64,000 nucleotides of DNA from assembly GCF_016595415.1 (NCBI RefSeq), contig NZ_JAENIO010000020.1:1-64000 (forward strand), given 5' to 3'. Under the pieces are notes generated by a model that made no database searches, was not told the origin of the DNA, and saw only the letters and a list, made by a program, of their open reading frames with translations. The position numbers and the translations under genes are program-made. Below, piece by piece: positions 1 through 64,000 of the stretch (position 1 is its first letter; each line of letters starts with the position of its first letter). This DNA is from Roseibacillus ishigakijimensis (lineage in GTDB: Bacteria; Verrucomicrobiota; Verrucomicrobiia; Verrucomicrobiales; Akkermansiaceae).

Positions 1-25
1 TTCTGCAAACCCATTGCAAACCCAC

Positions 26-50
26 AAAAAAAGCGACCGTTAAGTCGCTC
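26..50 (-). terminator. Rho-independent terminator of the tmRNA gene
   Basis: A perfect 6-bp stem (AGCGAC at 32-37, GTCGCT at 44-49) with a 6-nt loop is followed, on the minus strand, by a run of T residues (A-run at about 26-31 on plus). It lies just past the CCA end of the tmRNA, so it ends that transcript. Confidence 0.8.
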
Positions 51-67
51 ATTTTTAGTTACTAAAA

Positions 68-426
68 TGGTGGAGGCGAGGGGGATCGAACCCCTGTCCT
101 GGATGCCTTTCACACAAGCGTCTACATGTGTAGCCGGACGTTTGCTGCTTTAAGAAGCGCGAGCCTCATCCGGCCCGTTCGCACTTCCGATGTCCCTGTT
201 GTATCTCACTGCGTCACCCGGAACCCCGGCTCAACAGCCAGCCTGCTAGTTGTCGGCGGCCCTGATAACAGGCATCTCAGGGCGGCCGTTGCCGTCAATT
301 AAGCAGCAAGTGCGAGCTCGTTAGAGTCTGCAATTATGTTTTTGGACGGCTTTTTTAAGAGGCCAACCGACCAACCTCTACATGCAGCCAGCGTTTCCAA
401 CATCCAGTCGAAGCCAAGGCGCCCCC
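68..426 (-). ncRNA. ssrA: Transfer-messenger RNA (tmRNA)
   Basis: One-piece tmRNA of 359 nt that rescues ribosomes stalled on broken mRNAs. The 5' end GGGGGCG (minus, from 426) pairs with CGCCTCC next to the encoded ACCA at 68-71. The T-arm GGGGTTCGATCCCC is present near the 3' end. The tag frame most likely starts at GCA (329-331) and ends at TAA (299-301), giving the 10-residue tag ADSNELALAA. This has the same length and the same ALAA degron end as the E. coli tag ANDENYALAA, so ClpXP would recognise it; a clpX gene lies at 7380. The tag start is inferred by analogy; the 3' half of the tag is certain. Confidence 0.95.
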
Positions 427-486
427 GTTTTTCACGCGGAGTGTCGGGTAGGATGCACGCGAATGAGCCACTAATCAAGGGAATCT

Positions 487-1599
487 TCAAAAAAGTGTGC
501 GCAGCAAACCCACGCCTCTTTCGCCTGGGAAAAGGCCCAGCTCCATCTGGTTCATGGTGTAAGCAAAGGAGAGCCCGCTCTCCGGATCGCAAAAAGCATG
601 ACTCCCTCCCGCCCCGGGATGACCGAAAGCCCCTTCGTGAGGACCAAAGAGCATCCGCAACTTCTGCCCCTCTCTCATCGGGTCAAACATGGGACCGGGC
701 CCGAAGGAAGTCTCCAGGTTCATGACCTGATCCGGGCCCTGAATCAGCCGCGTCGCCAGCTCAGCGCGCACCTCGGCCGGAAAGACCTCTGCCGCCGTAT
801 TCCCCAACACGGCTTGGTAGAATTTCGCCAAAGCCCGCGCCGAGCCCACTCCTCCAAAAGCCGGAAAACCGCCCGCCCACGCCGCCGGATCGTTCATTTC
901 GCTGGCGGACTGATAGCCCTTCAGGGAGCCGAAAGCCCGCCGGGCAGCGCTTCCCTCGGTCTGCATCGCCTCGTAGAAAGGCTTCTCTTCCCTGCGCACG
1001 AGATAGCGCCCGGGATAGAGCTTGGCCACGCGCGGAAACTCCTTCTCGGGCAGTCCGATCCAGAAGTCGAGGTCGAGAGGATCCCCCACCCATTGGCGGA
1101 AACACTCTCCCAACCTTCTGCCCATTAGACGCTCACAGAGTTCATCGAGCAGAAATCCGATGGAGCGGGCATGGTAGCCGTGCTCCAGCCCCGGTTCCCA
1201 AAAAGGCTCCGTCTTCTCCAAAGCGGTCACCACCTCGGCCCGCTGTGACACCTGCACCACCCCGTCGACCCCGGGCAATCCCGCCCGATGGGAGAGCAGC
1301 TCAAAGAAGGTCAAGTCCCCCACCTGAAGCTCGGGCCACACCCGGCGCACCAGGTCCTCCCCCGTCAATCCCGCCTCGCGCAGAACCAGTAAAAAAGTAG
1401 CCGCTGCGGGCACCTTCGACACCGAATAAACCGGCACCAGGGTCTCATCCGTCCACGGCCGCTCCTGCTCCCGCTCGCACCAGCCGTCGGACAGAGTCAC
1501 GACCTCTTCCCCATTCCGCCAGACGGAGACCGAAGCACCAATCTCCCCCCGCTCGGCAAAATTTTCGGCAAAGACCTCCTGCAAGCGCTCCAAATTCAT
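487..1599 (-). CDS. Serine hydrolase, class C beta-lactamase / EstB esterase family
   Basis: 370 aa, about the usual length for this family. The SxxK nucleophile motif is SVSK at residues 59-62. The motif LLSHRAGLPG, typical of the family, follows about 50 residues later. Near the C-terminus the stretch GHPGAGGSHAF matches the HxGxGG strand that lines the active site. No signal peptide is visible, so it is probably cytoplasmic and more likely an esterase or peptidase-like enzyme than a true beta-lactamase. The substrate cannot be read from sequence. It is on the same strand as the tmRNA but ends about 60 bp upstream of it. Confidence 0.85.
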   Translation of the reverse strand: MNLERLQEVFAENFAERGEIGASVSVWRNGEEVVTLSDGWCEREQERPWTDETLVPVYSVSKVPAAATFLLVLREAGLTGEDLVRRVWPELQVGDLTFFELLSHRAGLPGVDGVVQVSQRAEVVTALEKTEPFWEPGLEHGYHARSIGFLLDELCERLMGRRLGECFRQWVGDPLDLDFWIGLPEKEFPRVAKLYPGRYLVRREEKPFYEAMQTEGSAARRAFGSLKGYQSASEMNDPAAWAGGFPAFGGVGSARALAKFYQAVLGNTAAEVFPAEVRAELATRLIQGPDQVMNLETSFGPGPMFDPMREGQKLRMLFGPHEGAFGHPGAGGSHAFCDPESGLSFAYTMNQMELGLFPGERGVGLLRTLF

Positions 1600-1756
1600 C
1601 CCGCTGCCATACCCCGCCGCCGCCCAATGGACAAAGCCAAGTCGGCAAAATCGGAAAATTTTCCCTCTGTCCCCATTTTTCAGCCGCGACAGAAGAGAAA
1701 ACGTCCTTTGCTTTGGAATCGACTCTCGCTCTCAGCCCGACACACTGGGAGAAACT

Positions 1757-3262
1757 ATGAAAGCACTCGCTTGGATCGGGGGCAGCCTGGCCGCCCTCAT
1801 CATCCTCACCCTCGCCTTTTCCTCCATCCAGCAATCCGGCAGCACGTCCAGTGGCCCAGCCTTGGGAAATTACCCCGCACTGGCCACCGTGGAGTTTGAC
1901 GATCTCTCCCAACTCCAAGTGCTCAAACTGGAACGAGGTCAGCTCCTCGACGGAGACCCCACGCCGCCGAAAACGGGGATTGTTTCCTTCGCCGCCCATG
2001 GCAGTCGGACAACAGCCTACACCAACCGTTTCTCCATCAGAACCCAACAGATTAATGGCCAGATAACGGGCAGGGAATACACCAATTCTGCCGCTCCCAG
2101 CGGACTCTTTTTGTTATTGGAGGCTCCCTTCTTTCACCACGCCCCCAAGTATTCGTTCAACCAAGGCCAACTCGACGACCATTCCTTTGGTCAAAAGGGG
2201 GCTCGGGCCGTCGAGTATGTAGAGAGCCCGGCAACAGAAATGCAGAGCGGACGGCCCCACCTTCCTCCCCTCTGCCTTCAGCTGGCCGACGGTCAGGGAG
2301 GTTGGCACACGGCCATCGGCCCCATTCAGGAAAACGAGGCCGACGATTCTCTGGCGGTGGTGACCTTTCCGGTGTGGCCGACGACAGCGAAAACCCTGGA
2401 CTTCCGCGCCCTCATCCCCGGAGAAGCCCCCGAGACCTTCTCTTTGCCCAATCCCTTCCCCGCTCCCAAGGCGCTCTCGATGACTCCCAGTCCCTTGCCC
2501 CAGACCCATGCCGAAAAAGACTTCACCCTGACCCTCAAATCTGCAGGCTTGACCGCCATCCCCGAGCTCGGCGAGATTCTCCACCTTGACTATCACTTTG
2601 AGAGCCATTTGCCAAAACCACTCCACACCAGATTCCCTCTCCGATCGCCAGTAGAGGTCACGGTGCCTAGTCTACGAACAGAATGGGGACAAATTACCGA
2701 GATCGGAAATTTCCGTATGCCGGACGACTCCTTTGAGCATGGCCATGTCATTGCCAGTGATGGCAGTCAATTCGAGGCCACCTTTCGTATCGAGCGTTCA
2801 AGTTTTTTCCCCCGAAAGCTCTCTGACGTGATCATTTTGGCCAAAGCCAAAGTCGCCCCGGATGGCAAAACAATCTCTCTGCTTTCACAAGAAAAAGGAC
2901 TCGGCCTGAAATCTCTCCTTCCCGGGGAACTCAGCCCCGAAGGTGGAGGGCAAAAGCTCCCCCTGAGTGCCCAATTCGAATGGAAATCCCCTTCTCAGCG
3001 GAAGGCCGCAATCGGAACAATGAGCTACGGTTCTCTGACCTTTTATCTTTTTGTGGCAAACGCGACCACATCAAGTGGAGGAACCCAATCAAACGGGAGT
3101 GGTCAGGGCTCAGGCCCCTTCAAAGAAACCCTCCAGAGTTCGCAGACCTGGTATGGAGCACTCAATCCTGGCGACGAGTTCACCATCGCCATCGGAGAAA
3201 AACTACCTGATCAAGAAATCACCTTCACCTTCGACCGCAGTCACTTGCGACAAGGCGAGTGA
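1757..3262 (+). CDS. Membrane-anchored protein of unknown function
   Basis: 501 aa, not recognised. The first about 25 residues form a signal anchor or signal peptide (charged Lys, then a long Ile/Leu/Ala stretch), so most of the chain should be outside the cytoplasmic membrane. The start is supported by GGGAG 7 nt upstream of the ATG. The middle is rich in short beta-type segments with many Pro and Ser; near the C-terminus there is a Gly/Ser linker (about residues 437-455). No catalytic motif is visible. The gene ends about 50 bp before a response regulator on the same strand and could share its transcript. Confidence 0.7.
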   Translation: MKALAWIGGSLAALIILTLAFSSIQQSGSTSSGPALGNYPALATVEFDDLSQLQVLKLERGQLLDGDPTPPKTGIVSFAAHGSRTTAYTNRFSIRTQQINGQITGREYTNSAAPSGLFLLLEAPFFHHAPKYSFNQGQLDDHSFGQKGARAVEYVESPATEMQSGRPHLPPLCLQLADGQGGWHTAIGPIQENEADDSLAVVTFPVWPTTAKTLDFRALIPGEAPETFSLPNPFPAPKALSMTPSPLPQTHAEKDFTLTLKSAGLTAIPELGEILHLDYHFESHLPKPLHTRFPLRSPVEVTVPSLRTEWGQITEIGNFRMPDDSFEHGHVIASDGSQFEATFRIERSSFFPRKLSDVIILAKAKVAPDGKTISLLSQEKGLGLKSLLPGELSPEGGGQKLPLSAQFEWKSPSQRKAAIGTMSYGSLTFYLFVANATTSSGGTQSNGSGQGSGPFKETLQSSQTWYGALNPGDEFTIAIGEKLPDQEITFTFDRSHLRQGE

Positions 3263-3313
3263 GGGAAAAGTTCAGGGTTGGCGGAAGGGCGAATCCGGCT
3301 CACTCTCAACGCG

Positions 3314-3994
3314 ATGCCCACGGTGCTTTTGATTGAGGACGAGATCGCGATTGCGGAGACCCTGCTCTATGCCTTGCGCACGGAGGGGTTCGCGACTCAT
3401 CACACCCTCACCGGGCAGGAGGGCTTGCGGTGGTTACGTGAGAATAAGGCCGACTTTCTAGTGCTCGACATCGGCTTACCCGACATGCTGGGCTTCGATC
3501 TCTGCCGCGAGCTGCGCACTTTTTCGCACATTCCGGTGCTCTTCCTGACAGCGCGAAGTTCGGAGATCGATCAAGTGCTGGGCCTCGAGCTGGGGGCGGA
3601 CGATTACGTGACCAAGCCCTTTTCTCCCCGCGCCGTTGTCGCCCGGGTGCGGGCCATACTCCGGCGGCTGGCTTCCGCCGAGACGCCCTCCGCTCCAGCG
3701 CAGGTGCCCTTTCTCCATCATGAGAAGGAAGCAATGTCCATTCACTGCCAAGGCCAAGCTCTTCCGCTCACCGCCCACGAATACAAGCTGCTCGCTCTTC
3801 TCCTGGGTCAGCCGGGGCGCACCTTTACCCGGGATCAGTTGCTGATGCAGGCTTGGGACGACCCCGGTTCGGCCATGGATCGCACCATTGACGCCCACAT
3901 CAAGAGCTTGCGGGCCAAGATTCGTCAGGCCGCGCCCGGGCATGACGACCCCATCCAGACCCGCCGGGGCTTGGGTTATTGCCTCCAGCTCTAG
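3314..3994 (+). CDS. Two-component response regulator, CreB/OmpR type
   Basis: 226 aa from the ATG at 3314. The receiver domain (1-115) has the acidic pair E8/D9, phospho-acceptor D52 in VLDIGLPD, T79 and the conserved K101 in TKPF. The C-terminal part (about 130-226) is an OmpR-type winged helix with the usual ending RTIDAHIKSLRAKIR...GLGYCL. The receiver is closest in feel to CreB. No histidine kinase lies next to it, so the partner kinase must be elsewhere. An in-frame TTG at 3278 would add 12 residues but has no support, since the receiver starts naturally with MPTVLLIEDE. Confidence 0.88.
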   Translation: MPTVLLIEDEIAIAETLLYALRTEGFATHHTLTGQEGLRWLRENKADFLVLDIGLPDMLGFDLCRELRTFSHIPVLFLTARSSEIDQVLGLELGADDYVTKPFSPRAVVARVRAILRRLASAETPSAPAQVPFLHHEKEAMSIHCQGQALPLTAHEYKLLALLLGQPGRTFTRDQLLMQAWDDPGSAMDRTIDAHIKSLRAKIRQAAPGHDDPIQTRRGLGYCLQL

Positions 3995-4014
3995 TCGGCC
4001 AGATGGACAGACAC

Positions 4015-4050
4015 GAAAAAAGCCTTGGAACAAGAGGAGTCCCAAGGCCT
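4015..4050 (-). terminator. Terminator of the rpsR transcript
   Basis: GCCTTGG (4022-4028) and CCAAGGC (4042-4048) form a stem, which may extend inward. On the minus strand the stem is followed by a T-run (A-run at 4016-4021 on plus). It lies about 40 bp beyond the rpsR stop codon. Confidence 0.75.
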
Positions 4051-4088
4051 TCCCGATTCACGCGACAGAAAAAATGTCGCGGAAGAAA

Positions 4089-4331
4089 TTAGGGCAAAAG
4101 ATTGACAGAACGAGCGCGCTTGATTTCGCGGACGATACGGCGGTGCATCTTGGCGGAGACGCCAGTGACGCGACGAGGAAGGATTTTGCCAGTCTCGCTG
4201 GTGAACTTGGAGAGGGTCTCGGGGTTCAGATAGCTGACTTTTTCAAGCGGCAGATCAATGCGCTTGCGGGGCATGCAACGGTTCGCCTTGCGGAAAGCGA
4301 TACGGCGTTCGACTGTTTTCGGTTCTGACAT
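4089..4331 (-). CDS. rpsR: 30S ribosomal protein bS18
   Basis: 80 aa, full length for bS18. The C-terminal signature LPRRVTGVSAKMHRRIVREI followed by KRARSVNLLP is diagnostic. It binds 16S rRNA in the platform of the small subunit next to bS6. Here it follows rpmG at 22 bp on the same strand; the common rpsF-ssb-rpsR-rplI order is not kept. The cluster rpmG-rpsR ends at the terminator near 4020-4050. Confidence 0.95.
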   Translation of the reverse strand: MSEPKTVERRIAFRKANRCMPRKRIDLPLEKVSYLNPETLSKFTSETGKILPRRVTGVSAKMHRRIVREIKRARSVNLLP

Positions 4332-4352
4332 GGATAAAAATTCTGGCAGGGG

Positions 4353-4526
4353 TTAGCGCATCTCGCGGTGCAGCGTGCGACGCTTGAGGAAAGGATTATA
4401 CTTCACCTTCTCGAGACGTCCGGGTGTGCGGAGGCTCTTTTTGTTGCGGGTGGAAGTGTAACGGGACGTCGGCTTGCCCTCAGCTTTCGCTTCGGTGCAC
4501 TCGAGGATAATGATATCGCGCGGCAT
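4353..4526 (-). CDS. rpmG: 50S ribosomal protein bL33
   Basis: A 57-aa frame starting [14 protein letters not shown] and ending TLHREMR. The middle contains the L33 signatures [10 protein letters not shown] and [14 protein letters not shown]. Only one Cys is present, so it lacks the two CxxC pairs of the zinc-binding form and is the zinc-independent type. It sits between the DksA/TraR-like gene (34 bp upstream) and rpsR (22 bp downstream), all on the minus strand, and is probably cotranscribed. Confidence 0.93.
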
Positions 4527-4559
4527 GGTTCTGTTTCGGAAAAGGGGCGGGAGACTACC

Positions 4560-5108
4560 TTAATCGTCTGACGAGTCAAGCGAAACCGAACGATTACTGT
4601 CAGCAAATGCTCCAAAGCCATACTCCCCGGGGGCGACCCCGCGGCTGCGCTGCTCGGCTTCCCACTTTTCCTGACAATCGCGAGTGAGGCGTGCAAAGGG
4701 CAGAACCTCAAGTCGTTCCTTGGGGATTTTCTCCCCCGACATTTCGCAAATTCCGTAGGTGCCTTGGGCGATACGATCGAGAGCCATCTCGATCTCATGC
4801 AAGGCATCTTTTTCCTTTTCCAGCATGCTGAGGGCAAGATCGCGGTCATAGGAATCGCTGCCCGCATCGCCCTGGTGCTGGCCATTGCCTGCATCCGAGT
4901 CGCCGGAACCGGCCTTGATGGCCTCACTTTGGACGCCATGAAGGGCTTCCATCAAGTCGGCATGGAGTTCGAGGAGCTTCTGCTGCTGCTTCTTGACGAA
5001 GGGACTCAACTTCACCGGATCGGTGACGAGGTCTTTGGTCTCAGTCAGGCTGGAATCCGCTTTGGCTTTCTTGGCGGCAGTTTTCTTAGTCGTTTTTTTC
5101 GCAGGCAT
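4560..5108 (-). CDS. DksA/TraR-family protein with an incomplete zinc finger
   Basis: 182 aa from MPAKKTTKK (an upstream in-frame start at 5153 would add 15 residues). The first about 35 residues are a Lys/Ala/Thr-rich tail. Then a coiled-coil segment (about 35-115) holds the conserved Glu-rich helix and YDRDLALSMLEKE. The finger region about 120-155 reads YGICEMSGEKIPKERLEVLP then RDCQEKW. DksA normally has CxxC...CxxC; here only one Cys of each pair remains. The family binds RNA polymerase through the secondary channel and works with ppGpp; whether this one does is inferred. The ribosomal protein genes rpmG and rpsR follow on the same strand. Confidence 0.82.
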   Translation of the reverse strand: MPAKKTTKKTAAKKAKADSSLTETKDLVTDPVKLSPFVKKQQQKLLELHADLMEALHGVQSEAIKAGSGDSDAGNGQHQGDAGSDSYDRDLALSMLEKEKDALHEIEMALDRIAQGTYGICEMSGEKIPKERLEVLPFARLTRDCQEKWEAEQRSRGVAPGEYGFGAFADSNRSVSLDSSDD

Positions 5109-5294
5109 GGTCTTTCGGGGGGAGAGAAACGGCGTTGTTAGTCGATAAATCAAGTCCTATGACGAGGAAATGAGGGGCGTCGATTACGTGGAGTTTTCGC
5201 CCACCGCAAGCTAAAAGTGAGGGTAACACGTCGTGGGTGCCTGCACTTGCGCTTGAACCCCTGCTCTCAGCCCATTAACAAACCGGGTCCACCC

Positions 5295-6083
5295 ATGGAA
5301 ATCACTGCAATCATTGAGGCCCTCCTCGTAGCCTCCGACGATCCCCTCCCCGCGGCGGAAATCGCCCGCCTGATTCGGGCCCGTGCCGCCGAGCGGGAAG
5401 AAGAGCTTCTTGAGGAGCAGGAAGAGGGTGCGGAGCCAGTGCCCACCACAGAGGCCGATGCCGCCCTGCGAGCTCTCGGGGCGACCAGCGAGATGGAGGT
5501 TATCGAGGGATTGGCGCAATTGAATGCCCACTACGAAGAGAGTGGCCGCGCCTTCCGGGCTCTCGAGCGGGCCAAGGGGTGGAAAATATACACCTCGCCC
5601 GACTATGGCGAGTTCGTGAAGCACCTCTTCCCGGGCCGCAAACCCAAGCGCCTCTCCGGTCCGGCTATGGAAACCCTGGCGGTGGTGGCCTATCGCCAAC
5701 CGGTGACCAAGGCGGCGATCGATGCCGTGCGGGGCGTCTCATCCGATGGCATGTTGCAGAAGCTGCTCGATCTGGAATTGGTCAAAATCGGGGGTCGGGC
5801 CGAACTACCCGGCCGTCCCCTGCTCTACGAGACCACCGACTACTTTTTTGAGCACTTCGGGGTAAAATCACCTGACGACCTCCCCAACGCCCTGGAACTT
5901 CGCGGCATGGACCTCCCCGATGGCAGCGAGAGCGAGGAGGAAACGACAGGCGACAAGGAGGAAGGGAAACAACTCAACCTAGCGGAATCCTCCTCCGCCG
6001 ACGAGCCTTCGCCACCCTCTGGAGCAGACGAAACCCCCTCGCCAGCAGAGAACTCCTCACCCACCGAGCCCCCCGGGGACTGA
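5295..6083 (+). CDS. scpB: Segregation and condensation protein B
   Basis: 262 aa. The paired winged-helix fold is shown by the strongly conserved block KPKRLSGPAMETLAVVAYRQ then PVTKAAIDAVRGVSSDGMLQ and the GRPLLYETTDYFFEHFG ending. ScpB works with ScpA and SMC in chromosome condensation and segregation. Two features differ from a minimal ScpB: an acidic insertion at about residues 30-60 inside the first winged helix, and an acidic Ser/Pro/Glu-rich C-terminal tail of about 60 residues that should be disordered. scpA is not adjacent. The start is ATG 5295, where the homologous part begins (MEITAIIEALL). Confidence 0.92.
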   Translation: MEITAIIEALLVASDDPLPAAEIARLIRARAAEREEELLEEQEEGAEPVPTTEADAALRALGATSEMEVIEGLAQLNAHYEESGRAFRALERAKGWKIYTSPDYGEFVKHLFPGRKPKRLSGPAMETLAVVAYRQPVTKAAIDAVRGVSSDGMLQKLLDLELVKIGGRAELPGRPLLYETTDYFFEHFGVKSPDDLPNALELRGMDLPDGSESEEETTGDKEEGKQLNLAESSSADEPSPPSGADETPSPAENSSPTEPPGD

Positions 6084-6149
6084 CCCGGCTCCTGCACGGA
6101 CTCGATTCACCATTTCCTTTTTGTAAAAACCTTTCTTAAGCTCCCCGCC

Positions 6150-7220
6150 GTGACTCTAGACGACATCCGCGTTCAAATCGACGCCATCGATTCCCAGCTC
6201 CTCGACCTTCTCTCCCAACGGGCCGATCTGGTCCATGAAGTGGGCGTGGTGAAAAAGCGCGATGGCCTGCAAATCTACGCTCCCGAGCGCGAGGACGCCC
6301 TCCTGCGCAAACTGGTCGCGATGAACGAGGGCCGTCTTCCCGAGCGCTCCATCCGGGCCATCTACCGCGAGATCATGTCGGCCGCCCTCGCCTTGGAGGA
6401 CGACATGAAAATTGCCTATCTGGGACCGGAGGGGACCTGGACCCATCAGGCCGCAATCAAAAAATTCGGCCACTCGGTGGAGTATCTTGCCCAGCCCAGC
6501 TTCGCGGATGTCTTCGATCAAGTGGCTCGCCGCCAGGCCTCCTATGGAGTGGTTCCCATCGAAAACTCTACGGAAGGGGCCGTTTCCCACACTCTCGATC
6601 TCTTCGTCGACTCTCCCTTGCACATCTGCGCGCAGATTCTCCTGCGCATCGAGAATAGTCTGCTGGCCGCCATTCCACGGGAGGAAATCAAGACTCTCTA
6701 CTCCCATCCCCAGGTCTTCGGTCAATGCAAGAACTGGATTCTGCGCCACTTTCCCCACGCGGATCTGGTGGAAGTCTCCTCCACCACCCGGGCGGCGGAG
6801 ATCGCGGCGGAGCGGGCCAGCGAGGGAGCAGCAGCCCTTGGGGGAGCCCTCGCGGCCGAGCTCAACGGCCTGGCAGTGGTGGAAGCGGCCATCCAGGACC
6901 GCGCAACCAATACCACCCGTTTTCTCGTCGTCTCCGAGAAAACTTGTCCCCCCACCGGAAACGACCGCACCTCCATCCTTTTTGCCGTGCGCGACCAGCC
7001 CGGCTCTCTGGTGGAGGCCTTGAAAGCCTTCAATGATTTCCAGATCAATATGTCGAAGATCGAATCGCGACCCTCCAAACAAAAGGACTGGGAATACATC
7101 TTTTATGTCGATTTGGCAGGTCATTGCGAAGACCCCGAACTAGCGAAAGCCCTGCGGGAGCTGGAAAGCCACTGCTCCTTGGTCAAGCTGCTCGGCTCCT
7201 ACCCCGATGCCCGGGAATAG
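6150..7220 (+). CDS. pheA: Bifunctional chorismate mutase / prephenate dehydratase (P-protein)
   Basis: 356 aa with a GTG start. Residues 1-88 are an AroQ-type chorismate mutase (DDIRVQIDAIDSQLLDLLSQR; later KKRDGLQIYAPERE). Residues about 93-270 are prephenate dehydratase, starting KIAYLGPEGTWTHQAA, with the catalytic TTR-type motif DRATNTTRFLVVS. Residues about 280-350 are the ACT domain with the ESRP motif that binds phenylalanine for feedback inhibition. It turns chorismate into phenylpyruvate for Phe synthesis in the cytoplasm. It follows scpB by 66 bp on the same strand. Confidence 0.95.
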   Translation: MTLDDIRVQIDAIDSQLLDLLSQRADLVHEVGVVKKRDGLQIYAPEREDALLRKLVAMNEGRLPERSIRAIYREIMSAALALEDDMKIAYLGPEGTWTHQAAIKKFGHSVEYLAQPSFADVFDQVARRQASYGVVPIENSTEGAVSHTLDLFVDSPLHICAQILLRIENSLLAAIPREEIKTLYSHPQVFGQCKNWILRHFPHADLVEVSSTTRAAEIAAERASEGAAALGGALAAELNGLAVVEAAIQDRATNTTRFLVVSEKTCPPTGNDRTSILFAVRDQPGSLVEALKAFNDFQINMSKIESRPSKQKDWEYIFYVDLAGHCEDPELAKALRELESHCSLVKLLGSYPDARE

Positions 7221-7379
7221 GCGACCAGCCCGCCTCCTCCCAAAATGAGGAAGGCAGAGTTTTTCATCGCTTTTTAAGCAAACTTGGAGATGTTGCCTCT
7301 CCAAAGAGGCTTCCACTGGTTCCAAATTTACAAATCATCTTTCATCCTCTACAATTTCTTCCACTCCCGACCCAAGTTC

Positions 7380-8651
7380 ATGGCACGCGCATCCAATCTC
7401 ACTATGTGTTCCTTCTGTGGCAAAAGCCATTCGGAAGTCAAAAAGCTCATTGCCGGACCGGGCGTCTACATTTGCAACGAATGTATCGACGTCTGTTCCA
7501 CCATTCTGGAAAAAGAGTTGGTGGGTGAGAGCCGGGAACGCCTGGCCGCTGCTCCCGAGCTGGACCATGCCATCCCCAGCCCGGCGCATCTGATGGCCAA
7601 GCTTGATGAGTTTGTCATTGGCCAGCAACACGCCAAGAAAGTGCTTTCGGTGGCCGTGCACAATCACTACATGCGCCTTTTCCACCAAAATCAGGAGGTG
7701 CCCGAGGAGTTGGCCGAGGTCGAAATCGAGAAATCCAATGTCCTCCTTCTCGGCCCCACGGGCTCGGGAAAGACCTTGCTGGCCCGCACCCTTGCCCGCC
7801 TGCTGGATGTCCCTTTCTGCATTGTCGATTCCACCAATTTGACGGAAGCCGGTTATGTGGGTGAAGATGTCGAAAACATCATCCTCCGTCTGCTGCAGGC
7901 TGCCGACTTCGATGTCGAGAAAGCGGAACAGGGCATCATCTATATCGACGAAATTGATAAGATTGGGCGCAAGACCGAGAACGTGTCCATCACCCGGGAT
8001 GTTTCCGGCGAGGGGGTGCAGCAAGCGCTCTTGAAGATTCTCGAGGGCTCGGTCTGCAATGTCCCGCCCCAAGGGGGCCGCAAACACCCGCAACAAGAAT
8101 ACATTCAGGTCAATACCGAGAAGATTCTCTTTGTCTGCGGAGGAGCCTTTGTGGGTATGGAAGACATCGTCAAGCGGCGCCTGGGCAACAACTTCCTCGG
8201 CTTCCGGGCCCAGAGCGATGACGCCAGCGAGGAGGAGAAAGAAGAGACCATTTTGGAAAAAGTTCAGCCCGAGGACCTGCTCCACTTCGGCCTCATCCCC
8301 GAGTTCATTGGCCGCCTGCCCGTGCATTCCGCGCTCAACAAGCTGAAGCGGGACGACCTGATTCGCATCCTCACCGAGCCCAAGAACGCGCTGGTCAAGC
8401 AGTACACCAAACAACTGGCCTTGCATGATGTGAAGCTGAAGATCACCCCCGATGCCTTGGAAGCCTTTGCGGAAGAAGCGGTCACCCGGGGCACGGGAGC
8501 GCGCGCCCTGCGGAGCATCTTCGAGCGCATCATGCTCGACGTCATGTTCGAGGTCCCCTCCCGCGACGATTTGGAGTCGGTCACCATCACGGCAGAAGTG
8601 GTGAGAGGAGAAAAAGAACCGGTGATGCGGAAAAAGCGCCGCGCGGCTTGA
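7380..8651 (+). CDS. clpX: ATP-dependent Clp protease ATP-binding subunit ClpX
   Basis: 423 aa from [17 protein letters not shown]; the upstream in-frame ATG at 7284 would add an atypical 32-residue leader. The N-terminal zinc-binding domain has CSFC and CNEC. The AAA+ core has Walker A GPTGSGKT (about 125-132), Walker [11 protein letters not shown] (about 187), and a ClpP-docking loop of the IGF type written LGF. The pore region and the ending FVPSRD-type sensor are normal. ClpX unfolds substrates such as ssrA-tagged proteins (tmRNA at 68) for ClpP; clpP is not in this window. The preceding pheA ends 160 bp upstream. Confidence 0.96.
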
Positions 8652-8692
8652 TTTCTCCCCCCTCATCCCCGAAGGTCTGCCCGCCTGCCAAC

Positions 8693-9070
8693 ATGAAATT
8701 TCTCCCTTTCCTCGCCTTTCTGTCCATCGTCGGGCTGGCTTCCTGCGCCAACAAAAGCGACGAGAGTGAGGCCGACAAAGAAGACGGTGCGGCCACCGAA
8801 TTGGCTAAGGGTGAGGGCGTCATCCCGCCCCCCGGGGGAGAAGAAGGACTCCCGGAAACAGGAGAGGAGATCGGCTTGCCGGAACTCACCGCTGAGGACC
8901 AGGCCGGCCAACCCGCCAAGAAAATCACGGAGTTGGACGGCTTCATCTTTGAAGACCCGACCGGAGATTTACCCGATTCCCGTGATCTGGCTCCTCCCCC
9001 CCAGCCCGTGCTGGGAAATCCTTCCGAGATAACCTCGGGAGACGAAACAAGCTTGCTCCCGGAGCGCTAG
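8693..9070 (+). CDS. Small putative lipoprotein
   Basis: 125 aa. A short hydrophobic signal (MKFLPFLAFLSIVGLASC) ends in a lipobox LASC with Cys18, so it is probably a lipoprotein. The mature part is acidic and rich in Glu, Gly and Pro, with no detectable fold, and is likely disordered. It starts 41 bp after clpX on the same strand. Function unknown. Confidence 0.65.
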   Translation: MKFLPFLAFLSIVGLASCANKSDESEADKEDGAATELAKGEGVIPPPGGEEGLPETGEEIGLPELTAEDQAGQPAKKITELDGFIFEDPTGDLPDSRDLAPPPQPVLGNPSEITSGDETSLLPER

Positions 9071-9108
9071 TCTGTTTTGCAAAGGTCTTCCCCAGCCCGT
9101 CACCAGGC

Positions 9109-10386
9109 GTGCTGAGGACTCTGAAATCGACCCCTTTCACTGCCGTGCGCCCGCCGAAGAAGTTCAAGCCCATCCCCTTTCCCTACCACCACGAGCTCAC
9201 CCTCGAGATCGACTCCCTCACCAACCTCGGGGCCGGGGTGGGCCGGGTCCAGCTGCCCGAGGCACCGAAAGAGCAAGGCCCTTGGGTCGTCTTCGTGCCC
9301 TTCTGCCTCCCCGGGGAAACCGTCCGAGCCCGCATTTACCGGAATGATGCCAATTGCTCGCAAGCTGACCTCATCGAGGTCCTCACTCCCTCTCCCGACC
9401 GGGTCACCCCGCGCTGCCCCCTTTTCGGCAAATGCGGAGGCTGTCAATACCAGCATCTCGCCTATCCCAAGCAATTGGAATGGAAAAGGCAACAGGTGGC
9501 CGAGCTAACCCGCCGCATGGCGCACCTCGACATTCCCGTCCTCCCTCCCGTCCCCTCGCCCAAGGAATGGCACTATCGCTCCAAGCTCACCCCCCACTTC
9601 GCCAAACCCCGCGACGGCGAACTGGGACCAATCGGCTTTCTTGCCCCCGGCACCCGCAGCCGCCTCATCGACGTGCCCCAGTGCCCCATCGCTCTGGAGC
9701 CCATCAATGAGGCCCTGCCCGCCATCCGCCAAGAGGTCAGCAAGCGGGCCCACACCTACAAGAAAGGCGTCACCCTGCTCCTCCGGGCACATGAAGAAGG
9801 CGTGGAGACCAATCCCCGGGCGGTCATCAGCGAGAAGGTGCACGACCTCACCTTCCACTTCCTGGCCGGAGACTTCTTCCAAAACAACCCCGCCATCTTG
9901 CCGGCCTTCGTCGACTACGTGGCGGCCGAGGCCGCCCAGGACGGCTGCACCCACCTCGTGGATGCCTACTGCGGCTCGGGGCTCTTTGCCCTTTCGCTCG
10001 CCAAGCACTTCCAGCAAGTGGCCGGGGTGGAGGTTTCCGAGACTTCGGCAGACTTTGCCCGCCGCAATGCCGAACTCAACCAACTGCCCCAGGTCAGCAT
10101 CATGACGGCTTCGGCGGAGGAAATCTTTGCCGACATCACCTTTCCGGCCGAAGAAACCGCGCTCGTCATCGATCCGCCACGCAAAGGGTGCACCCCAGGC
10201 TTCCTCGCCCAGCTGGCCCGATTCGGCCCCCGCCGGGTGGTCTACGTTTCCTGCAATCCAGCCACTCAGATGCGCGACTTTGTGGCCCTCGATGAAGCGG
10301 GTTACGAAGTGGAAAAAATTCAGCCCTTCGACCTCTTCCCCCACACCCGCCACCTCGAGTGCGTGGCCACCCTCAAGCGCAAGTAA
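9109..10386 (+). CDS. Class I SAM-dependent RNA (uracil-C5) methyltransferase, RlmD/RumA family
   Basis: 425 aa, GTG start. A TRAM RNA-binding domain lies at about 25-90. An Fe-S site CPLFGKCGGCQY (about 104-115) with a later Cys (VPQCPI) fits the [4Fe-4S] cluster of RlmD-type enzymes. The methyltransferase half has the SAM motif VDAYCGSGLFALSLA, the VIDPPRKGC motif and the nucleophile Cys in VYVSCNPAT. It methylates a uracil in 23S rRNA (RlmD, RlmC) or in tRNA (a TrmA-like role); the exact target cannot be decided from sequence. It is convergent with the next gene. Confidence 0.9.
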   Translation: MLRTLKSTPFTAVRPPKKFKPIPFPYHHELTLEIDSLTNLGAGVGRVQLPEAPKEQGPWVVFVPFCLPGETVRARIYRNDANCSQADLIEVLTPSPDRVTPRCPLFGKCGGCQYQHLAYPKQLEWKRQQVAELTRRMAHLDIPVLPPVPSPKEWHYRSKLTPHFAKPRDGELGPIGFLAPGTRSRLIDVPQCPIALEPINEALPAIRQEVSKRAHTYKKGVTLLLRAHEEGVETNPRAVISEKVHDLTFHFLAGDFFQNNPAILPAFVDYVAAEAAQDGCTHLVDAYCGSGLFALSLAKHFQQVAGVEVSETSADFARRNAELNQLPQVSIMTASAEEIFADITFPAEETALVIDPPRKGCTPGFLAQLARFGPRRVVYVSCNPATQMRDFVALDEAGYEVEKIQPFDLFPHTRHLECVATLKRK

Positions 10387-10440
10387 AAGGGAATGGGAGA
10401 GACCGGGGCGGCGCGCAGCTCCCCCGGGCGCGGGAAGAAA

Positions 10441-11514
10441 TCACTCTTTGAGCAGCGCTTCCAGGGTCAACTCGGCGAAAGGGCCCGGCACTCCCCTGTG
10501 CTGGATTTTTCCTTGCTTATCGAGCACCCAGCAAGCCGGATAACGCGCCACTTGATAGAGTTCCGCAATCTCCCCTTTTTCATCGAGCCAGTTTTCCCAA
10601 GTCACAGTTCCATCCTTGATGAGATGGCGCAACTGCTCGGGGCTCTCACTCGCCACCCCCAGGATAGCCGCTCCCTGGGAGGACTGCTGCTCGGTTACTT
10701 TCCGTAGAAAAGCCATCGTCTCGTCGGCCGCTTCCATGCGAGTGTGCCAGAAGACAATCATCACCGGCTGTCCACGGTAATCCTTCAATCTCATGGCGTC
10801 TCCAGCCACATTCCATCCCAGAATATCGGGGGCCTTCATCCCTTTCTCCAGATTCATGGTGGCGAAGAGAAAGCGCTCCACCATCTCGCCGATGGTGGTT
10901 TGCCCCACCTTGACGTGAGCCGATTGGATCACCGCCTTGCGGATGCGCTCCATGCGCTGCTTGTTCGCCTCCAAATCACCCCCACCCATTTCGCGGGAAA
11001 GAAGCACCAGCGCGAAGGCAGCCACCCCCTGCACCTCTTTATCAGGATGAGTGAGCTCCACTTTTTCGAGAAACTTGCGGGTTTTGGGACCATTGTCGAC
11101 CACGAGAGCAAGACAGAGCGCGCCAATTTTGGGACTCTCGAAATGAAAGCGCTCCGCCGCCGAGCGCACCACTGAGAGCGGGGTCTTGTCGGGAGCCGTC
11201 GGAACGGGCTTGACCGAATAAGCGGGGGCCAACTCCAAGAGCTTGGGCGCGTAATCAAGAAACCAGTCCTGATTCCAGGAGCCATCCAGCTGCCGCAGGA
11301 GGTCCTGCCCGAAAGCATCGGGATTAGGGCCGACTTTCCAAAGCTGGCGGCGAGCTTCCACATCGGGAGCCGCATTGACCTTGGCGACCCACGCAGCCAC
11401 TTCACGCTCATAGTCCGCGACTACTTTCTTGGCACCCGCCTCATCTGCGAGCAAGGAAGGGAGCGGAAAAAGGAGAAAAGTAAGAAGAAATCGGAAGAGA
11501 TGGGAACGGTTCAT
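10441..11514 (-). CDS. Exported thioredoxin-fold (redoxin/TlpA-like) protein lacking catalytic cysteines
   Basis: 357 aa from MNRSHLFRFLL. A signal peptide covers about residues 1-24 (ending LPSLLA-DEAG). An alpha-helical region of about 190 residues follows, then a TlpA/AhpC-like domain from about residue 215 (KGMKAPDILGWNVAGDAMRL, then RGQPVMIVFWHTRMEAADE). The place of the usual WCxxC is WHTRMEA, so no redox dithiol is present. The end VARYPACWVLDKQGKIQHRG keeps the cis-Pro type loop. It may bind rather than reduce a partner; this is inference. It lies 23 bp after the SET gene and is probably cotranscribed with it. Confidence 0.75.
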   Translation of the reverse strand: MNRSHLFRFLLTFLLFPLPSLLADEAGAKKVVADYEREVAAWVAKVNAAPDVEARRQLWKVGPNPDAFGQDLLRQLDGSWNQDWFLDYAPKLLELAPAYSVKPVPTAPDKTPLSVVRSAAERFHFESPKIGALCLALVVDNGPKTRKFLEKVELTHPDKEVQGVAAFALVLLSREMGGGDLEANKQRMERIRKAVIQSAHVKVGQTTIGEMVERFLFATMNLEKGMKAPDILGWNVAGDAMRLKDYRGQPVMIVFWHTRMEAADETMAFLRKVTEQQSSQGAAILGVASESPEQLRHLIKDGTVTWENWLDEKGEIAELYQVARYPACWVLDKQGKIQHRGVPGPFAELTLEALLKE

Positions 11515-11537
11515 GAGGAAAAGGTAAGCGATAGCAG

Positions 11538-12119
11538 TCAGTTCTTTTTCTTGAGAAGTTTGCGTAATTCCGGCCACTGCTCCTGACTGACGATGTAGCC
11601 GATGCAGTTGGCTGCCCCGCAGCGGCAAGGATGGTCCTCGTAGCACTCGAGGTCAAAGCCATAATCGAAGGTAAGCTCTTCGCCCTTCTCGATGTCGCGC
11701 AGAGCGTAGATAATGATGCGGTCCTCACCATCCCCCTCAACGGTATAGGCGATACAATTCGGATCGCAGGAATGGTTGATCAGGCGCGCGGCGTTCCACT
11801 CCACGCTGCCATCAAGGTCCCATTCCTCATTGAGAGTGAAGATGTAGACGGCCGCATCGCCATCCTTTTCGGCCTTGGCCATTTGCGCCCAAGCGCGGCG
11901 CTCGCTCTCCTCCTTGTCAACGGGCTCGCCCACATACTCGATGATCTCGGTATCTTCGAGGATGTCGCAGGCGGCGTAGACGCCAGTGCCGTGGATCTCG
12001 GACTGACGCACCTCCACCCATTTGCTCTCCCCCCGCAGCTTCATTTCTTCCAGGCGCCGGGCGGCGGCCTCTGCAGTGCGCGCGGCCCGCGAGCGCTTAT
12101 TCTTCTTTTCCTTAGCCAT
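11538..12119 (-). CDS. SET-domain protein (putative protein-lysine methyltransferase)
   Basis: 193 aa from MAKEKKNKRS. The N-terminal about 30 residues are Lys/Arg-rich. The SET domain runs from about 35: HGTGVYAACDILEDTEIIEYVGE, then ARLINHSCDPNC (SAM and substrate pocket), then GEELTFDYGF. A post-SET-like motif, HPCRCGAANCIGYI, supplies three Cys for a zinc site. SET enzymes use SAM to methylate lysine. They are common in eukaryotes and patchy in bacteria (for example chlamydiae). The target here is unknown; the basic tail could bind DNA or ribosomes. It is followed at 23 bp by the Cys-less thioredoxin-fold gene. Confidence 0.88.
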   Translation of the reverse strand: MAKEKKNKRSRAARTAEAAARRLEEMKLRGESKWVEVRQSEIHGTGVYAACDILEDTEIIEYVGEPVDKEESERRAWAQMAKAEKDGDAAVYIFTLNEEWDLDGSVEWNAARLINHSCDPNCIAYTVEGDGEDRIIIYALRDIEKGEELTFDYGFDLECYEDHPCRCGAANCIGYIVSQEQWPELRKLLKKKN

Positions 12120-12208
12120 GTGACCAATCGACAAAGGTCTCAATACCCTCCGCGCTCACCAGATTGCGGAAGTTTTTCTGAAACAAATCCAATGACCCGG
12201 TATCCCCC

Positions 12209-12829
12209 TCAGTTGACGCGGCGAAAGCCCTTCTCTGGAATGGCAAAGTCGGCAATATCACTGGGCAGGGAAGGAAAGAAGCCTCTGAGCTCCTGCACTT
12301 CCAACGTGGAGCCATTGATAAAGCCCCAGCTCGCCCCCTCTTCTTTCCCGCGAATCGCCACTTGATAATCAGTCAATTCGATAAATTCCTTGACCCCGGT
12401 AGCCGGATCGATGCGGCGCACCTGCCGCTTGGTGGGCACGAAGACAAGCCATTCGTTGAATTCGGGAATATCGAAGCCGCTCACCGCCGGCTCGGCCGTA
12501 AACTTGGTAATGGTCAAGCCCGAGGCCGCGAACTCATCGACCGCCCGCTCCATCTCGGCGGCGATTCTGTCGTTCCCCCCCGCTTTTTTGGCAGCGCGCT
12601 TCAGGTAGCGAGGATAGGTCTTGTTCACCACCTCGGCATATTCTCCCCGCAGCGTCAAATCACCAAGCTCTTGCACAGCCTGCACCGCTGCCGCCAGAAT
12701 ATCGGCCGGCACGGGTTGGCGCTCGATTCTCTTTTCGAGAATATCGGCATCTTCCAACCGCCCTTCTTGGGAGAAAGCGGGACAGATTCCGAGGAGGGAG
12801 AAGGCAAGGATGAAACTGGGAATGCGCAC
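12209..12829 (-). CDS. Exported protein of unknown function
   Basis: 206 aa with a GTG start. A signal peptide covers about 1-20 (RIPSFILAFSLLGICPAFSQ). The rest is a helical part (about 25-110) with Lys/Arg/Glu, then a beta-rich part containing WLVFVPTKRQVRRIDPATG and ends with PEKGFRRVN. No known catalytic motif. It is upstream of the SET gene on the same strand (89 bp gap). Confidence 0.65.
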   Translation of the reverse strand: MRIPSFILAFSLLGICPAFSQEGRLEDADILEKRIERQPVPADILAAAVQAVQELGDLTLRGEYAEVVNKTYPRYLKRAAKKAGGNDRIAAEMERAVDEFAASGLTITKFTAEPAVSGFDIPEFNEWLVFVPTKRQVRRIDPATGVKEFIELTDYQVAIRGKEEGASWGFINGSTLEVQELRGFFPSLPSDIADFAIPEKGFRRVN

Positions 12830-12905
12830 GTCCTACGAGATGCACCCCAAGCCCCCGCAGGTCAAGCCAAAGGCTCGCCAAGTCCCGCCGCCCCCTGCCC
12901 GCAGG

Positions 12906-12939
12906 TAAAAAAAAACGGCCCGGGCGAACCCGGGACCGC
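12906..12939 (-). terminator. Terminator of the gap transcript
   Basis: The GC-rich stem CCCGGG (12920-12925 region) with loop CGAA and CCCGGG, extended by CGG/CCG, is followed on the minus strand by a run of nine T residues (A-run at 12907-12915 on plus). It lies 30 bp past the gap stop codon. Confidence 0.85.
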
Positions 12940-12966
12940 TTTTGCAAAATTCGAGCGGAGATTCTC

Positions 12967-14010
<1,044 letters not shown>

Positions 14011-14173
14011 TTAGCGCGCCAACGAGAGGGACTTAGCGAAGGAGGGGCCGGAGGTCAACTATCGCTTGGGACTTTGCCCCCAGCCAGATTGTAACGCCTT
14101 CCTCACTTGGACCACTCGCCGCGAGGAGATTTCGCCCTTTCCCCGGGCCTCCAATTCTTGCTAGGGATAAATC

Positions 14174-14878
14174 ATGACAAATCGCGAACTTTGGCAAAGG
14201 CTGGCGAGCTTTTCCTTCGATGTCCCCGGCGCGGCCTTCACCTTCACCGACCGCCTGGCCAAGGAGAATCTCTGGAGCCAAGGTTTTGCCCGCCAGGTTT
14301 GCGAAGAATACCGCCGCTTCCTCTACCTCTGTGTGACGGCGGGCCATCCCGTCACCCCCTCGGAGGAAGTGGATGCCGCTTGGCATCTGCACCTCCTCTA
14401 CACCCATTCCTATTGGCAAGACCTCTGCCAGGACACTCTGCAAAAAGAAATTCACCACGGCCCTACCCAAGGAGGCGAGGCCGAGGATACCAAACACCGC
14501 GACTGGTATGCCCGCACCTTGGCCAGCTATGAGAAGGAGTTTGGCCAGCCCGCCCCCGCCGCCATCTGGCCCCCGGCGGACAAACGCTTTGCGGGCGACA
14601 TTCGTCCCGTCGACATCTCCCGCAACTTCGTACTGCGCAGACGCACGGTCTATCTCTCAGGATTGGTCACGACGAGCTCTCTCGCTCTGGCTAGTTGTAG
14701 TGATGGCGAAGGAAGCCTCTTGATCTGGGCCTTTTTCATAGTCGTCCTCTTCATCGGAATTATCAAGATGGGTGCCGGTCGAGGTGGCGGAGGCGGAAAA
14801 GGGGGTGGTTTTGGCGGTGGCTGTGGTTCCAGCTGCGGCTCCAGCTGTGGAGGCGGCTGCGGCGGCGGAGGCGATTAG
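14174..14878 (+). CDS. Glycine-rich domain-containing membrane protein with a Gly/Cys-rich tail
   Basis: 234 aa. Residues about 1-110 hold the glycine-rich-domain-protein (TIGR04222-like) N-terminal module, seen in VCEEYRRFLYLCVTAGHPVTPSEEVDAAWHLHLLYT (shown in two parts: about 40-60 and 61-77). A hydrophobic segment lies at about 162-175, and a second at about 182-199 (LLIWAFFIVVLFIGIIKMG). The last 32 residues are nearly all Gly, Ser and Cys, with GCGSSCGSSCGGGCGGGGD at the very end (five Cys). Such tails occur after the last membrane helix in this family. Function unknown. Its stop overlaps the end of the convergent minus-strand gene by 4 bp. Confidence 0.75.
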   Translation: MTNRELWQRLASFSFDVPGAAFTFTDRLAKENLWSQGFARQVCEEYRRFLYLCVTAGHPVTPSEEVDAAWHLHLLYTHSYWQDLCQDTLQKEIHHGPTQGGEAEDTKHRDWYARTLASYEKEFGQPAPAAIWPPADKRFAGDIRPVDISRNFVLRRRTVYLSGLVTTSSLALASCSDGEGSLLIWAFFIVVLFIGIIKMGAGRGGGGGKGGGFGGGCGSSCGSSCGGGCGGGGD

Positions 14879-15723
14879 TCCACTCGCACCCGCCGGTGGT
14901 GCCACTTGAAGTATTCCTGATGCGAATAGCCGTCCTGAGTATATCTCATCATCGTGCCAGCGGGAAAGGCGAGATCCCCAATGCTCTTGCGCAGGAGAGG
15001 TAGCCCTTTCTCGGAATCCGAAAAGTCGATTCGAAAATAGTTCTCTGCAATCTCCCCATCCCCGCTCCCCCCGCTCGAAGAGATTGTCCCTACATTCCAC
15101 TTTTTCAAAATGGCCTCCACCGGTTCGAGGTATTGCTTTTCCCCTTCTTCCCAGCCAATCCCTCGAACCCTCACCTCAACGGAGAGCGGAATTTTTTCGC
15201 GATCGGCCTCCTCCTCGCTTTCTATAGCCTCGGCAAAAGGGTCCCCAGAGAGCGACCCTCCAACGGTTCCCTCAAAATGCTCCAATGCCCATTCCTCGGC
15301 GTCAATCTTCCGCGAATTCTTCGCATCCCTGCGAATCTCTGACACTCGCATTAAAAACGAAAGCTCATCAAATTCCTCACCGCTCTGGGAGTGCTCCCAA
15401 GCCTCGCGAATGTAAAATGACATCCAATCAGGATGCTCGATTCCCCAGCTCTCGAAGTTTTTTCGCACTTCCGATTTCTCACTTGTGTTCCAGAGATCGA
15501 ATTTGGAACGCAGTTGAAAGCCGATCAATCTTCTTGGAGATTTGAAAATTTCTTCTCTCGTCTCCGCCGAATGCTCCTCATTCAACTTAGCGACGAGTTC
15601 CTCCAGAAACAACTCTCCAACCGGGAGGATTTTTTCCGATTCGGCCTCGTCGGCCTCAGTCTCGGCAAAGAGGGCCACTGACAACGAAGCAAAGAACCCC
15701 AAAAATAAAGCGCGCCTTCTCAT
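14875..15723 (-). CDS. Exported protein of unknown function (weak DUF6794-like region)
   Basis: 282 aa from ATG 15723; a TTG at 15729 is possible. A signal peptide covers about 1-21 (ALFLGFFASLSVALFA). Residues about 35-115 hold LEELVAKLNEEHSAETREE and later FQLRSKFDLWN, HPDWMSFYIREAWEHSQ, which recall DUF6794-type proteins; this is a resemblance I cannot test. The remainder is acidic and charged. No catalytic motif. It overlaps the convergent Gly/Cys-rich gene by 4 bp. Confidence 0.6.
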   Translation of the reverse strand: MRRRALFLGFFASLSVALFAETEADEAESEKILPVGELFLEELVAKLNEEHSAETREEIFKSPRRLIGFQLRSKFDLWNTSEKSEVRKNFESWGIEHPDWMSFYIREAWEHSQSGEEFDELSFLMRVSEIRRDAKNSRKIDAEEWALEHFEGTVGGSLSGDPFAEAIESEEEADREKIPLSVEVRVRGIGWEEGEKQYLEPVEAILKKWNVGTISSSGGSGDGEIAENYFRIDFSDSEKGLPLLRKSIGDLAFPAGTMMRYTQDGYSHQEYFKWHHRRVRVD

Positions 15724-15804
15724 CAGCAAACAAAAAGAATGGAATCCACACTAACGGCACAAGCAGCGCTGTCGAGTTCCTTCCACCGCCTTGCCTCCTA
15801 ACCC

Positions 15805-16743
15805 TCAGCGTTCTTCACCCAAGCACTCCAAAGAAACACCCCGGCCAAAGTCGGTGGCACTCATCCGTCTGGAGCCTTCCGGCTGCACTTGGCTGAGCAA
15901 AAGCGAACCTTCGCCACAGGCGATTTGGAGCCCGTCCGGATGAGCCAGAACCTCCCCGGGAGTCCCGCCGGCGTCCAGGACTTCCGTCGGAGGAAACACC
16001 TTGAGCCTTCTACTCTTCCCCCGCCCGTCGCGGTAAGTGGTAAAGGTGCCCGGCCAAGTGTGGTAAGCCCGGATGAGCCGTTCCAGCTCCTCCGCGCCCT
16101 GTGACCAATCGAGGCGACCGTCCTCGCGCTCCAGCTTGGGGGCATAACTGGTCGCTGATTCGTTCTGGGGCGTGCGGGTGGCGGTATCGTTTTGCAAGGC
16201 CTCCAAGGCCGAAAGAAGAGCCTCCGGCCCCTGCTCCGCCAAGCGATCGTGCAACTCGCTGGCGGTCTCCTGCCTGCCGATGGCGGTGGGATGAGTAGCA
16301 ATGATGTCGCCAGCATCGAGCGCCTTAACCACGTGCATCACGGTCCATCCCGTCTCCGCATCGCCGTTTTGAATGGCAGCTTGAATGCAGCTCGCGCCCC
16401 GATATTCCGGTAACAGAGAGGCATGGAGATTGATGATGGCCTTGCGTGGCAGATCGATGAGCTTTTGCGGCAAAATTTGCCCGTAAGCCATCACCACCAT
16501 GACCTCGGCCTCCAGCGCGGCCAGCTCGGCCAAAGCCTCCGGTGCCCGCACCTTCTCCGGTTGCAGGACGGGAATGTCGGCCTCTTGCGCGATCACCTTG
16601 ATGGCGGGGGGCTGCAATTTCGAACTCCGCCCCACGGCCTTATCCGGCTGGGTCACCAATGCCACCACCTCATGGTCCGACTCCAATAATGCCCGGAAAG
16701 CCGGCAACGCGATCTCTCCCGTGCCCAAAAATACGATTCTCAT
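15805..16743 (-). CDS. fmt: Methionyl-tRNA formyltransferase
   Basis: 312 aa. The formyl-transfer core has the signature NLHASLLPEYRGA (catalytic Asn/His) and later DAGDIIATHPTAIG. The C-terminal domain (about 205-312) binds tRNA. It formylates Met-tRNAi using 10-formyl-THF for translation start. It begins 9 bp after adk on the same strand, so the two are cotranscribed; the usual partner def is not here. Confidence 0.95.
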   Translation of the reverse strand: MRIVFLGTGEIALPAFRALLESDHEVVALVTQPDKAVGRSSKLQPPAIKVIAQEADIPVLQPEKVRAPEALAELAALEAEVMVVMAYGQILPQKLIDLPRKAIINLHASLLPEYRGASCIQAAIQNGDAETGWTVMHVVKALDAGDIIATHPTAIGRQETASELHDRLAEQGPEALLSALEALQNDTATRTPQNESATSYAPKLEREDGRLDWSQGAEELERLIRAYHTWPGTFTTYRDGRGKSRRLKVFPPTEVLDAGGTPGEVLAHPDGLQIACGEGSLLLSQVQPEGSRRMSATDFGRGVSLECLGEER

Positions 16744-16752
16744 AGTTCCAAA

Positions 16753-17379
16753 TCAGGCCTTCTTACCGGCCATTTCCTGATAAATCTCGAGCTGCATGAG
16801 CCGCCCGATGACGTCGTAGAGGACCTTGACCGGAGTGCCGGTCGCGTCAATATCAGTGACCAGATTTTCGCCATAATGCGCGAGGATGGGCTTGGTCTCC
16901 TCCTCGTAGAGCCGGATGCGCTGCTCGATGACGGCGTCATTGGCATCATCGTAGCGGTTCTCCTTCAGGGCCCGCTTGCGCATCCGGCGGGCAAGCTCCG
17001 TGCGGTCGGGACAGGAGAGATGAATGACCTGATGAATGGTGATATTTTCCTCCATCAACCGGGCCTGCTCCACATTGCGGGGAATGCCATCGAGAATGAG
17101 CAAGTCGATATCGGGCTTGTAAGTATGGCTATCCGCCCAGTTGCGCATCTGCGTCTCCCACAACTCCACCGTCAGGGAATCAGGAACCAGCTCGCCCTTG
17201 GAAGAATAGCGCACAAACTCCTGCCCGAGACGGGTCCGGGTGTCGAGAGAGCGAAAGACATCGCCGCAAGCACAGTGAAAAAAGCGCGGAATCGCGCCCA
17301 GGGTTTTCCCCAAAGTTCCCTTCCCCGCTCCAGGTGCCCCGAGGAGAAGAATGGCGGACATCTTCGACTTTTTACTCAT
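16753..17379 (-). CDS. adk: Adenylate kinase family nucleoside monophosphate kinase
   Basis: 208 aa (a second in-frame ATG at 17361 would remove 6 residues). The P-loop is LLGAPGAGKGT. The NMP-binding part reads CGDVFRSLD, and DGIPRNVEQA matches the DGFPR motif. The LID is short, RALKENRYDDANDAVIEQR, without a zinc finger. It interconverts ATP, AMP and ADP. It is more divergent than typical Adk (TLGK after KG instead of TQ), so a related NMP kinase is possible. Followed by fmt at 9 bp. Confidence 0.8.
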   Translation of the reverse strand: MSKKSKMSAILLLGAPGAGKGTLGKTLGAIPRFFHCACGDVFRSLDTRTRLGQEFVRYSSKGELVPDSLTVELWETQMRNWADSHTYKPDIDLLILDGIPRNVEQARLMEENITIHQVIHLSCPDRTELARRMRKRALKENRYDDANDAVIEQRIRLYEEETKPILAHYGENLVTDIDATGTPVKVLYDVIGRLMQLEIYQEMAGKKA

Positions 17380-17494
17380 GAGTCGAAGCGTTTATACAAG
17401 AGTGATTTTGAAAGCAACCACCGAAGGCGAAATCCCATCATTCTCGTGAAAACTTCCGCAAGGAGCCCGGGTAGGGGTTGCCATCCTCAATGCC

Positions 17495-18559
17495 ATGAAC
17501 CGCTTTTCCAAGCCCTCCGCCCTTCTCTCCCCGACGCTTCTTCTCGCTATGCTGGCCTTCATTTTGCCGCTACCCGCCTTTACCACCCGGGACGCGGACG
17601 AAGTTTTCGCCGCCCACGAGAAAGCCTTTTACCGGGAACGCGGGGACCGGGCCTGGTTCCGCGAACACAACGAGGGTCGCCAGAAGGTCTCCTTCTGGAT
17701 GCGGGCCGAGCAACTGGAAATGGTCCTCGACGCCTATGAGAGAACCGAAGATCCCCGCTATCGGGAGATGTTTGCCAAGCTCTTCCACGGCTTTCAGCAC
17801 GACCACGGCGAGACCTGGGAGCGCAATGAATTTAATGACGACATTCTCTGGATGGTCATTGCCTGCACCCGGGCCTACTTGCTCACCGGGGAGCAAGGCT
17901 ATCTCACTGCCGCCCGCGCCAATTTCGACCTCTGCTATGCCCGGGCCCATTCCCCTGACCTCGGCGGCGGCCTGTGGTGGAAGACAGACAAACAGTGCAA
18001 AAACGCCTGCGTCAATGGCCCCGGGAGCATCGCCGCCTCCCTATTGGCCCAAGCTACCGGCGAGGACTCTTACCGGAAAAAAGCCCGGAACCTTTTCACT
18101 TGGCTCCACCACCAGCTGGTCTCCGCCGACAGCGGACGAGTCCACGATCATCTCAATCGTCAGGGTCGCCTTGACCCCCGCTGCTTCACCTACAACCAGG
18201 GGACCTATGTGGGAGCTGCCCACCTCCTGGACGAGCCCGACCTCGCCGAGCGAGCGATACGTTACACGCGCGATGAGCTGTGCAAAGACGGGCTCTTCCC
18301 CCCTGCCGGCGAGCGAGGCGATGGCGGCGGGTTCAATGGAATCGCCGCCCGTTGGATCGCCCGTTTTGTGAAGGACCGCAGTCGAGAAGACGAGTATGGC
18401 CCTTGGCTACGCAAAAACGTGGAAGCCGCGCTCGCCTCCCGACGCGATTCCGATGGCCTCATCTGGTGCCGTTGGCCGGACAAGACCCCTCCCGGGAGAC
18501 GCTACTCATGGGGGTGCAGCTCCGCAGTCGTCCTCCTCCAAGTCGTCAACCCCGGATAG
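17495..18559 (+). CDS. Secreted glycoside hydrolase, family 76 (alpha-1,6-mannanase type)
   Basis: 354 aa. A signal peptide covers about 1-30. The (alpha/alpha)6 barrel has the family's paired catalytic aspartates in NEFNDDILWMV (D115, D116), and GGGLWW, KNACVNGPG and DPRCFTYNQGTYVGAAHLL match GH76 signatures. The family cleaves alpha-1,6-mannan backbones such as those of fungal cell walls. No PUL-type transport genes are adjacent; other secreted glycosidase genes lie about 28 kb away. Confidence 0.85.
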   Translation: MNRFSKPSALLSPTLLLAMLAFILPLPAFTTRDADEVFAAHEKAFYRERGDRAWFREHNEGRQKVSFWMRAEQLEMVLDAYERTEDPRYREMFAKLFHGFQHDHGETWERNEFNDDILWMVIACTRAYLLTGEQGYLTAARANFDLCYARAHSPDLGGGLWWKTDKQCKNACVNGPGSIAASLLAQATGEDSYRKKARNLFTWLHHQLVSADSGRVHDHLNRQGRLDPRCFTYNQGTYVGAAHLLDEPDLAERAIRYTRDELCKDGLFPPAGERGDGGGFNGIAARWIARFVKDRSREDEYGPWLRKNVEAALASRRDSDGLIWCRWPDKTPPGRRYSWGCSSAVVLLQVVNPG

Positions 18560-18636
18560 CCCAGCAGGGAGCCCGCTTTTCCTTGATAGAGCGCCCCATT
18601 CGGCACGAAAAAATCAGGGAGCGGCTAAAGAGAAAA

Positions 18637-18662
18637 ACCTCATCAAAGTAAATTGATGAGGT
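18637..18662 (-). terminator. Terminator downstream of tRNA-Gly
   Basis: A perfect 10-bp stem, ACCTCATCAA (18637-18646) and TTGATGAGGT (18653-18662), is followed on the minus strand by TTTTT. It lies about 20 bp past the tRNA 3' end. Confidence 0.85.
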
Positions 18663-18682
18663 CGCCAAGGCCGGGCGGGAAA

Positions 18683-18757
18683 TGGAGCGGGTGATGAGAT
18701 TCGAACTCACGACATCAACCTTGGCAAGGTTGCGCTCTACCACTGAGCTACACCCGC
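18683..18757 (-). tRNA. tRNA-Gly, anticodon GCC
   Basis: Starts GCGGGTGTAGCTCAG (minus, from 18757). The anticodon loop is CTTGCCAAG, giving GCC. The T-arm is GAGTTCGAATCTC and the acceptor pairs GCGGGTG with CACCCGC, then T and the encoded CCA. All arms fold. Confidence 0.95.
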
Positions 18758-19002
18758 TTTCCGCGTGCGGAGGCGGACGATACAGGAAATCCCGCCCCAC
18801 GCAAGCACTCAATGGAAAAAATTTCTCGAAAGTCCCAATTCCCTCACAATGAGACAATTTGCTCCAAAAAGAGAGATTTCTCCTCCGCTGCAGGGAGATT
18901 CAAAGCCCCGGGAATTTTTGCGGTTGGGAGACTGCTAGCAGATGGCTAGCACCGCCACAGCGAAACCAGAGAACAAGCGCCAAGAGATAGCCTGTAAAAA
19001 AC

Positions 19003-19077
<75 letters not shown>

Positions 19078-19188
19078 ACTTTTCTCGGGGCCGAGGGAGT
19101 TACCCTGCTTGCAGACCGCTGTCGATAGTAAAAGTGATCTTTTTTCATCCCCTGGGGGCACCACCCGCTGGCGAAACAACTGGCCACG

Positions 19189-19863
19189 TCACCGATCCCG
19201 TTGCACGCCATGGGCCACCACCAATTCGAGCTGAGGAGCCGCTGCCAGGTCGCGGGGGGTGATCATTTCCCGCTCGACGGGCACGGTGTCACTGCCTTCC
19301 ACTTTCAAAATCACCTCGCGATAGGGCTGCCAGGGGAGGTCGCCGAGCTTGCGCACTTGGCCCATTTCCTCGCCCGTGACCGCGAGCCAGCCGTCGTAGG
19401 GCAATTCAGAACAATAGATTTCCTCATCACTCATGCGGTAGCGAAAATCGTAGACCAGCCCCAGCTGCTCCCGCATGCTCTCGATCCACGCCGGGATGTG
19501 CGCACGTTTTTCTTTCTGCAAGCGATAGGCGGCGAAGCGTCCCTTACCCCGCAGGAGCCATTTGCGCAAAGGGATTTCCTGCACGGTAGGCACCATGCCT
19601 TCCAGGACATACCAATCCTTACCTTTTTTCACGACCACTCCGCAGTGGGAAAAGTCGCTGTTGGTGCAGCCCTCGATGGCGTCGACGATGTCCTGGCCGG
19701 GTGGGTTCGGCAGGGACTGGAAAAGCAGGTCCCCGACCTCGGGCTGATAGACGACCCCTGCTAAGAGGGCATAGCCCCAGCGCCAGATGGAAAGGGCAAG
19801 CAAAAGCACGAGGAGCCCGACCAAGCGCAAACGAGCCTTCTTTTCCCGAGGCAAAATCTTCAT
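19189..19863 (-). CDS. YiiX/YebB-like permuted papain-type (NlpC/P60-related) hydrolase
   Basis: 224 aa. A single N-terminal membrane helix (about 10-35) anchors it. Conserved elements are PEVGDLLFQSLPN, the SDFSHCGVVV stretch with the catalytic His, and YCSELPYDGW with the catalytic Cys; these match the permuted papain-like fold of the YiiX family. The family includes amidases and peptidases at the cell envelope; the substrate is not known. It is divergent from terC with a 110-bp gap. Confidence 0.8.
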   Translation of the reverse strand: MKILPREKKARLRLVGLLVLLLALSIWRWGYALLAGVVYQPEVGDLLFQSLPNPPGQDIVDAIEGCTNSDFSHCGVVVKKGKDWYVLEGMVPTVQEIPLRKWLLRGKGRFAAYRLQKEKRAHIPAWIESMREQLGLVYDFRYRMSDEEIYCSELPYDGWLAVTGEEMGQVRKLGDLPWQPYREVILKVEGSDTVPVEREMITPRDLAAAPQLELVVAHGVQRDR

Positions 19864-19973
19864 CCTCTCTCTCTAGCAAAGGGTGGCCTGTGGCACGAGG
19901 AGAAAGGGAAAAGAGGGGGAACAGGCTCCTTCCGAGCTTGTCAGCGAGGGGGCAGCCCCTATCGTTCGCCTTT

Positions 19974-20831
19974 ATGGAATACGTGATCACCCTTTTCCTT
20001 CTCATCTTGTTGCAGGCGGTCCTCGGCTTCGACAATCTGCTCTATATTTCGCTCGAATCGAAACGGGTGGAACCCGCCAAGCAGGCCTTCGTGCGGCGCC
20101 TGGGGATCGGCCTGGCGGTCGGCTTCCGGATCGCCCTTCTCTTCGTAGTGGTCTCTTTGGTGGAAAACTTCAAAGATCCCCTCTTCGAGATTCATCTTGG
20201 AGGCCCCACCACGCCGGAAGCCACCCATGGGGCGGAGAGCGGCCCCGTCAGCAAGTTCGTCGATGGCGAGTTCAATCTACACGCTCTCATCGTTCTCTTC
20301 GGGGGGGCTTTCATTCTCTATACCGCCATTAAGGAAATCTTTCACATGATCGGAGAGCACCAGATCGGCCATGGCGACCACAAGCCCGCTTCGGTGGCCA
20401 AGACGGTTTCCCTGATTGTGACCATGAACGTCATCTTCTCTTTCGATTCCATTCTTTCGGCGATGGCTTTGGCCAAGGACGAGGCCACAGGAGAGCAGCG
20501 AATCAGCCTCATCATCATCGCGATTGTCATCAGCGGCATCCTCATGATTTGGCTGGCGGACAAGGTGTCGGACTTTCTGCAAAAAAACCGCATGTATGAG
20601 GTTCTCGGTCTCTTTGTCCTCCTGATCGTCGGGGTGATGCTAGTCACCGAAGGCGGCCACCTCGCCCACCTGCACCTCGGCGGCAACGAGGTGGTGGCCA
20701 TGACCAAGACGACCTTCTACTTTGTCATCGCCGTGCTGGTGCTGACCGATATCGTGCAAGGACGTTATCAGAAGAAGCTGCTGGCTAAAGGCGAGAAGAA
20801 GGCCAAAGCAGGTGAGGCCGCTCTCCACTGA
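19974..20831 (+). CDS. TerC/Alx-family integral membrane protein
   Basis: 285 aa, starting MEYVITLFLLILLQAVLGFD at 19974 (an upstream GTG-type extension to 19701 lacks membrane or family features). About seven to nine membrane helices; the early GFDNLLYISLESKRVEPAKQ and later VIFSFDSILSAMALAKDE carry the acidic residues conserved in TerC proteins, which affect manganese or metal export and secretion. A small hairpin precedes the start (AGGGG and CCCCT, about 19948-19960). I see no yybP-ykoY (manganese) riboswitch core. Confidence 0.88.
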   Translation: MEYVITLFLLILLQAVLGFDNLLYISLESKRVEPAKQAFVRRLGIGLAVGFRIALLFVVVSLVENFKDPLFEIHLGGPTTPEATHGAESGPVSKFVDGEFNLHALIVLFGGAFILYTAIKEIFHMIGEHQIGHGDHKPASVAKTVSLIVTMNVIFSFDSILSAMALAKDEATGEQRISLIIIAIVISGILMIWLADKVSDFLQKNRMYEVLGLFVLLIVGVMLVTEGGHLAHLHLGGNEVVAMTKTTFYFVIAVLVLTDIVQGRYQKKLLAKGEKKAKAGEAALH

Positions 20832-20841
20832 ACAAGGGCTC

Positions 20842-20866
20842 CCAGCGGCCACCGGGTGACCGCTGG
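20842..20866. terminator. Possible bidirectional hairpin between terC and the dipeptidase
   Basis: The inverted repeat CCAGCGG (20842-20848) and CCGCTGG (20860-20866) lies in the 47-bp gap between two convergent genes. There is no U-run on either side, so it is a weak terminator candidate. Confidence 0.4.
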
Positions 20867-20878
20867 CTGGACGGGAAA

Positions 20879-22213
20879 TTACCGCTGGCCAATTTTTTGG
20901 AGAAGAACTTTGGCCAGACGGATCCCGGCCTCAAAGTTCTCCACGGTGAAGTTCTCGTTGGGAGAATGGATCTGGCAGTCGGGCAAAGCGAGACCGAGCA
21001 TGAGCGTATCGGTGCCCAGGATTTCCTTCATTCCTTGAATGATGGGGATGCTTCCGCCTTCGCGAATGAGAACCGGCTCGCGGTCAAAGACCTCTCGCAA
21101 AGCCTCCTGGGCCGCTTGGCCAGCCTCCGAATGAGGATCGGCCACGTAGGCCTTACCGGAATGCCCGGCCTCGAAGACCATGTGCACGCCAGCGGGCAGG
21201 TGGGCCTCGAGATGCGCCCGCACCCGCTCGGTGATGACGGTGGGCTCTTGGTCAGGGACAAGGCGACAGGTAAGCTTGAAGCCGGCCTCAGCAGGCAGCA
21301 CGGTCTTGGAACCCTCTCCCTGATAGCCGCCCCAGACGCCATTGACCTCGCAGGTGGGCCGCCCCCAAAGCCGCTCGGCTGAACTGTAGCCTGCTTCCCC
21401 AAAGAGGTCGGGCGAGCCCGTGACTGCCAGGATATCCTCACGCGACATGCCGGGCACGCGGCTCCACATTTCCCGCTCCCAGTCGGCGAGGGGTTCGACT
21501 TCTTTATAAAAATCGGCCACGGCCACCGTCCCGTCATCATGGTGCAGGCTGGCAATGAGGCGTGCGGCAGCAGTGGCGGGATTGGCCACCGCCCCTCCAT
21601 AGACTCCCGAGTGGAGGTCTTTGTCGGGGCCGAAGATCTTGACCTCGCAGGCAGCGATGCCCCGCAGGCCATAGCCGAGGGTGGGCACCCCGGGAGCCAC
21701 CATGCCGGTATCGCTCACCGCAATCACATCACAGGCCAATTCTTCTTTCCGCTCCCGGAGAAAAGCCGGCAAATTCGGACTGCCAATCTCCTCTTCTCCT
21801 TCGAGGAGAAAGATGAGATTCACCGGCAGTTCGCCCTCTTCCTGTAAAAGCTCCTCAATACCCAGCAGATGGGCCATGTGCTGCCCCTTGTTATCGGTCG
21901 AGCCCCGCGCCCAGATCTTGCCCTCCCTGATTTCCGGCTCGAAGGGCTGGCTGTCCCACAACTCCAAGGGGTCGACGGGCTGGACATCATAATGACCGTA
22001 AATCAGGACCGTCTTGCGCCCCTCCAGGCGTTCGTTTCTCGCCAAAACAATTGGGTGCCGGGCCGTCTCGCATAGCTCCACCGACAAGCCCATGCGGGCG
22101 AATTTATCCACATACCATTGGGCGCAGGCCCGCACATCGGGTGCGTGACGACTATCGGTGGAAATGCTGGGAAAACGGAGGACGGCGAACAGATCTTCGA
22201 GCGCAGGAGTCAT
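20879..22213 (-). CDS. M20-family dipeptidase (CPG2/ArgE-like metallopeptidase)
   Basis: 444 aa. Metal-binding motifs are GHYDVQPVDP (His/Asp), STDNKGQ (Asp), and LLEGEEEIGS with the catalytic and metal Glu residues; CDVIAVSDTGM and PIIQGMKEILG follow. The lid or dimerisation domain is at about 190-310 (KDLHSGVYGG). Cytoplasmic; hydrolyses dipeptides or N-acyl amino acids, substrate open. It is the last of a three-gene run with the 98-aa membrane protein and the MATE exporter, 36 bp apart. Confidence 0.9.
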   Translation of the reverse strand: MTPALEDLFAVLRFPSISTDSRHAPDVRACAQWYVDKFARMGLSVELCETARHPIVLARNERLEGRKTVLIYGHYDVQPVDPLELWDSQPFEPEIREGKIWARGSTDNKGQHMAHLLGIEELLQEEGELPVNLIFLLEGEEEIGSPNLPAFLRERKEELACDVIAVSDTGMVAPGVPTLGYGLRGIAACEVKIFGPDKDLHSGVYGGAVANPATAAARLIASLHHDDGTVAVADFYKEVEPLADWEREMWSRVPGMSREDILAVTGSPDLFGEAGYSSAERLWGRPTCEVNGVWGGYQGEGSKTVLPAEAGFKLTCRLVPDQEPTVITERVRAHLEAHLPAGVHMVFEAGHSGKAYVADPHSEAGQAAQEALREVFDREPVLIREGGSIPIIQGMKEILGTDTLMLGLALPDCQIHSPNENFTVENFEAGIRLAKVLLQKIGQR

Positions 22214-22249
22214 GGCGGCATCATCCGGTAAACTCGGTGGGCCGCAACC

Positions 22250-22546
22250 CTAGAAATCAGGGAAATCGTCCTCTTCCTCCAAAATTTCCCGCCGCACCCG
22301 CAAGGCATCGTAAAGGGCGAGCAACAGCATCCAGCAAGTCAGGAAAAATGTCAGCCCCCACCAGATGAGGAAGCGCCATTGGGTGCTCTCCACCCAATCG
22401 CTGAGTGGCCAATTGCCAATCACCAGCAGGGTGAGCACCACGATGAGCAGCTGGGCAAGGAAGCGGCGGCGCGCCCCCCGATCGTGCAAGAGCGCCCGGG
22501 AGAAATACCAGATGTCGACGAGGAAGCTTCGCTTTTTATCAGCCAC
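22250..22546 (-). CDS. Small membrane protein of unknown function
   Basis: 98 aa, GTG start. A basic N-terminus is followed by two membrane helices (about 29-48 and 60-82) and an acidic tail ending EEEDDFPDF. It sits 63 bp after the MATE gene and 36 bp before the M20 gene on the same strand. Confidence 0.65.
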   Translation of the reverse strand: MADKKRSFLVDIWYFSRALLHDRGARRRFLAQLLIVVLTLLVIGNWPLSDWVESTQWRFLIWWGLTFFLTCWMLLLALYDALRVRREILEEEDDFPDF

Positions 22547-22609
22547 AACCCCGGCACGGTGGCCGAAAAATGCGCTCAGCTCAAACGAAAAGCCCGCTCC
22601 CCTCTTTCT

Positions 22610-24052
22610 TCAGACTCGCGCCAAGAGCCACTGGCCCTGGAAGTGGACGCGGGCAAACAAGAGGGCCTGGGTCGTGGTATCGAGAAACATCACCACCCAG
22701 ATCCCGGTGAGCCCCATACCGAACTGAGTCACCGCGAGCGGCACAACGAGAACCCGGTAGAAAAACATCGAAGTGAAGGAATAGCGCATCACGAGCTTGG
22801 TGGCCCCCGCGCCCCGCATGGTGGTTTTCAGAACCAGCGCCGTGGCGAGCAAAGGCTGGGCCAGCCCACAAAGAAAGACCAGCGGCCCCGCCAAATTTTG
22901 GAACAAGAGCGAATCGGGACCATCCGGCACGATGAAAGCCACCAGTTCGCGCGGGTAAAGCAGAAAAAGAATGCCCAAGAACCCCATGAAGAGAGCGGCG
23001 TATTTCCAGCAAAGGCGGGCGGCTTTCATGGCCATCTCAGGATTACCCGCGCCAAGATATTGCCCCACCAGAGCCGCTCCCGCCGAGCCGATGGCAAAGC
23101 CCGGCAAAAAGCTCATCGACTCTACCCGGATGGCAATCATGTGGGCTCCAAAACTGCCAGCCTGCGGCAAAGAGGATATGAACCCCACCATCACGGCCTG
23201 AATCGCCCACATCCCGCCCATCTCCAGAGACTGGGGAATGCCAACCCGAACGATGCGCGTCAAAACGGCCCGGTCTGGCCGGAAAACGGCCCCTCTGAGA
23301 GAAAGGAAGGCTTCTTCCTGATCCTTCTCGATCCGGAGGAGGAGGAAAAGGACCATCGCCAGAGCTCCGACCATCCATCCCAAGACCGAGCCCAGCGCCA
23401 AGCCCGCCACCCCGTGGCCGCCGAAAGCCCCGGGTCCGAAGACGAAGAGCCAACTGGTCACGATATTGACGAGATTGACCAGGACCATGGCAAAAAAGGG
23501 CGTTTTGGTATCCCCCGCCCCTCGCAGGGCATTGGTAGCAGAGAGCATCACCCCAAGAAAGGGCGAGCTCCAGACCAGAACGCCAAGATAGCTGCGGGCC
23601 TGCCGACTGGCCTCGCCAGTGAGGCCAAAGGCAGTGACCAGAGCCGGCAGGACGAGGGACATCAGGACCGCGATGATGAGCCCACTCACCAGCCCCAAGA
23701 GTAATCCCTGAGTGAGCCCCTTGCGGGCCATGTCGCCATCGCGAGCTCCGGTCGCCCGGGAAACCAGGGCCATCACCCCGGTGCCGATGGAACCCTGCAC
23801 GATCATCAACAGCCAAGCGGTGTAGCCTCCCAAAGCCATGGCATCGAGCATGGCGATGCGCAACTCGCCTTCCGCAAGCCGCCCGGTGAAAACCAGGTCC
23901 ACAGTGGCCACCAAGAAGCCGAGAATCTGCTCCAGGAAAGGCCAAAGAGCGAGGGAGGCCACTTGCCTCTTGAGGGAAAGCTTGCCGAGCCGCCCCCCGA
24001 GTTCTCCCTGCGACCGGGCCTTGGCTTCGATACTCACTCCCGGTCGCGACAT
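22610..24052 (-). CDS. MATE-family multidrug efflux transporter
   Basis: 480 aa. About 12 membrane helices with an internal two-fold repeat: the first half has LDAMALGGYTAWLL and GVMALVSRATGARDGDMARK, the second half has GSFGAHMIAIRVES and AALVGQYLGAGNPEMAMK. These are typical of the NorM/DinF group that exports cationic drugs with Na+ or H+. Substrate unknown. Confidence 0.9.
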   Translation of the reverse strand: MSRPGVSIEAKARSQGELGGRLGKLSLKRQVASLALWPFLEQILGFLVATVDLVFTGRLAEGELRIAMLDAMALGGYTAWLLMIVQGSIGTGVMALVSRATGARDGDMARKGLTQGLLLGLVSGLIIAVLMSLVLPALVTAFGLTGEASRQARSYLGVLVWSSPFLGVMLSATNALRGAGDTKTPFFAMVLVNLVNIVTSWLFVFGPGAFGGHGVAGLALGSVLGWMVGALAMVLFLLLRIEKDQEEAFLSLRGAVFRPDRAVLTRIVRVGIPQSLEMGGMWAIQAVMVGFISSLPQAGSFGAHMIAIRVESMSFLPGFAIGSAGAALVGQYLGAGNPEMAMKAARLCWKYAALFMGFLGILFLLYPRELVAFIVPDGPDSLLFQNLAGPLVFLCGLAQPLLATALVLKTTMRGAGATKLVMRYSFTSMFFYRVLVVPLAVTQFGMGLTGIWVVMFLDTTTQALLFARVHFQGQWLLARV

Positions 24053-24100
24053 CGCGGAGGTGGTAGCAGGCCCACCGGCAAATATCAGGGTCTTTTTTGC

Positions 24101-24138
24101 AAAAAAACAACCCGCCGCGCTTTTTAGCGGGACGGGTT
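24101..24138 (-). terminator. Terminator of the sigma/PDZ operon
   Basis: The stem AACCCG and CGGGTT, with partial inner pairing, is followed on the minus strand by a run of seven T residues (A-run 24101-24107 on plus). It lies about 20 bp past the PDZ-protein stop codon. Confidence 0.75.
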
Positions 24139-24160
24139 TCGAACAGCGGAAAAGAAACGG

Positions 24161-25180
24161 TCAACGGTTGCCTGGGAACTGGTTCATCCAGAACTTGAGA
24201 TGATTCCCCTTGCGCCGAATGCCCATGCTTTCAATGCGCTCGCGGACTTCGGGGCTCGCAGCCGCCTTGTCACCATCGGTCTGCCAAGGGCCTTCGAAAA
24301 TGACCCGGCCATCGTGATCTCGCACTTTCACCTCACTTTCGCCAGAGCGCGTTTTCAGAGTAATGGTTCCCTGCCCATCCGACCAGGTGACCGAACTTTC
24401 GGCCCCGATTTCGAGGTCCACTTGACCCTCGCCCTGGGGCAACTCGCCTTCCAGAATTTCGTTGAGCCGCAGACCCAGGTCCACGTCATTGAAGTCCTTT
24501 TCGAGCATCTCACGCAGGCGATTGATTTCCTCCCGGGCCTCGGCGGGAAGCTCTCCACCTCCTGGCCAAATCTCCTGCAACTGGCCCATCTCCTCTACTT
24601 TGGGGGGCACGAAGCCAGGTAATCCTTCGGGGCGGGCTTCGAGAGCAACCCGGGCCTCACTCTCCTCCCCTTTCCGCAGAAACGCGACCGTGACCTCATC
24701 GCCCACTCCCCGCGCCCGCACGGCATCCCGCAAATCGAGGGGAGTGCGCAGCTCCCGCCCGTCAAAACTTAGCAAAATATCATTTTTCCGGAGGCCCGCC
24801 TTGAACGCCCCGCTACCCTCATGCACTTGGATGACCACGATTCCATGGCTGAGGCCAAGGTGGCTCGCCACCAACTCGTCAACCGGTTTACTTCCCACTC
24901 CGAGGTAAGGGGTGCCCTCATCACGACGCTCTTCGGCCACCGGCAAAGCCTCCACAATGGCGACCTTCTTTTCGGGAACCGGAGGGACGGCCTCGGGAAG
25001 CGAGGTGATCGCTTCTTCCCCGGCCCCGGGAGCGTCGCTCTCAAAATCAGTTTGAAGCTCATGTGGGGTCTCATCCAAATGACTCGGTCGCTCCACGGAC
25101 CAGAGCGAGGTCGCCGGTGCAAGACTGAGAAACAAAACCGCCCTTCCGATTTGATTCATGCCAATCGTCTTCATTCTCAT
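24161..25180 (-). CDS. Exported PDZ-domain protein
   Basis: 339 aa. A signal peptide lies in the first about 30 residues. A Pro/Glu-rich linker is followed by a PDZ domain at about 93-185 (GTPYLGVGSKPVDE, LGLSHGIVVIQVHEGSGAFK, AGLRKNDILLSFDGREL). The rest (about 190-339) is charged and helical with DVDLGLRLNEIL and a beta region. No protease triad is present, so it is not a DegP-type peptidase. It ends the operon ECF sigma - anti-sigma-like - PDZ protein, 66 bp downstream of the anti-sigma-like gene, and may sense or bind misfolded envelope proteins; this is inference. Confidence 0.8.
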   Translation of the reverse strand: MRMKTIGMNQIGRAVLFLSLAPATSLWSVERPSHLDETPHELQTDFESDAPGAGEEAITSLPEAVPPVPEKKVAIVEALPVAEERRDEGTPYLGVGSKPVDELVASHLGLSHGIVVIQVHEGSGAFKAGLRKNDILLSFDGRELRTPLDLRDAVRARGVGDEVTVAFLRKGEESEARVALEARPEGLPGFVPPKVEEMGQLQEIWPGGGELPAEAREEINRLREMLEKDFNDVDLGLRLNEILEGELPQGEGQVDLEIGAESSVTWSDGQGTITLKTRSGESEVKVRDHDGRVIFEGPWQTDGDKAAASPEVRERIESMGIRRKGNHLKFWMNQFPGNR

Positions 25181-25246
25181 TGTGCCGGGGTAAGCGAGGA
25201 AAGGGAGTTCTTTTGCTTTCCTTTTTGTGTCGCCACGAATGTTTTC

Positions 25247-25771
25247 TCAGTAGGAAACCGGAACCATGTAGTAATCGACTTTGGGCTGGGAGACTTTCAG
25301 CCCGCACCCAGCCCCTTCCGGCGCCCGGAAATCGGCTTCCTCCTGGCGGACAACGCGGATCAGTTGATACTGCATTCCTTCCCGATTTTCCACCACTCCG
25401 GCTTCCAGGGAGCTAACTTTGCGCTGCACATTGACGGGCACGAGGGAGGCCTGGCGGAGAAGAGGCACAGGACCTAGGTCGGTCATCGCAGTCACCCCCG
25501 ATTCCTGGGAACGGGGCATGAGCAAGCCCACGCTCGCGCCCAAGATCGCGACCGCCGCTGCCGCCGCCCACATGGGACGCCAACCGGCGAGATTGCGGGT
25601 TTCTTGGGGAAAGGCGACAATTTTAGAGGTGTCAGCTACGGGAACGGCCGAAACCTCTCCCTCTTCCCATCGTTCCATGGCCTCCACCATGCGCGACAAG
25701 ACCTCGCCCGACACCGCGCTGGGGGCAAACCCACGCAGCTCTTCCTCCAATTGCTTCAACTCTGAATCCAT
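25247..25771 (-). CDS. Membrane-bound anti-sigma-like protein
   Basis: 174 aa from the ATG at 25771, which has GGAG 6 nt upstream; a TTG at 25789 overlapping the sigma stop is less likely. Residues 1-80 are acidic and cytoplasmic, with a helical LKQLEEELRGF. One membrane helix lies at about 84-105 (WAAAAAVAILGASVGLL). The rest is outside. This cytoplasmic head, one helix and outer domain, directly after an ECF sigma gene, fits an anti-sigma factor, but the zinc-binding HxxxCxxC motif is absent. Function by context. Confidence 0.7.
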   Translation of the reverse strand: MDSELKQLEEELRGFAPSAVSGEVLSRMVEAMERWEEGEVSAVPVADTSKIVAFPQETRNLAGWRPMWAAAAAVAILGASVGLLMPRSQESGVTAMTDLGPVPLLRQASLVPVNVQRKVSSLEAGVVENREGMQYQLIRVVRQEEADFRAPEGAGCGLKVSQPKVDYYMVPVSY

Positions 25772-25785
25772 GTTTTCTCCTATCT

Positions 25786-26376
25786 TCAAATATCTCCTCG
25801 AATGCGGGCCGCCGCAAGCTTCTTTCTCATCGCCTCCAGCCCGTAGCGGTAACGAGAGGCCGCCGTGTGCAGGGAAATTCCCAAGGTCTTCCCGATTTCG
25901 TCAAAGGTTCGCTCCCCCCAGACTTTCATGGTGATCACCTCGGCAAATTTGGGGGGCAAGTCGCGCAGCGCTTCTTCCACCAACTCGGCTTGCTCACCCT
26001 CGCTACCGGTCTCGAACCAATCGCCGCCTGCCACGGGGTTCAATCCCCGGGCATCCTCGATAACGACCTCCTCCCTCTTTCTCCGGCGGTCATCCTTTCG
26101 ACCGCGGTCGATCGCTTCCCGCCGAATCTGGGTGTAGAGGAAGGGCATCCAAGCATCCTGCCCGCCCACGAAGCTGCCTTCCGCCACTTTGCGAGCCAGT
26201 TTGACGAGGGCGTCTTGCAAGGCGTCTTCTGCATCCGCTCCATTGCGGGTCTGCTGGCGGGCAAACAGCAAGAGGCGCGGGCCATTGACCCGTAACCATT
26301 CCTGCCAGTCGGGAACAGCGTCCTCGACTTCCTGTGTGTTTGCAGCAATCACCTGTTTTGACTCGTCATCCCCCAC
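25786..26376 (-). CDS. ECF-type RNA polymerase sigma factor
   Basis: 196 aa, GTG start. Sigma region 2 is at about 30-100 (LLLFARQQTRNGADAEDALQ, FLYTQIRREAIDRGRK). An unusually charged linker follows (about 92-120). Region 4 is at about 135-190 (LPPKFAEVITMKVWGERTFD, IGKTLGISLHTAASRYRYGL). It directs polymerase to a small regulon, probably including its own operon (anti-sigma-like, PDZ). Its stop is 14 bp before the anti-sigma-like start. Confidence 0.9.
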   Translation of the reverse strand: MGDDESKQVIAANTQEVEDAVPDWQEWLRVNGPRLLLFARQQTRNGADAEDALQDALVKLARKVAEGSFVGGQDAWMPFLYTQIRREAIDRGRKDDRRRKREEVVIEDARGLNPVAGGDWFETGSEGEQAELVEEALRDLPPKFAEVITMKVWGERTFDEIGKTLGISLHTAASRYRYGLEAMRKKLAAARIRGDI

Positions 26377-26553
26377 AGCGTAGTAAATTCTCGGCTTTGT
26401 TTAGGAAAAATCAGGAGAAAGGAGAAGGGTTGGCAAGGAGGGCCCTTTGCCCCCATCCCACTTCCCAATTTTAGAAAAAAACTTTGCTAAACTTAATATT
26501 CTAGTGGCCAAAACTTTGTCAACCTTGTAGCTTCTACCCACCCATTCTTTGCC

Positions 26554-27144
26554 ATGTCCACGCAGCGAAAACAACATCTCAACGTCGGAAGCGCCGCCAA
26601 GGCCCCCCAGCCCGGAACGGGCGATGAATACAATCGCCAGCTACAGCAGGCCGAGAGCCAGCTGGAGAAGTTGCAACGCCAGCGGGAGGAAATCGAGCGA
26701 AAAAGACAAGAAGCGGAGGAAATCACCCATCAGCGCCAGGACTTTATCGATGGCCAAATCGAACTTCTCGAACGGCTCGACCACTCGGTGCAAGCCATCG
26801 ACCGGGAAATCTACGACTCGCGCCAGGAGCTCAAGGAGCTGGAGGAAGCGCGCAAAACTTTTGCCAATCACATGCAGACCTTGCAGGGCATCGACCCGCG
26901 AAAGTGGCGCAAGACCAAGCTCGCCGAGGACTTGCAGGATGCGATGGACACCCTCGAAAACTGCGAAGCGGACTACGAAGAGCTCTCCGCCCATCTTGGC
27001 GAGGGCCGTCGCCGGGGACTTTTTTCCTCCCGCCCCAGCGGAAAGAGCGATTCCTTTACCGAGACCCTCAGGCAGGGCTTGGCCTTCAATCTGCCCATCA
27101 TCGTTCTCGCCACCATCGCTCTTCTGATCTATGTCAACCGCTAG
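26554..27144 (+). CDS. Coiled-coil protein with a C-terminal membrane helix
   Basis: 196 aa. Almost all of residues 24-115 are heptad-rich and charged, with Gln/Glu/Arg runs (QLQQAESQLEKLQRQREEIE and onward), so a long coiled coil is expected. Near the end are an Arg-rich stretch (about 149-160) and a membrane helix (about 176-193), followed by only three residues. The protein is tail-anchored with its coil in the cytoplasm. Not recognised as a named family. It overlaps the next gene by 14 bp, so the pair is coexpressed. Confidence 0.65.
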   Translation: MSTQRKQHLNVGSAAKAPQPGTGDEYNRQLQQAESQLEKLQRQREEIERKRQEAEEITHQRQDFIDGQIELLERLDHSVQAIDREIYDSRQELKELEEARKTFANHMQTLQGIDPRKWRKTKLAEDLQDAMDTLENCEADYEELSAHLGEGRRRGLFSSRPSGKSDSFTETLRQGLAFNLPIIVLATIALLIYVNR

Positions 27145-27520
27145 CCCCCTCTCCCTCTCCACTCTCATGCTGCCCTTCCAACGCAAGAAGAAGAAACCAG
27201 CCGCTGGAGCCGCCGATCTGCAGGCTCTGGTCGAACAAGAGCGGGCCGTGCGGGAGCAAATCGAGAAGCTGGAGGAAATGATTGCGGAGGCCCCGGATCG
27301 CATCCGGCGGGAGTATGAAGACGCCCGCACCACCATGCCGCCTCCGGATGACCTGGAGGATCGCTTGCGGGAAAAACGCTTCCAAGCACACCTCACGCGC
27401 GGCGAGGTGCGCAATCAACAACGCTATCAAGTCAAAGCGACCGGACTCTTCGTCCTTCTGCTGCTGGCCATCGGCTCGGTGATCTCCTGGATTCTGTCCT
27501 TTCTCAGCACCCTCTCCTAG
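27131..27520 (+). CDS. Small coiled-coil membrane protein, partner of the upstream gene
   Basis: 129 aa from ATG 27131; the more likely true start is MLPFQRKKKK (ATG 27167), since the first 12 residues are low complexity. A helical coil of about 60 residues (about 25-75, VREQIEKLEEMIAEAP) is followed by a membrane helix near the C-terminus (about 105-125). Its layout (coil then tail anchor) copies the upstream gene in shorter form. The upstream frame overlaps its start. gatC begins 74 bp downstream. Confidence 0.6.
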   Translation: MSTASPLSLSTLMLPFQRKKKKPAAGAADLQALVEQERAVREQIEKLEEMIAEAPDRIRREYEDARTTMPPPDDLEDRLREKRFQAHLTRGEVRNQQRYQVKATGLFVLLLLAIGSVISWILSFLSTLS

Positions 27521-27594
27521 CGGGGCCCCCGCGACCGCTCATGATGCCCCCAAAAAGGGTTTCCCATCGGGCGGCAACGCGCTAGACACGCTGC

Positions 27595-27888
27595 GTGTCC
27601 GACAACCAAATTGCTCTCCGACGAATCGCGGAACTCGCCCGCCTCGATCTCAATGAGGATGAATTGGCGACTTTCCAGAACCAGCTCGCGCCCATTCTGA
27701 CTCACATCGACACTCTTTCTGCCATTGACGTGGAAGGCATTGAGCCCACGGCCCACCCCACCCCGGTCTTCGATGTTCTCCGTCCCGACAGTCCCCGCCC
27801 CGGCCTCTCCCCCGAGGCCGTGCTGCAGAATGCTCCGGACAGCGCCCAAGAGCAAATTCGCGTTCCCAAGGTTGTCGACGCCTCCTAA
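27595..27888 (+). CDS. gatC: Asp-tRNA(Asn)/Glu-tRNA(Gln) amidotransferase subunit C
   Basis: 97 aa, GTG start. The block IALRRIAELARLDLNEDELA then FQNQLAPILTHIDTLSAIDV is typical of GatC, and the C-terminal part winds through GatA and GatB. It stabilises the amidotransferase that makes Gln-tRNA or Asn-tRNA indirectly. Followed by gatA at 35 bp; gatB is not in this window. Confidence 0.93.
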   Translation: MSDNQIALRRIAELARLDLNEDELATFQNQLAPILTHIDTLSAIDVEGIEPTAHPTPVFDVLRPDSPRPGLSPEAVLQNAPDSAQEQIRVPKVVDAS

Positions 27889-27923
27889 AGAACTCCTGCC
27901 CTTCATCACTCCCAGGCTTTTCC

Positions 27924-29336
27924 ATGACCACACTTTCACAAGCCCGCGCCGCCCTCACCTCCGGCCAACTCGATGCCACTTCTCTCGTTGGTGAACTCTT
28001 GACGCATATTGAGGAAAAGAACCCCTCAATCGGCGCCCTCATCTCTTACGACCGCGAACAGGCTCTGGCCGATGCCCACGCGGCCGATTTGGACAAACCC
28101 CTGGGTGGGGTGCCCGTCCTCCTCAAAGACAACATCAATGCCCTCGGCCAACCCTGCACCTGTGGCTCCCGCTTTTTGGAAAAAGGCTACACCGCGCCCT
28201 ATGACGCCACCGTCACGCGCAAGCTGAGAGAAGCAGGTGCGATCCTTCTCGGCCGGGCCAACATGGACGAATTTGCGATGGGCTCGGCCTGCGAAAACTC
28301 CGCTCTGGTCAAAACCGTCAATCCCCACGACCCCAGTCGCATCGCGGGCGGATCTTCGGGCGGCTCAGCCGCCGCCGTCGCAGCCGGGATGGCCCTCGCC
28401 TCCCTCGGGTCGGACACCGGTGGCTCCATTCGCCAACCTGCCGCCCACTGCGGCCTCGTCGGCCTCAAGCCTTCCTACGGCCGCGTCTCGCGCTACGGAT
28501 TGGTCGCCTTTGCCTCCTCTCTCGATCAAATCGGCCCCCTCACCCACACCGTGGAAGATGCCGCCTTGCTCCTACAAGTAATTGCCGGTCACGATCCCCT
28601 CGATTCCACTTCCCTCCAGGAACCAGTGCCGGATTATTCCGCCGCCCTGGACAAAGGCGTGCAGGGATTGCGCATCGGGCTGCCCAAGCAATACTTCGCC
28701 GAAGGACTGGACCCAGCCATCGAATCGCTGGTGCGCCAGGCCGCGGCCCGGCTGGAGGCGCAAGGAGCCGAGCTGGTGGAGATCGATTTGCCCGCGACCG
28801 ATGCCGCCGTGGCCACCTACTACATCCTCGCTCCGGCCGAAGCCTCTTCCAATCTTTCCCGCTTCGACGGGATTCGCTATGGCGTGCGCAGCCAGAATGC
28901 CAGCGACATCATCGACACCTACCGCAAGTCCCGCGAAGAAGGCTTCGGCCCCGAGGTCAAGCGCCGCATCTTGCTCGGCACCTACGTGCTCTCCTCCGGC
29001 TACTACGACGCCTATTACAAGCGTGCGCAGCGAGTGCGGAACCTCATCCAACGCGAGTTCACCGCCGCCTTCCAAGAGGTGGACGCCATTCTCACCCCCA
29101 CCTCGCCAACTCCGCCCCGCAAATTGGGCGTCGCCGACGAGGACCCGTTGCAGGACTATTTGGCCGATATCTACACCATCTCCGCTAACCTGGCTGGACT
29201 CCCCGGAATCTCCGTTCCCTGTGGCACAGTGGACTCCGGGGAAGGAAGCCAGCTGCCAGTCGGGGTGCAAGTGATGGCTCCCCACCTGCGCGACGATCTG
29301 GTGCTCCAAATCGGCCGTGCTTTGGAAACCGAGTGA
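27924..29336 (+). CDS. gatA: Asp-tRNA(Asn)/Glu-tRNA(Gln) amidotransferase subunit A
   Basis: 470 aa. The amidase signature has the Ser-cisSer-Lys triad: Lys in VPVLLKDNIN, the cis-Ser in GGSSGGSAAA and the nucleophile Ser in GSDTGGSIRQPA. It releases ammonia from glutamine for transamidation of mischarged tRNA. It is cotranscribed with gatC; the absence of gatB nearby is common in this group. Confidence 0.95.
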   Translation: MTTLSQARAALTSGQLDATSLVGELLTHIEEKNPSIGALISYDREQALADAHAADLDKPLGGVPVLLKDNINALGQPCTCGSRFLEKGYTAPYDATVTRKLREAGAILLGRANMDEFAMGSACENSALVKTVNPHDPSRIAGGSSGGSAAAVAAGMALASLGSDTGGSIRQPAAHCGLVGLKPSYGRVSRYGLVAFASSLDQIGPLTHTVEDAALLLQVIAGHDPLDSTSLQEPVPDYSAALDKGVQGLRIGLPKQYFAEGLDPAIESLVRQAAARLEAQGAELVEIDLPATDAAVATYYILAPAEASSNLSRFDGIRYGVRSQNASDIIDTYRKSREEGFGPEVKRRILLGTYVLSSGYYDAYYKRAQRVRNLIQREFTAAFQEVDAILTPTSPTPPRKLGVADEDPLQDYLADIYTISANLAGLPGISVPCGTVDSGEGSQLPVGVQVMAPHLRDDLVLQIGRALETE

Positions 29337-29491
29337 TCATTGCCTCCTCGGAGAGGTTCAGGAGGACCAGTTCCGCGAGCAAATTGGACTCCTGAATCCG
29401 AATCGATTGCGAGCGCCGCCGAGCCCCCGGCCCGTTGCCTTTTCCCGCAAAAGAGGCGCTCTCTTTTCCGTCAGGAATACCGAAAAGGACC

Positions 29492-31306
29492 TCAGATTCC
29501 CCACAAAAGCGGAATGAGCAAGCTGGCGGTGAGCCAGAGAATCACCGCCAACGGAAAGCCCACGCGGAAGAAGTCTCCGAACTTGTATCCCCCGGCCCCG
29601 AAGACATAAGTATTGGTCTGGTAACCAATGGGGGTGGAAAAGCTGGCGGAAGCGCCGAACATGACCGCCACCACCAAAGCCCGGGGGTCGATCTCCATTT
29701 GCACACCCAGCTGAATGGCCAAGGGAGTGAGCAAGACCGCGACCGCCTGATTGCTGACCAATTCGGTCAAAATCGCGGCCAGGAGGTAAATGAGAGCCAG
29801 CAAGAGGCGCGGGTCCATCCCCCCGCAAGTCTCGGCCACCAAATCGGCCACCGAGCCGAGGAGGCCGGACTGAATCATCGCCAGCCCAATGCCCAACATC
29901 CCCATGATGAGAAACAAAATGCGCCAATCGATGGCATCGTAAGCCTCGTTCGGAGTCAAACAGCCGGTGATCAAAACAAAAAGTGCCGCCCCCAGAGCAA
30001 GCTGCACCGTGGGAATCTTGGGAATCACCTCGAATCCCCCCAAAGCGCCCAGCAAAACGAAAATGCCCAGTCCCACCAAAGCCCAGCGGGCTTTTTCCTT
30101 GCGGAACTCCTTGGTGGTCGGCGCACTCAAGTTCACAAAGTCCCGTTGCTCGAAAAGGCGGCGCATTTTTTCTGCGGAACCCTGCACGAGAAGAGTGTCT
30201 CCGAAGGCCAGCTTGGTATCTTCGAATTTCTCACGCAAATTTTGCCCCCGCCGGTGGACGGCGAGAATAATCACGCCAAATTGTTGGCGGAACTTGAGCT
30301 CCGAGAGAGACTTGCCCACCAGACTCGACTCTGGGCCCAGAATCCCCTCCATGAGAACCGCTGATTCGGTCTGGACCCCCTCTAGGCCAAATTCTTCCGC
30401 CCCGCTATTGACCTCGACGCCCTCGGTCTTCGTGACATCGAGGACCCCGTCAGGACTTCCCTTGAAAAACAGTTCGTCGCTCTGCCGGAAGCGGATCTCC
30501 TTGAGCGGGACCCTCACCCGGAGACCGTTTCGCCGCACCTCGATGAGACGAAGCTTCTTGATCTTGGCAAAAGGGGTCTCCCCAAACTCCTTGCCTACCA
30601 GAGGCGAACCCTTGCTGACGTAGGCATGGGTGATGAACTCCCGCGAACTCTCGGTATCTATCAGGGAGGCCAGGGTCGAGCGATCGGGCAGGAGCTTGCG
30701 ACCGAAGATGAGAAGGTAGGCCGCAGTGATGAGACAGAAGATCAACCCCAACTTGGTCACCTCGAACATGCCAAAGGGCTCCAGGCCCCGGTCTTCGGCA
30801 ATCCCGGCGGCGATGAGATTGGTGGAGGTGCCGATGATGGTGATGGTGCCCCCCACAATGGCGGCGTAGCTCAGGGGGATGAGATAGCGCGAGGCCTTCC
30901 AATCCTTGCGGCGGCAGATCCCGAGAATGACCGGCATCAGGACCACCACCACGGGGGTGTTGTTGACGAATCCGGAAAGGAAGGCCACGATCACAATGAT
31001 CCAGACGAGAAGACTGGTCTCCGATTTCGCGGCCAAGCCCTCGAACCAGTCACCCAGGGTCTCGATAACACCCGTTCGTTCCAGCGCGGCACTGATCACA
31101 AACATGCACCCGATGGCCAAAGGAGCCCCGTGGGAAAAGACACTGAGCGCTCCGGCGGGACCATCAAGGTCCAGAATCCCCACAATGACGCAGAGAAACA
31201 TTCCCGCCAGCGCCACGATCTCGACCGGGAGCCACTCCTTGACAAAGGAGAGAAAGACGACTGCCAGCAAGAGGGCAAGAAACCAGTATTCCCAATTCTG
31301 TGACAT
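29492..31306 (-). CDS. SLC13/DASS-family permease with two TrkA-C domains
   Basis: 604 aa. Twelve or so membrane helices in two blocks (about 1-200 and 390-604). The first block has PVVVVLMPVILG and the conserved SYAAIVGGTITIIGTSTNL; the second has LTELVSNQAVAVLLTPLAIQ. Between them two TrkA-C (RCK-C) domains lie at about 215-385 (KGSPLVGKEFG, SSLVGKSLSELKFRQ). This layout occurs in YfbS-like ion/anion transporters. The carried ion cannot be told from sequence; a sulfate or carboxylate is plausible. Confidence 0.85.
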   Translation of the reverse strand: MSQNWEYWFLALLLAVVFLSFVKEWLPVEIVALAGMFLCVIVGILDLDGPAGALSVFSHGAPLAIGCMFVISAALERTGVIETLGDWFEGLAAKSETSLLVWIIVIVAFLSGFVNNTPVVVVLMPVILGICRRKDWKASRYLIPLSYAAIVGGTITIIGTSTNLIAAGIAEDRGLEPFGMFEVTKLGLIFCLITAAYLLIFGRKLLPDRSTLASLIDTESSREFITHAYVSKGSPLVGKEFGETPFAKIKKLRLIEVRRNGLRVRVPLKEIRFRQSDELFFKGSPDGVLDVTKTEGVEVNSGAEEFGLEGVQTESAVLMEGILGPESSLVGKSLSELKFRQQFGVIILAVHRRGQNLREKFEDTKLAFGDTLLVQGSAEKMRRLFEQRDFVNLSAPTTKEFRKEKARWALVGLGIFVLLGALGGFEVIPKIPTVQLALGAALFVLITGCLTPNEAYDAIDWRILFLIMGMLGIGLAMIQSGLLGSVADLVAETCGGMDPRLLLALIYLLAAILTELVSNQAVAVLLTPLAIQLGVQMEIDPRALVVAVMFGASASFSTPIGYQTNTYVFGAGGYKFGDFFRVGFPLAVILWLTASLLIPLLWGI

Positions 31307-31402
31307 GGATCAAAAGATGGGCATCGTCACAGAATCCGCCTATTCAGCTCTATCTTGAAAAACTGAAAGTCTCTGTGGGTATCACGAGAAAACGGAGCGG
31401 GC

Positions 31403-31651
31403 TCAGCCCAGACGGTAGACGATCCGGGCTTTGGACGTATCGTAGGGAGACATCTCCATTTTGACCTTGTCGCCAATCACGAGGCGGATGAATCGCTTGC
31501 GCATTTTGCCGGAAATGTGGGCCAGAACTTCGTGGCCGCTGGGCAACTCCACCTTGAACATGGTGCCGGCGAGAACCGCGCTCACGGTTCCCTCAACTTC
31601 CACGGCCTTGGCTTCACCATCCTTGGCCCGGATGTTGTTTTTCTTGTGCAT
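31403..31651 (-). CDS. infA: Translation initiation factor IF-1
   Basis: 82 aa from ATG 31651. The OB fold is [20 protein letters not shown], then [20 protein letters not shown], then [20 protein letters not shown]. It binds the ribosomal A site during initiation. The N-terminus before the fold ([15 protein letters not shown]) is about 10 residues longer than usual. The reading frame stays open upstream; 68-74 nt before the ATG there is a strong AAAGGAG (31719-31725) followed by ATT/ATC codons, while the ATG itself has no SD. Translation from ATC 31714 would add an Arg/Gly-rich arm. A promoter candidate is TTGTCA, 17 nt, CATAGT upstream. Confidence 0.85.
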
Positions 31652-31931
31652 AGGGCGACGGCCCCGGCCTCCACGGCCACGGCCTCCAGCTCGATTTCTT
31701 GGCGGTCCTGCGATAATTCTCCTTTGGTTAGTTGATTGTTGCACGACGAAAAGTCGCGCGGCTTCACTATGGCCCTGATATACCCAGTTGACAATTGGAA
31801 AATTTGCGGAATGACGTTTTCGCTTTTCCTTTGGCGGGTATTCTCCCTCCCCCTGTTTCCTCGCGGCAGGCGGCAAAAAGTGCCGACTCCGTCTCACGAA
31901 GAAAGCGCAATCGGTGACTGGAGCGAGCCAG

Positions 31932-32372
31932 CTAGAGGTTCACTTCCCCCATCGGCTTGGAGGCTTCTCTCTCGCGACTGGCGGCATGGAGGAGGGCGGC
32001 CAATCCGGCCCAGAAGAGGGCAACCAGTTGAACGAGTGGATTCCACCACCACGACCAGAGAGCGAGCACCGGGCACGCCATCGCTGCGAGAACGAGAGAA
32101 CTGAGGAGGAGAAGCAGCCGCCGCCCCAGCCCGGGAGTTCCCTCAACGGCGAGAACCACTGCCGAAGTCACCACGACGAGAGCGAGCAATGACCAGGGAG
32201 AAGCGGGGGAAACCTCCCTCAGCGCCGGAAATCCCCGGGCTTCGAATCCTCCCCGCAGCCAGTCTCCAAACGAGTCCCCCGCCCCCAGAAGGAGGCAGAC
32301 GAGCCCAACCACCAGTCCCATCCCGGTGGCCAGCCAAGGGGTTGGCGAGGTCAGCAAATTGTCGTTCTTCAT
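31932..32372 (-). CDS. Membrane protein coupled to the ClpX-like gene
   Basis: 146 aa. About four membrane helices (about 13-31, 60-78, 83-100, 104-130, all hydrophobic with Leu/Val/Trp). Not recognised. Its ATG overlaps the stop of the ClpX-like gene in an ATGA, so translation is likely coupled and the two products should act together or at similar level. Confidence 0.65.
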
Positions 32373-33997
32373 GCGTCGTCAGCCGAAGGCGAGCCCGCCT
32401 CCGAGTCGCGACGGTAACTCAAAACGACCATTTCACTCAAGAATTTGTCGGGATCGGCGACCGCTTCGGGAGTGAGTTCAAAATCCTTCCGCCCGGTGTT
32501 TTTCTCGATCAACTTGAGCCCGAATTGGTAATCCTTAAAGCGATCACGGCAAACCTGCAGCACACTGCGGGCTTGCTCGGCCGCTTTTTCGGCCAAAGCC
32601 ACCACCGCCTGGTCATTGAGGTGCACATTCACCTCGTGCTTTTCATTGAATTCCCGTTCCCAAATTTCCACTTCGGCACGAGTCTTCTTCACATCAACCC
32701 GTTTTTCCATCGCGGCAAATTCCTTGAGCTTGGCTTCCCGGTTGTCGAGAAGGTCGCGGTTGATGACCAGCTCGCTTACCGCCGTGCCGGGGAGTTCGAA
32801 TTTGAAGTCGCGCAAGAGCCGTTCCAATACTGTCATGAGAGCCCGCGCGCCCGTATCTTCCTTCTCGGCCAACTCGGCCACATAACGAATGGCATCGGGC
32901 TCGAATTTGGCAGCAATGCCATAGGCCGAGAACTCCCGCTCGTATTGGCGCAGGATACTCCCTTCGGAGTCATTGAGAATTTTGACAAAATCATCGGCAG
33001 TGAGCTTCTCGCAAATGACCCGCACGGGAAGACGGCCCACGAACTCGGCCTCAAACCCGAAGTCCACCAAATCGCGGGTTTCCACTTCGCGGAAGGTCTC
33101 CCCATCGAGAACGGCTTCCGAAATCTCGGCCCCAAAGCCCATGTGCCCGCTCTTGAGCCGGGATTGCACCACTTTCTCCAAGCCCGAGAAGGCTCCGCTG
33201 ACGATGAAAAGGATATGGCGGGTATTGATGGTGTCCTTTTGAGAACCACTGCCCGTGCGCATCTGCATCATGGCCTTCATCTGGGCCCGCATGTCCATGG
33301 GATTGGTGAGAGGCACCTCAGTCTCCTCCATCAGCTTCAGCAAAGTGGTCTGGACCCCGCGTCCACTGACGTCGCGGCCACCCGTGCCGGGCTTGGAGGC
33401 CAGTTTGTCGACCTCATCGAGATAGATGATGCCATATTCCGCCAGTTCGACATCGCCATCCGCCTTTTGCACCAACTCGCGCACGAGGTCATCGACATCG
33501 CCGCCAACGTAGCCCGTTTCCGAGAACTTGGTGGCATCGGCCTTCACAAAAGGCACCCCGATGAGGTCGGCAATGTGTTTGACGAGATAGGTTTTTCCCA
33601 CCCCGGTGGGTCCGACAATCATGACGTTCTGCTTCTGATACTCCATCCCGTCGGGGAGTTGTCCGCCATTTTCCTCCTCCAGCGCCCGCATCTGCTTGGC
33701 GTGGTTGTAATGGTCGCAGACCGCGATGGAGAGGGCCTTTTTGGCCTCGTCCTGCCGAATGACGAAGCGGTCGAGGTGGCGCTTCACATCACGGGGCAAG
33801 AGATCGAAGTCGAAAATGGGCTGGGACTCCTTGACCACCGTCTCCGGCTCGCCGTCCTCGGCAGGGGCTTCGGGGGCATTCATGCCTCCCATCTCAAAAC
33901 TGACGTTACCAAACTTGCCGAAAAAGTCCTGAAAGACCTTCTGCAATTCTTCGGGAGTCTTGGGCGGCTTGGGTTCCTGGGGATCGTCCTTGGGCAT
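32369..33997 (-). CDS. ClpX-like AAA+ ATPase without zinc finger
   Basis: 542 aa from ATG 33997, chosen over 34030 because GGAGG lies 9 nt upstream. It lacks the Cys4 finger of ClpX; instead residues 1-60 are Pro/Glu-rich. The AAA+ core has Walker A GPTGVGKT (about 129-136), Walker B YLDEVDKL, and the loop MGFGAE in the position of the ClpP-docking IGF loop. After the lid there is an extra C-terminal part of about 150 residues (about 390-542) with coiled helices, absent from ClpX. It is a paralogue of the true clpX at 7380. The membrane-anchored gene upstream and the membrane protein downstream are on the same strand. Confidence 0.85.
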   Translation of the reverse strand: MPKDDPQEPKPPKTPEELQKVFQDFFGKFGNVSFEMGGMNAPEAPAEDGEPETVVKESQPIFDFDLLPRDVKRHLDRFVIRQDEAKKALSIAVCDHYNHAKQMRALEEENGGQLPDGMEYQKQNVMIVGPTGVGKTYLVKHIADLIGVPFVKADATKFSETGYVGGDVDDLVRELVQKADGDVELAEYGIIYLDEVDKLASKPGTGGRDVSGRGVQTTLLKLMEETEVPLTNPMDMRAQMKAMMQMRTGSGSQKDTINTRHILFIVSGAFSGLEKVVQSRLKSGHMGFGAEISEAVLDGETFREVETRDLVDFGFEAEFVGRLPVRVICEKLTADDFVKILNDSEGSILRQYEREFSAYGIAAKFEPDAIRYVAELAEKEDTGARALMTVLERLLRDFKFELPGTAVSELVINRDLLDNREAKLKEFAAMEKRVDVKKTRAEVEIWEREFNEKHEVNVHLNDQAVVALAEKAAEQARSVLQVCRDRFKDYQFGLKLIEKNTGRKDFELTPEAVADPDKFLSEMVVLSYRRDSEAGSPSADDA

Positions 33998-34051
33998 GGG
34001 GCAGCATCCTCCCGGTGACAAAAAATTCAACCCGGGAATGCAAGCAAACCG

Positions 34052-34465
34052 CTACTCGAGGATGCTGGCGGCCTTCACAAATTGCTCGGCCAAAGTGCGG
34101 CTGGCGGCATCCCGCTCCTCGCGGGTGGAGCGGGGACCTTTGAAAATGACGTGCAAATCCCGTCCTCCCGGGAGTTTGACCAAGGAATCCTCGCGAAAAA
34201 GCTTGAGGGCCTCCTCGTCGCTTTTGACCTGATAAAAGCCTTTCAAATTGTGAGCCTCGATGGTAGGGAGCAGGACTTCGTCCATATCGAGAATCTTGTT
34301 GTAGCGCATCTCCAACATCTCCTTTTCGTCTTTCTCCACGGGCTTGGCGAGGGCGAGGGCCACTCCCCGTTCCTCGATGGCCGTCCATTTTTTCCATCCG
34401 TAGAATCCTACCCCCGCCCCGATGGCGAAGAAGAGGAAGAGAACAAAGGCGATAAATGCTTTCAC
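34052..34465 (-). CDS. Membrane-anchored small protein of unknown function
   Basis: 137 aa, GTG start. A single N-terminal helix (about 3-22, FIAFVLFLFFAIGAGVGFYG) anchors it. The rest is charged, with mixed helices and strands (EERGVALALAKPVEKDEKEM; LPGGRDLHVIFKGP). No family recognised. It ends 54 bp upstream of the ClpX-like start, in the same direction. Confidence 0.6.
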   Translation of the reverse strand: MKAFIAFVLFLFFAIGAGVGFYGWKKWTAIEERGVALALAKPVEKDEKEMLEMRYNKILDMDEVLLPTIEAHNLKGFYQVKSDEEALKLFREDSLVKLPGGRDLHVIFKGPRSTREERDAASRTLAEQFVKAASILE

Positions 34466-34586
34466 GCCCCCTTTCTAGCCCCTCTTGCGAATCATGGCAA
34501 AGCGTTTCCTTTCCGTCCTTGAAACACGAAAACGGCTTCAAAAGAGCGCCAAAGTTCGCCAGCCTCCCGGCCACCCAAGATTCTCC

Positions 34587-37115
34587 ATGACCTTTCCTGC
34601 CACTTCCGCCACCCGTCACTCCTTGCCCTGCGGCTTGACCGTGATTCTCGATCCCAACCCCACCGCTCCTGTGGTCTCGGCCCAAATCTGGGTGGCCGCG
34701 GGTTCGCGCCGGGAGCACGAGCACGCGGGCGGGGGCATCTCCCACCTTCTGGAGCACATGGTTTTCAAAGGCACCAAGTCCTTTGACGTGACCAGCCTGG
34801 CCCAGTCGGTTCAGGAAAAAGGCGGCCATTGGAATGCCTACACCTCCTTCGACCGCACGGTGTATTACATTGACGGACCCGCCCGCTCGACAAATTTTTT
34901 CCTGCAAGCACTCACCGAACTGGTCTTTTTCCCCAGCCTTCCCGCCGAGGACTTCCAGACCGAAAAGGACGTGATCCGGCGCGAAATCGACATGGGCCTG
35001 GATGATCCCGACAGCGTGGCCTCACAACTCCTCTTCGCCACCGCCTTCCAGCATGACCACCGGCGCTTCCCCGTGATCGGCCACCTCGATCGCTTCAACC
35101 GCATCACCCACAGCGAGATGGTGGCTTACCACGCCGCCCGCTACCGTCCTGCCAATGCCTTCCTTGTCCTCTCCGGCGACTTTGTCCCCCAAGAAGTGCT
35201 GACTCATTTGGAGGAGCTCACCCAGGACCTCGACAATCTGCCCGTGAACGAGTTCCACGAGCAAGCGGAACCGCCCGGCCTCGGCAAGCGGGTGGCCCGG
35301 CAGTCCTTTCAGACCGCCGTATCGCACCTCAACCTGGCCTGGCCCATCCCCACCTTGGGGCACGCGGATTGCCCAGCCCTTGAGCTGCTGGCACAAGCTC
35401 TGGGTGGGGGCGTATCCAGTCCCCTCTACCAGCGTTTCCGCGAAGAGAGCGGGCTCACTCATCAAATCGGCACCTGGGCGTGGACGCCCAAGGACCCTCC
35501 CGGCCTTTTCGTCATCTCTGCCGAATGTGAGCCGGAGAAGCGCGACAAGGTCGAGAGCGAAGTGCTGGCCCAATTGCCTGCGGTGGTGACTTCGCTTACG
35601 GACGAAGATTTGGCCAAAGCCTACCGGCAGGTCGCGGCCGCGCAATTCCGCAGTCTGACCACCGCTTCCGGCCGGGCCTCCGATCTGGGGTCCAATTGGC
35701 ATGAAGCCCGCAATCTCGACCTCACCCGCGACTACTTGGCCGCATTGGAAAAAGTCACCCTCGCCCAGCTCAAGGAGGTGGCCGCCCGCTACCTGCGCGA
35801 GGACCGCCTCACCCTGACTTCGCTGGACCCCGAGGACAAGGCCCCGCGAGAGTTCCAAGTGCTCACCGGCACTGCGGCGGAACCCGTCAGCGAACACGTG
35901 CTGAGCAACGGGCTGCGCGTCCTGCTGAAGCGCGACAGCCGCATCCCTTCAGTCTTTTTGCAAAGCCCCTTCCTGGCCGGACTACCCAGCGAAGCGATGG
36001 CCCGAGCCGGTCTCGGGCAATTGCACGCAGCCACCTTCTTGAAAGGCACCGCCCGGCACAGCGCGCTCGCCTTCAACCGCTCGCTGGAGTCACTGGGGGC
36101 CCGTCTCCGCTTGGGGACCGGCAACAACACCTCCCTCCTTTCCGGCTTTTGCCTCAGTATGGACCTGCCGCAATTTCTGGCCCTGGCAGGAGAAAGCCTG
36201 TGCGAGCCCCTCTTTCCGGAGGAAGCCATCGCGCGCGAGAAAGCGGCCCAGCGCGCCGCCATCGAGGAGGCCCAAGAAGACCCCTCCCGCATGGCCTTCT
36301 ATCATCTGCGCCGCCACCTCTTCGGCGAGCAACACTACGGCATTCCCAAGCTAGGGCTAGCGGAAACCCTCGCTATCCTGAGCCGGGAGGACGTGCAGGC
36401 CCATCACCAACGCGCCTTCACCGCCCGCAATGGCGTCTTCGCGCTCTACGGCGACCTCCCCGCCGAGGATGAAATCCTTCCCCTGCTGGAGGACCACTTG
36501 GGCAAACTCCCCGCTGGCGAAGCCCTCACCTTTCAGCCCGACACCAGCGCCATCCCGCACCAGGCCGGCGAACACCGCCATCGCCTCGACCGGGAGCAAG
36601 CCGTGCTGGCGATGGCCGTGCCCGGGCTCTCCTTCGATTCCCCCCAAGCGGTGGCGGCCGAGCTCTTGCAGGAGCACACCTCCAACATGGCGGGTCCTCT
36701 TTTCACCCGCATTCGGGAAGAACTCGGCCTGGCCTATTACGTCTCCAGCAGCCAATTCCACGGCATCGGCACCGGAATGTTCGCCACCTATCTGGGCACC
36801 TCTCCCGAGCAGCTGGGCCTCGCCCAGCGCGAATTGACGGCCGCTTTGGAGAAAATCGCGGCGGAAGGACTGAGTGTGAGCGAAATGGAACGCGCCCGCA
36901 CTGCCACTCTTTCCTCCCATGCTCTCGATGAACAATCCCTTTCATCGCAAGCGCGCCAAGCTGCCCTCGACCGCGTCCTCGGGCTGGACCTGGACCATGC
37001 CCAGCAAAATCTGGCCCAGCTGGAGCGCATCACCCGCGAAGAAGTGAACGCCTTCACCCGTGAACTGCTGAGCCAAAGCACGGTCACCGCCATCGTGGAG
37101 CCTCCCAGCCAGTAG
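34587..37115 (+). CDS. M16-family metallopeptidase (insulinase/pitrilysin type, two tandem halves)
   Basis: 842 aa from ATG 34587, where the homology starts (RHSLPCGLTVILDPN); an upstream ATG at 34494 would add 31 residues. The active half (1-430) has the inverted zinc motif HLLEH at about 53-57 and the distant Glu in EKDVIRREIDM. The second half (about 445-842, starting HVLSNGLRVLLKRDSRIPSV) lacks HxxEH, as expected for the inactive regulatory half. No signal peptide is visible. Such enzymes cut small peptides or pre-sequences. tatA follows at 111 bp. Confidence 0.9.
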   Translation: MTFPATSATRHSLPCGLTVILDPNPTAPVVSAQIWVAAGSRREHEHAGGGISHLLEHMVFKGTKSFDVTSLAQSVQEKGGHWNAYTSFDRTVYYIDGPARSTNFFLQALTELVFFPSLPAEDFQTEKDVIRREIDMGLDDPDSVASQLLFATAFQHDHRRFPVIGHLDRFNRITHSEMVAYHAARYRPANAFLVLSGDFVPQEVLTHLEELTQDLDNLPVNEFHEQAEPPGLGKRVARQSFQTAVSHLNLAWPIPTLGHADCPALELLAQALGGGVSSPLYQRFREESGLTHQIGTWAWTPKDPPGLFVISAECEPEKRDKVESEVLAQLPAVVTSLTDEDLAKAYRQVAAAQFRSLTTASGRASDLGSNWHEARNLDLTRDYLAALEKVTLAQLKEVAARYLREDRLTLTSLDPEDKAPREFQVLTGTAAEPVSEHVLSNGLRVLLKRDSRIPSVFLQSPFLAGLPSEAMARAGLGQLHAATFLKGTARHSALAFNRSLESLGARLRLGTGNNTSLLSGFCLSMDLPQFLALAGESLCEPLFPEEAIAREKAAQRAAIEEAQEDPSRMAFYHLRRHLFGEQHYGIPKLGLAETLAILSREDVQAHHQRAFTARNGVFALYGDLPAEDEILPLLEDHLGKLPAGEALTFQPDTSAIPHQAGEHRHRLDREQAVLAMAVPGLSFDSPQAVAAELLQEHTSNMAGPLFTRIREELGLAYYVSSSQFHGIGTGMFATYLGTSPEQLGLAQRELTAALEKIAAEGLSVSEMERARTATLSSHALDEQSLSSQARQAALDRVLGLDLDHAQQNLAQLERITREEVNAFTRELLSQSTVTAIVEPPSQ

Positions 37116-37226
37116 TGCCTCCCGAGCCCGATCCTTTTCCCTTTCCTCCCTTTTCAATTGAAAGGAAGGGAGCGCTGGCCCGTTATTTGTTTTGCAAGCT
37201 GCCCAACCCCAGCCTACTTTATTGCC

Positions 37227-37463
37227 ATGCCCAACCTCGGTGGACCAGAAATCCTGATTATTTTCGTGATCGTGCTTCTTCTCTTCGGTGCGAAGAAGAT
37301 TCCTGAACTTGCTCGTGGACTTGGAAAGTCCATGGGAGAATTCAAACGCGCACGGGAAGAATTCGAAGACGAGATCAAAAGAGCGGCCGACGATGTCGAC
37401 CTGGACAAAGATTCGAAGAAGCACGAATCGGGTCCGGCCAACAGCGAACCTCGCAAAAGCTGA
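37227..37463 (+). CDS. tatA: Twin-arginine translocase subunit TatA/E
   Basis: 78 aa. Starts [20 protein letters not shown] with a short membrane helix; then the hinge [20 protein letters not shown] leads to an amphipathic helix and an acidic/basic tail. It forms the pore of the Tat pathway, which exports folded proteins; a putative Tat substrate lies at 62251. An imperfect hairpin lies in the upstream gap (37146-37172). The next gene starts 2 nt after its stop. Confidence 0.92.
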
Positions 37464-37465
37464 CC

Positions 37466-38482
37466 ATGCGACCTTGGAAAAATTTGTTTCAGAACGCCCC
37501 TTTCGCAATTGGGGCGTTTTTTTTGGTCTTTGTCACCCTGAGCTGCAAAGAAAGCGAGTCCACCGCCGAGTGGGTGGTGAAGCCAGCGGAAGAACAAGTC
37601 GCCCAGGACCCTCCCCCGGAATCACGGCAAAACACGCCGCAAGCCCCGCCCATTCCCCCGTCCTCCGGGCACGAGGTCCGCTTCCTGTCCTACAATTTGG
37701 AAAATTACCTGACCATGCCTCGTGGTGAGGAAGAGCGCCCCAAACCCGAGAAAGAAATCAGCCCCCTTATCGAAATCATCGTCAGCGAGCGTCCCGACGT
37801 CCTCGGAGTTTGCGAGATTGGCAAAGAATCCGATCTGCAGGACTTGCAAGAGCGCTTGGCCGCCGCAGGCCTCTCCCTGCCCTATCACGAACATGCCGGG
37901 GGCTCCGACGACACCCGACACCTCGGCCTTCTCTCGCGCTACCCCATCGTTGCCCGGAACTCCCAGGCCACCCTCGACTACCGGCTCTCCGGCCGCACCT
38001 GGCTCATCAATCGGGGCATTCTCGACGCCACCATCGCGGTCGGCGACCAGCAACTGCGCTTCCTGGGAGCCCACCTCAAGTCCAAGCGCGAGATCGAAGC
38101 CGCCGATCAAGAGCTGATTCGGCTCAATGAAGCCCGCCTCTTGCGCAGTCATGCGGAGGAAATCCTCACCAGGGCCCCGGAGACCCGCCTGCTGGTTTAC
38201 GGCGACTTCAACGACACTATCAATTCCCCCGCCCTGCACACCTTGCGCGGGGAGCCCAAAGAAACAACCACCCACCTGCGGGACTACTATTTCAAGGATT
38301 CCCGGGGCGAACTCTGGACCCACTTCTGGAATTATCAGGACACCTATTCCCGATTCGACTATGTCCTTTATTCAGAGCCCCTCAAGTCTCATTTTTACGG
38401 CAAAGGTTCTTACATCGTCGACCATGAGAACTGGTGGCGGGCCTCCGATCACCGCCCCCTGATGCTCGTCATCACTCTTTAG
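37466..38482 (+). CDS. Endonuclease/exonuclease/phosphatase-fold lipoprotein
   Basis: 338 aa. A signal peptide with lipobox (LSC, Cys27) at 1-27. The EEP fold is seen in VRFLSYNLENYL, VLGVCEIGKESDLQ (metal Glu), RYPIVARNSQ, LLVYGDFNDTINS (Asp/Asn pair) and WWRASDHRPLMLVI (catalytic Asp-His). It could be a nuclease or phosphatase outside the membrane; substrate open. The start is 2 nt after tatA. A strong terminator lies across codons 10-20 (see separate entry). Its end overlaps the convergent permease by 11 bp. Confidence 0.82.
   Translation: MRPWKNLFQNAPFAIGAFFLVFVTLSCKESESTAEWVVKPAEEQVAQDPPPESRQNTPQAPPIPPSSGHEVRFLSYNLENYLTMPRGEEERPKPEKEISPLIEIIVSERPDVLGVCEIGKESDLQDLQERLAAAGLSLPYHEHAGGSDDTRHLGLLSRYPIVARNSQATLDYRLSGRTWLINRGILDATIAVGDQQLRFLGAHLKSKREIEAADQELIRLNEARLLRSHAEEILTRAPETRLLVYGDFNDTINSPALHTLRGEPKETTTHLRDYYFKDSRGELWTHFWNYQDTYSRFDYVLYSEPLKSHFYGKGSYIVDHENWWRASDHRPLMLVITL
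37493..37524 (+). terminator. Strong Rho-independent terminator inside the start of the lipoprotein gene
   Basis: An 8-bp stem AACGCCCC (37493-37500) and GGGGCGTT (37511-37518) with a 10-nt loop, followed by eight T in a row (37517-37524). It lies within codons 10-20 of the frame from 37466 and encodes part of the signal peptide (IGAFFLVFV). It could end the tatA transcript and act as an attenuator for the gene it overlaps. Confidence 0.8.
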
Positions 38483-39578
38483 TCGTCTCGGTGCCGACAG
38501 GTGGCTCAGTTCCCGCCGCCCCCTTGGAGTCCGGTGAGTCCGGTGAGTCCGGTGAGTCCGGTGAGTCCGGTGAGTCCGGCAATTTCGCCGGTAATGCCGG
38601 CGGGGCGGGAGAGAGGGAGGAGGGCACATTCGCAGAAGGGGCCAGGGCCGCCGAGGCCTTGGGGGTGGCATCAGCAAAGGAGGCCACCAGCCCCATTCCC
38701 ACGGCCCCGAGGAAGCCCGCGTAGCCCGTAGTCACCCCGGCCGCCATTCCCACCACAAAAGGGGTGAAAAAGATCAAGCCGAAGACCATCCAGCTGGGCT
38801 TGATTTCGTAGTGGTGGACCACGAGGCGGATGCGGGAACGGGCGATGGCCAGGCCCATCACAGTGTAGCAGTAAAAAACACCGAAAGCATTGCAGTAGAA
38901 GAAAAAGCCCACTTCCCCCTCGCGGGCCGCGCTCGCGGCCACCGTGCCCAGCAAAGAAAGGAGAAAGGACCCGAGGAAAAAGACGAAAACCCCGATACGG
39001 GCCGCCATGCCCGGGAAAGAGGAAGCCCCCAGAGCCCCCGCCGAAATGATGGCCGAGCCCAGCACCACCGATATCGCCAGAGAGATATTCCGCCCCACGT
39101 CCACCCCGCCCATGAAGTAGCGGACAATGACGTAAGGCAACAATGAGGAGAAAATCAGGAGACAGATTCCCCAGATAACGAGGAACTTGCCACCCACAAC
39201 CTGCCAGCGGGTAAGCGGAGTCATCTGCAAGAGCTCATGATTGCCCTCTTCCAGCTCCTGACCCATGAGAACCAGCCCGCCCAAAGGCATGGCGAGAAGA
39301 CATATCAGCCCCACCACTACCCAGAAAGGCCCGGAATACATCTCACCGGGAAAAAAGAGGAGCAAATTGAGGGGACCGGCATAAGCCGTGGATCGCTCGA
39401 TGTCTTCAATCCTCATTTGAAACTCCCACCCCAGGGCCGCAACGACAAAAAAATGAATTCCGGCAAAAATAGACAAGAAATAACCCCGCCGCAGACCTTG
39501 TCGCAACTCCTTGACCAGCATCGGGCCTAAACGCTCGGGCAAATCCCGCGCTTTCCACCAGTCTTTCGTCACCGCCAT
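38472..39578 (-). CDS. ABC-2-type permease-like membrane protein with a repetitive tail
   Basis: 368 aa from MAVTKDWWKARDLPERLGPM. Eight or so membrane helices (about 25-45 to 290), with the region LGPMLVKELRQGLRRGYFLS early and HELLQMTPLTRWQVVGGKFL typical of ABC-2 permeases that have lost recognisable family signatures. The last about 60 residues are Pro/Ala/Ser-rich with six PDS units in a row (DNA repeat at 38527-38580). The ATPase partner is not adjacent on its strand. A longer frame to 39680 is open but lacks support. Confidence 0.7.
   Translation of the reverse strand: MAVTKDWWKARDLPERLGPMLVKELRQGLRRGYFLSIFAGIHFFVVAALGWEFQMRIEDIERSTAYAGPLNLLLFFPGEMYSGPFWVVVGLICLLAMPLGGLVLMGQELEEGNHELLQMTPLTRWQVVGGKFLVIWGICLLIFSSLLPYVIVRYFMGGVDVGRNISLAISVVLGSAIISAGALGASSFPGMAARIGVFVFFLGSFLLSLLGTVAASAAREGEVGFFFYCNAFGVFYCYTVMGLAIARSRIRLVVHHYEIKPSWMVFGLIFFTPFVVGMAAGVTTGYAGFLGAVGMGLVASFADATPKASAALAPSANVPSSLSPAPPALPAKLPDSPDSPDSPDSPDSPDSKGAAGTEPPVGTETTKE
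38527..38580. repeat. 9-bp tandem repeat, six units
   Basis: GAGTCCGGT is repeated without gaps six times (the last unit ends in C). On the minus strand it encodes Pro-Asp-Ser repeats inside the permease tail. Because the unit is a multiple of 3, changes in copy number keep the frame. Confidence 0.9.
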
Positions 39579-39754
39579 CACCAAAAGCCTAATGACTTCC
39601 CTCCCCAGGGAAAGCGGGAAAAAGCTTCTTGGGAAAGTCGCCGCCGGACGCAGTCTCCGAGAAACACAATTGCAAAACAAGACCCCTTCCCTGCACGACA
39701 GATTTTTTTTGCTTCGCTCTTCTTTCCCGGCGGGAAATAGCCCACACTCCGCCC

Positions 39755-40729
39755 GTGGCTCTGCTGGACGTTACCAATTTGACAACCCGTTTTCATACTC
39801 GCGATGGCGTCGTCCACGCGGTGGAAGACGTTTCCTTTTCGGTCGAGAAAGGCCAAACTCTCGGCATCGTGGGCGAATCCGGCTCCGGGAAGTCAGTGAC
39901 CTGCTATTCACTCCTGGGCCTCATCCCCAAGCCGCCCGGCCGCATCCATGCCGGCCAAGCCCTTTTCGACGGTATCGACCTCCTTTCCCAAAGCGAGAAA
40001 CAGCTGCGTTCCGTGCGCGGGAAACGGATCTCGATGATCTTTCAGGACCCGATGACTTCGCTAAACCCCTACCTCAAGATCGTCGACCAACTCATCGAGC
40101 CCCTGGCCTTGCACGAAAACATCCGCGGGGCCGAGGCTCGCCAGCGCGCCATCGAAGCCCTCGCCGAAGTCGGCATCCCCAAACCCGAGAGCCGGGTGGA
40201 CAGCTATCCCCACGAATTCTCCGGCGGGATGCGCCAGCGGGTGATGATCGCGATGGCCCTCATCACCCGTCCGGAACTCCTCATCGCCGACGAGCCCACC
40301 ACCGCGCTGGACGTAACCGTGCAAAAACAGGTCCTCGACCTCATCAAACAGCGGCAACGCGATCTCGGCTCCGCGGTGGTCCTCATCACCCACGATCTGG
40401 CGGTCGTCTCCGAAACCTGCGATCACGTCAATGTGATGTATGCCGGTCGCATTGTGGAGAGCGCCCCGGCGGCCAAGCTTTTCCAAAATCCCCGCCACGC
40501 CTACACCCGGGCCCTGCTGCAGAGCATCCCCGCCAATCAAAAGAAGGGTGAAGCTCTTTACACCATTGAAGGTCTCCCTCCCAGCTTGACGCAACCCCCT
40601 TCCGGCTGCTCCTTCCGCCCCCGCAATACCCTGGGCGATGCCAGCCGCTGCCTGACAGAGCACAGCCCGGCACTGGCGGAAGTCGCCCCCGGGCACTTCG
40701 TGCAAAATTGCCCCGGCTGCCTCGCCTAG
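39755..40729 (+). CDS. Oligopeptide/dipeptide ABC transporter ATP-binding protein (OppD/DppD type)
   Basis: 324 aa with GTG at 39755 (MALLDVTNLTTRF as start). Walker A GESGSGKS, Q-loop FQDPMTSLNP, signature FSGGMRQRV, Walker B LLIADEPTTALD, then ITHDLAVVSE. The C-terminal oligopeptide domain (about 250-324) has the Cys cluster GCSFRPRN, RCLTEHSP, NCPGC typical of OppD/DppD. The permease, OppF and binding-protein genes are not adjacent, so it is an isolated ATPase here. A terminator lies about 70 bp past its stop. Confidence 0.9.
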   Translation: MALLDVTNLTTRFHTRDGVVHAVEDVSFSVEKGQTLGIVGESGSGKSVTCYSLLGLIPKPPGRIHAGQALFDGIDLLSQSEKQLRSVRGKRISMIFQDPMTSLNPYLKIVDQLIEPLALHENIRGAEARQRAIEALAEVGIPKPESRVDSYPHEFSGGMRQRVMIAMALITRPELLIADEPTTALDVTVQKQVLDLIKQRQRDLGSAVVLITHDLAVVSETCDHVNVMYAGRIVESAPAAKLFQNPRHAYTRALLQSIPANQKKGEALYTIEGLPPSLTQPPSGCSFRPRNTLGDASRCLTEHSPALAEVAPGHFVQNCPGCLA

Positions 40730-40797
40730 GCCCACCCAACTCCCCCAAAACCCTGACCCCAAGCACTGGAGAGTGGCTTGCAGGATCCCCTTGTCTC

Positions 40798-40850
40798 GCG
40801 CCCTCCCCGGCCCCGCCGACAGTCGGCATGGTCGACGAGGGCGCTCTTTT
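40798..40850 (+). terminator. Terminator after the ABC ATPase gene
   Basis: GCGCCCTC (40798-40805) and GAGGGCGC (40837-40844) form an 8-bp stem around a 31-nt loop that can fold further (GCCGAC/GTCGGC). TCTTTT follows. It would terminate the plus-strand transcript. Confidence 0.7.
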
Positions 40851-41225
40851 ACCAGTTCAGAATCACCTCTTTCCCCTTTGACAAGGCCTTATTGGCGACC
40901 AAAGTTCCCCAGCGGCATCTGAACCAAAAACAAGAAAAACTTGGCAATTTCAAGCGCCAAACTCACTTCTTGTCTTTACAAATGACTTACCAAGGCGATA
41001 GTTTATCTGTAAACATCGATGAAAGTGGGTGAGAGCGCTCCTCGCAGGTGCCACCCTCTCGAATCTCGCAAAAAAGAAAAAATCCGTTACTAAAAACAAA
41101 AAACGACGGAAAGCGGAATGTCGAGAAAACACAAAAAGAACAGCGGGTTCCTACAATCAAAATCTCGGCAAAAGTGATTTACTACGTCAAGACATCGATT
41201 TGTTTTCAAAAATCCCAAAAAACCT
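40851..41225. other. Intergenic region upstream of the pilin-like gene
   Basis: About 375 bp without a credible gene; richer in A than its surroundings, especially 41066-41225. There is a TTGACA at 40878-40883 with AAAGTT 17 nt later, a poor -10. The frame 41029-41229 is Lys-rich low complexity and is likely not coding. The region probably holds the promoter and leader of the gene at 41226; I see no clear operator. Confidence 0.5.
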
Positions 41226-44200
41226 ATGAGACGAAAAACCCACCCCCCTACTCCGCAGAAACCCTCCGGGTTCTCTCTGGTCATCACGGTGACGTTGATG
41301 ATTCTTCTTTCGCTGATTGCCGTGGGACTTCTCAGCTTGTCCTCCAGCGTGCTACGCTCCTCGGCGAATGCCAGCACCATGATGCGAGCCCAGGCCAATG
41401 CCCGCCTGGGCCTCATGATCGCGATTGGCGAGCTGCAAGAGAACCTGGGGCCCGACCGCCGTATTTCGGCCAATGCCTCCTCCGTGCTGCCTGATGCCAA
41501 CGAACCTGAACTCCTCGGAGCTTGGGAAAGCTACCGTTGGGATGCGGAAGCGGGAGGCCGTCCCGATTACAGTGGGAAACGCAGCCTCTTCGGCCGTTGG
41601 CTGGTCTCGACGCTCGACTCCGAGAACGCCACCAACACGCGTCTGCCCAGCGGTTCGCTGCCCAACGCCATTCAATTGCAACGTCCTTCTCCCGGGGCAG
41701 GACAGACCCAAAGCGATGGTCTGCGCGGCTCCATCGTCCCTCTCGGCACCGATGACAACAGTGCCTTGGGCGGCTATGCCTATGCCGTCATCGACGAAAG
41801 CCAGAAAGTGCCCATTGATACGCCCCTTGATTTGCCGGAGGAAACCTACGAGGAAATCGCCTTCCGCACCTCGCCTCCGAGGGCCCGCCAGGAGTTGATT
41901 CTCGATGAACTCGACCCTGAGAACGTCGCTTCCCCGGAAACACTGGTCAGCCTGCCCACCGCCGGTTTGGCCACGGGCTCGGAAAACATTCTCAACTACC
42001 AAGGGGCGCTCACTACCGGCACCTACTCCCTGCTCACCGATGTAGTGGAGGGAGGATTCAAGAAAGACCTCACCACCGCCTTCGAGTCGAGCAACGTTGA
42101 TCTTGCCGACATCTTCGATCGGGACTCCCTCTACTTCAGTCCCGATGACGGGGCCTTGCGCTGGGACTATCTCAAGGATCATTACCTGCATTACCGGGAC
42201 CTTTCCCAAACCGACTCCGGAACCCCCGAGAAAAATCTCCGGAGCGAATTACGCCCCAGCCGGATTGGGACTTATCTCGACCCCGAGGAAGAGCGCCTCC
42301 TCCCGGTCATCTCCAAGTTCCAACTCATTTTCTCCATGGTGACCCACTATGCCCACATCAGTGAGCGGGTGACCTTCTTCAATCAGAATGGCGGCAACAC
42401 CAACTATGGGGTGCCCCATCTCGTCTATGACCCCGTCATCACTTTGTATAACCCCTACGACGTTGCCCTTAGCTTGGAGCAACTGCGCGTGCGCATCTGG
42501 GATCCTCCCATCTTGTTTGGTTTCAAAAAGAATGGTGCCTGGCTCAGATCCCAACACGCGAGAGGGGAACTCCACGGCTTGGCTCGTTTTCAGATTGCCT
42601 ACGAGAAAGACCCCAATGCCCGCAAATACTTCACCCTTTTCCTCTCCGAGCGGGACCGCCGGGGCAGCCCGGGCGACCCCATCACCCTCGAGCCTGGTGA
42701 GGTCCGCGTCTTTTCTCCTTGGGTGGAAGACGACTGGACCTGGGGATTGGAAACCGGTAGCGGAGACTACTCTCCCCGGGCCTTTTTCGATTGGGATGCC
42801 CGCAATGAATTCGGCAACATCGACGGACGCACAGGGAATCGCCTGGGGGTGGAGAGCATCCCCGGCTGGGACACTCGGGCCGGCTTCCAAGTAGACCACT
42901 TGAGCTACGGAGGAGACCGCCCTCCCGCGACCCTGTATGATTTCGAGCGCAATAATGGGATCGGCCAAGGCGGCTGGCTGGGCATTCGCATCACTGACAC
43001 CGTCTCGGTAGTAGCCAAGCCCGGTCGGTCCAACGCCAACCGACGCGTGCCGGACTTCGCCATCGACATCCTCGCGGGCAGTGGCCGGGCCGGCAGCAAC
43101 TTGGAAGATGTCTCCACCGACCTCGTGCGCAGCTACACCTTCGATTTCAACAATGTGGAGGAAGAGCTAGGCGGCACGCTTGTTCGTCCAGAGATCGAAC
43201 GCACCTGGCGGGTGCGGGACCTCTTGCAACGCCCCAATGACAAGAGTGCGGGAGGAAAGACCCCCTTCGCCATGTTGACCATGAGCGCCAAGACCACGGT
43301 CGATGATTACGATATTGCCAAACCCTGGCTTCATAACCATCCCGTGGTGGAAGGTTTGGCCCAAGACACCGGCCGGGTCGGCAATGCACTGGACACCTAT
43401 GATCTGCGGGTGGATGAAATCGCCTCCTTCAGTGATGCGGTGCAGTTTGAGGACAGCACCGGCCGGGGTTACTACGGAGCCAGCAGCCAGGCCCAGCTCG
43501 GCACCACCAATGTGCCCATGTTCCGTGTGCCCGTCACTCCTGCAGCCAGCTTGGGCGATCTCATTCCCGGAAACTTGGCACCGAGCTCGGCCCTGCCCCG
43601 CGTGACCCATCCCCTCGGTAATTCCCGGGCCCATCCCCTCATCTCCAGTGGCTCGGTGACCAATTCCCTCACGGGAGGAGACCGCCGGATCTTCGGCAGC
43701 GGCTTGATGCTGGACCACAGCTATCTTCTCAATGACGCCCTTTGGGACCGCACCTTCTTCTCAACGGTTGCTGACTTCGCCGGGGACCTGGCTCCCCGCC
43801 GCGATGCCCGCCAGATGCTGGAAGGGTTCTTCCAAGGAGAAGAATCCTTGCTGAACTCCCGCCTCGCACCCCTGAATCCCGAGAACCAGAAGCCGGAAGA
43901 ACTGGCTGCCAGCTTGATGGGAATGAACGAGGAAGAACGTGTCGAACGCATCGCCGGCTCCCTGGCCATTCGCGGAGGCTTCAATGTCAATTCCGACTCC
44001 TATGAAGCCTGGAAAGCTGTTCTCAGCTCGGTCCGCGACCAGGCGGTGGTCAGCTGGAGCCTGGCGCGATCGGAATCGGAAGGCCGCAGCGCCTTCCCCC
44101 GGGCCACCCTACCTCTGGTGGATGACAACGAACGGATCAATGGCATTTCGATGGAAAACAACCGTGCTTGGGCCGGCTACCGGAGCTTGAGCGATCAACA

Positions 44201-44774
44201 AATCGAAGCCCTGGCCACTTCCATCGTGGAGCAGATTCGCCGCCGGGGTGAGCAAGACCTCGCCCCCAGCCTCTCGCTGGCCGAGTTTGTCAACCGCCGC
44301 ATCGACGGCTCCGGAGCACTGCACAGCGTGGCCGGACTCCTCGAGACCGCCATTGAAGAGACTGGCCTCAACGAGTCTTTTTACGGAGACTACTCTCTGC
44401 GCGTCTCCGGAACGGACAGCTTGACCCCGGCCGACCTGACTGGCCTGGCCGAACCTGCGGCCCGGGAAGGTCAGACAGCGGAGGGCAGCCCCATCGCCCT
44501 CACCCAGGGAGATTTGCTCATGCCTTTGGCCAGCTTCATCACCGTGCGCGGCGACACCTTCCGCGTCCGAGCCTATGGCGAAGCGCGGGAAGGTCGCAAT
44601 GGTCCCCTGGTGCGCGCCTGGTGCGAAGCCACCGTGCAGCGGACCCCCGACTACCTCGACCCTGCTGATGAGAATCATTTGAGCGAGGACGAACTGACAA
44701 GTGAGGTCAACCAGCGTTTCGGACGACGCTTCCGCATCACTTCCTTCCGCTGGCTTTCGGAGGACGAAGTTTGA
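41226..44774 (+). CDS. Verru_Chthon cassette protein A-like (type IV pilin-related membrane protein)
   Basis: 1182 aa. The N-terminus has a prepilin-like signal GFSLVITVTLMILLSLIAVG (about residues 16-35), then SLSSSVLRSSANASTMMRAQ and ANARLGLMIAIGELQENLGP, which is the hallmark of the Verru_Chthon cassette protein A family. The remaining about 1100 residues are a large, mostly beta, outer part without known catalytic motifs. In other genomes such proteins come in cassettes with other pilin-like proteins B-D; here no such partners are seen, so the gene is solitary. It is followed at 46 bp by an exported unknown. Confidence 0.82.
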   Translation: MRRKTHPPTPQKPSGFSLVITVTLMILLSLIAVGLLSLSSSVLRSSANASTMMRAQANARLGLMIAIGELQENLGPDRRISANASSVLPDANEPELLGAWESYRWDAEAGGRPDYSGKRSLFGRWLVSTLDSENATNTRLPSGSLPNAIQLQRPSPGAGQTQSDGLRGSIVPLGTDDNSALGGYAYAVIDESQKVPIDTPLDLPEETYEEIAFRTSPPRARQELILDELDPENVASPETLVSLPTAGLATGSENILNYQGALTTGTYSLLTDVVEGGFKKDLTTAFESSNVDLADIFDRDSLYFSPDDGALRWDYLKDHYLHYRDLSQTDSGTPEKNLRSELRPSRIGTYLDPEEERLLPVISKFQLIFSMVTHYAHISERVTFFNQNGGNTNYGVPHLVYDPVITLYNPYDVALSLEQLRVRIWDPPILFGFKKNGAWLRSQHARGELHGLARFQIAYEKDPNARKYFTLFLSERDRRGSPGDPITLEPGEVRVFSPWVEDDWTWGLETGSGDYSPRAFFDWDARNEFGNIDGRTGNRLGVESIPGWDTRAGFQVDHLSYGGDRPPATLYDFERNNGIGQGGWLGIRITDTVSVVAKPGRSNANRRVPDFAIDILAGSGRAGSNLEDVSTDLVRSYTFDFNNVEEELGGTLVRPEIERTWRVRDLLQRPNDKSAGGKTPFAMLTMSAKTTVDDYDIAKPWLHNHPVVEGLAQDTGRVGNALDTYDLRVDEIASFSDAVQFEDSTGRGYYGASSQAQLGTTNVPMFRVPVTPAASLGDLIPGNLAPSSALPRVTHPLGNSRAHPLISSGSVTNSLTGGDRRIFGSGLMLDHSYLLNDALWDRTFFSTVADFAGDLAPRRDARQMLEGFFQGEESLLNSRLAPLNPENQKPEELAASLMGMNEEERVERIAGSLAIRGGFNVNSDSYEAWKAVLSSVRDQAVVSWSLARSESEGRSAFPRATLPLVDDNERINGISMENNRAWAGYRSLSDQQIEALATSIVEQIRRRGEQDLAPSLSLAEFVNRRIDGSGALHSVAGLLETAIEETGLNESFYGDYSLRVSGTDSLTPADLTGLAEPAAREGQTAEGSPIALTQGDLLMPLASFITVRGDTFRVRAYGEAREGRNGPLVRAWCEATVQRTPDYLDPADENHLSEDELTSEVNQRFGRRFRITSFRWLSEDEV

Positions 44775-44820
44775 TTTTCCCTCCAGCCAGCCTTAGCCTG
44801 CCCTTCCCCTTATTGACGAC

Positions 44821-45552
44821 ATGAAATCCGCCCTACTCCCAATCGCCCTACTCCCAATCGCCCTGCTCTTTGCCTTCCTCCTTCCCCTCGCGGGGCAGGA
44901 GGAACCGGAGGAACAGCCCAAGACCCTCATCCGAGCCCTCGCCTTCGAGGCCCGCCGGATTCCCGCTCCCCTCTATGCCCATTCTCCCTCCAGCCAGGGA
45001 GCGGAAGGAGTGGAGCTGGAAGTCAAAAGCTATCTGAACCATGTGCAGCAAGAATTGCCTCTGAGCAAAAACGTGATTCTGACCACCTCGGCGGATCCAG
45101 CCAGTGTGGAAGACGACAAACTGGTGGTGGGCAAGACGGCCCTGCCGGACAACACCCAATCCGTCATCCTCATCCTCTTGCCCGCGAAAAGCGAGGGAGG
45201 GGGACAAAAGTTCCACCTTCTCCCCATCCCTGACTCGTTGCGCGACTTTCCCAAAGGCTCCTTCACGGTGATCAACCTGAGCCCGGCCGATCTCCGCATC
45301 ACCCTCGAGAAAAGCGGTTTCGAAATCGGCTCGATGAAGGCCAAACTCATCGAAGATCCACCGGTGAATGCACGCAATGCTTCCGCCATGACCGCCTGGA
45401 GCAATGTCGGCGGCGAGTGGGAAAAATTCAGTTCCTCCTCTTGGGCCCACCCCGGAGGAAAACGGGAAATCCAGATTGCCTATATGAATCCCCGCAACCA
45501 GCGCCTCGACATCAAGGGAATCAAGGACATTGCCATTCCCGGAGACGAATAA
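44821..45552 (+). CDS. Exported protein of unknown function
   Basis: 243 aa. A signal peptide lies at 1-25 and is partly made by a tandem 15-bp repeat. Then a Glu/Pro-rich start, and a mixed alpha/beta mature part with AMTAWSNVGGEWEKFSSSSW and IQIAYMNPRNQRLDIKG. No family recognised. It is 46 bp after the pilin-like gene and its stop lies 13 bp before the GH39-like start, so the three are probably cotranscribed. Confidence 0.6.
   Translation: MKSALLPIALLPIALLFAFLLPLAGQEEPEEQPKTLIRALAFEARRIPAPLYAHSPSSQGAEGVELEVKSYLNHVQQELPLSKNVILTTSADPASVEDDKLVVGKTALPDNTQSVILILLPAKSEGGGQKFHLLPIPDSLRDFPKGSFTVINLSPADLRITLEKSGFEIGSMKAKLIEDPPVNARNASAMTAWSNVGGEWEKFSSSSWAHPGGKREIQIAYMNPRNQRLDIKGIKDIAIPGDE
44829..44858 (+). 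repeat. 15-bp tandem repeat inside a signal peptide
   Basis: CGCCCTACTCCCAAT occurs twice in tandem and is followed by a partial third copy (CGCCCTGCTC). It encodes ALLPI twice (LLPIALLPIALL) and lengthens the hydrophobic core of the signal peptide. Confidence 0.85.
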
Positions 45553-45565
45553 ACACAAACCTCTC

Positions 45566-47260
45566 ATGACCCTGACCGCTCCCTGCAGCCCGGCCCTCAC
45601 CAGAACCGCCAGCCTGCTGGGAGCGTTTCTGTGTGGGGTGGGCTCCCTCTCTGCTCAAGAAAGCGCTTTTCCCGTCGCGATCTCAGTGGAGGCCAACCGC
45701 CCGCTCACCGAATGGAAACCCATTTGGCGCTTTTTCGGGGCCGACGAGCCCAACTATGCCACCATGCCCGATGGCCGGGCCTTGTTGGGTGAATTGGGGG
45801 AGATGTCCCCCGATCAGGTCTTTTTCCGCACCCACAATCTGCTCACCACCGGCGACGGCACCGCTGCCCTCAAGTGGGGCTCGACCAATGCCTACACCGA
45901 GGACGAAGCGGGGAATCCCGTCTACGACTGGACCATTGTCGACGGCATCTTCGATGCCTACCGCGAGAAGAAGGTGCGCCCCTACGTGCAGATCGGGTTC
46001 ATGCCCGAGGCTCTTTCCAGCCGCCCGCACCCCTATCGCCACAGTTGGACGCCACGCGCCAAGTATGACGAAATCTACACCGGATGGACCTTTCCCCCCA
46101 CCGACTACCAAAAGTGGAGTGACCTCGTTTACGAATGGACGAAGCATTGCGTGGAACGCTATGGCAAAGAAGAAGTCCTGACCTGGTATTGGCAGACCTG
46201 GAACGAGCCCAACATCGGCTATTGGCGCGGCACGGATGAGGAATTCTACAAGCTCCACGATCTCTCGCTGGCTGCAGTGCGTCGAGCCCTCCCCGGGGCC
46301 AAAGTGGGCGGCCCCGACCTTGCGGGGGGAGCAGGTGGCGACTATCTGGAGCGTTTCCTCCGCCACTGCCAATCCGGCACCAATGCCGCCACTGGCGAGG
46401 TGGGCACCCCCCTCGACTTCATCTCCTTTCATGCCAAAGGCTGGCCCGAACACGTGGAGGGACATGTGCGCATGGGAATGGCCAACCAGCTCCGCGACAT
46501 TGACGGCGCCTTCCGCGTGGTGAGCAAGTTCCCCGCCTATCGCGACCTCCCCCTCATCATCGGCGAGTCCGACCCCGAGGGCTGCGCGGCCTGCCAGGGA
46601 GACAACCTGGCCTATCGCAATGGCACCATGTATTCCAGCTACACGGCGGCAAGCTTTCCCCGCAAACTCGAACTCGCCGCCCGCCATGGAGTCAACCTCG
46701 AAGGGGCGCTCACTTGGGCTTTCGAGTTTGAAAACGAGCCCTACTTTGCCGGCTTCCGCGCCCTCGCTACCCGGGGCATTGACAAGCCCGTGCTAAACAC
46801 CTTCCGCATGATGGCGAAACTGCGCGGTCAACGGGTGGCCGTCCGGAGCGAGGGCGAGGTCTCCCTCGATGACCTCCTCAAAAAAGGCGTGCGCGAAGAA
46901 CCCGACGTCAGCGCCGTGGCGACTCGCGATGGCGACCGCCTGGCCGTGATGCTCTGGCACTATCACGACGACAACGTGCCGGGCCCCGAAGCCGAAGTGA
47001 CCCTGCAACTCTCCGGCTATGCCGCGCAGGAGAAATCTCTCACCCACTACCGCATCGACGAGAGCCACAGCAACGCCTACACCCTCTGGCTGGCTTTCGA
47101 CTCTCCGCAAAACCCCTCCCCTGCACAAATCGCGGAACTCAAGGAGGCCGGGCAGTTGCAAGAGTTCCACGACCCGACCACGGTCCGGACCAGCGGCGAG
47201 GATTCCCACCTCACCGTGACCCTGCCCCGCCAAGCGGTCTCGCTCTTTATCTTCGAGTAA
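45566..47260 (+). CDS. Secreted glycoside hydrolase, GH39-like
   Basis: 564 aa from ATG 45566; a start at 45530 is open but worse. A signal peptide lies at about 1-32 (LLGAFLCGVGSLSAQ). TIM-barrel features of the GH39 clan: MPDGRALL with RTHNLLTTGDG, then WYWQTWNEPNIGYWRG with acid/base Glu at about 213, and LPLIIGESDPEGC where the nucleophile Glu is expected. The C-terminal about 150 residues form a beta domain. GH39 includes beta-xylosidases; xylose or related side-chain release is plausible. Confidence 0.78.
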   Translation: MTLTAPCSPALTRTASLLGAFLCGVGSLSAQESAFPVAISVEANRPLTEWKPIWRFFGADEPNYATMPDGRALLGELGEMSPDQVFFRTHNLLTTGDGTAALKWGSTNAYTEDEAGNPVYDWTIVDGIFDAYREKKVRPYVQIGFMPEALSSRPHPYRHSWTPRAKYDEIYTGWTFPPTDYQKWSDLVYEWTKHCVERYGKEEVLTWYWQTWNEPNIGYWRGTDEEFYKLHDLSLAAVRRALPGAKVGGPDLAGGAGGDYLERFLRHCQSGTNAATGEVGTPLDFISFHAKGWPEHVEGHVRMGMANQLRDIDGAFRVVSKFPAYRDLPLIIGESDPEGCAACQGDNLAYRNGTMYSSYTAASFPRKLELAARHGVNLEGALTWAFEFENEPYFAGFRALATRGIDKPVLNTFRMMAKLRGQRVAVRSEGEVSLDDLLKKGVREEPDVSAVATRDGDRLAVMLWHYHDDNVPGPEAEVTLQLSGYAAQEKSLTHYRIDESHSNAYTLWLAFDSPQNPSPAQIAELKEAGQLQEFHDPTTVRTSGEDSHLTVTLPRQAVSLFIFE

Positions 47261-47301
47261 AGCCCGACCTGACGGGCAAAGACCTGACCGATAGGGGGAT
47301 A

Positions 47302-50300
47302 TCAGGGCTCCGTGACCTGCAGGCGGAAAAAGCGACGCACATCCCCCTCTCCAAGGGTCGGCACCACTTCTTCAACCGCATCCGCCCGGTAGTCTTCCGC
47401 CCCGGACCAATCGCGCCACAACTCCCAATCGCCCGCCAGACTGGTGCTGCTCCAGAGTTGATAACGCCTGAAGGACTCGCGCCGAAAAGCCAGCTGGCCC
47501 TCTTCCCCAAGGGTCAAGGGATGAAGGCTGGCGGCCTCCGTGGGGTCGCTTTTCCAAAGATACTCCTCGTAGTTGCTCAGTCCGTCACCATCATCATCTT
47601 CTTCCCGAGCTCCGGTAAGCGCGTAACCCGCCGCCCAGTCGGCATAGAGATTCCGCTCGGGCAGTTCACTCTCGATCCAAGCCGTCAACAAAGCCACCCC
47701 TTGGTCATCGACGACACTGGAGGCTAGGGGCGGCATCCGGGTGTAACCCTCCCGCTCAGCCATGCGACTGACCACCACCGAACGGGCCACCTCACCCGGC
47801 ACCACCAGGCGATCGGCGGCATGCCGGGGGGCCGCGACCAAACCCCGCACCAACCCGGTTTCCTCCAGAGTGAGTGGCGAGCGCCCGTCCCAGCCGGAAG
47901 CCCCTCCTCCCGGTTGATGACAATAGGCACAATTCACCGCGAGATAGGACCGCACCCGCTCTTCGAGAGTGGCCTGTGCCTCCTCATAACCCACATGCCG
48001 AGGCAAATCCCCAACCGATTCCAATTCGTTGCCCAAGTAACCGGCTTCAGCAAGCAGAGCCAAGACATTCCCTGCCGAGCCATGAATCTGTCCCTCCCGA
48101 TTGAGTTGCCGCGTATTAAAGGAAAGCGCCAGCCCTCCCGCTGCGGTGTGACAAGTGAGGCATTGCCCGCGGCTGGGAACACTCCAAATCAGCTCCTGCA
48201 ATATGCCCTCGACCTCCACCGAAAGCGGAAAACTCTCCCCTCCATCCGCGACGAGCGAAGCCTCCGACTCTTCCTCGTTCCAGCGGTAGCTGACGCCGTA
48301 GAGGCCGGTCTCATTCTTGACCAGGATTCGGGTTTCAATCCGACGCGCACTTTCGGGAACCCCTCGCACCGATTCCATCTCGAAGTGCTTCACCCAAATC
48401 TGACCGCTGGGAAAGATCCAAGGCTCTTCCCGCCGCCAAGTCATCGTCATTTCCTCCGCTGGGAGGGAAAACCAGCGCTGTTTGCGAGCGTGATCGCTCC
48501 AAAAGGTCAGTCGGGGTTCGTAGGGCAAAAGCCCTGGCTGCGGAGCAAGGGCCGCCACCTCGGCAAAGAGTCCCGTCGCACTCAAGGTCTCGGGAAAAGT
48601 TCCTTCCGGCGTTGCTGCCACCAATCTCTTGAGGCCATAGCTCTCACTATTCGCCGCCCCCGCAGGAGTATAGGTAATGAGGACATCCCCATTCGAGGGA
48701 TCATGCCCAAAACTCGAGATATAGGACAGGCCTCCAATCCTCTCCACCATGACCGCGCCCTCGTCGCGAGCCAAGGCCCAGAGATGCCCACTCACTTGAT
48801 CTCCAAAGAGGTATTTTCCTGATAATTGCGGGATGCGCTGTCCCCGATAGACCACCCCTCCGGTCACCGAGTTGCCCTCGAACAACGGATCCCCCGCCGC
48901 CGCGGTGTGCTCGTATTCATACAGGGGGTCGATGGCGATCTCGTTGAAGTTGGCTGGTTTCTCCGGCCAACCGGCATTGAACTCGGTGACGTCGTGGGCA
49001 CCTTCGCGAAAGACCCAACCGTAGTTGCCTCCTTTCTCAATGAGGTTAATCTCCTCGTAGAGATTTTGCCCGACATCCCCGACCCAGATTTCGCCAGTCT
49101 CCCGGTCGATGGAGAATCGCCAGGGGCTGCGTAACCCCACCGCATAAAACTCGGTGCGAACCTCAGAAGAGTCGACACTTTGGTCCAAAAATTCCGTGGC
49201 TTCTACCCAGGGATTATCCGCAGGAACCGAATACCGGGCCAAGCCCTCGTCAGTAGGCACCGCCGGATGGGGGTTGGGCTCCAAGTTGCCTTCCCGCTTG
49301 TCGACATCAATGCGGATGAGCCCCGAAAAGAAATCTTTATCAATGCGCTGACTATTGAGGCGAAAATCAAAAGGATTCTCTTCATCTCCCAAAGACAAAT
49401 AGAGATAACCATCCGAACCGAAATGAAGATCTCCTCCCTGATGATTGGCCCCCTCGTCGAACTGCTCCAAGAGAATCAATTCGGAGGAAACATCCGCCTG
49501 AGGAATCGCTTGCTCTCTCTCCGCTAGGGGAACGGTGAAGCGCGAAAGCCGCTGGAAAAATCCCAGCCCAGCCTTTCGCACGGTGTAGCTCGCAAAGAAG
49601 TAGCCATTGACCTCATACTCGGGGTGAAAAGCCAATCCCAGGAGCCCCAGCTCCTGATTCGCCCCTCCCTCGATCGTCTCGTTCGGATCGCGACCGGCTA
49701 TGGCTTCGTTTAAATCCAATACCACCCCCGCCGTCGCGCTACTCGCAGTCACGTCAGGAATCACCTTCACCCCCCCCCCGATTTCGCTCACAAAAAGCCG
49801 CCGCTGATCGCCCGGAGGGCTGGCGAGCGACACCGGCCGATTAAAGAAAAGCCCCGGGAAAGCGTCAACTACGGCGAGTTCCGTAGCAGGTGGTTCCAAG
49901 GGCAAGGTGCTGGTCACCGGACCATTGAGACGCAACTGGTCGGTGAGCTGCAGGACCACCTCTCCTTCAACCAATTCTCCCCCAATGCCCGAGATGGCGT
50001 AAGTGAAGCTCACCGGACCCAGCTCCTCTCCCGCATGTCGATAGAGAATTTTTCCGCCAGGCAGGACTTCCGCCGTTCCCACGGAAGGAGCCCCGGCAAT
50101 GGTGAGAGTCTCAGCCAGAGGCCCGCCCTGATCGTTGGCCAGGACTGGCAGGACCACCCTTTGGCCGAGATGCAGGGGACTCCCATCGGCCACGGCCTCC
50201 GGCACCGGGAAGATGAAATCCGGTCCGTTGCTGAAACTGCTCCGAACCTCGCGGTGACTGATCGCGCGATCATAGATGCGCAGTTCGTTGATGCTCATCG

Positions 50301-52683
50301 CCGAATTATTGTCAGCTCCCCAGTTGGAACGACCGATCCAGTTGTTGACATCATCGAGGTCCCGGAGCCGGAAAGGCACCTCGATGCTGCCCTGCAATTC
50401 ACCCTCGCGATACCACTTCACCAGGCAGCCTGATTCTCCCCCCGCCCCCGCCTCCACCGTCATCACATAATGATACTCCGTGCCCACCTCGGTGAGGGAC
50501 GAAAGGTCGGTATTCCTCCCCGTCTCCGCCCCTCCATTCAGCTTGGCCCCCAGCCGTTGCACCCCCAGCGTGTTTTGCACATTGAGGGAAAGAAAAAGAT
50601 TGTCACTCGCCTGATACCCCTCCGGAACAAATTCATCATCGATAACTTCCCCTGTTAACGTGCCTTCTCCATGGGTGGTGGTGCAATTACCGAAGTCAAA
50701 AACCCGTTGCCAGTTGCTCCCCCCTTCCCGCGGAGTGAGCCAGATTTCCACACTGAGATCATCATATCGGGAAATGAGACCATTCGGCAGGTCCAGGTAG
50801 GCCGATATCTCCTCCGCCGTTTGATAGCCGTTGCCATTGCCCGGCAAGACCAGCTCCCGTCCGGTCAAGCTGCCCCCCTGCCCCCGCAGAGTGGCCTCTT
50901 CCCCCACCCCCGAATCCAAAAAGGTCTGCCCCGGGGGCGCACTCCCGGGAGCGGTGTTGAAGTCCCACTTCCGCACCGGCACCGGAGCTGGCACCGGAGG
51001 CTCCGGAGGACCACTGTCCGGATCCGGTCCGGAAACATAACTCGCAAACACTTCCCCGGCGGTGAGGGATTGCCGATAAATACGTAGCTCATCAAGCGCG
51101 AGGTGTGAATTGGAATCCCCGGTATACATGGAACGCCCGATCCAGTTGTTGACGTCGGCCAAGTCCACCACCCGAAAATTAAAGTCATCGCTATTCTGCA
51201 AAATACCATCCCGATAGTAGCTCACCCGACAGCCATTGGCCCCAAATTCACCCACCTGATCCTCGACCACCAAGACCATGTGATACTGCTCTCCCGCCAC
51301 CGTTTCCGCCTGCGAGGCCGTGAAGACGGGGCCGTTGTCAGCAAACTCCCCTTCCAGCTGCTGGGCATTGAAGTCGTCGCCATTGTTCAGGGTCAGCGAG
51401 AGATTGTCATAGGCTCCCGTGAATCCCGGAGCCACTGGACCATCGAGGATTTCCCCCGGCAAAGCTCCGGCCCCACTGGTCTGCACGGTGCGACCGAAAT
51501 CGAAAAGCCGCTGCCAGGTTCGGGACGAGAGCGGCCTGACCCAGGCCTCAAAGGTGACATTGGCGGAAGCCGAGAGAATGCCGTTGGAAAGATCGAGATA
51601 GGCGGACAAGCTGCGCTCCGGCTCATTCCCGGTCGTGGTGCCAGGCAAAACCACCTCCCGCCCATTCAGAGCCCCACCTTGCCCTCGCAAAGTCGCCGTC
51701 CACTGCCCCCCGATCTCGTCCACAAAGACCTCCCCCGAGGGGAGTTCGGAATTTGCCTGCTGGTTGAAAGTCCAAAGATGGTCCGCTTCAGGCAAGTCAA
51801 CCGCCGTGAGAGAATCCGGCCCCGCCGCGAAGTTCTCTCCAATTTTCTCCGCAGAGAGCACCTCGTTCCAGATACGAAACTCATGGTAATTCGCCTCCGC
51901 GTTGAAATCATTGGTCCACTGCGAACGCCCAAGCCAATTGTTGACATCTTCAAAGTCCTCCAAACGGAAATCGACATCCACCTGATGGAGAAGCTCGCTA
52001 TTGCGATACCAGCTTACCCGCCCGCCCGTGGCGCCGAATAGCCCCACCCCGTCGGCAAAAGTCATCACGTAATGATAGGTTTGCCCCAAGGCGGTGACGC
52101 GCGCGACATCTTGCACCGCCCCCGGAAGGGCGAAGTTTTCCTCCTTCACGGTGAGCATCCGCATCTCCTCCTCGTCATTCCCGACTGCAAAGGTCATCGC
52201 CAGGGTATCCTCCCCCGCCGTCGCCCCCGGGATAGAACCCTGGCCGTTGATATCGACGATCTCCCCTTCCGCGGCCTCAGGCCCACTGGTGTCCTGGCTT
52301 CGGCAGCGCCCGAAATCGAAGATCCGGTCAAAATTCTCCACCCCCAGAGGAGCAGCCCAAACCTCGACGGTGAGATTGGGGTGGGCGGAGATCAAACCAT
52401 TGGGCAAATCCAGATAGGGCGACATGAACCCGAGGGAATGGTTGCCATTGGAAGTTCCCGGCAGATGCAAGGCCGCCCCGGTGAGAACCGCGCGCTGCTG
52501 AAACTCGCCCCGCAGAACGGCTTCTTCTTGCGCAATGGAATCGAGAAAGAGTGTTCCGCTGGGAACTTCGCCCGGAGCCTCGTTGAACGACCAACGATGG
52601 AGCAGTTCGCCGGGGCTCAGAGGAGCCCCGAGGAGGGTCGCGGCCAAGGCAAGGGACAGCCGGAGAAAGAATTGGGTTTTCAT
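47302..52683 (-). CDS. Giant secreted LamG-sorbosone-dehydrogenase-like-diheme cytochrome protein
   Basis: 1793 aa with a signal peptide (1-26). Three LamG/concanavalin-like domains start at about 28, 301 and 571, each with LHRWSFNEA-, DHLWTFN- or VRKWDFN-like openings and VNNWIGRS/VNNWLGRS. An Ig/cadherin-like domain lies at about 828-910. A six-bladed GSDH (PQQ glucose/sorbosone dehydrogenase-type) domain spans about 935-1330 (LFVSEIGGGVKVI; RSPWRFSIDRETGEIWVGDV). Then an SO2930/HNE_0200-type diheme part with CLTCH (about 1506) and CAYCH (about 1586). The C-terminus has a DDDGDGLSNYEEYL calcium-type motif and a short beta domain. Probably an extracellular carbohydrate-binding oxidoreductase. 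Confidence 0.85.
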   Translation of the reverse strand: MKTQFFLRLSLALAATLLGAPLSPGELLHRWSFNEAPGEVPSGTLFLDSIAQEEAVLRGEFQQRAVLTGAALHLPGTSNGNHSLGFMSPYLDLPNGLISAHPNLTVEVWAAPLGVENFDRIFDFGRCRSQDTSGPEAAEGEIVDINGQGSIPGATAGEDTLAMTFAVGNDEEEMRMLTVKEENFALPGAVQDVARVTALGQTYHYVMTFADGVGLFGATGGRVSWYRNSELLHQVDVDFRLEDFEDVNNWLGRSQWTNDFNAEANYHEFRIWNEVLSAEKIGENFAAGPDSLTAVDLPEADHLWTFNQQANSELPSGEVFVDEIGGQWTATLRGQGGALNGREVVLPGTTTGNEPERSLSAYLDLSNGILSASANVTFEAWVRPLSSRTWQRLFDFGRTVQTSGAGALPGEILDGPVAPGFTGAYDNLSLTLNNGDDFNAQQLEGEFADNGPVFTASQAETVAGEQYHMVLVVEDQVGEFGANGCRVSYYRDGILQNSDDFNFRVVDLADVNNWIGRSMYTGDSNSHLALDELRIYRQSLTAGEVFASYVSGPDPDSGPPEPPVPAPVPVRKWDFNTAPGSAPPGQTFLDSGVGEEATLRGQGGSLTGRELVLPGNGNGYQTAEEISAYLDLPNGLISRYDDLSVEIWLTPREGGSNWQRVFDFGNCTTTHGEGTLTGEVIDDEFVPEGYQASDNLFLSLNVQNTLGVQRLGAKLNGGAETGRNTDLSSLTEVGTEYHYVMTVEAGAGGESGCLVKWYREGELQGSIEVPFRLRDLDDVNNWIGRSNWGADNNSAMSINELRIYDRAISHREVRSSFSNGPDFIFPVPEAVADGSPLHLGQRVVLPVLANDQGGPLAETLTIAGAPSVGTAEVLPGGKILYRHAGEELGPVSFTYAISGIGGELVEGEVVLQLTDQLRLNGPVTSTLPLEPPATELAVVDAFPGLFFNRPVSLASPPGDQRRLFVSEIGGGVKVIPDVTASSATAGVVLDLNEAIAGRDPNETIEGGANQELGLLGLAFHPEYEVNGYFFASYTVRKAGLGFFQRLSRFTVPLAEREQAIPQADVSSELILLEQFDEGANHQGGDLHFGSDGYLYLSLGDEENPFDFRLNSQRIDKDFFSGLIRIDVDKREGNLEPNPHPAVPTDEGLARYSVPADNPWVEATEFLDQSVDSSEVRTEFYAVGLRSPWRFSIDRETGEIWVGDVGQNLYEEINLIEKGGNYGWVFREGAHDVTEFNAGWPEKPANFNEIAIDPLYEYEHTAAAGDPLFEGNSVTGGVVYRGQRIPQLSGKYLFGDQVSGHLWALARDEGAVMVERIGGLSYISSFGHDPSNGDVLITYTPAGAANSESYGLKRLVAATPEGTFPETLSATGLFAEVAALAPQPGLLPYEPRLTFWSDHARKQRWFSLPAEEMTMTWRREEPWIFPSGQIWVKHFEMESVRGVPESARRIETRILVKNETGLYGVSYRWNEEESEASLVADGGESFPLSVEVEGILQELIWSVPSRGQCLTCHTAAGGLALSFNTRQLNREGQIHGSAGNVLALLAEAGYLGNELESVGDLPRHVGYEEAQATLEERVRSYLAVNCAYCHQPGGGASGWDGRSPLTLEETGLVRGLVAAPRHAADRLVVPGEVARSVVVSRMAEREGYTRMPPLASSVVDDQGVALLTAWIESELPERNLYADWAAGYALTGAREEDDDGDGLSNYEEYLWKSDPTEAASLHPLTLGEEGQLAFRRESFRRYQLWSSTSLAGDWELWRDWSGAEDYRADAVEEVVPTLGEGDVRRFFRLQVTEP

Positions 52684-52692
52684 GGCAGGAAG

Positions 52693-52765
52693 GAAATCGA
52701 TTCACATCGATCGGTTGATTTTTACCGAAACGAACAGCCTTCCGCGAGAGCTAAGTTTCGCGAAT
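52693..52765. promoter_or_regulatory. Possible operator/promoter upstream of the giant protein
   Basis: Two copies of ATCGAT (52696-52701 and 52706-52711) lie 10 bp apart, one helical turn, and an inverted repeat CGCGA - 10 nt - TCGCG lies at 52743-52762. Both are in the 207-bp gap between the PAS-AraC gene and the start of the giant protein. A site for the neighbouring AraC protein is possible but not proven. Confidence 0.3.
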
Positions 52766-52890
52766 TCCCCTAAGGAACAGGGCAATTTCGTCTCTACCAT
52801 GTAACGAAGCAGGCAACCCCTTCTTAGAAAGAGTCGCCTTTATACCAGCAACCCTACCATTTTTTCCCAGAACCCTGAGAGAGCGGAACG

Positions 52891-53643
52891 CTACTTCTTC
52901 TTCCCCCGGCGGAACCGGCCCCGATACTCGCGCGGAGACAGGCTCATCATCTGGGTGAATTTCTTCGAAAATGAGCTGTGGTCATAGAAACCGACATCGA
53001 GGGCAATCTCGGTAATGGGCTTGGTGGTGCTGGAGAGCAGATCACAAGCCCGCAGCACCCGCAGCTTGATGAGATATTGCTTGGGCGTGGTCTGAAAAGT
53101 CTCACTGAAGCGCCGCTCCAACTGGCGCACGGAGAGCCCGGCCATCTTGGCCAGTTCATGCACCGAAACTTTCTCGGCATAGTTCTCGCTCAAATAATCG
53201 ATCACAGGCGCCAGGTTCAGATAAGGCTGAATCTCGGCCTGCGCTCCTTTGAAGCTCCGCACCATGCCGCACAGCCCGGCCACTTCACCCGAACGGTTGA
53301 AGAGCGGCACCTTGTCGGTCACGAACCACTCGGGATCGCCCATCTGATTGGGAAAGAGTTCCACGATGCCGGTGATGGCCTTGCCACTGGCGATCACCAG
53401 CCGATCATCCTGGGAATACTTTTCGGCCAATTCCGCCCGAAAAATCTCGTGGTCGCGTTTTCCCACCAATTCCGCTTCGGATTGAAAGCCGCACCGCTGC
53501 ACGAAAGCCCGATTCCCACTCATCAGCCGCAATTCCGCGTCTTTCGCAAAATAGAGCATGTTGGGAAGATACTCGAACAGCTCGCGCACCGTTCCGGGAC
53601 GCACATCCTCCAACCAACGAGAGACAATATCCTCGGCAGACAT
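52891..53643 (-). CDS. PAS-AraC transcriptional regulator
   Basis: 250 aa. An N-terminal PAS domain at about 20-130 (LFEYLPNMLYFAKDAELRLM, GNRAFVQRCGF, VTDKVPLFNRSGEVAGLCGM). The C-terminal AraC/XylS DNA-binding domain at about 150-245 has two HTH units (VHELAKMAGLSVRQLERRFS; ITEIALDVGFYDHSSFSKKF) and ends SLSPREYRGRF. The usual AraC sugar-binding domain is replaced by PAS, which may sense a small ligand or redox state. It lies directly upstream of the giant secreted protein on the same strand. Confidence 0.88.
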   Translation of the reverse strand: MSAEDIVSRWLEDVRPGTVRELFEYLPNMLYFAKDAELRLMSGNRAFVQRCGFQSEAELVGKRDHEIFRAELAEKYSQDDRLVIASGKAITGIVELFPNQMGDPEWFVTDKVPLFNRSGEVAGLCGMVRSFKGAQAEIQPYLNLAPVIDYLSENYAEKVSVHELAKMAGLSVRQLERRFSETFQTTPKQYLIKLRVLRACDLLSSTTKPITEIALDVGFYDHSSFSKKFTQMMSLSPREYRGRFRRGKKK

Positions 53644-53785
53644 GGCGAAATTTTACCAACTTTCTTCCCCACTTGGCAAGACATTCTCCGCTCCGCGGTT
53701 CCGCCGCTCACCCTTTCTTCCCTCTTTAGGCCGACGATGGCCACACCTCCCCAGGACGGCGGTTTTTTTCCAAGACAGATTTGCC

Positions 53786-54220
53786 TCAGGACTGGATGCG
53801 CCAGTGGCGACGCCAACTCCCCAATTGGCCCTCGACCCGCAACTCCAGCGCCCCCAGCGTCATAAAGTCGGCCCCGCCATTGGCCACCGCATACTGGATG
53901 GAGCGGTCGTTGCTGGCGACCAGGACGCGCCGCTTTTTAGCTTGGGAAGCGGCCAATTGCTCAACGACGGCGTCCGCTGACTCACGCGCGCGGGCGTAGA
54001 TGACCATCACTTCCCCTTCATCGCCCTGCTGGACATCGCGCTGGGCCCCGCGGCCATCGAAGACCACCACTACGGCGTCCTCGCTGGCGGACTGGTAGCG
54101 CGAGAGCCAGTCGATGAGCTGCTCGCGCGCCAGCGTGCCATTCTCGCGATGCCGTTCGGCAAAGCGGGCCAGCCCCAAGAGGGCATTGTGACCATCCACG
54201 ATGAGGAGTTGACCGGACAC
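53786..54220 (-). CDS. YacP-like NYN-domain RNase
   Basis: 144 aa, GTG start. The PIN-like NYN fold is seen in LLIVDGHNALL (first metal Asp), VVVVFDGRGAQRD, VMVIYARARESADAVVEQLA, and VLVASNDRSIQYAVANGGAD. The family cuts mRNA on the ribosome in Bacillus (Rae1) or processes RNA. It is followed by the glutaredoxin gene's upstream side; the two genes are 21 bp apart on the same strand. Confidence 0.85.
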   Translation of the reverse strand: MSGQLLIVDGHNALLGLARFAERHRENGTLAREQLIDWLSRYQSASEDAVVVVFDGRGAQRDVQQGDEGEVMVIYARARESADAVVEQLAASQAKKRRVLVASNDRSIQYAVANGGADFMTLGALELRVEGQLGSWRRHWRIQS

Positions 54221-54241
54221 GGGGATGGTCGGGGAATGGGT

Positions 54242-54619
54242 TTAGTCGAGGATGACCACTTTGCCGGCCACCCCTTTGGCAGCGGCTTCGGCGCGGGCCT
54301 GGGCTTCGTGTTGCTCGGGCGAGCAAGAGGAATCGATGGGAGCGTCGGGCTCTTCCTCGCTCCGGGTGATGAGGCCCTTTTCGACCATCCAGTTTTCCAC
54401 TTCCTCACCGCTGACGTCGGCCAGCATGGTGCCATTGACCTCCACACAGGGCGAGAGTGGCTGCCCGCTCTTCATCTCCATCTCCATGCGCATGGCAGGA
54501 TTCTTGATAATGTCCTTTTCCTCCCAAGTGAGATTGTATTTGCGGAGGACGGCGCGCACGCCTTCGCTCCAGCCACAATAGGTCTTCAGGTAACAAACGA
54601 TTTTCGGTTGGTCGCTCAT
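54242..54619 (-). CDS. Glutaredoxin-like protein with CGWS motif and long tail
   Basis: 125 aa from ATG 54619. Residues 1-85 are a glutaredoxin fold with active site YCGWSEGV (Cys15), then EEKDIIKNPAMRMEM and the cis-Pro loop SPCVEVNG. The CxxS form is like monothiol Grx (CGFS) used in iron-sulfur trafficking. The C-terminal about 40 residues are an acidic/Ala tail with no known fold. It ends 21 bp before the NYN gene. Divergent from the RibD-C gene (58 bp). Confidence 0.85.
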   Translation of the reverse strand: MSDQPKIVCYLKTYCGWSEGVRAVLRKYNLTWEEKDIIKNPAMRMEMEMKSGQPLSPCVEVNGTMLADVSGEEVENWMVEKGLITRSEEEPDAPIDSSCSPEQHEAQARAEAAAKGVAGKVVILD

Positions 54620-54677
54620 GGCCGCCAATTTAGCCTCTTTCGCAAAAAGCTCAAGTGTGCTTCCTTCTCTTCCCGGC

Positions 54678-55355
54678 ATGATTCGCCCGCATATTTCTCT
54701 CAATTTCGCCCTGTCCGCCGACGGGAAGATTGGCACCTCGCAAGGAGGGGCCTCGGCCTTCACCTCCCAAGCGGACTTGGAGCACCTGTGGGCCCTGCGC
54801 CAGCAAGCGGATGCCGTTCTCGTGGGACGGGGCACCTTGCAGGCCGACCAAATGTCGCTGACCATCCCGGACCACCTCGGGCCCGAGCGCCAGCCGCTGC
54901 GTTGCGTCATTTCCCGCAGCGGCCACTTCGATCCCGACCACAAGTTTTTCCAAAGCGAGGGAGGAGATCGCCACCTAGTCGTGACCGGGCCCTCAGGCGA
55001 TTTCTCCCCTTTTTTTTGGGAAAAGGCGGGAGCACGCGTCCACTTGCTTTCCTTGCCCGATTTCCTCTCGCGGGCCAAGGAGGAACTCGGGGTGAACCGC
55101 CTCCTCTGCGAAGGCGGAGGCTCCCTCGCCAAGACCCTTTTCGAGCTGGATGTGGTGGATGAGATTCACCTCACCATCGCCGCCCACACCCTGCTAGGAG
55201 GGCAGGATTCTCCCACCCTCACCGGAGTGCCAGGCGAGTTCCTCCCCGCCTCCCGGCGCTACCTCCTCGCAGACTGGACAGTCAACGAGCATGACGAGCT
55301 CCTGGGCACCTGGCGCCGGGCGGAGGAAGAAGTGGCGCTGGTCAACGAGCCTTGA
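54678..55355 (+). CDS. RibD C-terminal-domain reductase
   Basis: 225 aa from ATG 54678 (an earlier start at 54618 lies inside the divergent gene's start). The DHFR-like fold is seen in RPHISLNFALSADGKIG, LRQQADAVLVGRGTLQADQM, and NRLLCEGGGSLAKTLFELDV with DEIHLTIAAHTLLGG. This is the reductase half of RibD, which reduces 5-amino-6-(5-phosphoribosylamino)uracil in riboflavin synthesis, but stand-alone copies can serve other reductions. No other rib gene is adjacent. Its end overlaps proA by 14 bp (convergent). Confidence 0.85.
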   Translation: MIRPHISLNFALSADGKIGTSQGGASAFTSQADLEHLWALRQQADAVLVGRGTLQADQMSLTIPDHLGPERQPLRCVISRSGHFDPDHKFFQSEGGDRHLVVTGPSGDFSPFFWEKAGARVHLLSLPDFLSRAKEELGVNRLLCEGGGSLAKTLFELDVVDEIHLTIAAHTLLGGQDSPTLTGVPGEFLPASRRYLLADWTVNEHDELLGTWRRAEEEVALVNEP

Positions 55356-56613
55356 TTTGCCCGTCTCCCCGCAGCCGGTATTGATAGCTGGTGAGCTCCC
55401 GTAGAGCCATGGGTCCCCGGGCATGCAACTTGTCGGTGGAAATGCCGATCTCCGCGCCAAAGCCGAATTCCTCGCCATCGCTGAAGCGGGTCGAGAGATT
55501 GTGAAACACGCAAGCGGAGTCAATCCCCCGCAGGAACTTCTCCGCCTCGTCCCCATCCTCGGTCACGATGCAGTCACTGTGCTTGGAGCTGTAGTGATTG
55601 ATGTGGGCCATCGCTTCTTCCTGGGAGGGCACCACTTTGACCGCCAGAATGTAGTCAAGATACTCCATCGACCAGTCTTCCTCGCTGGCCTTCTTAGCCG
55701 CAGCACCGAGGATTTCGCAGGTGCGCTCGTCCCCGCGCAATTCCACGTTCTTCTCCTGCAAGGCCTCTGCCACCTGGGGAAGAAACTCGCTGGCGATGAG
55801 CTCGTCGACCAGCAGCGTTTCCAAGGCATTGCACACGCTGGGCTTTTGGGTCTTGGAGTCCACCACGATGTCGACCGCTTTGGTAAAATCCGCCTGGGGC
55901 GAGACGTAGACATGGCAAATGCCGTCGTAGTGCTTGATCACCGGCATGCGGGCCAGAGAGACCACGGTTTCGATGAGGCCCTTTCCGCCGCGCGGGATGA
56001 TGAGGTCGAGGTATTGGTCCATGCCCGCCATCACCTTCACGCTTTCGCGGTCGGTGAAGGGAATGAGCTGAATGGCGTTGGCGGGCAGTCCCGCCTTTTC
56101 GCCGCCTTCCTGCAGAGCCTTGGCGATGGCACGGTTGGAATGGATGGCCTCGCTACCGCCCCGGAGGATGGTGGCATTGCCGCTTTTTAAACAAAGGACA
56201 GCCGCATCGCTGGTCACATTGGGGCGGCTCTCGTAGATGATGCCAATCACGCCGATGGGCACGCGCACTTGCTCGATGGAAAAGCCCTTGGGATGCTCCC
56301 ATTGGGCGAGGCGCTCCCCCACCGGATCGGCAAGGGTGGCTACTTTTTCCACTCCGGCCGCCACGGCCTCCAGGCGGTCCTCATCGAGCCGGAGGCGGTC
56401 CAGCATCGCGGACGACAAGTCACGCTTCTCACCCGCCGCGATGTCCTCGGCATTGGCGGCCAGGATTTCGGCGGCGTGCTCCCGCAGACCATCGGCCATC
56501 GCGCGGAGAATCTCGTTCTTCTTGTCAGCGTCGAGGGTCGCCAGTTCCAAGGCCGCAGCCCGGCCCTTGCGTCCCATTTCCAAAACTTGTTTTGATACTT
56601 CTTCGCTCGTCAT
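55342..56613 (-). CDS. proA: Gamma-glutamyl phosphate reductase
   Basis: 423 aa. VPIGVIGIIYESRPNVTSDA and ILRGGSEAIHSN are the NADPH and substrate motifs; QKPSVCNALETLLVD holds the catalytic Cys. The C-terminal LHARGPMALRELTSYQYRLR is typical. It makes glutamate-5-semialdehyde in proline synthesis. It follows proB at 9 bp. Confidence 0.96.
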   Translation of the reverse strand: MTSEEVSKQVLEMGRKGRAAALELATLDADKKNEILRAMADGLREHAAEILAANAEDIAAGEKRDLSSAMLDRLRLDEDRLEAVAAGVEKVATLADPVGERLAQWEHPKGFSIEQVRVPIGVIGIIYESRPNVTSDAAVLCLKSGNATILRGGSEAIHSNRAIAKALQEGGEKAGLPANAIQLIPFTDRESVKVMAGMDQYLDLIIPRGGKGLIETVVSLARMPVIKHYDGICHVYVSPQADFTKAVDIVVDSKTQKPSVCNALETLLVDELIASEFLPQVAEALQEKNVELRGDERTCEILGAAAKKASEEDWSMEYLDYILAVKVVPSQEEAMAHINHYSSKHSDCIVTEDGDEAEKFLRGIDSACVFHNLSTRFSDGEEFGFGAEIGISTDKLHARGPMALRELTSYQYRLRGDGQIKAR

Positions 56614-56622
56614 AATTCTATC

Positions 56623-57399
56623 CTACTCGACCAAAAAGCGGGTGCAAATACCCTCTCCCTTCACGATCTCAGCCAGTCGCTCGGGGCGACGACCGTTGCC
56701 AATGACGATGCGCACTCCGGTGCCCACCGCCCGCTCCACCGCGTTGAGCTTGGAGCTCATGCCCCCGATGGAGAACTTGCCAGCCACTTCGCCCACTTGC
56801 TTGCGAGCTTCTTCAAAGCTGGTCACCAGCGGGATGAGCGGTCCGCCCACGCCGCCTTCGCAGAGGCCATCGGCACTGGTCAACATCACCAGCAAGTCAG
56901 CGTTCAGGAGTTCAGAAACCCGCACCGACATCATGTCGTTGTCGCCTTTGGAAATCTCTTCCACCGCAACGGAATCATTCTGGTTCACGATGGGCACCAC
57001 GTTGCCTTTGGCGAGGAGACAGTCGATGGTCTTCTTCACCCGGGGGCGCACCTTGTCACTTTTGAGATTATTTCCCGTGAGGAGAATCTGGGCCACGCTC
57101 AGCTCAAATTGAGAAAACAAATTCTCGTAAGTGTGCATAAGACGGGCCTGCCCCACGGCGGCCGCTGCCCGCTTTTCGGGCAAAGTCTTGGGGTAGCTGT
57201 CCAAGCCGAGCGCCGATACACCGGAGCCTACTGCTCCGGACGAAACCAAGACAACGCGATGGCCCTGACGAATCAGTTCTGACAGGGCGGTCACCAGCTT
57301 CACCAGTGCGCCGCCATCCAGTCTTCCATCTTCCACCCGCGTCAAGACGCCGGTGCCTACCTTGATTACAATTAGGTCGCTTTTGTTTGCTTCGGTCAT
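56623..57399 (-). CDS. proB: Glutamate 5-kinase (no PUA domain)
   Basis: 258 aa. The amino-acid-kinase fold shows VIKVGTGVLTRVED, VVLVSSGAVGSGVSALGL, VPIVNQNDSVAVEEISKGDN and ADLLVMLTSADGLCEGGVGG. It lacks the C-terminal PUA domain found in E. coli ProB. It phosphorylates glutamate, the first and feedback-controlled step to proline. The ATG follows the stop of the upstream gene without a gap (TAAATG), and proA follows at 9 bp. Confidence 0.95.
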   Translation of the reverse strand: MTEANKSDLIVIKVGTGVLTRVEDGRLDGGALVKLVTALSELIRQGHRVVLVSSGAVGSGVSALGLDSYPKTLPEKRAAAAVGQARLMHTYENLFSQFELSVAQILLTGNNLKSDKVRPRVKKTIDCLLAKGNVVPIVNQNDSVAVEEISKGDNDMMSVRVSELLNADLLVMLTSADGLCEGGVGGPLIPLVTSFEEARKQVGEVAGKFSIGGMSSKLNAVERAVGTGVRIVIGNGRRPERLAEIVKGEGICTRFLVE

Positions 57400-59097
57400 T
57401 TACGAGCCTGCCGATAACCTACTTGCGGCACTTCGGCAAGCCCCCCACACAGCAGGAAAGACCTGTTTCTTGCGACTGACCACGCCCGGAGCCCGGAAGA
57501 TTCCGTCCTGTCTCTCGTAGGGGAGAGCCTCCAGCAGGGCGGCATTTCCACTCGCCAAAATCAAGCTGTCGTGGGTCGAAATGTCGGTAATCACGAGCAG
57601 CGCCAGGTCGCAGTTTTCTTGCAAACGAAGCTCAGAGAGAGATTCCTCCAACTCCTCCTTCCGCTTGGCAAAGGGCGTCAACCCCCGCTCCTCGATCTGG
57701 GAAATGCTGATCTTGATTCCTTCCTCGAAAAATTCCTTCCGGTCGGTGGTGAGGATCTCCTTCGGGGTGCCTCCCACCAGCAGCGAACCAACTGCAAAAA
57801 ATTCGTCAGTAAATTCCTCCGGGTCCACTTTCGCGATGGGAGCGAGCCACTGGAGGATATCCCGATCAAGCTCGGTAGTGGTCGGAGAAGTCAGCATGAG
57901 GGTATCAGAAATAATACCGGCACACAGACACAAGGCCACTCCAGGAGACGGCTCGAGGTCCCGATGCACGAACTTCCGCGCCACCAGCGTGCTCGTCGAG
58001 CCCACCGGCTCATTCAGAAACCGGATCGGCTCGCGGGAAGCCAAATCCCCCGCCAGGCGGTGGTGATCAATCACCTCGTGGATCTCAGCCTCCTCCACCC
58101 CGGTGACCGCTTGCGCAAATTCGTTGTGATCCACCAAAACGAGGGGCGTGCGCTTGGGTTCCACGAGGTCGGACTTTGACAAAACCCCAACCATCTTGCG
58201 GGTTCCGGCCTTGACCACCGGAAAGAGGTCCTGACTCTCCGCCGAGAGCCGCTTGCGCAGATGGGAGACAACCTCGTTCTCTTCCAAGGCGATAAAATCC
58301 CCCGAGACCACGCTGCGGACCTGCCGCGAACACTGGATAAGCTTGGCCACGCTAGCGGTATCAAGGCTAGCCAGCAGAATGGCCACTCCCTTGGCGCGAG
58401 CGGCGGAAACCAATTCCGGGGAAATGCCAAAGCCTCCCGTCACCACCAGGGCCCGCACCCCGTAGTTGATGGCGGCCTCTTGCACTCCCGGACGATCTCC
58501 ACAGATGACGAGATACTTCTGCACAATGCCATCGGCCTCCGCCCCCGTGAGGCGACGCTGCACGGTCTCCTCGCTGGAGGCCCCTACCAGCAGATGAATT
58601 TCCTCCTCCTCCCCATCCTGACAGGGAGCACCCACCGACTCGGCCTGCAAGGTGAGGCAAATCTTGTGCAAGGAGGCCTGCACCGTCCGCACCGCGATCC
58701 CCTCCATCTGCGTGGGCAAGAGGAGGCGCAGCAAGTCGAGGTAGCGCAAGAGGCCCTTGACCTCGCCCTCCCCATCGACCACCGGCACACTCTTTACCCC
58801 GCTGGCCAGCATGCGGCGGTAAACGGTCAAAAAGCTTTCCTCCGTCGAAACCGAGACCACCTCGCGACGGGCGATTTGCCCCGCCGTCACCCGCACATCA
58901 GTCACCAGGCGCGGAGTCTCCAGCCCGGCCTTCTCCAGCACCCAAGCGGTCCGGGTAGGCACATCACCACAGCGGATGGCCTCCGCGTCGGTCCCAGTCA
59001 TCCGCAACAATTCCGCCTGCCCAATGGCCGAACAGATGGCATCGGTATCCGGATTGCGGTGACCCACCACCAACAGCTTGCTATTCGATCGACTCAT
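57400..59097 (-). CDS. Putative manganese-dependent inorganic pyrophosphatase (DHH-CBS type)
   Basis: 565 aa from MSRSNSKLL (an ATG 12 nt upstream is possible). The N-terminal DHH part has VVGHRNPDTDAICSAIGQAE. CBS domains flank a central DRTGG-type domain (about 75-300: TVYRRMLASGVKSVPVVDGE, DLFPVVKAGTRKMVGVLSK). The second DHH part has LVDHNEFAQAV, EVIDHHRLAGD, and the DHHA2 region ends at about 545. CBS-PPases are regulated by adenine nucleotides. It lies between argS (30 bp) and proB (0 bp) on the same strand. Confidence 0.88.
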   Translation of the reverse strand: MSRSNSKLLVVGHRNPDTDAICSAIGQAELLRMTGTDAEAIRCGDVPTRTAWVLEKAGLETPRLVTDVRVTAGQIARREVVSVSTEESFLTVYRRMLASGVKSVPVVDGEGEVKGLLRYLDLLRLLLPTQMEGIAVRTVQASLHKICLTLQAESVGAPCQDGEEEEIHLLVGASSEETVQRRLTGAEADGIVQKYLVICGDRPGVQEAAINYGVRALVVTGGFGISPELVSAARAKGVAILLASLDTASVAKLIQCSRQVRSVVSGDFIALEENEVVSHLRKRLSAESQDLFPVVKAGTRKMVGVLSKSDLVEPKRTPLVLVDHNEFAQAVTGVEEAEIHEVIDHHRLAGDLASREPIRFLNEPVGSTSTLVARKFVHRDLEPSPGVALCLCAGIISDTLMLTSPTTTELDRDILQWLAPIAKVDPEEFTDEFFAVGSLLVGGTPKEILTTDRKEFFEEGIKISISQIEERGLTPFAKRKEELEESLSELRLQENCDLALLVITDISTHDSLILASGNAALLEALPYERQDGIFRAPGVVSRKKQVFPAVWGACRSAASRLSAGS

Positions 59098-59127
59098 ATC
59101 TTTCTCCACTCGCGTAACGACAAAGCA

Positions 59128-60888
59128 TCACATTTTCTCCGGAACTCCAATCCCCAAAAGAGCCAAGCCTGACTGCAGGACTCGCGCGGTCACCTCGCAC
59201 AAGGTCAAGCGCGAGGCCTTGGTGGCCCCCTCCGATTTCAAGACGGGACAGCTTTGGAAAAAGGAATGATAAGCCCGCGCCAGGTCGAGCAGATAGCTGG
59301 CCAAGATATTCGGACGCAAATCTTCCAAGACCTGCGGCACCACTTCACCGTATTTGGCCAGGGTCCGGGCGAGGTGAATCTCCCGCTCGTCGGCGAGCAC
59401 GAAGTCCTCTCCGGCCAGAGCCACCTCTTCCTCCAACTTCCGGAAAATACTCCGGCAGCGCACATAGCTGTATTGCAGGTAAGGGGCGGTATCCCCTTCC
59501 AGCGCCACCATCTTCTCGAGGTCATAAGTGTAGTCCGACTCGCGGCGATGGGAGAGTTCCATGAACTTGATGGCGCTCACACCGATCAACTCTGCCAGCT
59601 CCTCTTTCTCCTGCTCATCCTCCAGGAAACTCTTCTCCGCCACCGACTTGCGCGCGGCCGCAACGGCATCGTTGATGACGTCCTCCAGCTGGGGCAGATC
59701 GCCCGCCCGGGTTTTCAGCGGCGTGCCGTCCTTGCCGAGAATGGTGCCGAACTTCACATGCGCCAGCTCGGCCTGGCAGCCTCGGCGCCGGGCAACGTGG
59801 AAGAGCCGCGTGAAGTGCTCTTCCTGACGAAAGTCCACCACATACCAGATCACCTCCGCCTCCCACTCCGCGAGCCGGTAGTCGATGGTGGCGATGTCAG
59901 TAGTGGCGTAGTTGAACCCGCCATCGCGCTTGCGAATGAGGAAGGGATAGTCCTCCACCCCTTCCTTGGTGGTTTTCAAAAACGGATCCTTTTTCGGCGG
60001 CAGTTCCCCGTCGGAAAAGACACAGATCGCACCCTCACTCTCGCGAGCCATCCCGGAGGACACCATCTCCTCCACCAGCGGCGCGAGCCGATCATTGTAA
60101 AAACTCTCCCCCAGCCAATAGTCGAAGCTCACATCCAGCCGGTCGTAGATGGCATTGAGCCCCTTCTTGGAAAGCTCGATGCAGCGCTGCCAGATGGCAG
60201 TATTCTCCGCATCCCCCTGCTGCAGCTTGACCAACTCCGCACGACACTCGTCGGCAATCGCCTCCTCCGCTTTGGAAGAACTGCTGCCCAGACGGTAGAG
60301 CCGGAGCAATTCGCGCAAGGGCTCCTCCTCCAGCGCCTTTTCATCGAGCTCCTTTTTCCACGCCCACAACACCATGCCGAACTGCGTGCCCCAGTCGCCA
60401 ATATGATTGTCCTTGATGACCTCGTGCCCGAGGAAAGTCGCCACCCGCGCCAGTGACTCCCCAATCACGGTCGAGCGGATGTGCCCCACATGCATGGGCT
60501 TGGCCACATTGGGAGCGGAAAAGTCGACCACGATGCGCTTGCGGTCCCCCACCATCGGCACCCCCAGGCGGTCATCGCCAAAGAGCACCCGCACCTGCTC
60601 CGCAAAGAAGGCGGGAGCGAGCTTGAAATTGATGAACCCCGGCCCCGCCAACGAGACCTCGGCCTTGCCCGCCAAAGCCGGCTCCAGATGAGTGAGCACT
60701 TCCTCCGCTAGCGCGCGGGGATTCTTCTTCGCGGCTTTGGCCAACATCATGGCGGCATTCGATTGGTAATCGCCGTGACGGATATCGGAGGCCGCCACCA
60801 CGGCCACCCGCGCCAAGTCCGCGCCCTCGATTCCCGCCTTCGCAAAGGAGTCCGTCAACAAGCCCCGCAGGGTTTCCGCCAAAGTCAT
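59128..60888 (-). CDS. argS: Arginyl-tRNA synthetase
   Basis: 586 aa. N-terminal Arg-tRNA domain (1-110), HIGH motif as PMHVGHIRST (about 132-141), FDVSFDYWLGESFYNDRLAP in the core, then IGVSAIKFMELSHRRESDYT and the anticodon-binding helices. Class I; no KMSKS but the ArgRS-type core is clear. First gene of the run argS-ppaC-proB-proA. Confidence 0.96.
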   Translation of the reverse strand: MTLAETLRGLLTDSFAKAGIEGADLARVAVVAASDIRHGDYQSNAAMMLAKAAKKNPRALAEEVLTHLEPALAGKAEVSLAGPGFINFKLAPAFFAEQVRVLFGDDRLGVPMVGDRKRIVVDFSAPNVAKPMHVGHIRSTVIGESLARVATFLGHEVIKDNHIGDWGTQFGMVLWAWKKELDEKALEEEPLRELLRLYRLGSSSSKAEEAIADECRAELVKLQQGDAENTAIWQRCIELSKKGLNAIYDRLDVSFDYWLGESFYNDRLAPLVEEMVSSGMARESEGAICVFSDGELPPKKDPFLKTTKEGVEDYPFLIRKRDGGFNYATTDIATIDYRLAEWEAEVIWYVVDFRQEEHFTRLFHVARRRGCQAELAHVKFGTILGKDGTPLKTRAGDLPQLEDVINDAVAAARKSVAEKSFLEDEQEKEELAELIGVSAIKFMELSHRRESDYTYDLEKMVALEGDTAPYLQYSYVRCRSIFRKLEEEVALAGEDFVLADEREIHLARTLAKYGEVVPQVLEDLRPNILASYLLDLARAYHSFFQSCPVLKSEGATKASRLTLCEVTARVLQSGLALLGIGVPEKM

Positions 60889-60933
60889 GCAGGCAAGTAG
60901 CCCGCCCCGCCCGCTTTTTTCAAGTCCGGTCTC

Positions 60934-61239
60934 TTACGACTTCAGGAAAAGATGAGCCTGCTCCCGGCTCTGCCAGAATTCGAGGAACTCCGCGAATTTT
61001 CTCCGGTTGCGCTCCCGCTGCTTCTCCTCCCCCCAATCAACAATCCAGAAGGTGCCCACCAAGCCGATTCCCCCGCTCAGCAGAAGGCTCCAGCTTCCAG
61101 GCTTCTGCCCCTTCATGGCAAAGGTCGCCACGAACGCGTAAGCCATTCCTGCCAGTCCCCCTAAGACCTCTCCACGATTGACCGAATCCAAAAGCGACCG
61201 ATGCTGGCGGGCAAAATCCCGCGGGCAGCGCCGCTGCAC
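60934..61239 (-). CDS. Small membrane protein of unknown function
   Basis: 101 aa with a GTG start; ATG at 61146 is an alternative start. Two membrane helices (about 25-44 and 50-68), then a charged C-terminus (KQRERNRRKFAEFLEFWQSR). Not recognised. It lies between PPK2 (57 bp upstream on the same strand) and argS (45 bp downstream). Confidence 0.5.
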   Translation of the reverse strand: MQRRCPRDFARQHRSLLDSVNRGEVLGGLAGMAYAFVATFAMKGQKPGSWSLLLSGGIGLVGTFWIVDWGEEKQRERNRRKFAEFLEFWQSREQAHLFLKS

Positions 61240-61296
61240 CCTTGGCGGGAGATGGGAGACCAGGTCCTGATAGGTCCGGCGGTCCCTCCGGCCGCC

Positions 61297-62124
61297 CTAT
61301 TCTCCCAGAGAAATCTCCCCCGGCTTCCAAGTCGGCTCGGGAAAGCTCATCTCCAGCTTCTTCAAGGTGTCCACCATGATGCGGGCCACGCACAGGTTGC
61401 GATACCACTTGCGATCCGCCGGAACGACATACCAGGGAGCCTCCTTGGTGGAAGTCTTCTCAATGACGTCCTCATAAGCGTGCATGAAGTCCTCCCACCG
61501 TGCCCGATCCTTCAAATCATCGGGATTGAACTTCCAATATTTGTCGGGATTGTCCAAGCGCGATTGCAAGCGCTCGCGCTGCTCCTCCTTGGAGATATGG
61601 AGAAAAATCTTCACGATGGTCGTCCCTTCCTCGGCCAACATGCGCTCGAAGTCGATGACGTGGCGATAGCGCCGCTTCCACACCGGGTCGGGATAGAGCT
61701 CCTTCACCCGCACTGCGATGATGTCCTCATAATGGCTGCGGTTGAAGACCGTGAGGTGACCGTTGCGCGGCACATGCTCGTGCACCCGCCACAGGAAGTC
61801 GTGCGCCAGCTCCTCCTCGGAAGGCTTCTTGAAGGAGACCACATTGAGTCCCTGCGGATCCACCCGGCTGAAGACGTGCTTGATGCAGCCGTCTTTTCCC
61901 CCCGTATCCATCGCCTGCATCACCACCAGCACCCGGTGCTTGTCCTGGGCGTAGAGCTTCTTTTGCAACTGCTGCAGCTCATCGCGCAGTTGGTCAAAGG
62001 GTCCCCACGAATCCTCCTTATTCAAGTCCTCGGCCAAGGTCTTCTCATGGGGGTCCAGCTCGGCAAGCCGCAACTTCGTTCCCGGCTTGTGGCGATAGCG
62101 TTCTTCAGCTCCTGAGGCAGGCAT
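61297..62124 (-). CDS. Polyphosphate kinase 2 family protein
   Basis: 275 aa from MPASGAEERYRHK; a longer frame to 62208 has no homology. Walker A AMDTGGKDG, the lid and Walker B VFNRSHYEDI, and DFERMLAEEGTTIVKIFLHI, then KYWKFNPDDLKDRARW are typical of PPK2. It uses polyphosphate to phosphorylate nucleotides (PPK2 classes I-III), class not certain. Confidence 0.92.
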   Translation of the reverse strand: MPASGAEERYRHKPGTKLRLAELDPHEKTLAEDLNKEDSWGPFDQLRDELQQLQKKLYAQDKHRVLVVMQAMDTGGKDGCIKHVFSRVDPQGLNVVSFKKPSEEELAHDFLWRVHEHVPRNGHLTVFNRSHYEDIIAVRVKELYPDPVWKRRYRHVIDFERMLAEEGTTIVKIFLHISKEEQRERLQSRLDNPDKYWKFNPDDLKDRARWEDFMHAYEDVIEKTSTKEAPWYVVPADRKWYRNLCVARIMVDTLKKLEMSFPEPTWKPGEISLGE

Positions 62125-62250
62125 GATGCGGAGAGTCTGCCTTGCTGAGACCATGAGGCAAGCATTCGTTGAGTCGCCTTTCCTCTCCGGCAACAGGTTC
62201 GACGCCATTTTCTTTGACCTCCCCTCCTCCTTCCGCTCTGTTAGTCAGCG

Positions 62251-63168
62251 ATGATTTCGCGACGCCACTTTCTCCAACAAGCCGGGGCCGCCTGCCTCTT
62301 GGGCGGCTTGAGCTCTGCCGAAGACGAGCCCCCCTCCCCGGACCAATGGCCCACCGTGCTCTTTGAAAAACCAGTGCAAAACCTCTCCTACGAGGAGATT
62401 GCCGACAAGGTCGCGGCCATGGGCCTGCACGGGCTGGAGGCCACCATCCGCCGTGGAGGCCACATCGAGCCCGGCGACGCCGCCGCCCAGGTGCCGGGCA
62501 TGATGAAAGCCCTCTCCGCCGCCGGGCTGGAGACCGTCATCGCTGCCACCCACGTCCTGCAGCCCGACGAACAGGCCCGCGACTTCCTCAAGGTGCTGCG
62601 CGACAATGGCATCACCCGCTACCGCACCGATTACTACCGCTACCAGCAGGGCCAGAACCTCCTGGCCCAGGCCCGCGACTTCCACATCCAGGCCAGCAAG
62701 CTCGCCGAGCTCAATGCCGAACTCGGCATGCAGGCCTACTACCAGCTCCACTCCGGCTCCCGCCTCGCCGGGGCCCTCCACTGGGATGCCGCCCTCATCT
62801 TCGAAGGCCTCGACCCCGCACACTTCGCCATCGCCTACGATCTCCGCCACGCCCGCACCGATACCGGCCTCTCTTGGCAGCTCTCCGAGGAGCTCGTCCG
62901 CGACCACGTGCGCGCCCTCTACATCAAGGACGCTCGCTGGGAGGGAGAGCACAACGAAAAGCTCGCCAGCACCCCGCTCGGCACTGGCTTCGTCACCCGC
63001 GAGCTCTTCGACCACGTCCACCGCCACTACGACGGCCTGCCCCTGAGCCTCCACATCGAGTGGGCCAAGCACTCCATCTACCCTCGCGAGGTCGCCTCCC
63101 AGGCCTGGCCCCTCATCGAGCGCGATGCCCGCACCCTCCAGCAATGGCTGGGTAAAAAGACAGACTAG
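62251..63168 (+). CDS. Tat-exported sugar phosphate isomerase/epimerase-like TIM-barrel protein
   Basis: 305 aa. The N-terminus SRRHFLQQAGAACLLGG is a twin-arginine signal. The rest is an AP endonuclease 2/xylose isomerase-like barrel (ADKVAAMGLHGLEATIRRGG; GMQAYYQLHSGSRLAG; LYIKDARWEGEHNEK). Such proteins are common in Verrucomicrobia and Planctomycetes, and act on sugars; substrate unknown. It overlaps the convergent Nudix gene by 4 bp. TatA is encoded at 37227. Confidence 0.82.
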   Translation: MISRRHFLQQAGAACLLGGLSSAEDEPPSPDQWPTVLFEKPVQNLSYEEIADKVAAMGLHGLEATIRRGGHIEPGDAAAQVPGMMKALSAAGLETVIAATHVLQPDEQARDFLKVLRDNGITRYRTDYYRYQQGQNLLAQARDFHIQASKLAELNAELGMQAYYQLHSGSRLAGALHWDAALIFEGLDPAHFAIAYDLRHARTDTGLSWQLSEELVRDHVRALYIKDARWEGEHNEKLASTPLGTGFVTRELFDHVHRHYDGLPLSLHIEWAKHSIYPREVASQAWPLIERDARTLQQWLGKKTD

Positions 63169-63623
63169 AGCTTCACCTCGAAGAAGTCCCACATCACCTT
63201 GCGGTAGACCTCCCGCTTGAATTCCGGAAGCCAGGTGAGCTTGAAGTCTGCAGGCTTGATCCACTTGTATTGACGGAATTCACGCGGCTTCCGCTGGATA
63301 TCAATCTTCGCCTCCACATCGTGCAGGAGGCAGCGATAGTAGGTCTGCTCCTGCCCGTCGAACCACCCCTTGCGCTTCCGCTTCTTTACCGAAGGCGGGT
63401 AGAGATAACGGTAGCCTCCCCGCATCTCCAGGATGTCATAGCTCTGGGGCAAAAGACCAATCTCCTCCTCCACCTCGCGCTTGAGCGCCTCCTCCAGGGT
63501 CTCCCCCTCATCCACTCCCCCTTGCGGGAACTGCCAGGCACCTTTGACCTTGATACGCTCGCAGATCAGCAAGCGACCGTCTTCTCGCACAAGCAACAAA
63601 GCGACATTGGGACGAAATTCCAT
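63165..63623 (-). CDS. Nudix hydrolase, RppH-like
   Basis: 152 aa. The Nudix box is GGVDEGETLEEALKREVEEE IGL (about 36-58; last residues IGL), with FRPNVALLLVREDGRLLICE and WQFPQGG before it, and FKREVYRKVMWDF at the end. The RppH group removes pyrophosphate from 5'-triphosphate RNA or cleaves dinucleoside polyphosphates. Single gene, convergent with the TIM-barrel gene. Confidence 0.88.
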   Translation of the reverse strand: MEFRPNVALLLVREDGRLLICERIKVKGAWQFPQGGVDEGETLEEALKREVEEEIGLLPQSYDILEMRGGYRYLYPPSVKKRKRKGWFDGQEQTYYRCLLHDVEAKIDIQRKPREFRQYKWIKPADFKLTWLPEFKREVYRKVMWDFFEVKL

Positions 63624-63911
63624 AACTCGGGGGGAGAGCGGCAGGCCGCAACCTCATGTCACACCCCCGCTTCGGCGCGGGAGTCTTCCACGCCCGCCCC
63701 CCCTTTGCCTAGTCTTAAGACCAAGGATGATTCAAAAATTCCGCTCCCCCCGGCCATCCCTTTCCAGACAAGCACTTGCCCTCACTCGTCCCACCCCGCT
63801 CCCCGTCCCACGCCCCTCCTCCACCCTCTCCCCGGAACAGCGGCAGAAAACCCCTCCCCCCGGGAAAAAACGGTCGCTTTTCCCCCCGCATGACGTTCAA
63901 TTCCGCTTGTC

Positions 63912-64000
63912 GTGAATCTTCCCAACGCCATCACCATCGCCCGCCTCGTCCTGACGGCCGTCTTCGTCATCGCGGTCTCCTTCTACACCACCCTCGGCAA
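63912..64000 (+). CDS. pgsA: CDP-diacylglycerol-glycerol-3-phosphate phosphatidyltransferase, N-terminal fragment
   Basis: The window stops after 29 codons. The GTG start at 63912 gives VNLPNAITIARLVLTAVFVI, matching the start of PgsA (NLPNxITIxR). The 3' part lies outside, so identity is by the N-terminus only. The upstream 288 bp hold no gene; the last about 100 bp before it are C-rich on plus. Confidence 0.8.
   Translation, partial: MNLPNAITIARLVLTAVFVIAVSFYTTLG

Follow-up and report, generated by a model that had tools for sequence, protein, structure and literature searches.

Present understanding of substrate choice by the AAA+ unfoldase ClpX centres largely on its zinc-binding domain and the loops at the pore entrance; adaptors and tagged substrates are engaged through this domain and the RKH loop. 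The roles of the IGF, pore and RKH loops of ClpX are described in the accessible part of PMC9035409. A second phylum-level group of Clp unfoldases found by sequence, ClpI of Actinomycetota, comprises subtypes that are distinguished by the presence or absence of an LGF motif, according to the accessible part of PMC10149685. As presented there, ClpI is a double-ring, ClpB/ClpC-type protein, whereas the protein considered in this study is of the ClpX type and carries a duplicated lid.

This protein, labelled ClpX2 here, is a ClpX-type AAA+ unfoldase of 542 aa, encoded at 32369..33997 on the minus strand of a 64,000-nucleotide stretch of Roseibacillus ishigakijimensis DNA (hereafter, the window). 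It represents an apparently unreported variant of the ClpX-type unfoldase, no description having appeared among the papers listed in searches of openly accessible journal literature. A ClpX lineage that lacks the finger and the RKH loop, keeps the docking motif and has a doubled lid constitutes a natural experiment on AAA+ substrate choice, and a probe of lid-domain roles beyond ATP-site closure. Many members of the phylum thereby gain a second, apparently unstudied unfoldase, together with a testable membrane partner.

Architecture of the ClpX2 ATPase

The ATPase gene starts with ATG and has GGAGG upstream of the start. The gene for a 146-aa membrane protein (31932..32372, minus strand) begins at an ATG that overlaps the ATPase stop as ATGA, and upstream of the ATPase, separated from it by 54 bp, lies a single-helix ORF with a GTG start (34052-34465, minus strand). 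The overlap and the spacing of the three genes are as described in an earlier note on this DNA, and the multi-helix membrane protein proposed there was also recovered, a Kyte-Doolittle scan of it showing four hydrophobic stretches. That note had further placed a separate, true clpX at 7380; indeed, a gene with its ATG at this position and its end at 8651 encodes a protein with a zf-C4_ClpX match, to which the ATPase is 38% identical over 344 aligned positions.

Pfam searches of the ATPase returned AAA_2 (E 1e-27) and ClpB_D2-small (E 2e-5) and no match to zf-C4_ClpX, in agreement with the zinc-finger-less ClpX relative that had been proposed. The protein scored below the cut-offs of both NCBIfam clpX models, NF003745 and TIGR00382 (339 of 359 and 303.1 of 370.75 bits). 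When its AlphaFold2 model was compared with the PDB, ClpX was the match: the seven best rows, of which the first is an integrative model and the others are crystal structures, had Z scores of 34.1-36.8 over 298-349 residues and span about residues 63-424, with the second small domain described below outside their reach. The motifs that we take to be Walker, sensor and pore-1 were all present, as were the large and small AAA+ domains, and the pore-1 sequence GYVG was found in 55 of 56 ClpX2 orthologues. With ClpX (NF003745, TIGR00382; PDB 3hws, 6wrf, 9ndj), ClpX2 shares the AAA+ core, pore-1 GYVG, sensor-2 GAR, the GF motif and the small domain; it differs in the absence of zinc-binding domain and RKH loop, in its extra second small domain, in its sub-threshold scores with both clpX models and in forming a clade of its own.

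The zinc-binding domain is replaced in ClpX2 by an N-terminal segment of 63 residues (33809..33997, minus strand), for which the AlphaFold2 model predicts a short conserved helix at residues 15-28, the rest being of low confidence; the consensus of this region in the ClpX2 alignment A2 contains P.PEE.QK. The four-cysteine zinc-finger pattern occurred in none of the 56 orthologues, compared with 15 of 16 control ClpX proteins of the phylum. Likewise, the RKH string was found in 0/56 orthologues versus 16/16 controls, and a longer, different segment aligns at the site of this loop (33230..33313, minus strand, limits approximate).

The IGF-type ClpP-docking motif reads MGF in the window (33134..33142, minus strand), and the MGFGAE loop noticed previously does lie at the ClpP-loop position of the ATPase. 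G287 and F288 are invariant across all 56 orthologues, and the residue before them, at position 286, is always one of I, M, L and V; the motif was present in 15 of the 16 control ClpX. Alignment A2 contains 49 rows, along which the flanks of the motif vary, and GF was checked separately in the seven omitted orthologues (L012, L018, L023, L034, L038, L052 and L053). The motif is missing from a short second copy, L159, so that some ClpX2 members may not use ClpP. The control L152, a true ClpX, also lacks an [ILMV]GF string, which is thus an imperfect marker.

The earlier note had counted about 150 extra C-terminal residues. The extension exists, but its size is about 110-115 residues, since the alignment with ClpX ends near residue 425-432. 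In the AlphaFold2 model, the first small (lid) domain, with the sensor-2 GAR motif, comprises residues about 334-430 (32708..32998, minus strand), and profile comparison together with the model places a second small domain at residues about 436-534 (32396..32692, minus strand). The second domain matched the first with an hhalign probability of 98.8% (E 1.2e-16; four control segments below 1%) and the small domain of true ClpX with 93.7% (E 1.9e-7; three control segments below 1%), and the order of helices and strands in the model is equal in both small domains. These profile and model comparisons identify the C-terminal extension (about 110 residues) as a second AAA+ small domain, a duplicated lid without the TGAR motif. 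Because the sensor-2 motif is missing, the most fitting interpretation is that it provides an additional surface for binding rather than a second ATPase lid. The nature of the extension as a duplicated small domain had been overlooked in the earlier note.

Distribution, phylogeny and peptidase partners of ClpX2

ClpX2 was detected in 39 of 58 near genomes and in 76 of 288 genomes sampled across Verrucomicrobiota, both counts including the genome of the window; the orthologue in genome G001 is 87% identical. A collection scan, which retained 80 top-ranked relatives out of at least 554 and is biased to near relatives, included four loci labelled with another phylum, namely Pseudomonadota (L096, L125), Planctomycetota (L110) and Spirochaetota (L133), all of them metagenome bins with unchecked labels given at phylum level only. 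In the phylogenetic tree, a branch supported at 99/99 set apart the 18 ClpX rows, including that of E. coli, and a second branch with the same support set apart the 25 ClpX2 rows, with the window's family (L001, L005, L009, L019, L026) grouped within the ClpX2 clade at 95/88. The branches that lead to the two families measured 1.57 and 1.58 changes per column. Judged by sequence, ClpX2 is a separate, old ClpX-like family that stands beside normal ClpX in many Verrucomicrobiota. A degenerate or recently duplicated ClpX with no distinct role would account for the absent zinc finger and the patchy presence in the near genomes (39/58), but it is contradicted by the depth of the clade and by the strict conservation of the ATPase and docking motifs, and we consider it highly improbable.

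ClpP was found in 58/58 genomes, whereas HslV was found in 0/58, the genome of the window being included in both searches; the same HslV search was positive in 6 of 14 control genomes. Thus, of the two peptidases, only ClpP is available as a partner, and an HslUV-type partnership was rejected. HslU shares the fold of ClpX2 (Z 27.8-29.3 to the ClpX2 model), but ClpX2 lies under the cut-off of the HslU model TIGR00390 (199.5 of 362.45 bits) and HslU is not known to have a GF loop. A dedicated second ClpP was also rejected, as the extra matches were mostly weak (E 1e-15 to 1e-31) and occurred both with and without ClpX2; one genome, G050, has one strong second ClpP copy, and in the genome of the window a single strong ClpP is accompanied by one weak ClpP-family match. 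The possibility of work with ClpP, raised in the earlier note, is strengthened by the strictly kept GF (56/56) and the universal presence of ClpP in these genomes. A phage origin of the ATPase was unsupported: 162 phage records matched it, none over more than 80% of its length and all at less than 60% identity.

The explanation that we favour, and regard as somewhat probable, is that ClpX2 is an unfoldase coupled to ClpP that selects substrates in a manner of its own. It would be an active hexameric unfoldase of the ClpX type, with ClpP docked through the IGF-type loop, that degrades, or sometimes merely remodels, its own set of proteins. The sequence features, the duplicated small domain, the conservation and the gene neighbourhood are direct observations; ATPase activity, unfolding and docking are expected here by analogy with established ClpX biology, docking being read from the motif. 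As it has neither a zinc-binding domain nor an RKH loop, ClpX2 must select substrates differently, and its choice could be made via the N-terminal helix, the new pore-entrance segment and the second small domain.

The membrane gene, its pseudocyclase relatives and recR

Whether the two neighbours of the ATPase belong with it was answered differently for each. The single-helix gene, which the earlier note had included in the cluster, was rejected as a partner: its homologues in three same-genus genomes lie on contigs other than that of the ATPase, and its search against 5089 ORFs (at least 70 aa; flanks of the 80 named relatives and the window) returned only the self-match. Searches of it against Pfam and NCBIfam, taken to E 1, were empty.

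The four-helix membrane protein has a wider kinship, which had been overlooked in the earlier note. The short membrane group matched a long family in hhalign (98.6%, E 1e-15), and the long-family HMM recognised the window's copy in hmmsearch (E 8e-9). The profile of the long family matched the class III nucleotidyl cyclase CyaB (E 7e-25), and the model of one long relative, L075, aligned with CyaB (3r5g) and Cya2 (2w01) at Z 23.5 and rmsd 2.0 over 189 and 192 residues; its top structural row was 6fht (Z 25.9, rmsd 6.0 over 296). PF00211 was matched at E up to 0.01 by 11 of 31 long relatives. Unlike class III cyclases, none of the 31 has the catalytic Asp, Asp and Asn jointly intact, at positions that we presume to be catalytic and that were placed through the CyaB alignment. 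By alignment and model, the long relatives have a class III cyclase fold without the catalytic set, and the four-helix protein belongs, as its membrane part, to a family whose members in other genomes bear a C-terminal pseudocyclase domain. In the window, the 146-aa copy stops shortly past the fourth helix and the whole cyclase domain is absent.

Neighbourhood genes were delimited with our own ORF heuristic instead of a gene finder, transmembrane helices with the Kyte-Doolittle scan, and families by single-linkage clusters, which may merge or split them. Conservation of the neighbourhood, which the earlier note had named as a check, was apparent for the membrane gene. Of 72 loci that extend 500 bp or more downstream (the window and 71 named loci), 46 have it after ClpX2; sensitivity is here partly by construction, 37 of these loci having been used in HMM building and 9 being independent. 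The HMMs, built like alignment A4 from genes adjoining ClpX2, had no match elsewhere among the 5089 ORFs of the same flanks, and an HMM-free count gave a same-strand next gene with at least two hydrophobic stretches in 48 of 73 loci. A recognised membrane gene was missing in 26/72 loci, and in 27/56 loci of the orthologue set (one of the 56 being too short to judge); ClpX2 is then followed by recR, other genes or ubiE (named by eye). Among the misses is L016, where an HMM-undetected ORF of 170 aa with four hydrophobic stretches follows ClpX2 with a 4-base overlap.

The recruitment to membrane partners proposed in the earlier note was weakened by the genome-level comparison. In its favour, where both genes are present (33 genomes), they are neighbours in 29. 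Nevertheless, the membrane gene is also found in 11 of 19 ClpX2-less genomes (10 at E <1e-10 and one, a weak match, at 4e-4); it immediately precedes recR in all 10 of these that were examined, and in four genomes it lies beside recR and apart from ClpX2. Co-occurrence was weak (membrane gene in 33/39 genomes with ClpX2 versus 11/19 without; Fisher p 0.047, uncorrected for relatedness). Since the membrane gene also occurs upstream of recR in genomes without ClpX2, the membrane link of ClpX2 is suggestive, not proven.

The gene recR lies at +1 to +3 from ClpX2 in 34/66 loci (at least 2500 bp downstream), even in the absence of the membrane gene, as in L082, L105 and L115 and in L020, L050 and L055; in the last three, the RecR of the window's genome finds a match of 50-55% identity immediately behind ClpX2. 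Transposase complexes are remodelled by ClpX without a peptidase, and the proximity of recR would fit a comparable ClpX2 activity, independent of ClpP and directed to the recombination protein RecR. However, a GF motif is required for work with ClpP but not for mere remodelling, and it is invariant in ClpX2; in addition, recR is on another contig in the genome of the window, beside rpoD and dnaG (all three confirmed by NCBIfam). Moreover, the pair of recR and the membrane gene persists where ClpX2 is absent, so recR is perhaps linked to the membrane gene only. We find the RecR-associated remodeller quite unlikely.

The breaking of pairs in every way, with the membrane gene and recR without ClpX2, ClpX2 without either, and the membrane gene beside ClpX2 without recR just after it (12/44 loci), is also what would be expected if kinase, ClpX2, membrane protein, recR and a lipA-like gene formed an old chromosomal order without functional links, ClpX2 being a soluble, general second unfoldase. 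recR and lipA (named by eye) are housekeeping genes. The overlapping starts, as ATGA in the window and as a 4-base overlap in the congeners L003-L005, argue against such an order, as does the short membrane gene that keeps to ClpX2, without cyclase domain or local recR, in two groups, the window genus and L094, L098, L099, L101 and L116. This explanation, which seems to us quite possible if short of probable, overlaps the core of the favoured one and denies its membrane part only.

Within the ClpP-coupled explanation that we favour, the membrane protein, translated just after ClpX2, may serve as a receptor for ClpX2 or help to localise it in some of its work, and its pseudocyclase domain, present in many lineages, could sense a nucleotide; the roles of this partner and of the second small domain are conjecture. 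A more elaborate version, a membrane-tethered ClpXP in which a nucleotide-sensing pseudocyclase receptor under the control of the neighbouring Ser/Thr kinase captures substrates at the membrane and passes them to ClpX2, and the duplicated lid of ClpX2 replaces the zinc finger as receptor-docking platform, is tentative and, taken whole, rather doubtful. A comparable way of working, with no homology claimed, is provided by Caulobacter PopA, which has a degenerate cyclase-type domain and brings a substrate to polar ClpXP; it belongs to the GGDEF proteins and not to the class III cyclases, and its partner is ordinary ClpX, according to the accessible part of PMC12564702.

In a PADLOC search, the ATPase (P0001) gave a weak, partial AAA match (mad8, E 4e-4) and the window proteins P0002 and P0003 gave none. 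The long membrane protein of L075 matched PycC (E 7e-9) and the kinase of L137 gave strong but kinase-type matches (PD-T4-6, E 9e-83), and the PADLOC matches are read as domain-level matches.

Motifs, phylogeny and distribution of ClpX2

The minus strand of the window encodes a ClpX-like AAA+ ATPase of 542 residues (32369-33997), the member of the family that we call ClpX2, and a true ClpX with a zinc finger runs from an ATG at 7380 to 8651; when the own genome was searched with ClpX2, only these two proteins matched. The ATPase stop overlaps, as ATGA, the start of a gene for a four-helix membrane protein of 146 residues (31932-32372, minus strand), and an ORF of 137 residues with one hydrophobic helix (34052-34465, minus strand) lies 54 bp upstream of ClpX2. 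Re-reading of the window bore out the coordinates and description that the earlier note had given for these three genes. However, the single-helix ORF, counted there as a cluster member, falls outside the conserved neighbourhood set.

Motifs were counted in 56 ClpX2 proteins read from the loci and in 16 true ClpX controls, taken from genomes of the same two ClpX2 searches (near genomes and phylum sample). The four-cysteine zinc-finger pattern was found in the first 120 residues of none of the 56, as against 15/16 controls, and the RKH string in 0/56 as against 16/16. The docking-loop position reads [ILMV]GF in 56/56 ClpX2, with variable flanks (15/16 controls have the motif). Pore-1 is GYVG in 55/56 and is followed by G or A in 48/56, whereas E. 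coli-type ClpX has E at that place (functions of the IGF, pore and RKH loops are as given in PMC9035409).

The window protein also scores under both NCBIfam ClpX cut-offs. A maximum-likelihood tree was built from 18 ClpX rows, 1 HslU and 25 ClpX2 rows (23 of the 56 long proteins and 2 short forms), 44 in all. The ClpX rows, including that of E. coli, sat on one 99/99 branch and the 25 ClpX2 rows on another, each about 1.6 changes per column long. Judged by sequence, ClpX2 is an old family of its own and no recent copy of ClpX, from which it differs in four features, namely finger, RKH, curated cut-offs and tree place. As a variant of a known enzyme type, it should nevertheless work like ClpX.

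Orthologues were present in 39/58 near genomes, own genome included, three of them cut by contig ends (G030, G047 and G052). In the phylum sample, a hand count of matches with E 1e-81 or better gave 76/288 genomes, again including the own genome and taking in two fragments (G052, G238) and a short form (G221); best matches in the remaining genomes reached 1.4e-77 at most, the level of true ClpX. Among the literature matches listed, none described a ClpX paralogue from Verrucomicrobiota or two small domains in a ClpX. There is a precedent in ClpI of Actinomycetota, a Clp unfoldase at the level of a phylum that was recognised by its sequence (PMC10149685).

True ClpX ends in -AA in 13/16 controls (L144-L158, L161), and the window's own copy ends in KKRRAA, alike in its -AA end to the tag ADSNELALAA of the window tmRNA (68-426, minus strand). 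The true ClpX of these bacteria may have a degradation tag built in and limit its own level.

The C-terminal extension

The extra C-terminal part of the ATPase reported earlier is present, although it measures about 110-115 residues rather than about 150. Residues 440-530 aligned to the first small domain (residues 333-425) with 98.8% probability (E 1.2e-16), and to the small domain of true ClpX with 93.7% (E 1.9e-7); four and three control segments, respectively, stayed below 1% each, the four being from the same ClpX2 alignment. The AlphaFold2 model (mean pLDDT 78.7; 85-93 in blocks of ten over residues 441-530) has one helix/strand order occurring twice, at 334-430 and 436-534. Alignment and model agree that the extension is a second lid, the AAA+ small domain. 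This copy lacks the TGAR (sensor-2) motif and so probably serves no ATP site. In structure comparison of the whole model, ClpX was the best match (the top seven rows had Z 34.1-36.8), with HslU lower (Z 27.8-29.3).

The short forms L159 and L160 have no second small domain and are placed within the ClpX2 clade, which points to loss of that domain, although L160 stands at an unresolved fork of the tree. The GF docking motif is present in L160 and absent in L159, a second ClpX2 in a genome (G179) that also has the long form. Lacking both domain and motif, L159 is perhaps a ClpP-independent remodeller.

Proposed activity and the membrane neighbour

ClpP is encoded in 58/58 near genomes and HslV was found in 0/58. 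ClpX acts as a hexamer: it unfolds proteins, threads them and docks onto ClpP. ClpX2 has conserved ATPase motifs, the docking motif and a second lid, with neither finger nor RKH. By analogy, a ClpX2 hexamer would do the same, giving a second ClpXP with substrates of its own; these would probably be selected by the helix at the N-terminus, the segment at the pore entrance and the second lid.

In many relatives the gene directly after ClpX2 codes for a protein that shares its membrane part with the window protein; 48 were found, 29 of them at least 360 residues long. The model of one long form (L075, mean pLDDT 90.8) matched the class III cyclases Cya2 and CyaB (Z 23.5, rmsd 2.0 over ~190 residues), and a profile of 31 long forms found CyaB (E 7e-25). 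PF00211 matched 11/31 (E up to 0.01), and the catalytic Asp, Asp and Asn were jointly intact in 0/31. Ten short proteins of the window type matched the long family (98.6%, E 1e-15). The window protein is the membrane part alone, with no cyclase domain, and we would call it a putative stump of the long form. Conjecturally, the membrane protein could be a receptor for ClpX2. A system that works alike is PopA, a degenerate GGDEF protein directing CtrA to the pole for ClpXP degradation (PMC12564702).

Linkage of the membrane gene, recR and kinase genes

Of the 81 loci in the neighbourhood set (80 named ones and that of the window), 72 extend 500 bp or more beyond the ATPase. The membrane gene stands after ClpX2 in 46/72 loci (same strand) and beside it in 29/33 near genomes carrying both genes, but 11/19 genomes without ClpX2 have it too (G037 with E 4e-4, the other 10 with E below 1e-10). 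A second set of loci, partly from the same genomes, gave 29/55, and two HMMs built from 37 of the 46 loci found no further match among 5089 ORFs in the flanks of the 81 loci. Co-occurrence was weak (33/39 genomes with ClpX2 vs 11/19 without; p 0.047, uncorrected). This, together with the gene's presence in genomes without ClpX2, argues against a tight partnership.

Two rival readings would be that ClpX2 is a remodeller acting with RecR, or that the neighbourhood is just old gene order. recR lies at +1 to +3 in 34/66 loci with at least 2500 bp downstream. In 14 genomes fetched with the membrane gene away from ClpX2 (10 of the 11 ClpX2-less and 4 with ClpX2 elsewhere; L165-L178), this gene, short or long, directly precedes the recombination gene recR in 14/14, 13 by script and L167 from reading frames, a further point against a tight partnership with ClpX2. 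By contrast, the short gene stays beside ClpX2 in the window genus and in L094, L098, L099, L101 and L116, a group mostly labelled Verrucomicrobiaceae, even though it has no cyclase domain there and is not followed by recR. The own genome carries recR next to rpoD and dnaG on a different contig.

In 21 of the 69 loci whose upstream flank reaches 1500 bp or more, a Ser/Thr kinase gene of the same strand is found at -1 or -2 (Pkinase in 4/4 genes checked); none lies directly upstream of ClpX2 in the window. In part of the phylum (L079, L115, L120 and L137), the kinases directly upstream start with two CxxC pairs, likely a zinc ribbon as judged by eye.

After the window's membrane gene comes infA (IF-1; ORF 31403-31897, minus strand), whose true start is probably internal, since about 95 residues precede the IF-1 match. 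Elsewhere, a membrane protein ORF (38472-39680, minus strand) has a run of PDS-type tripeptide repeats near its C-terminus (about 38510-38590).
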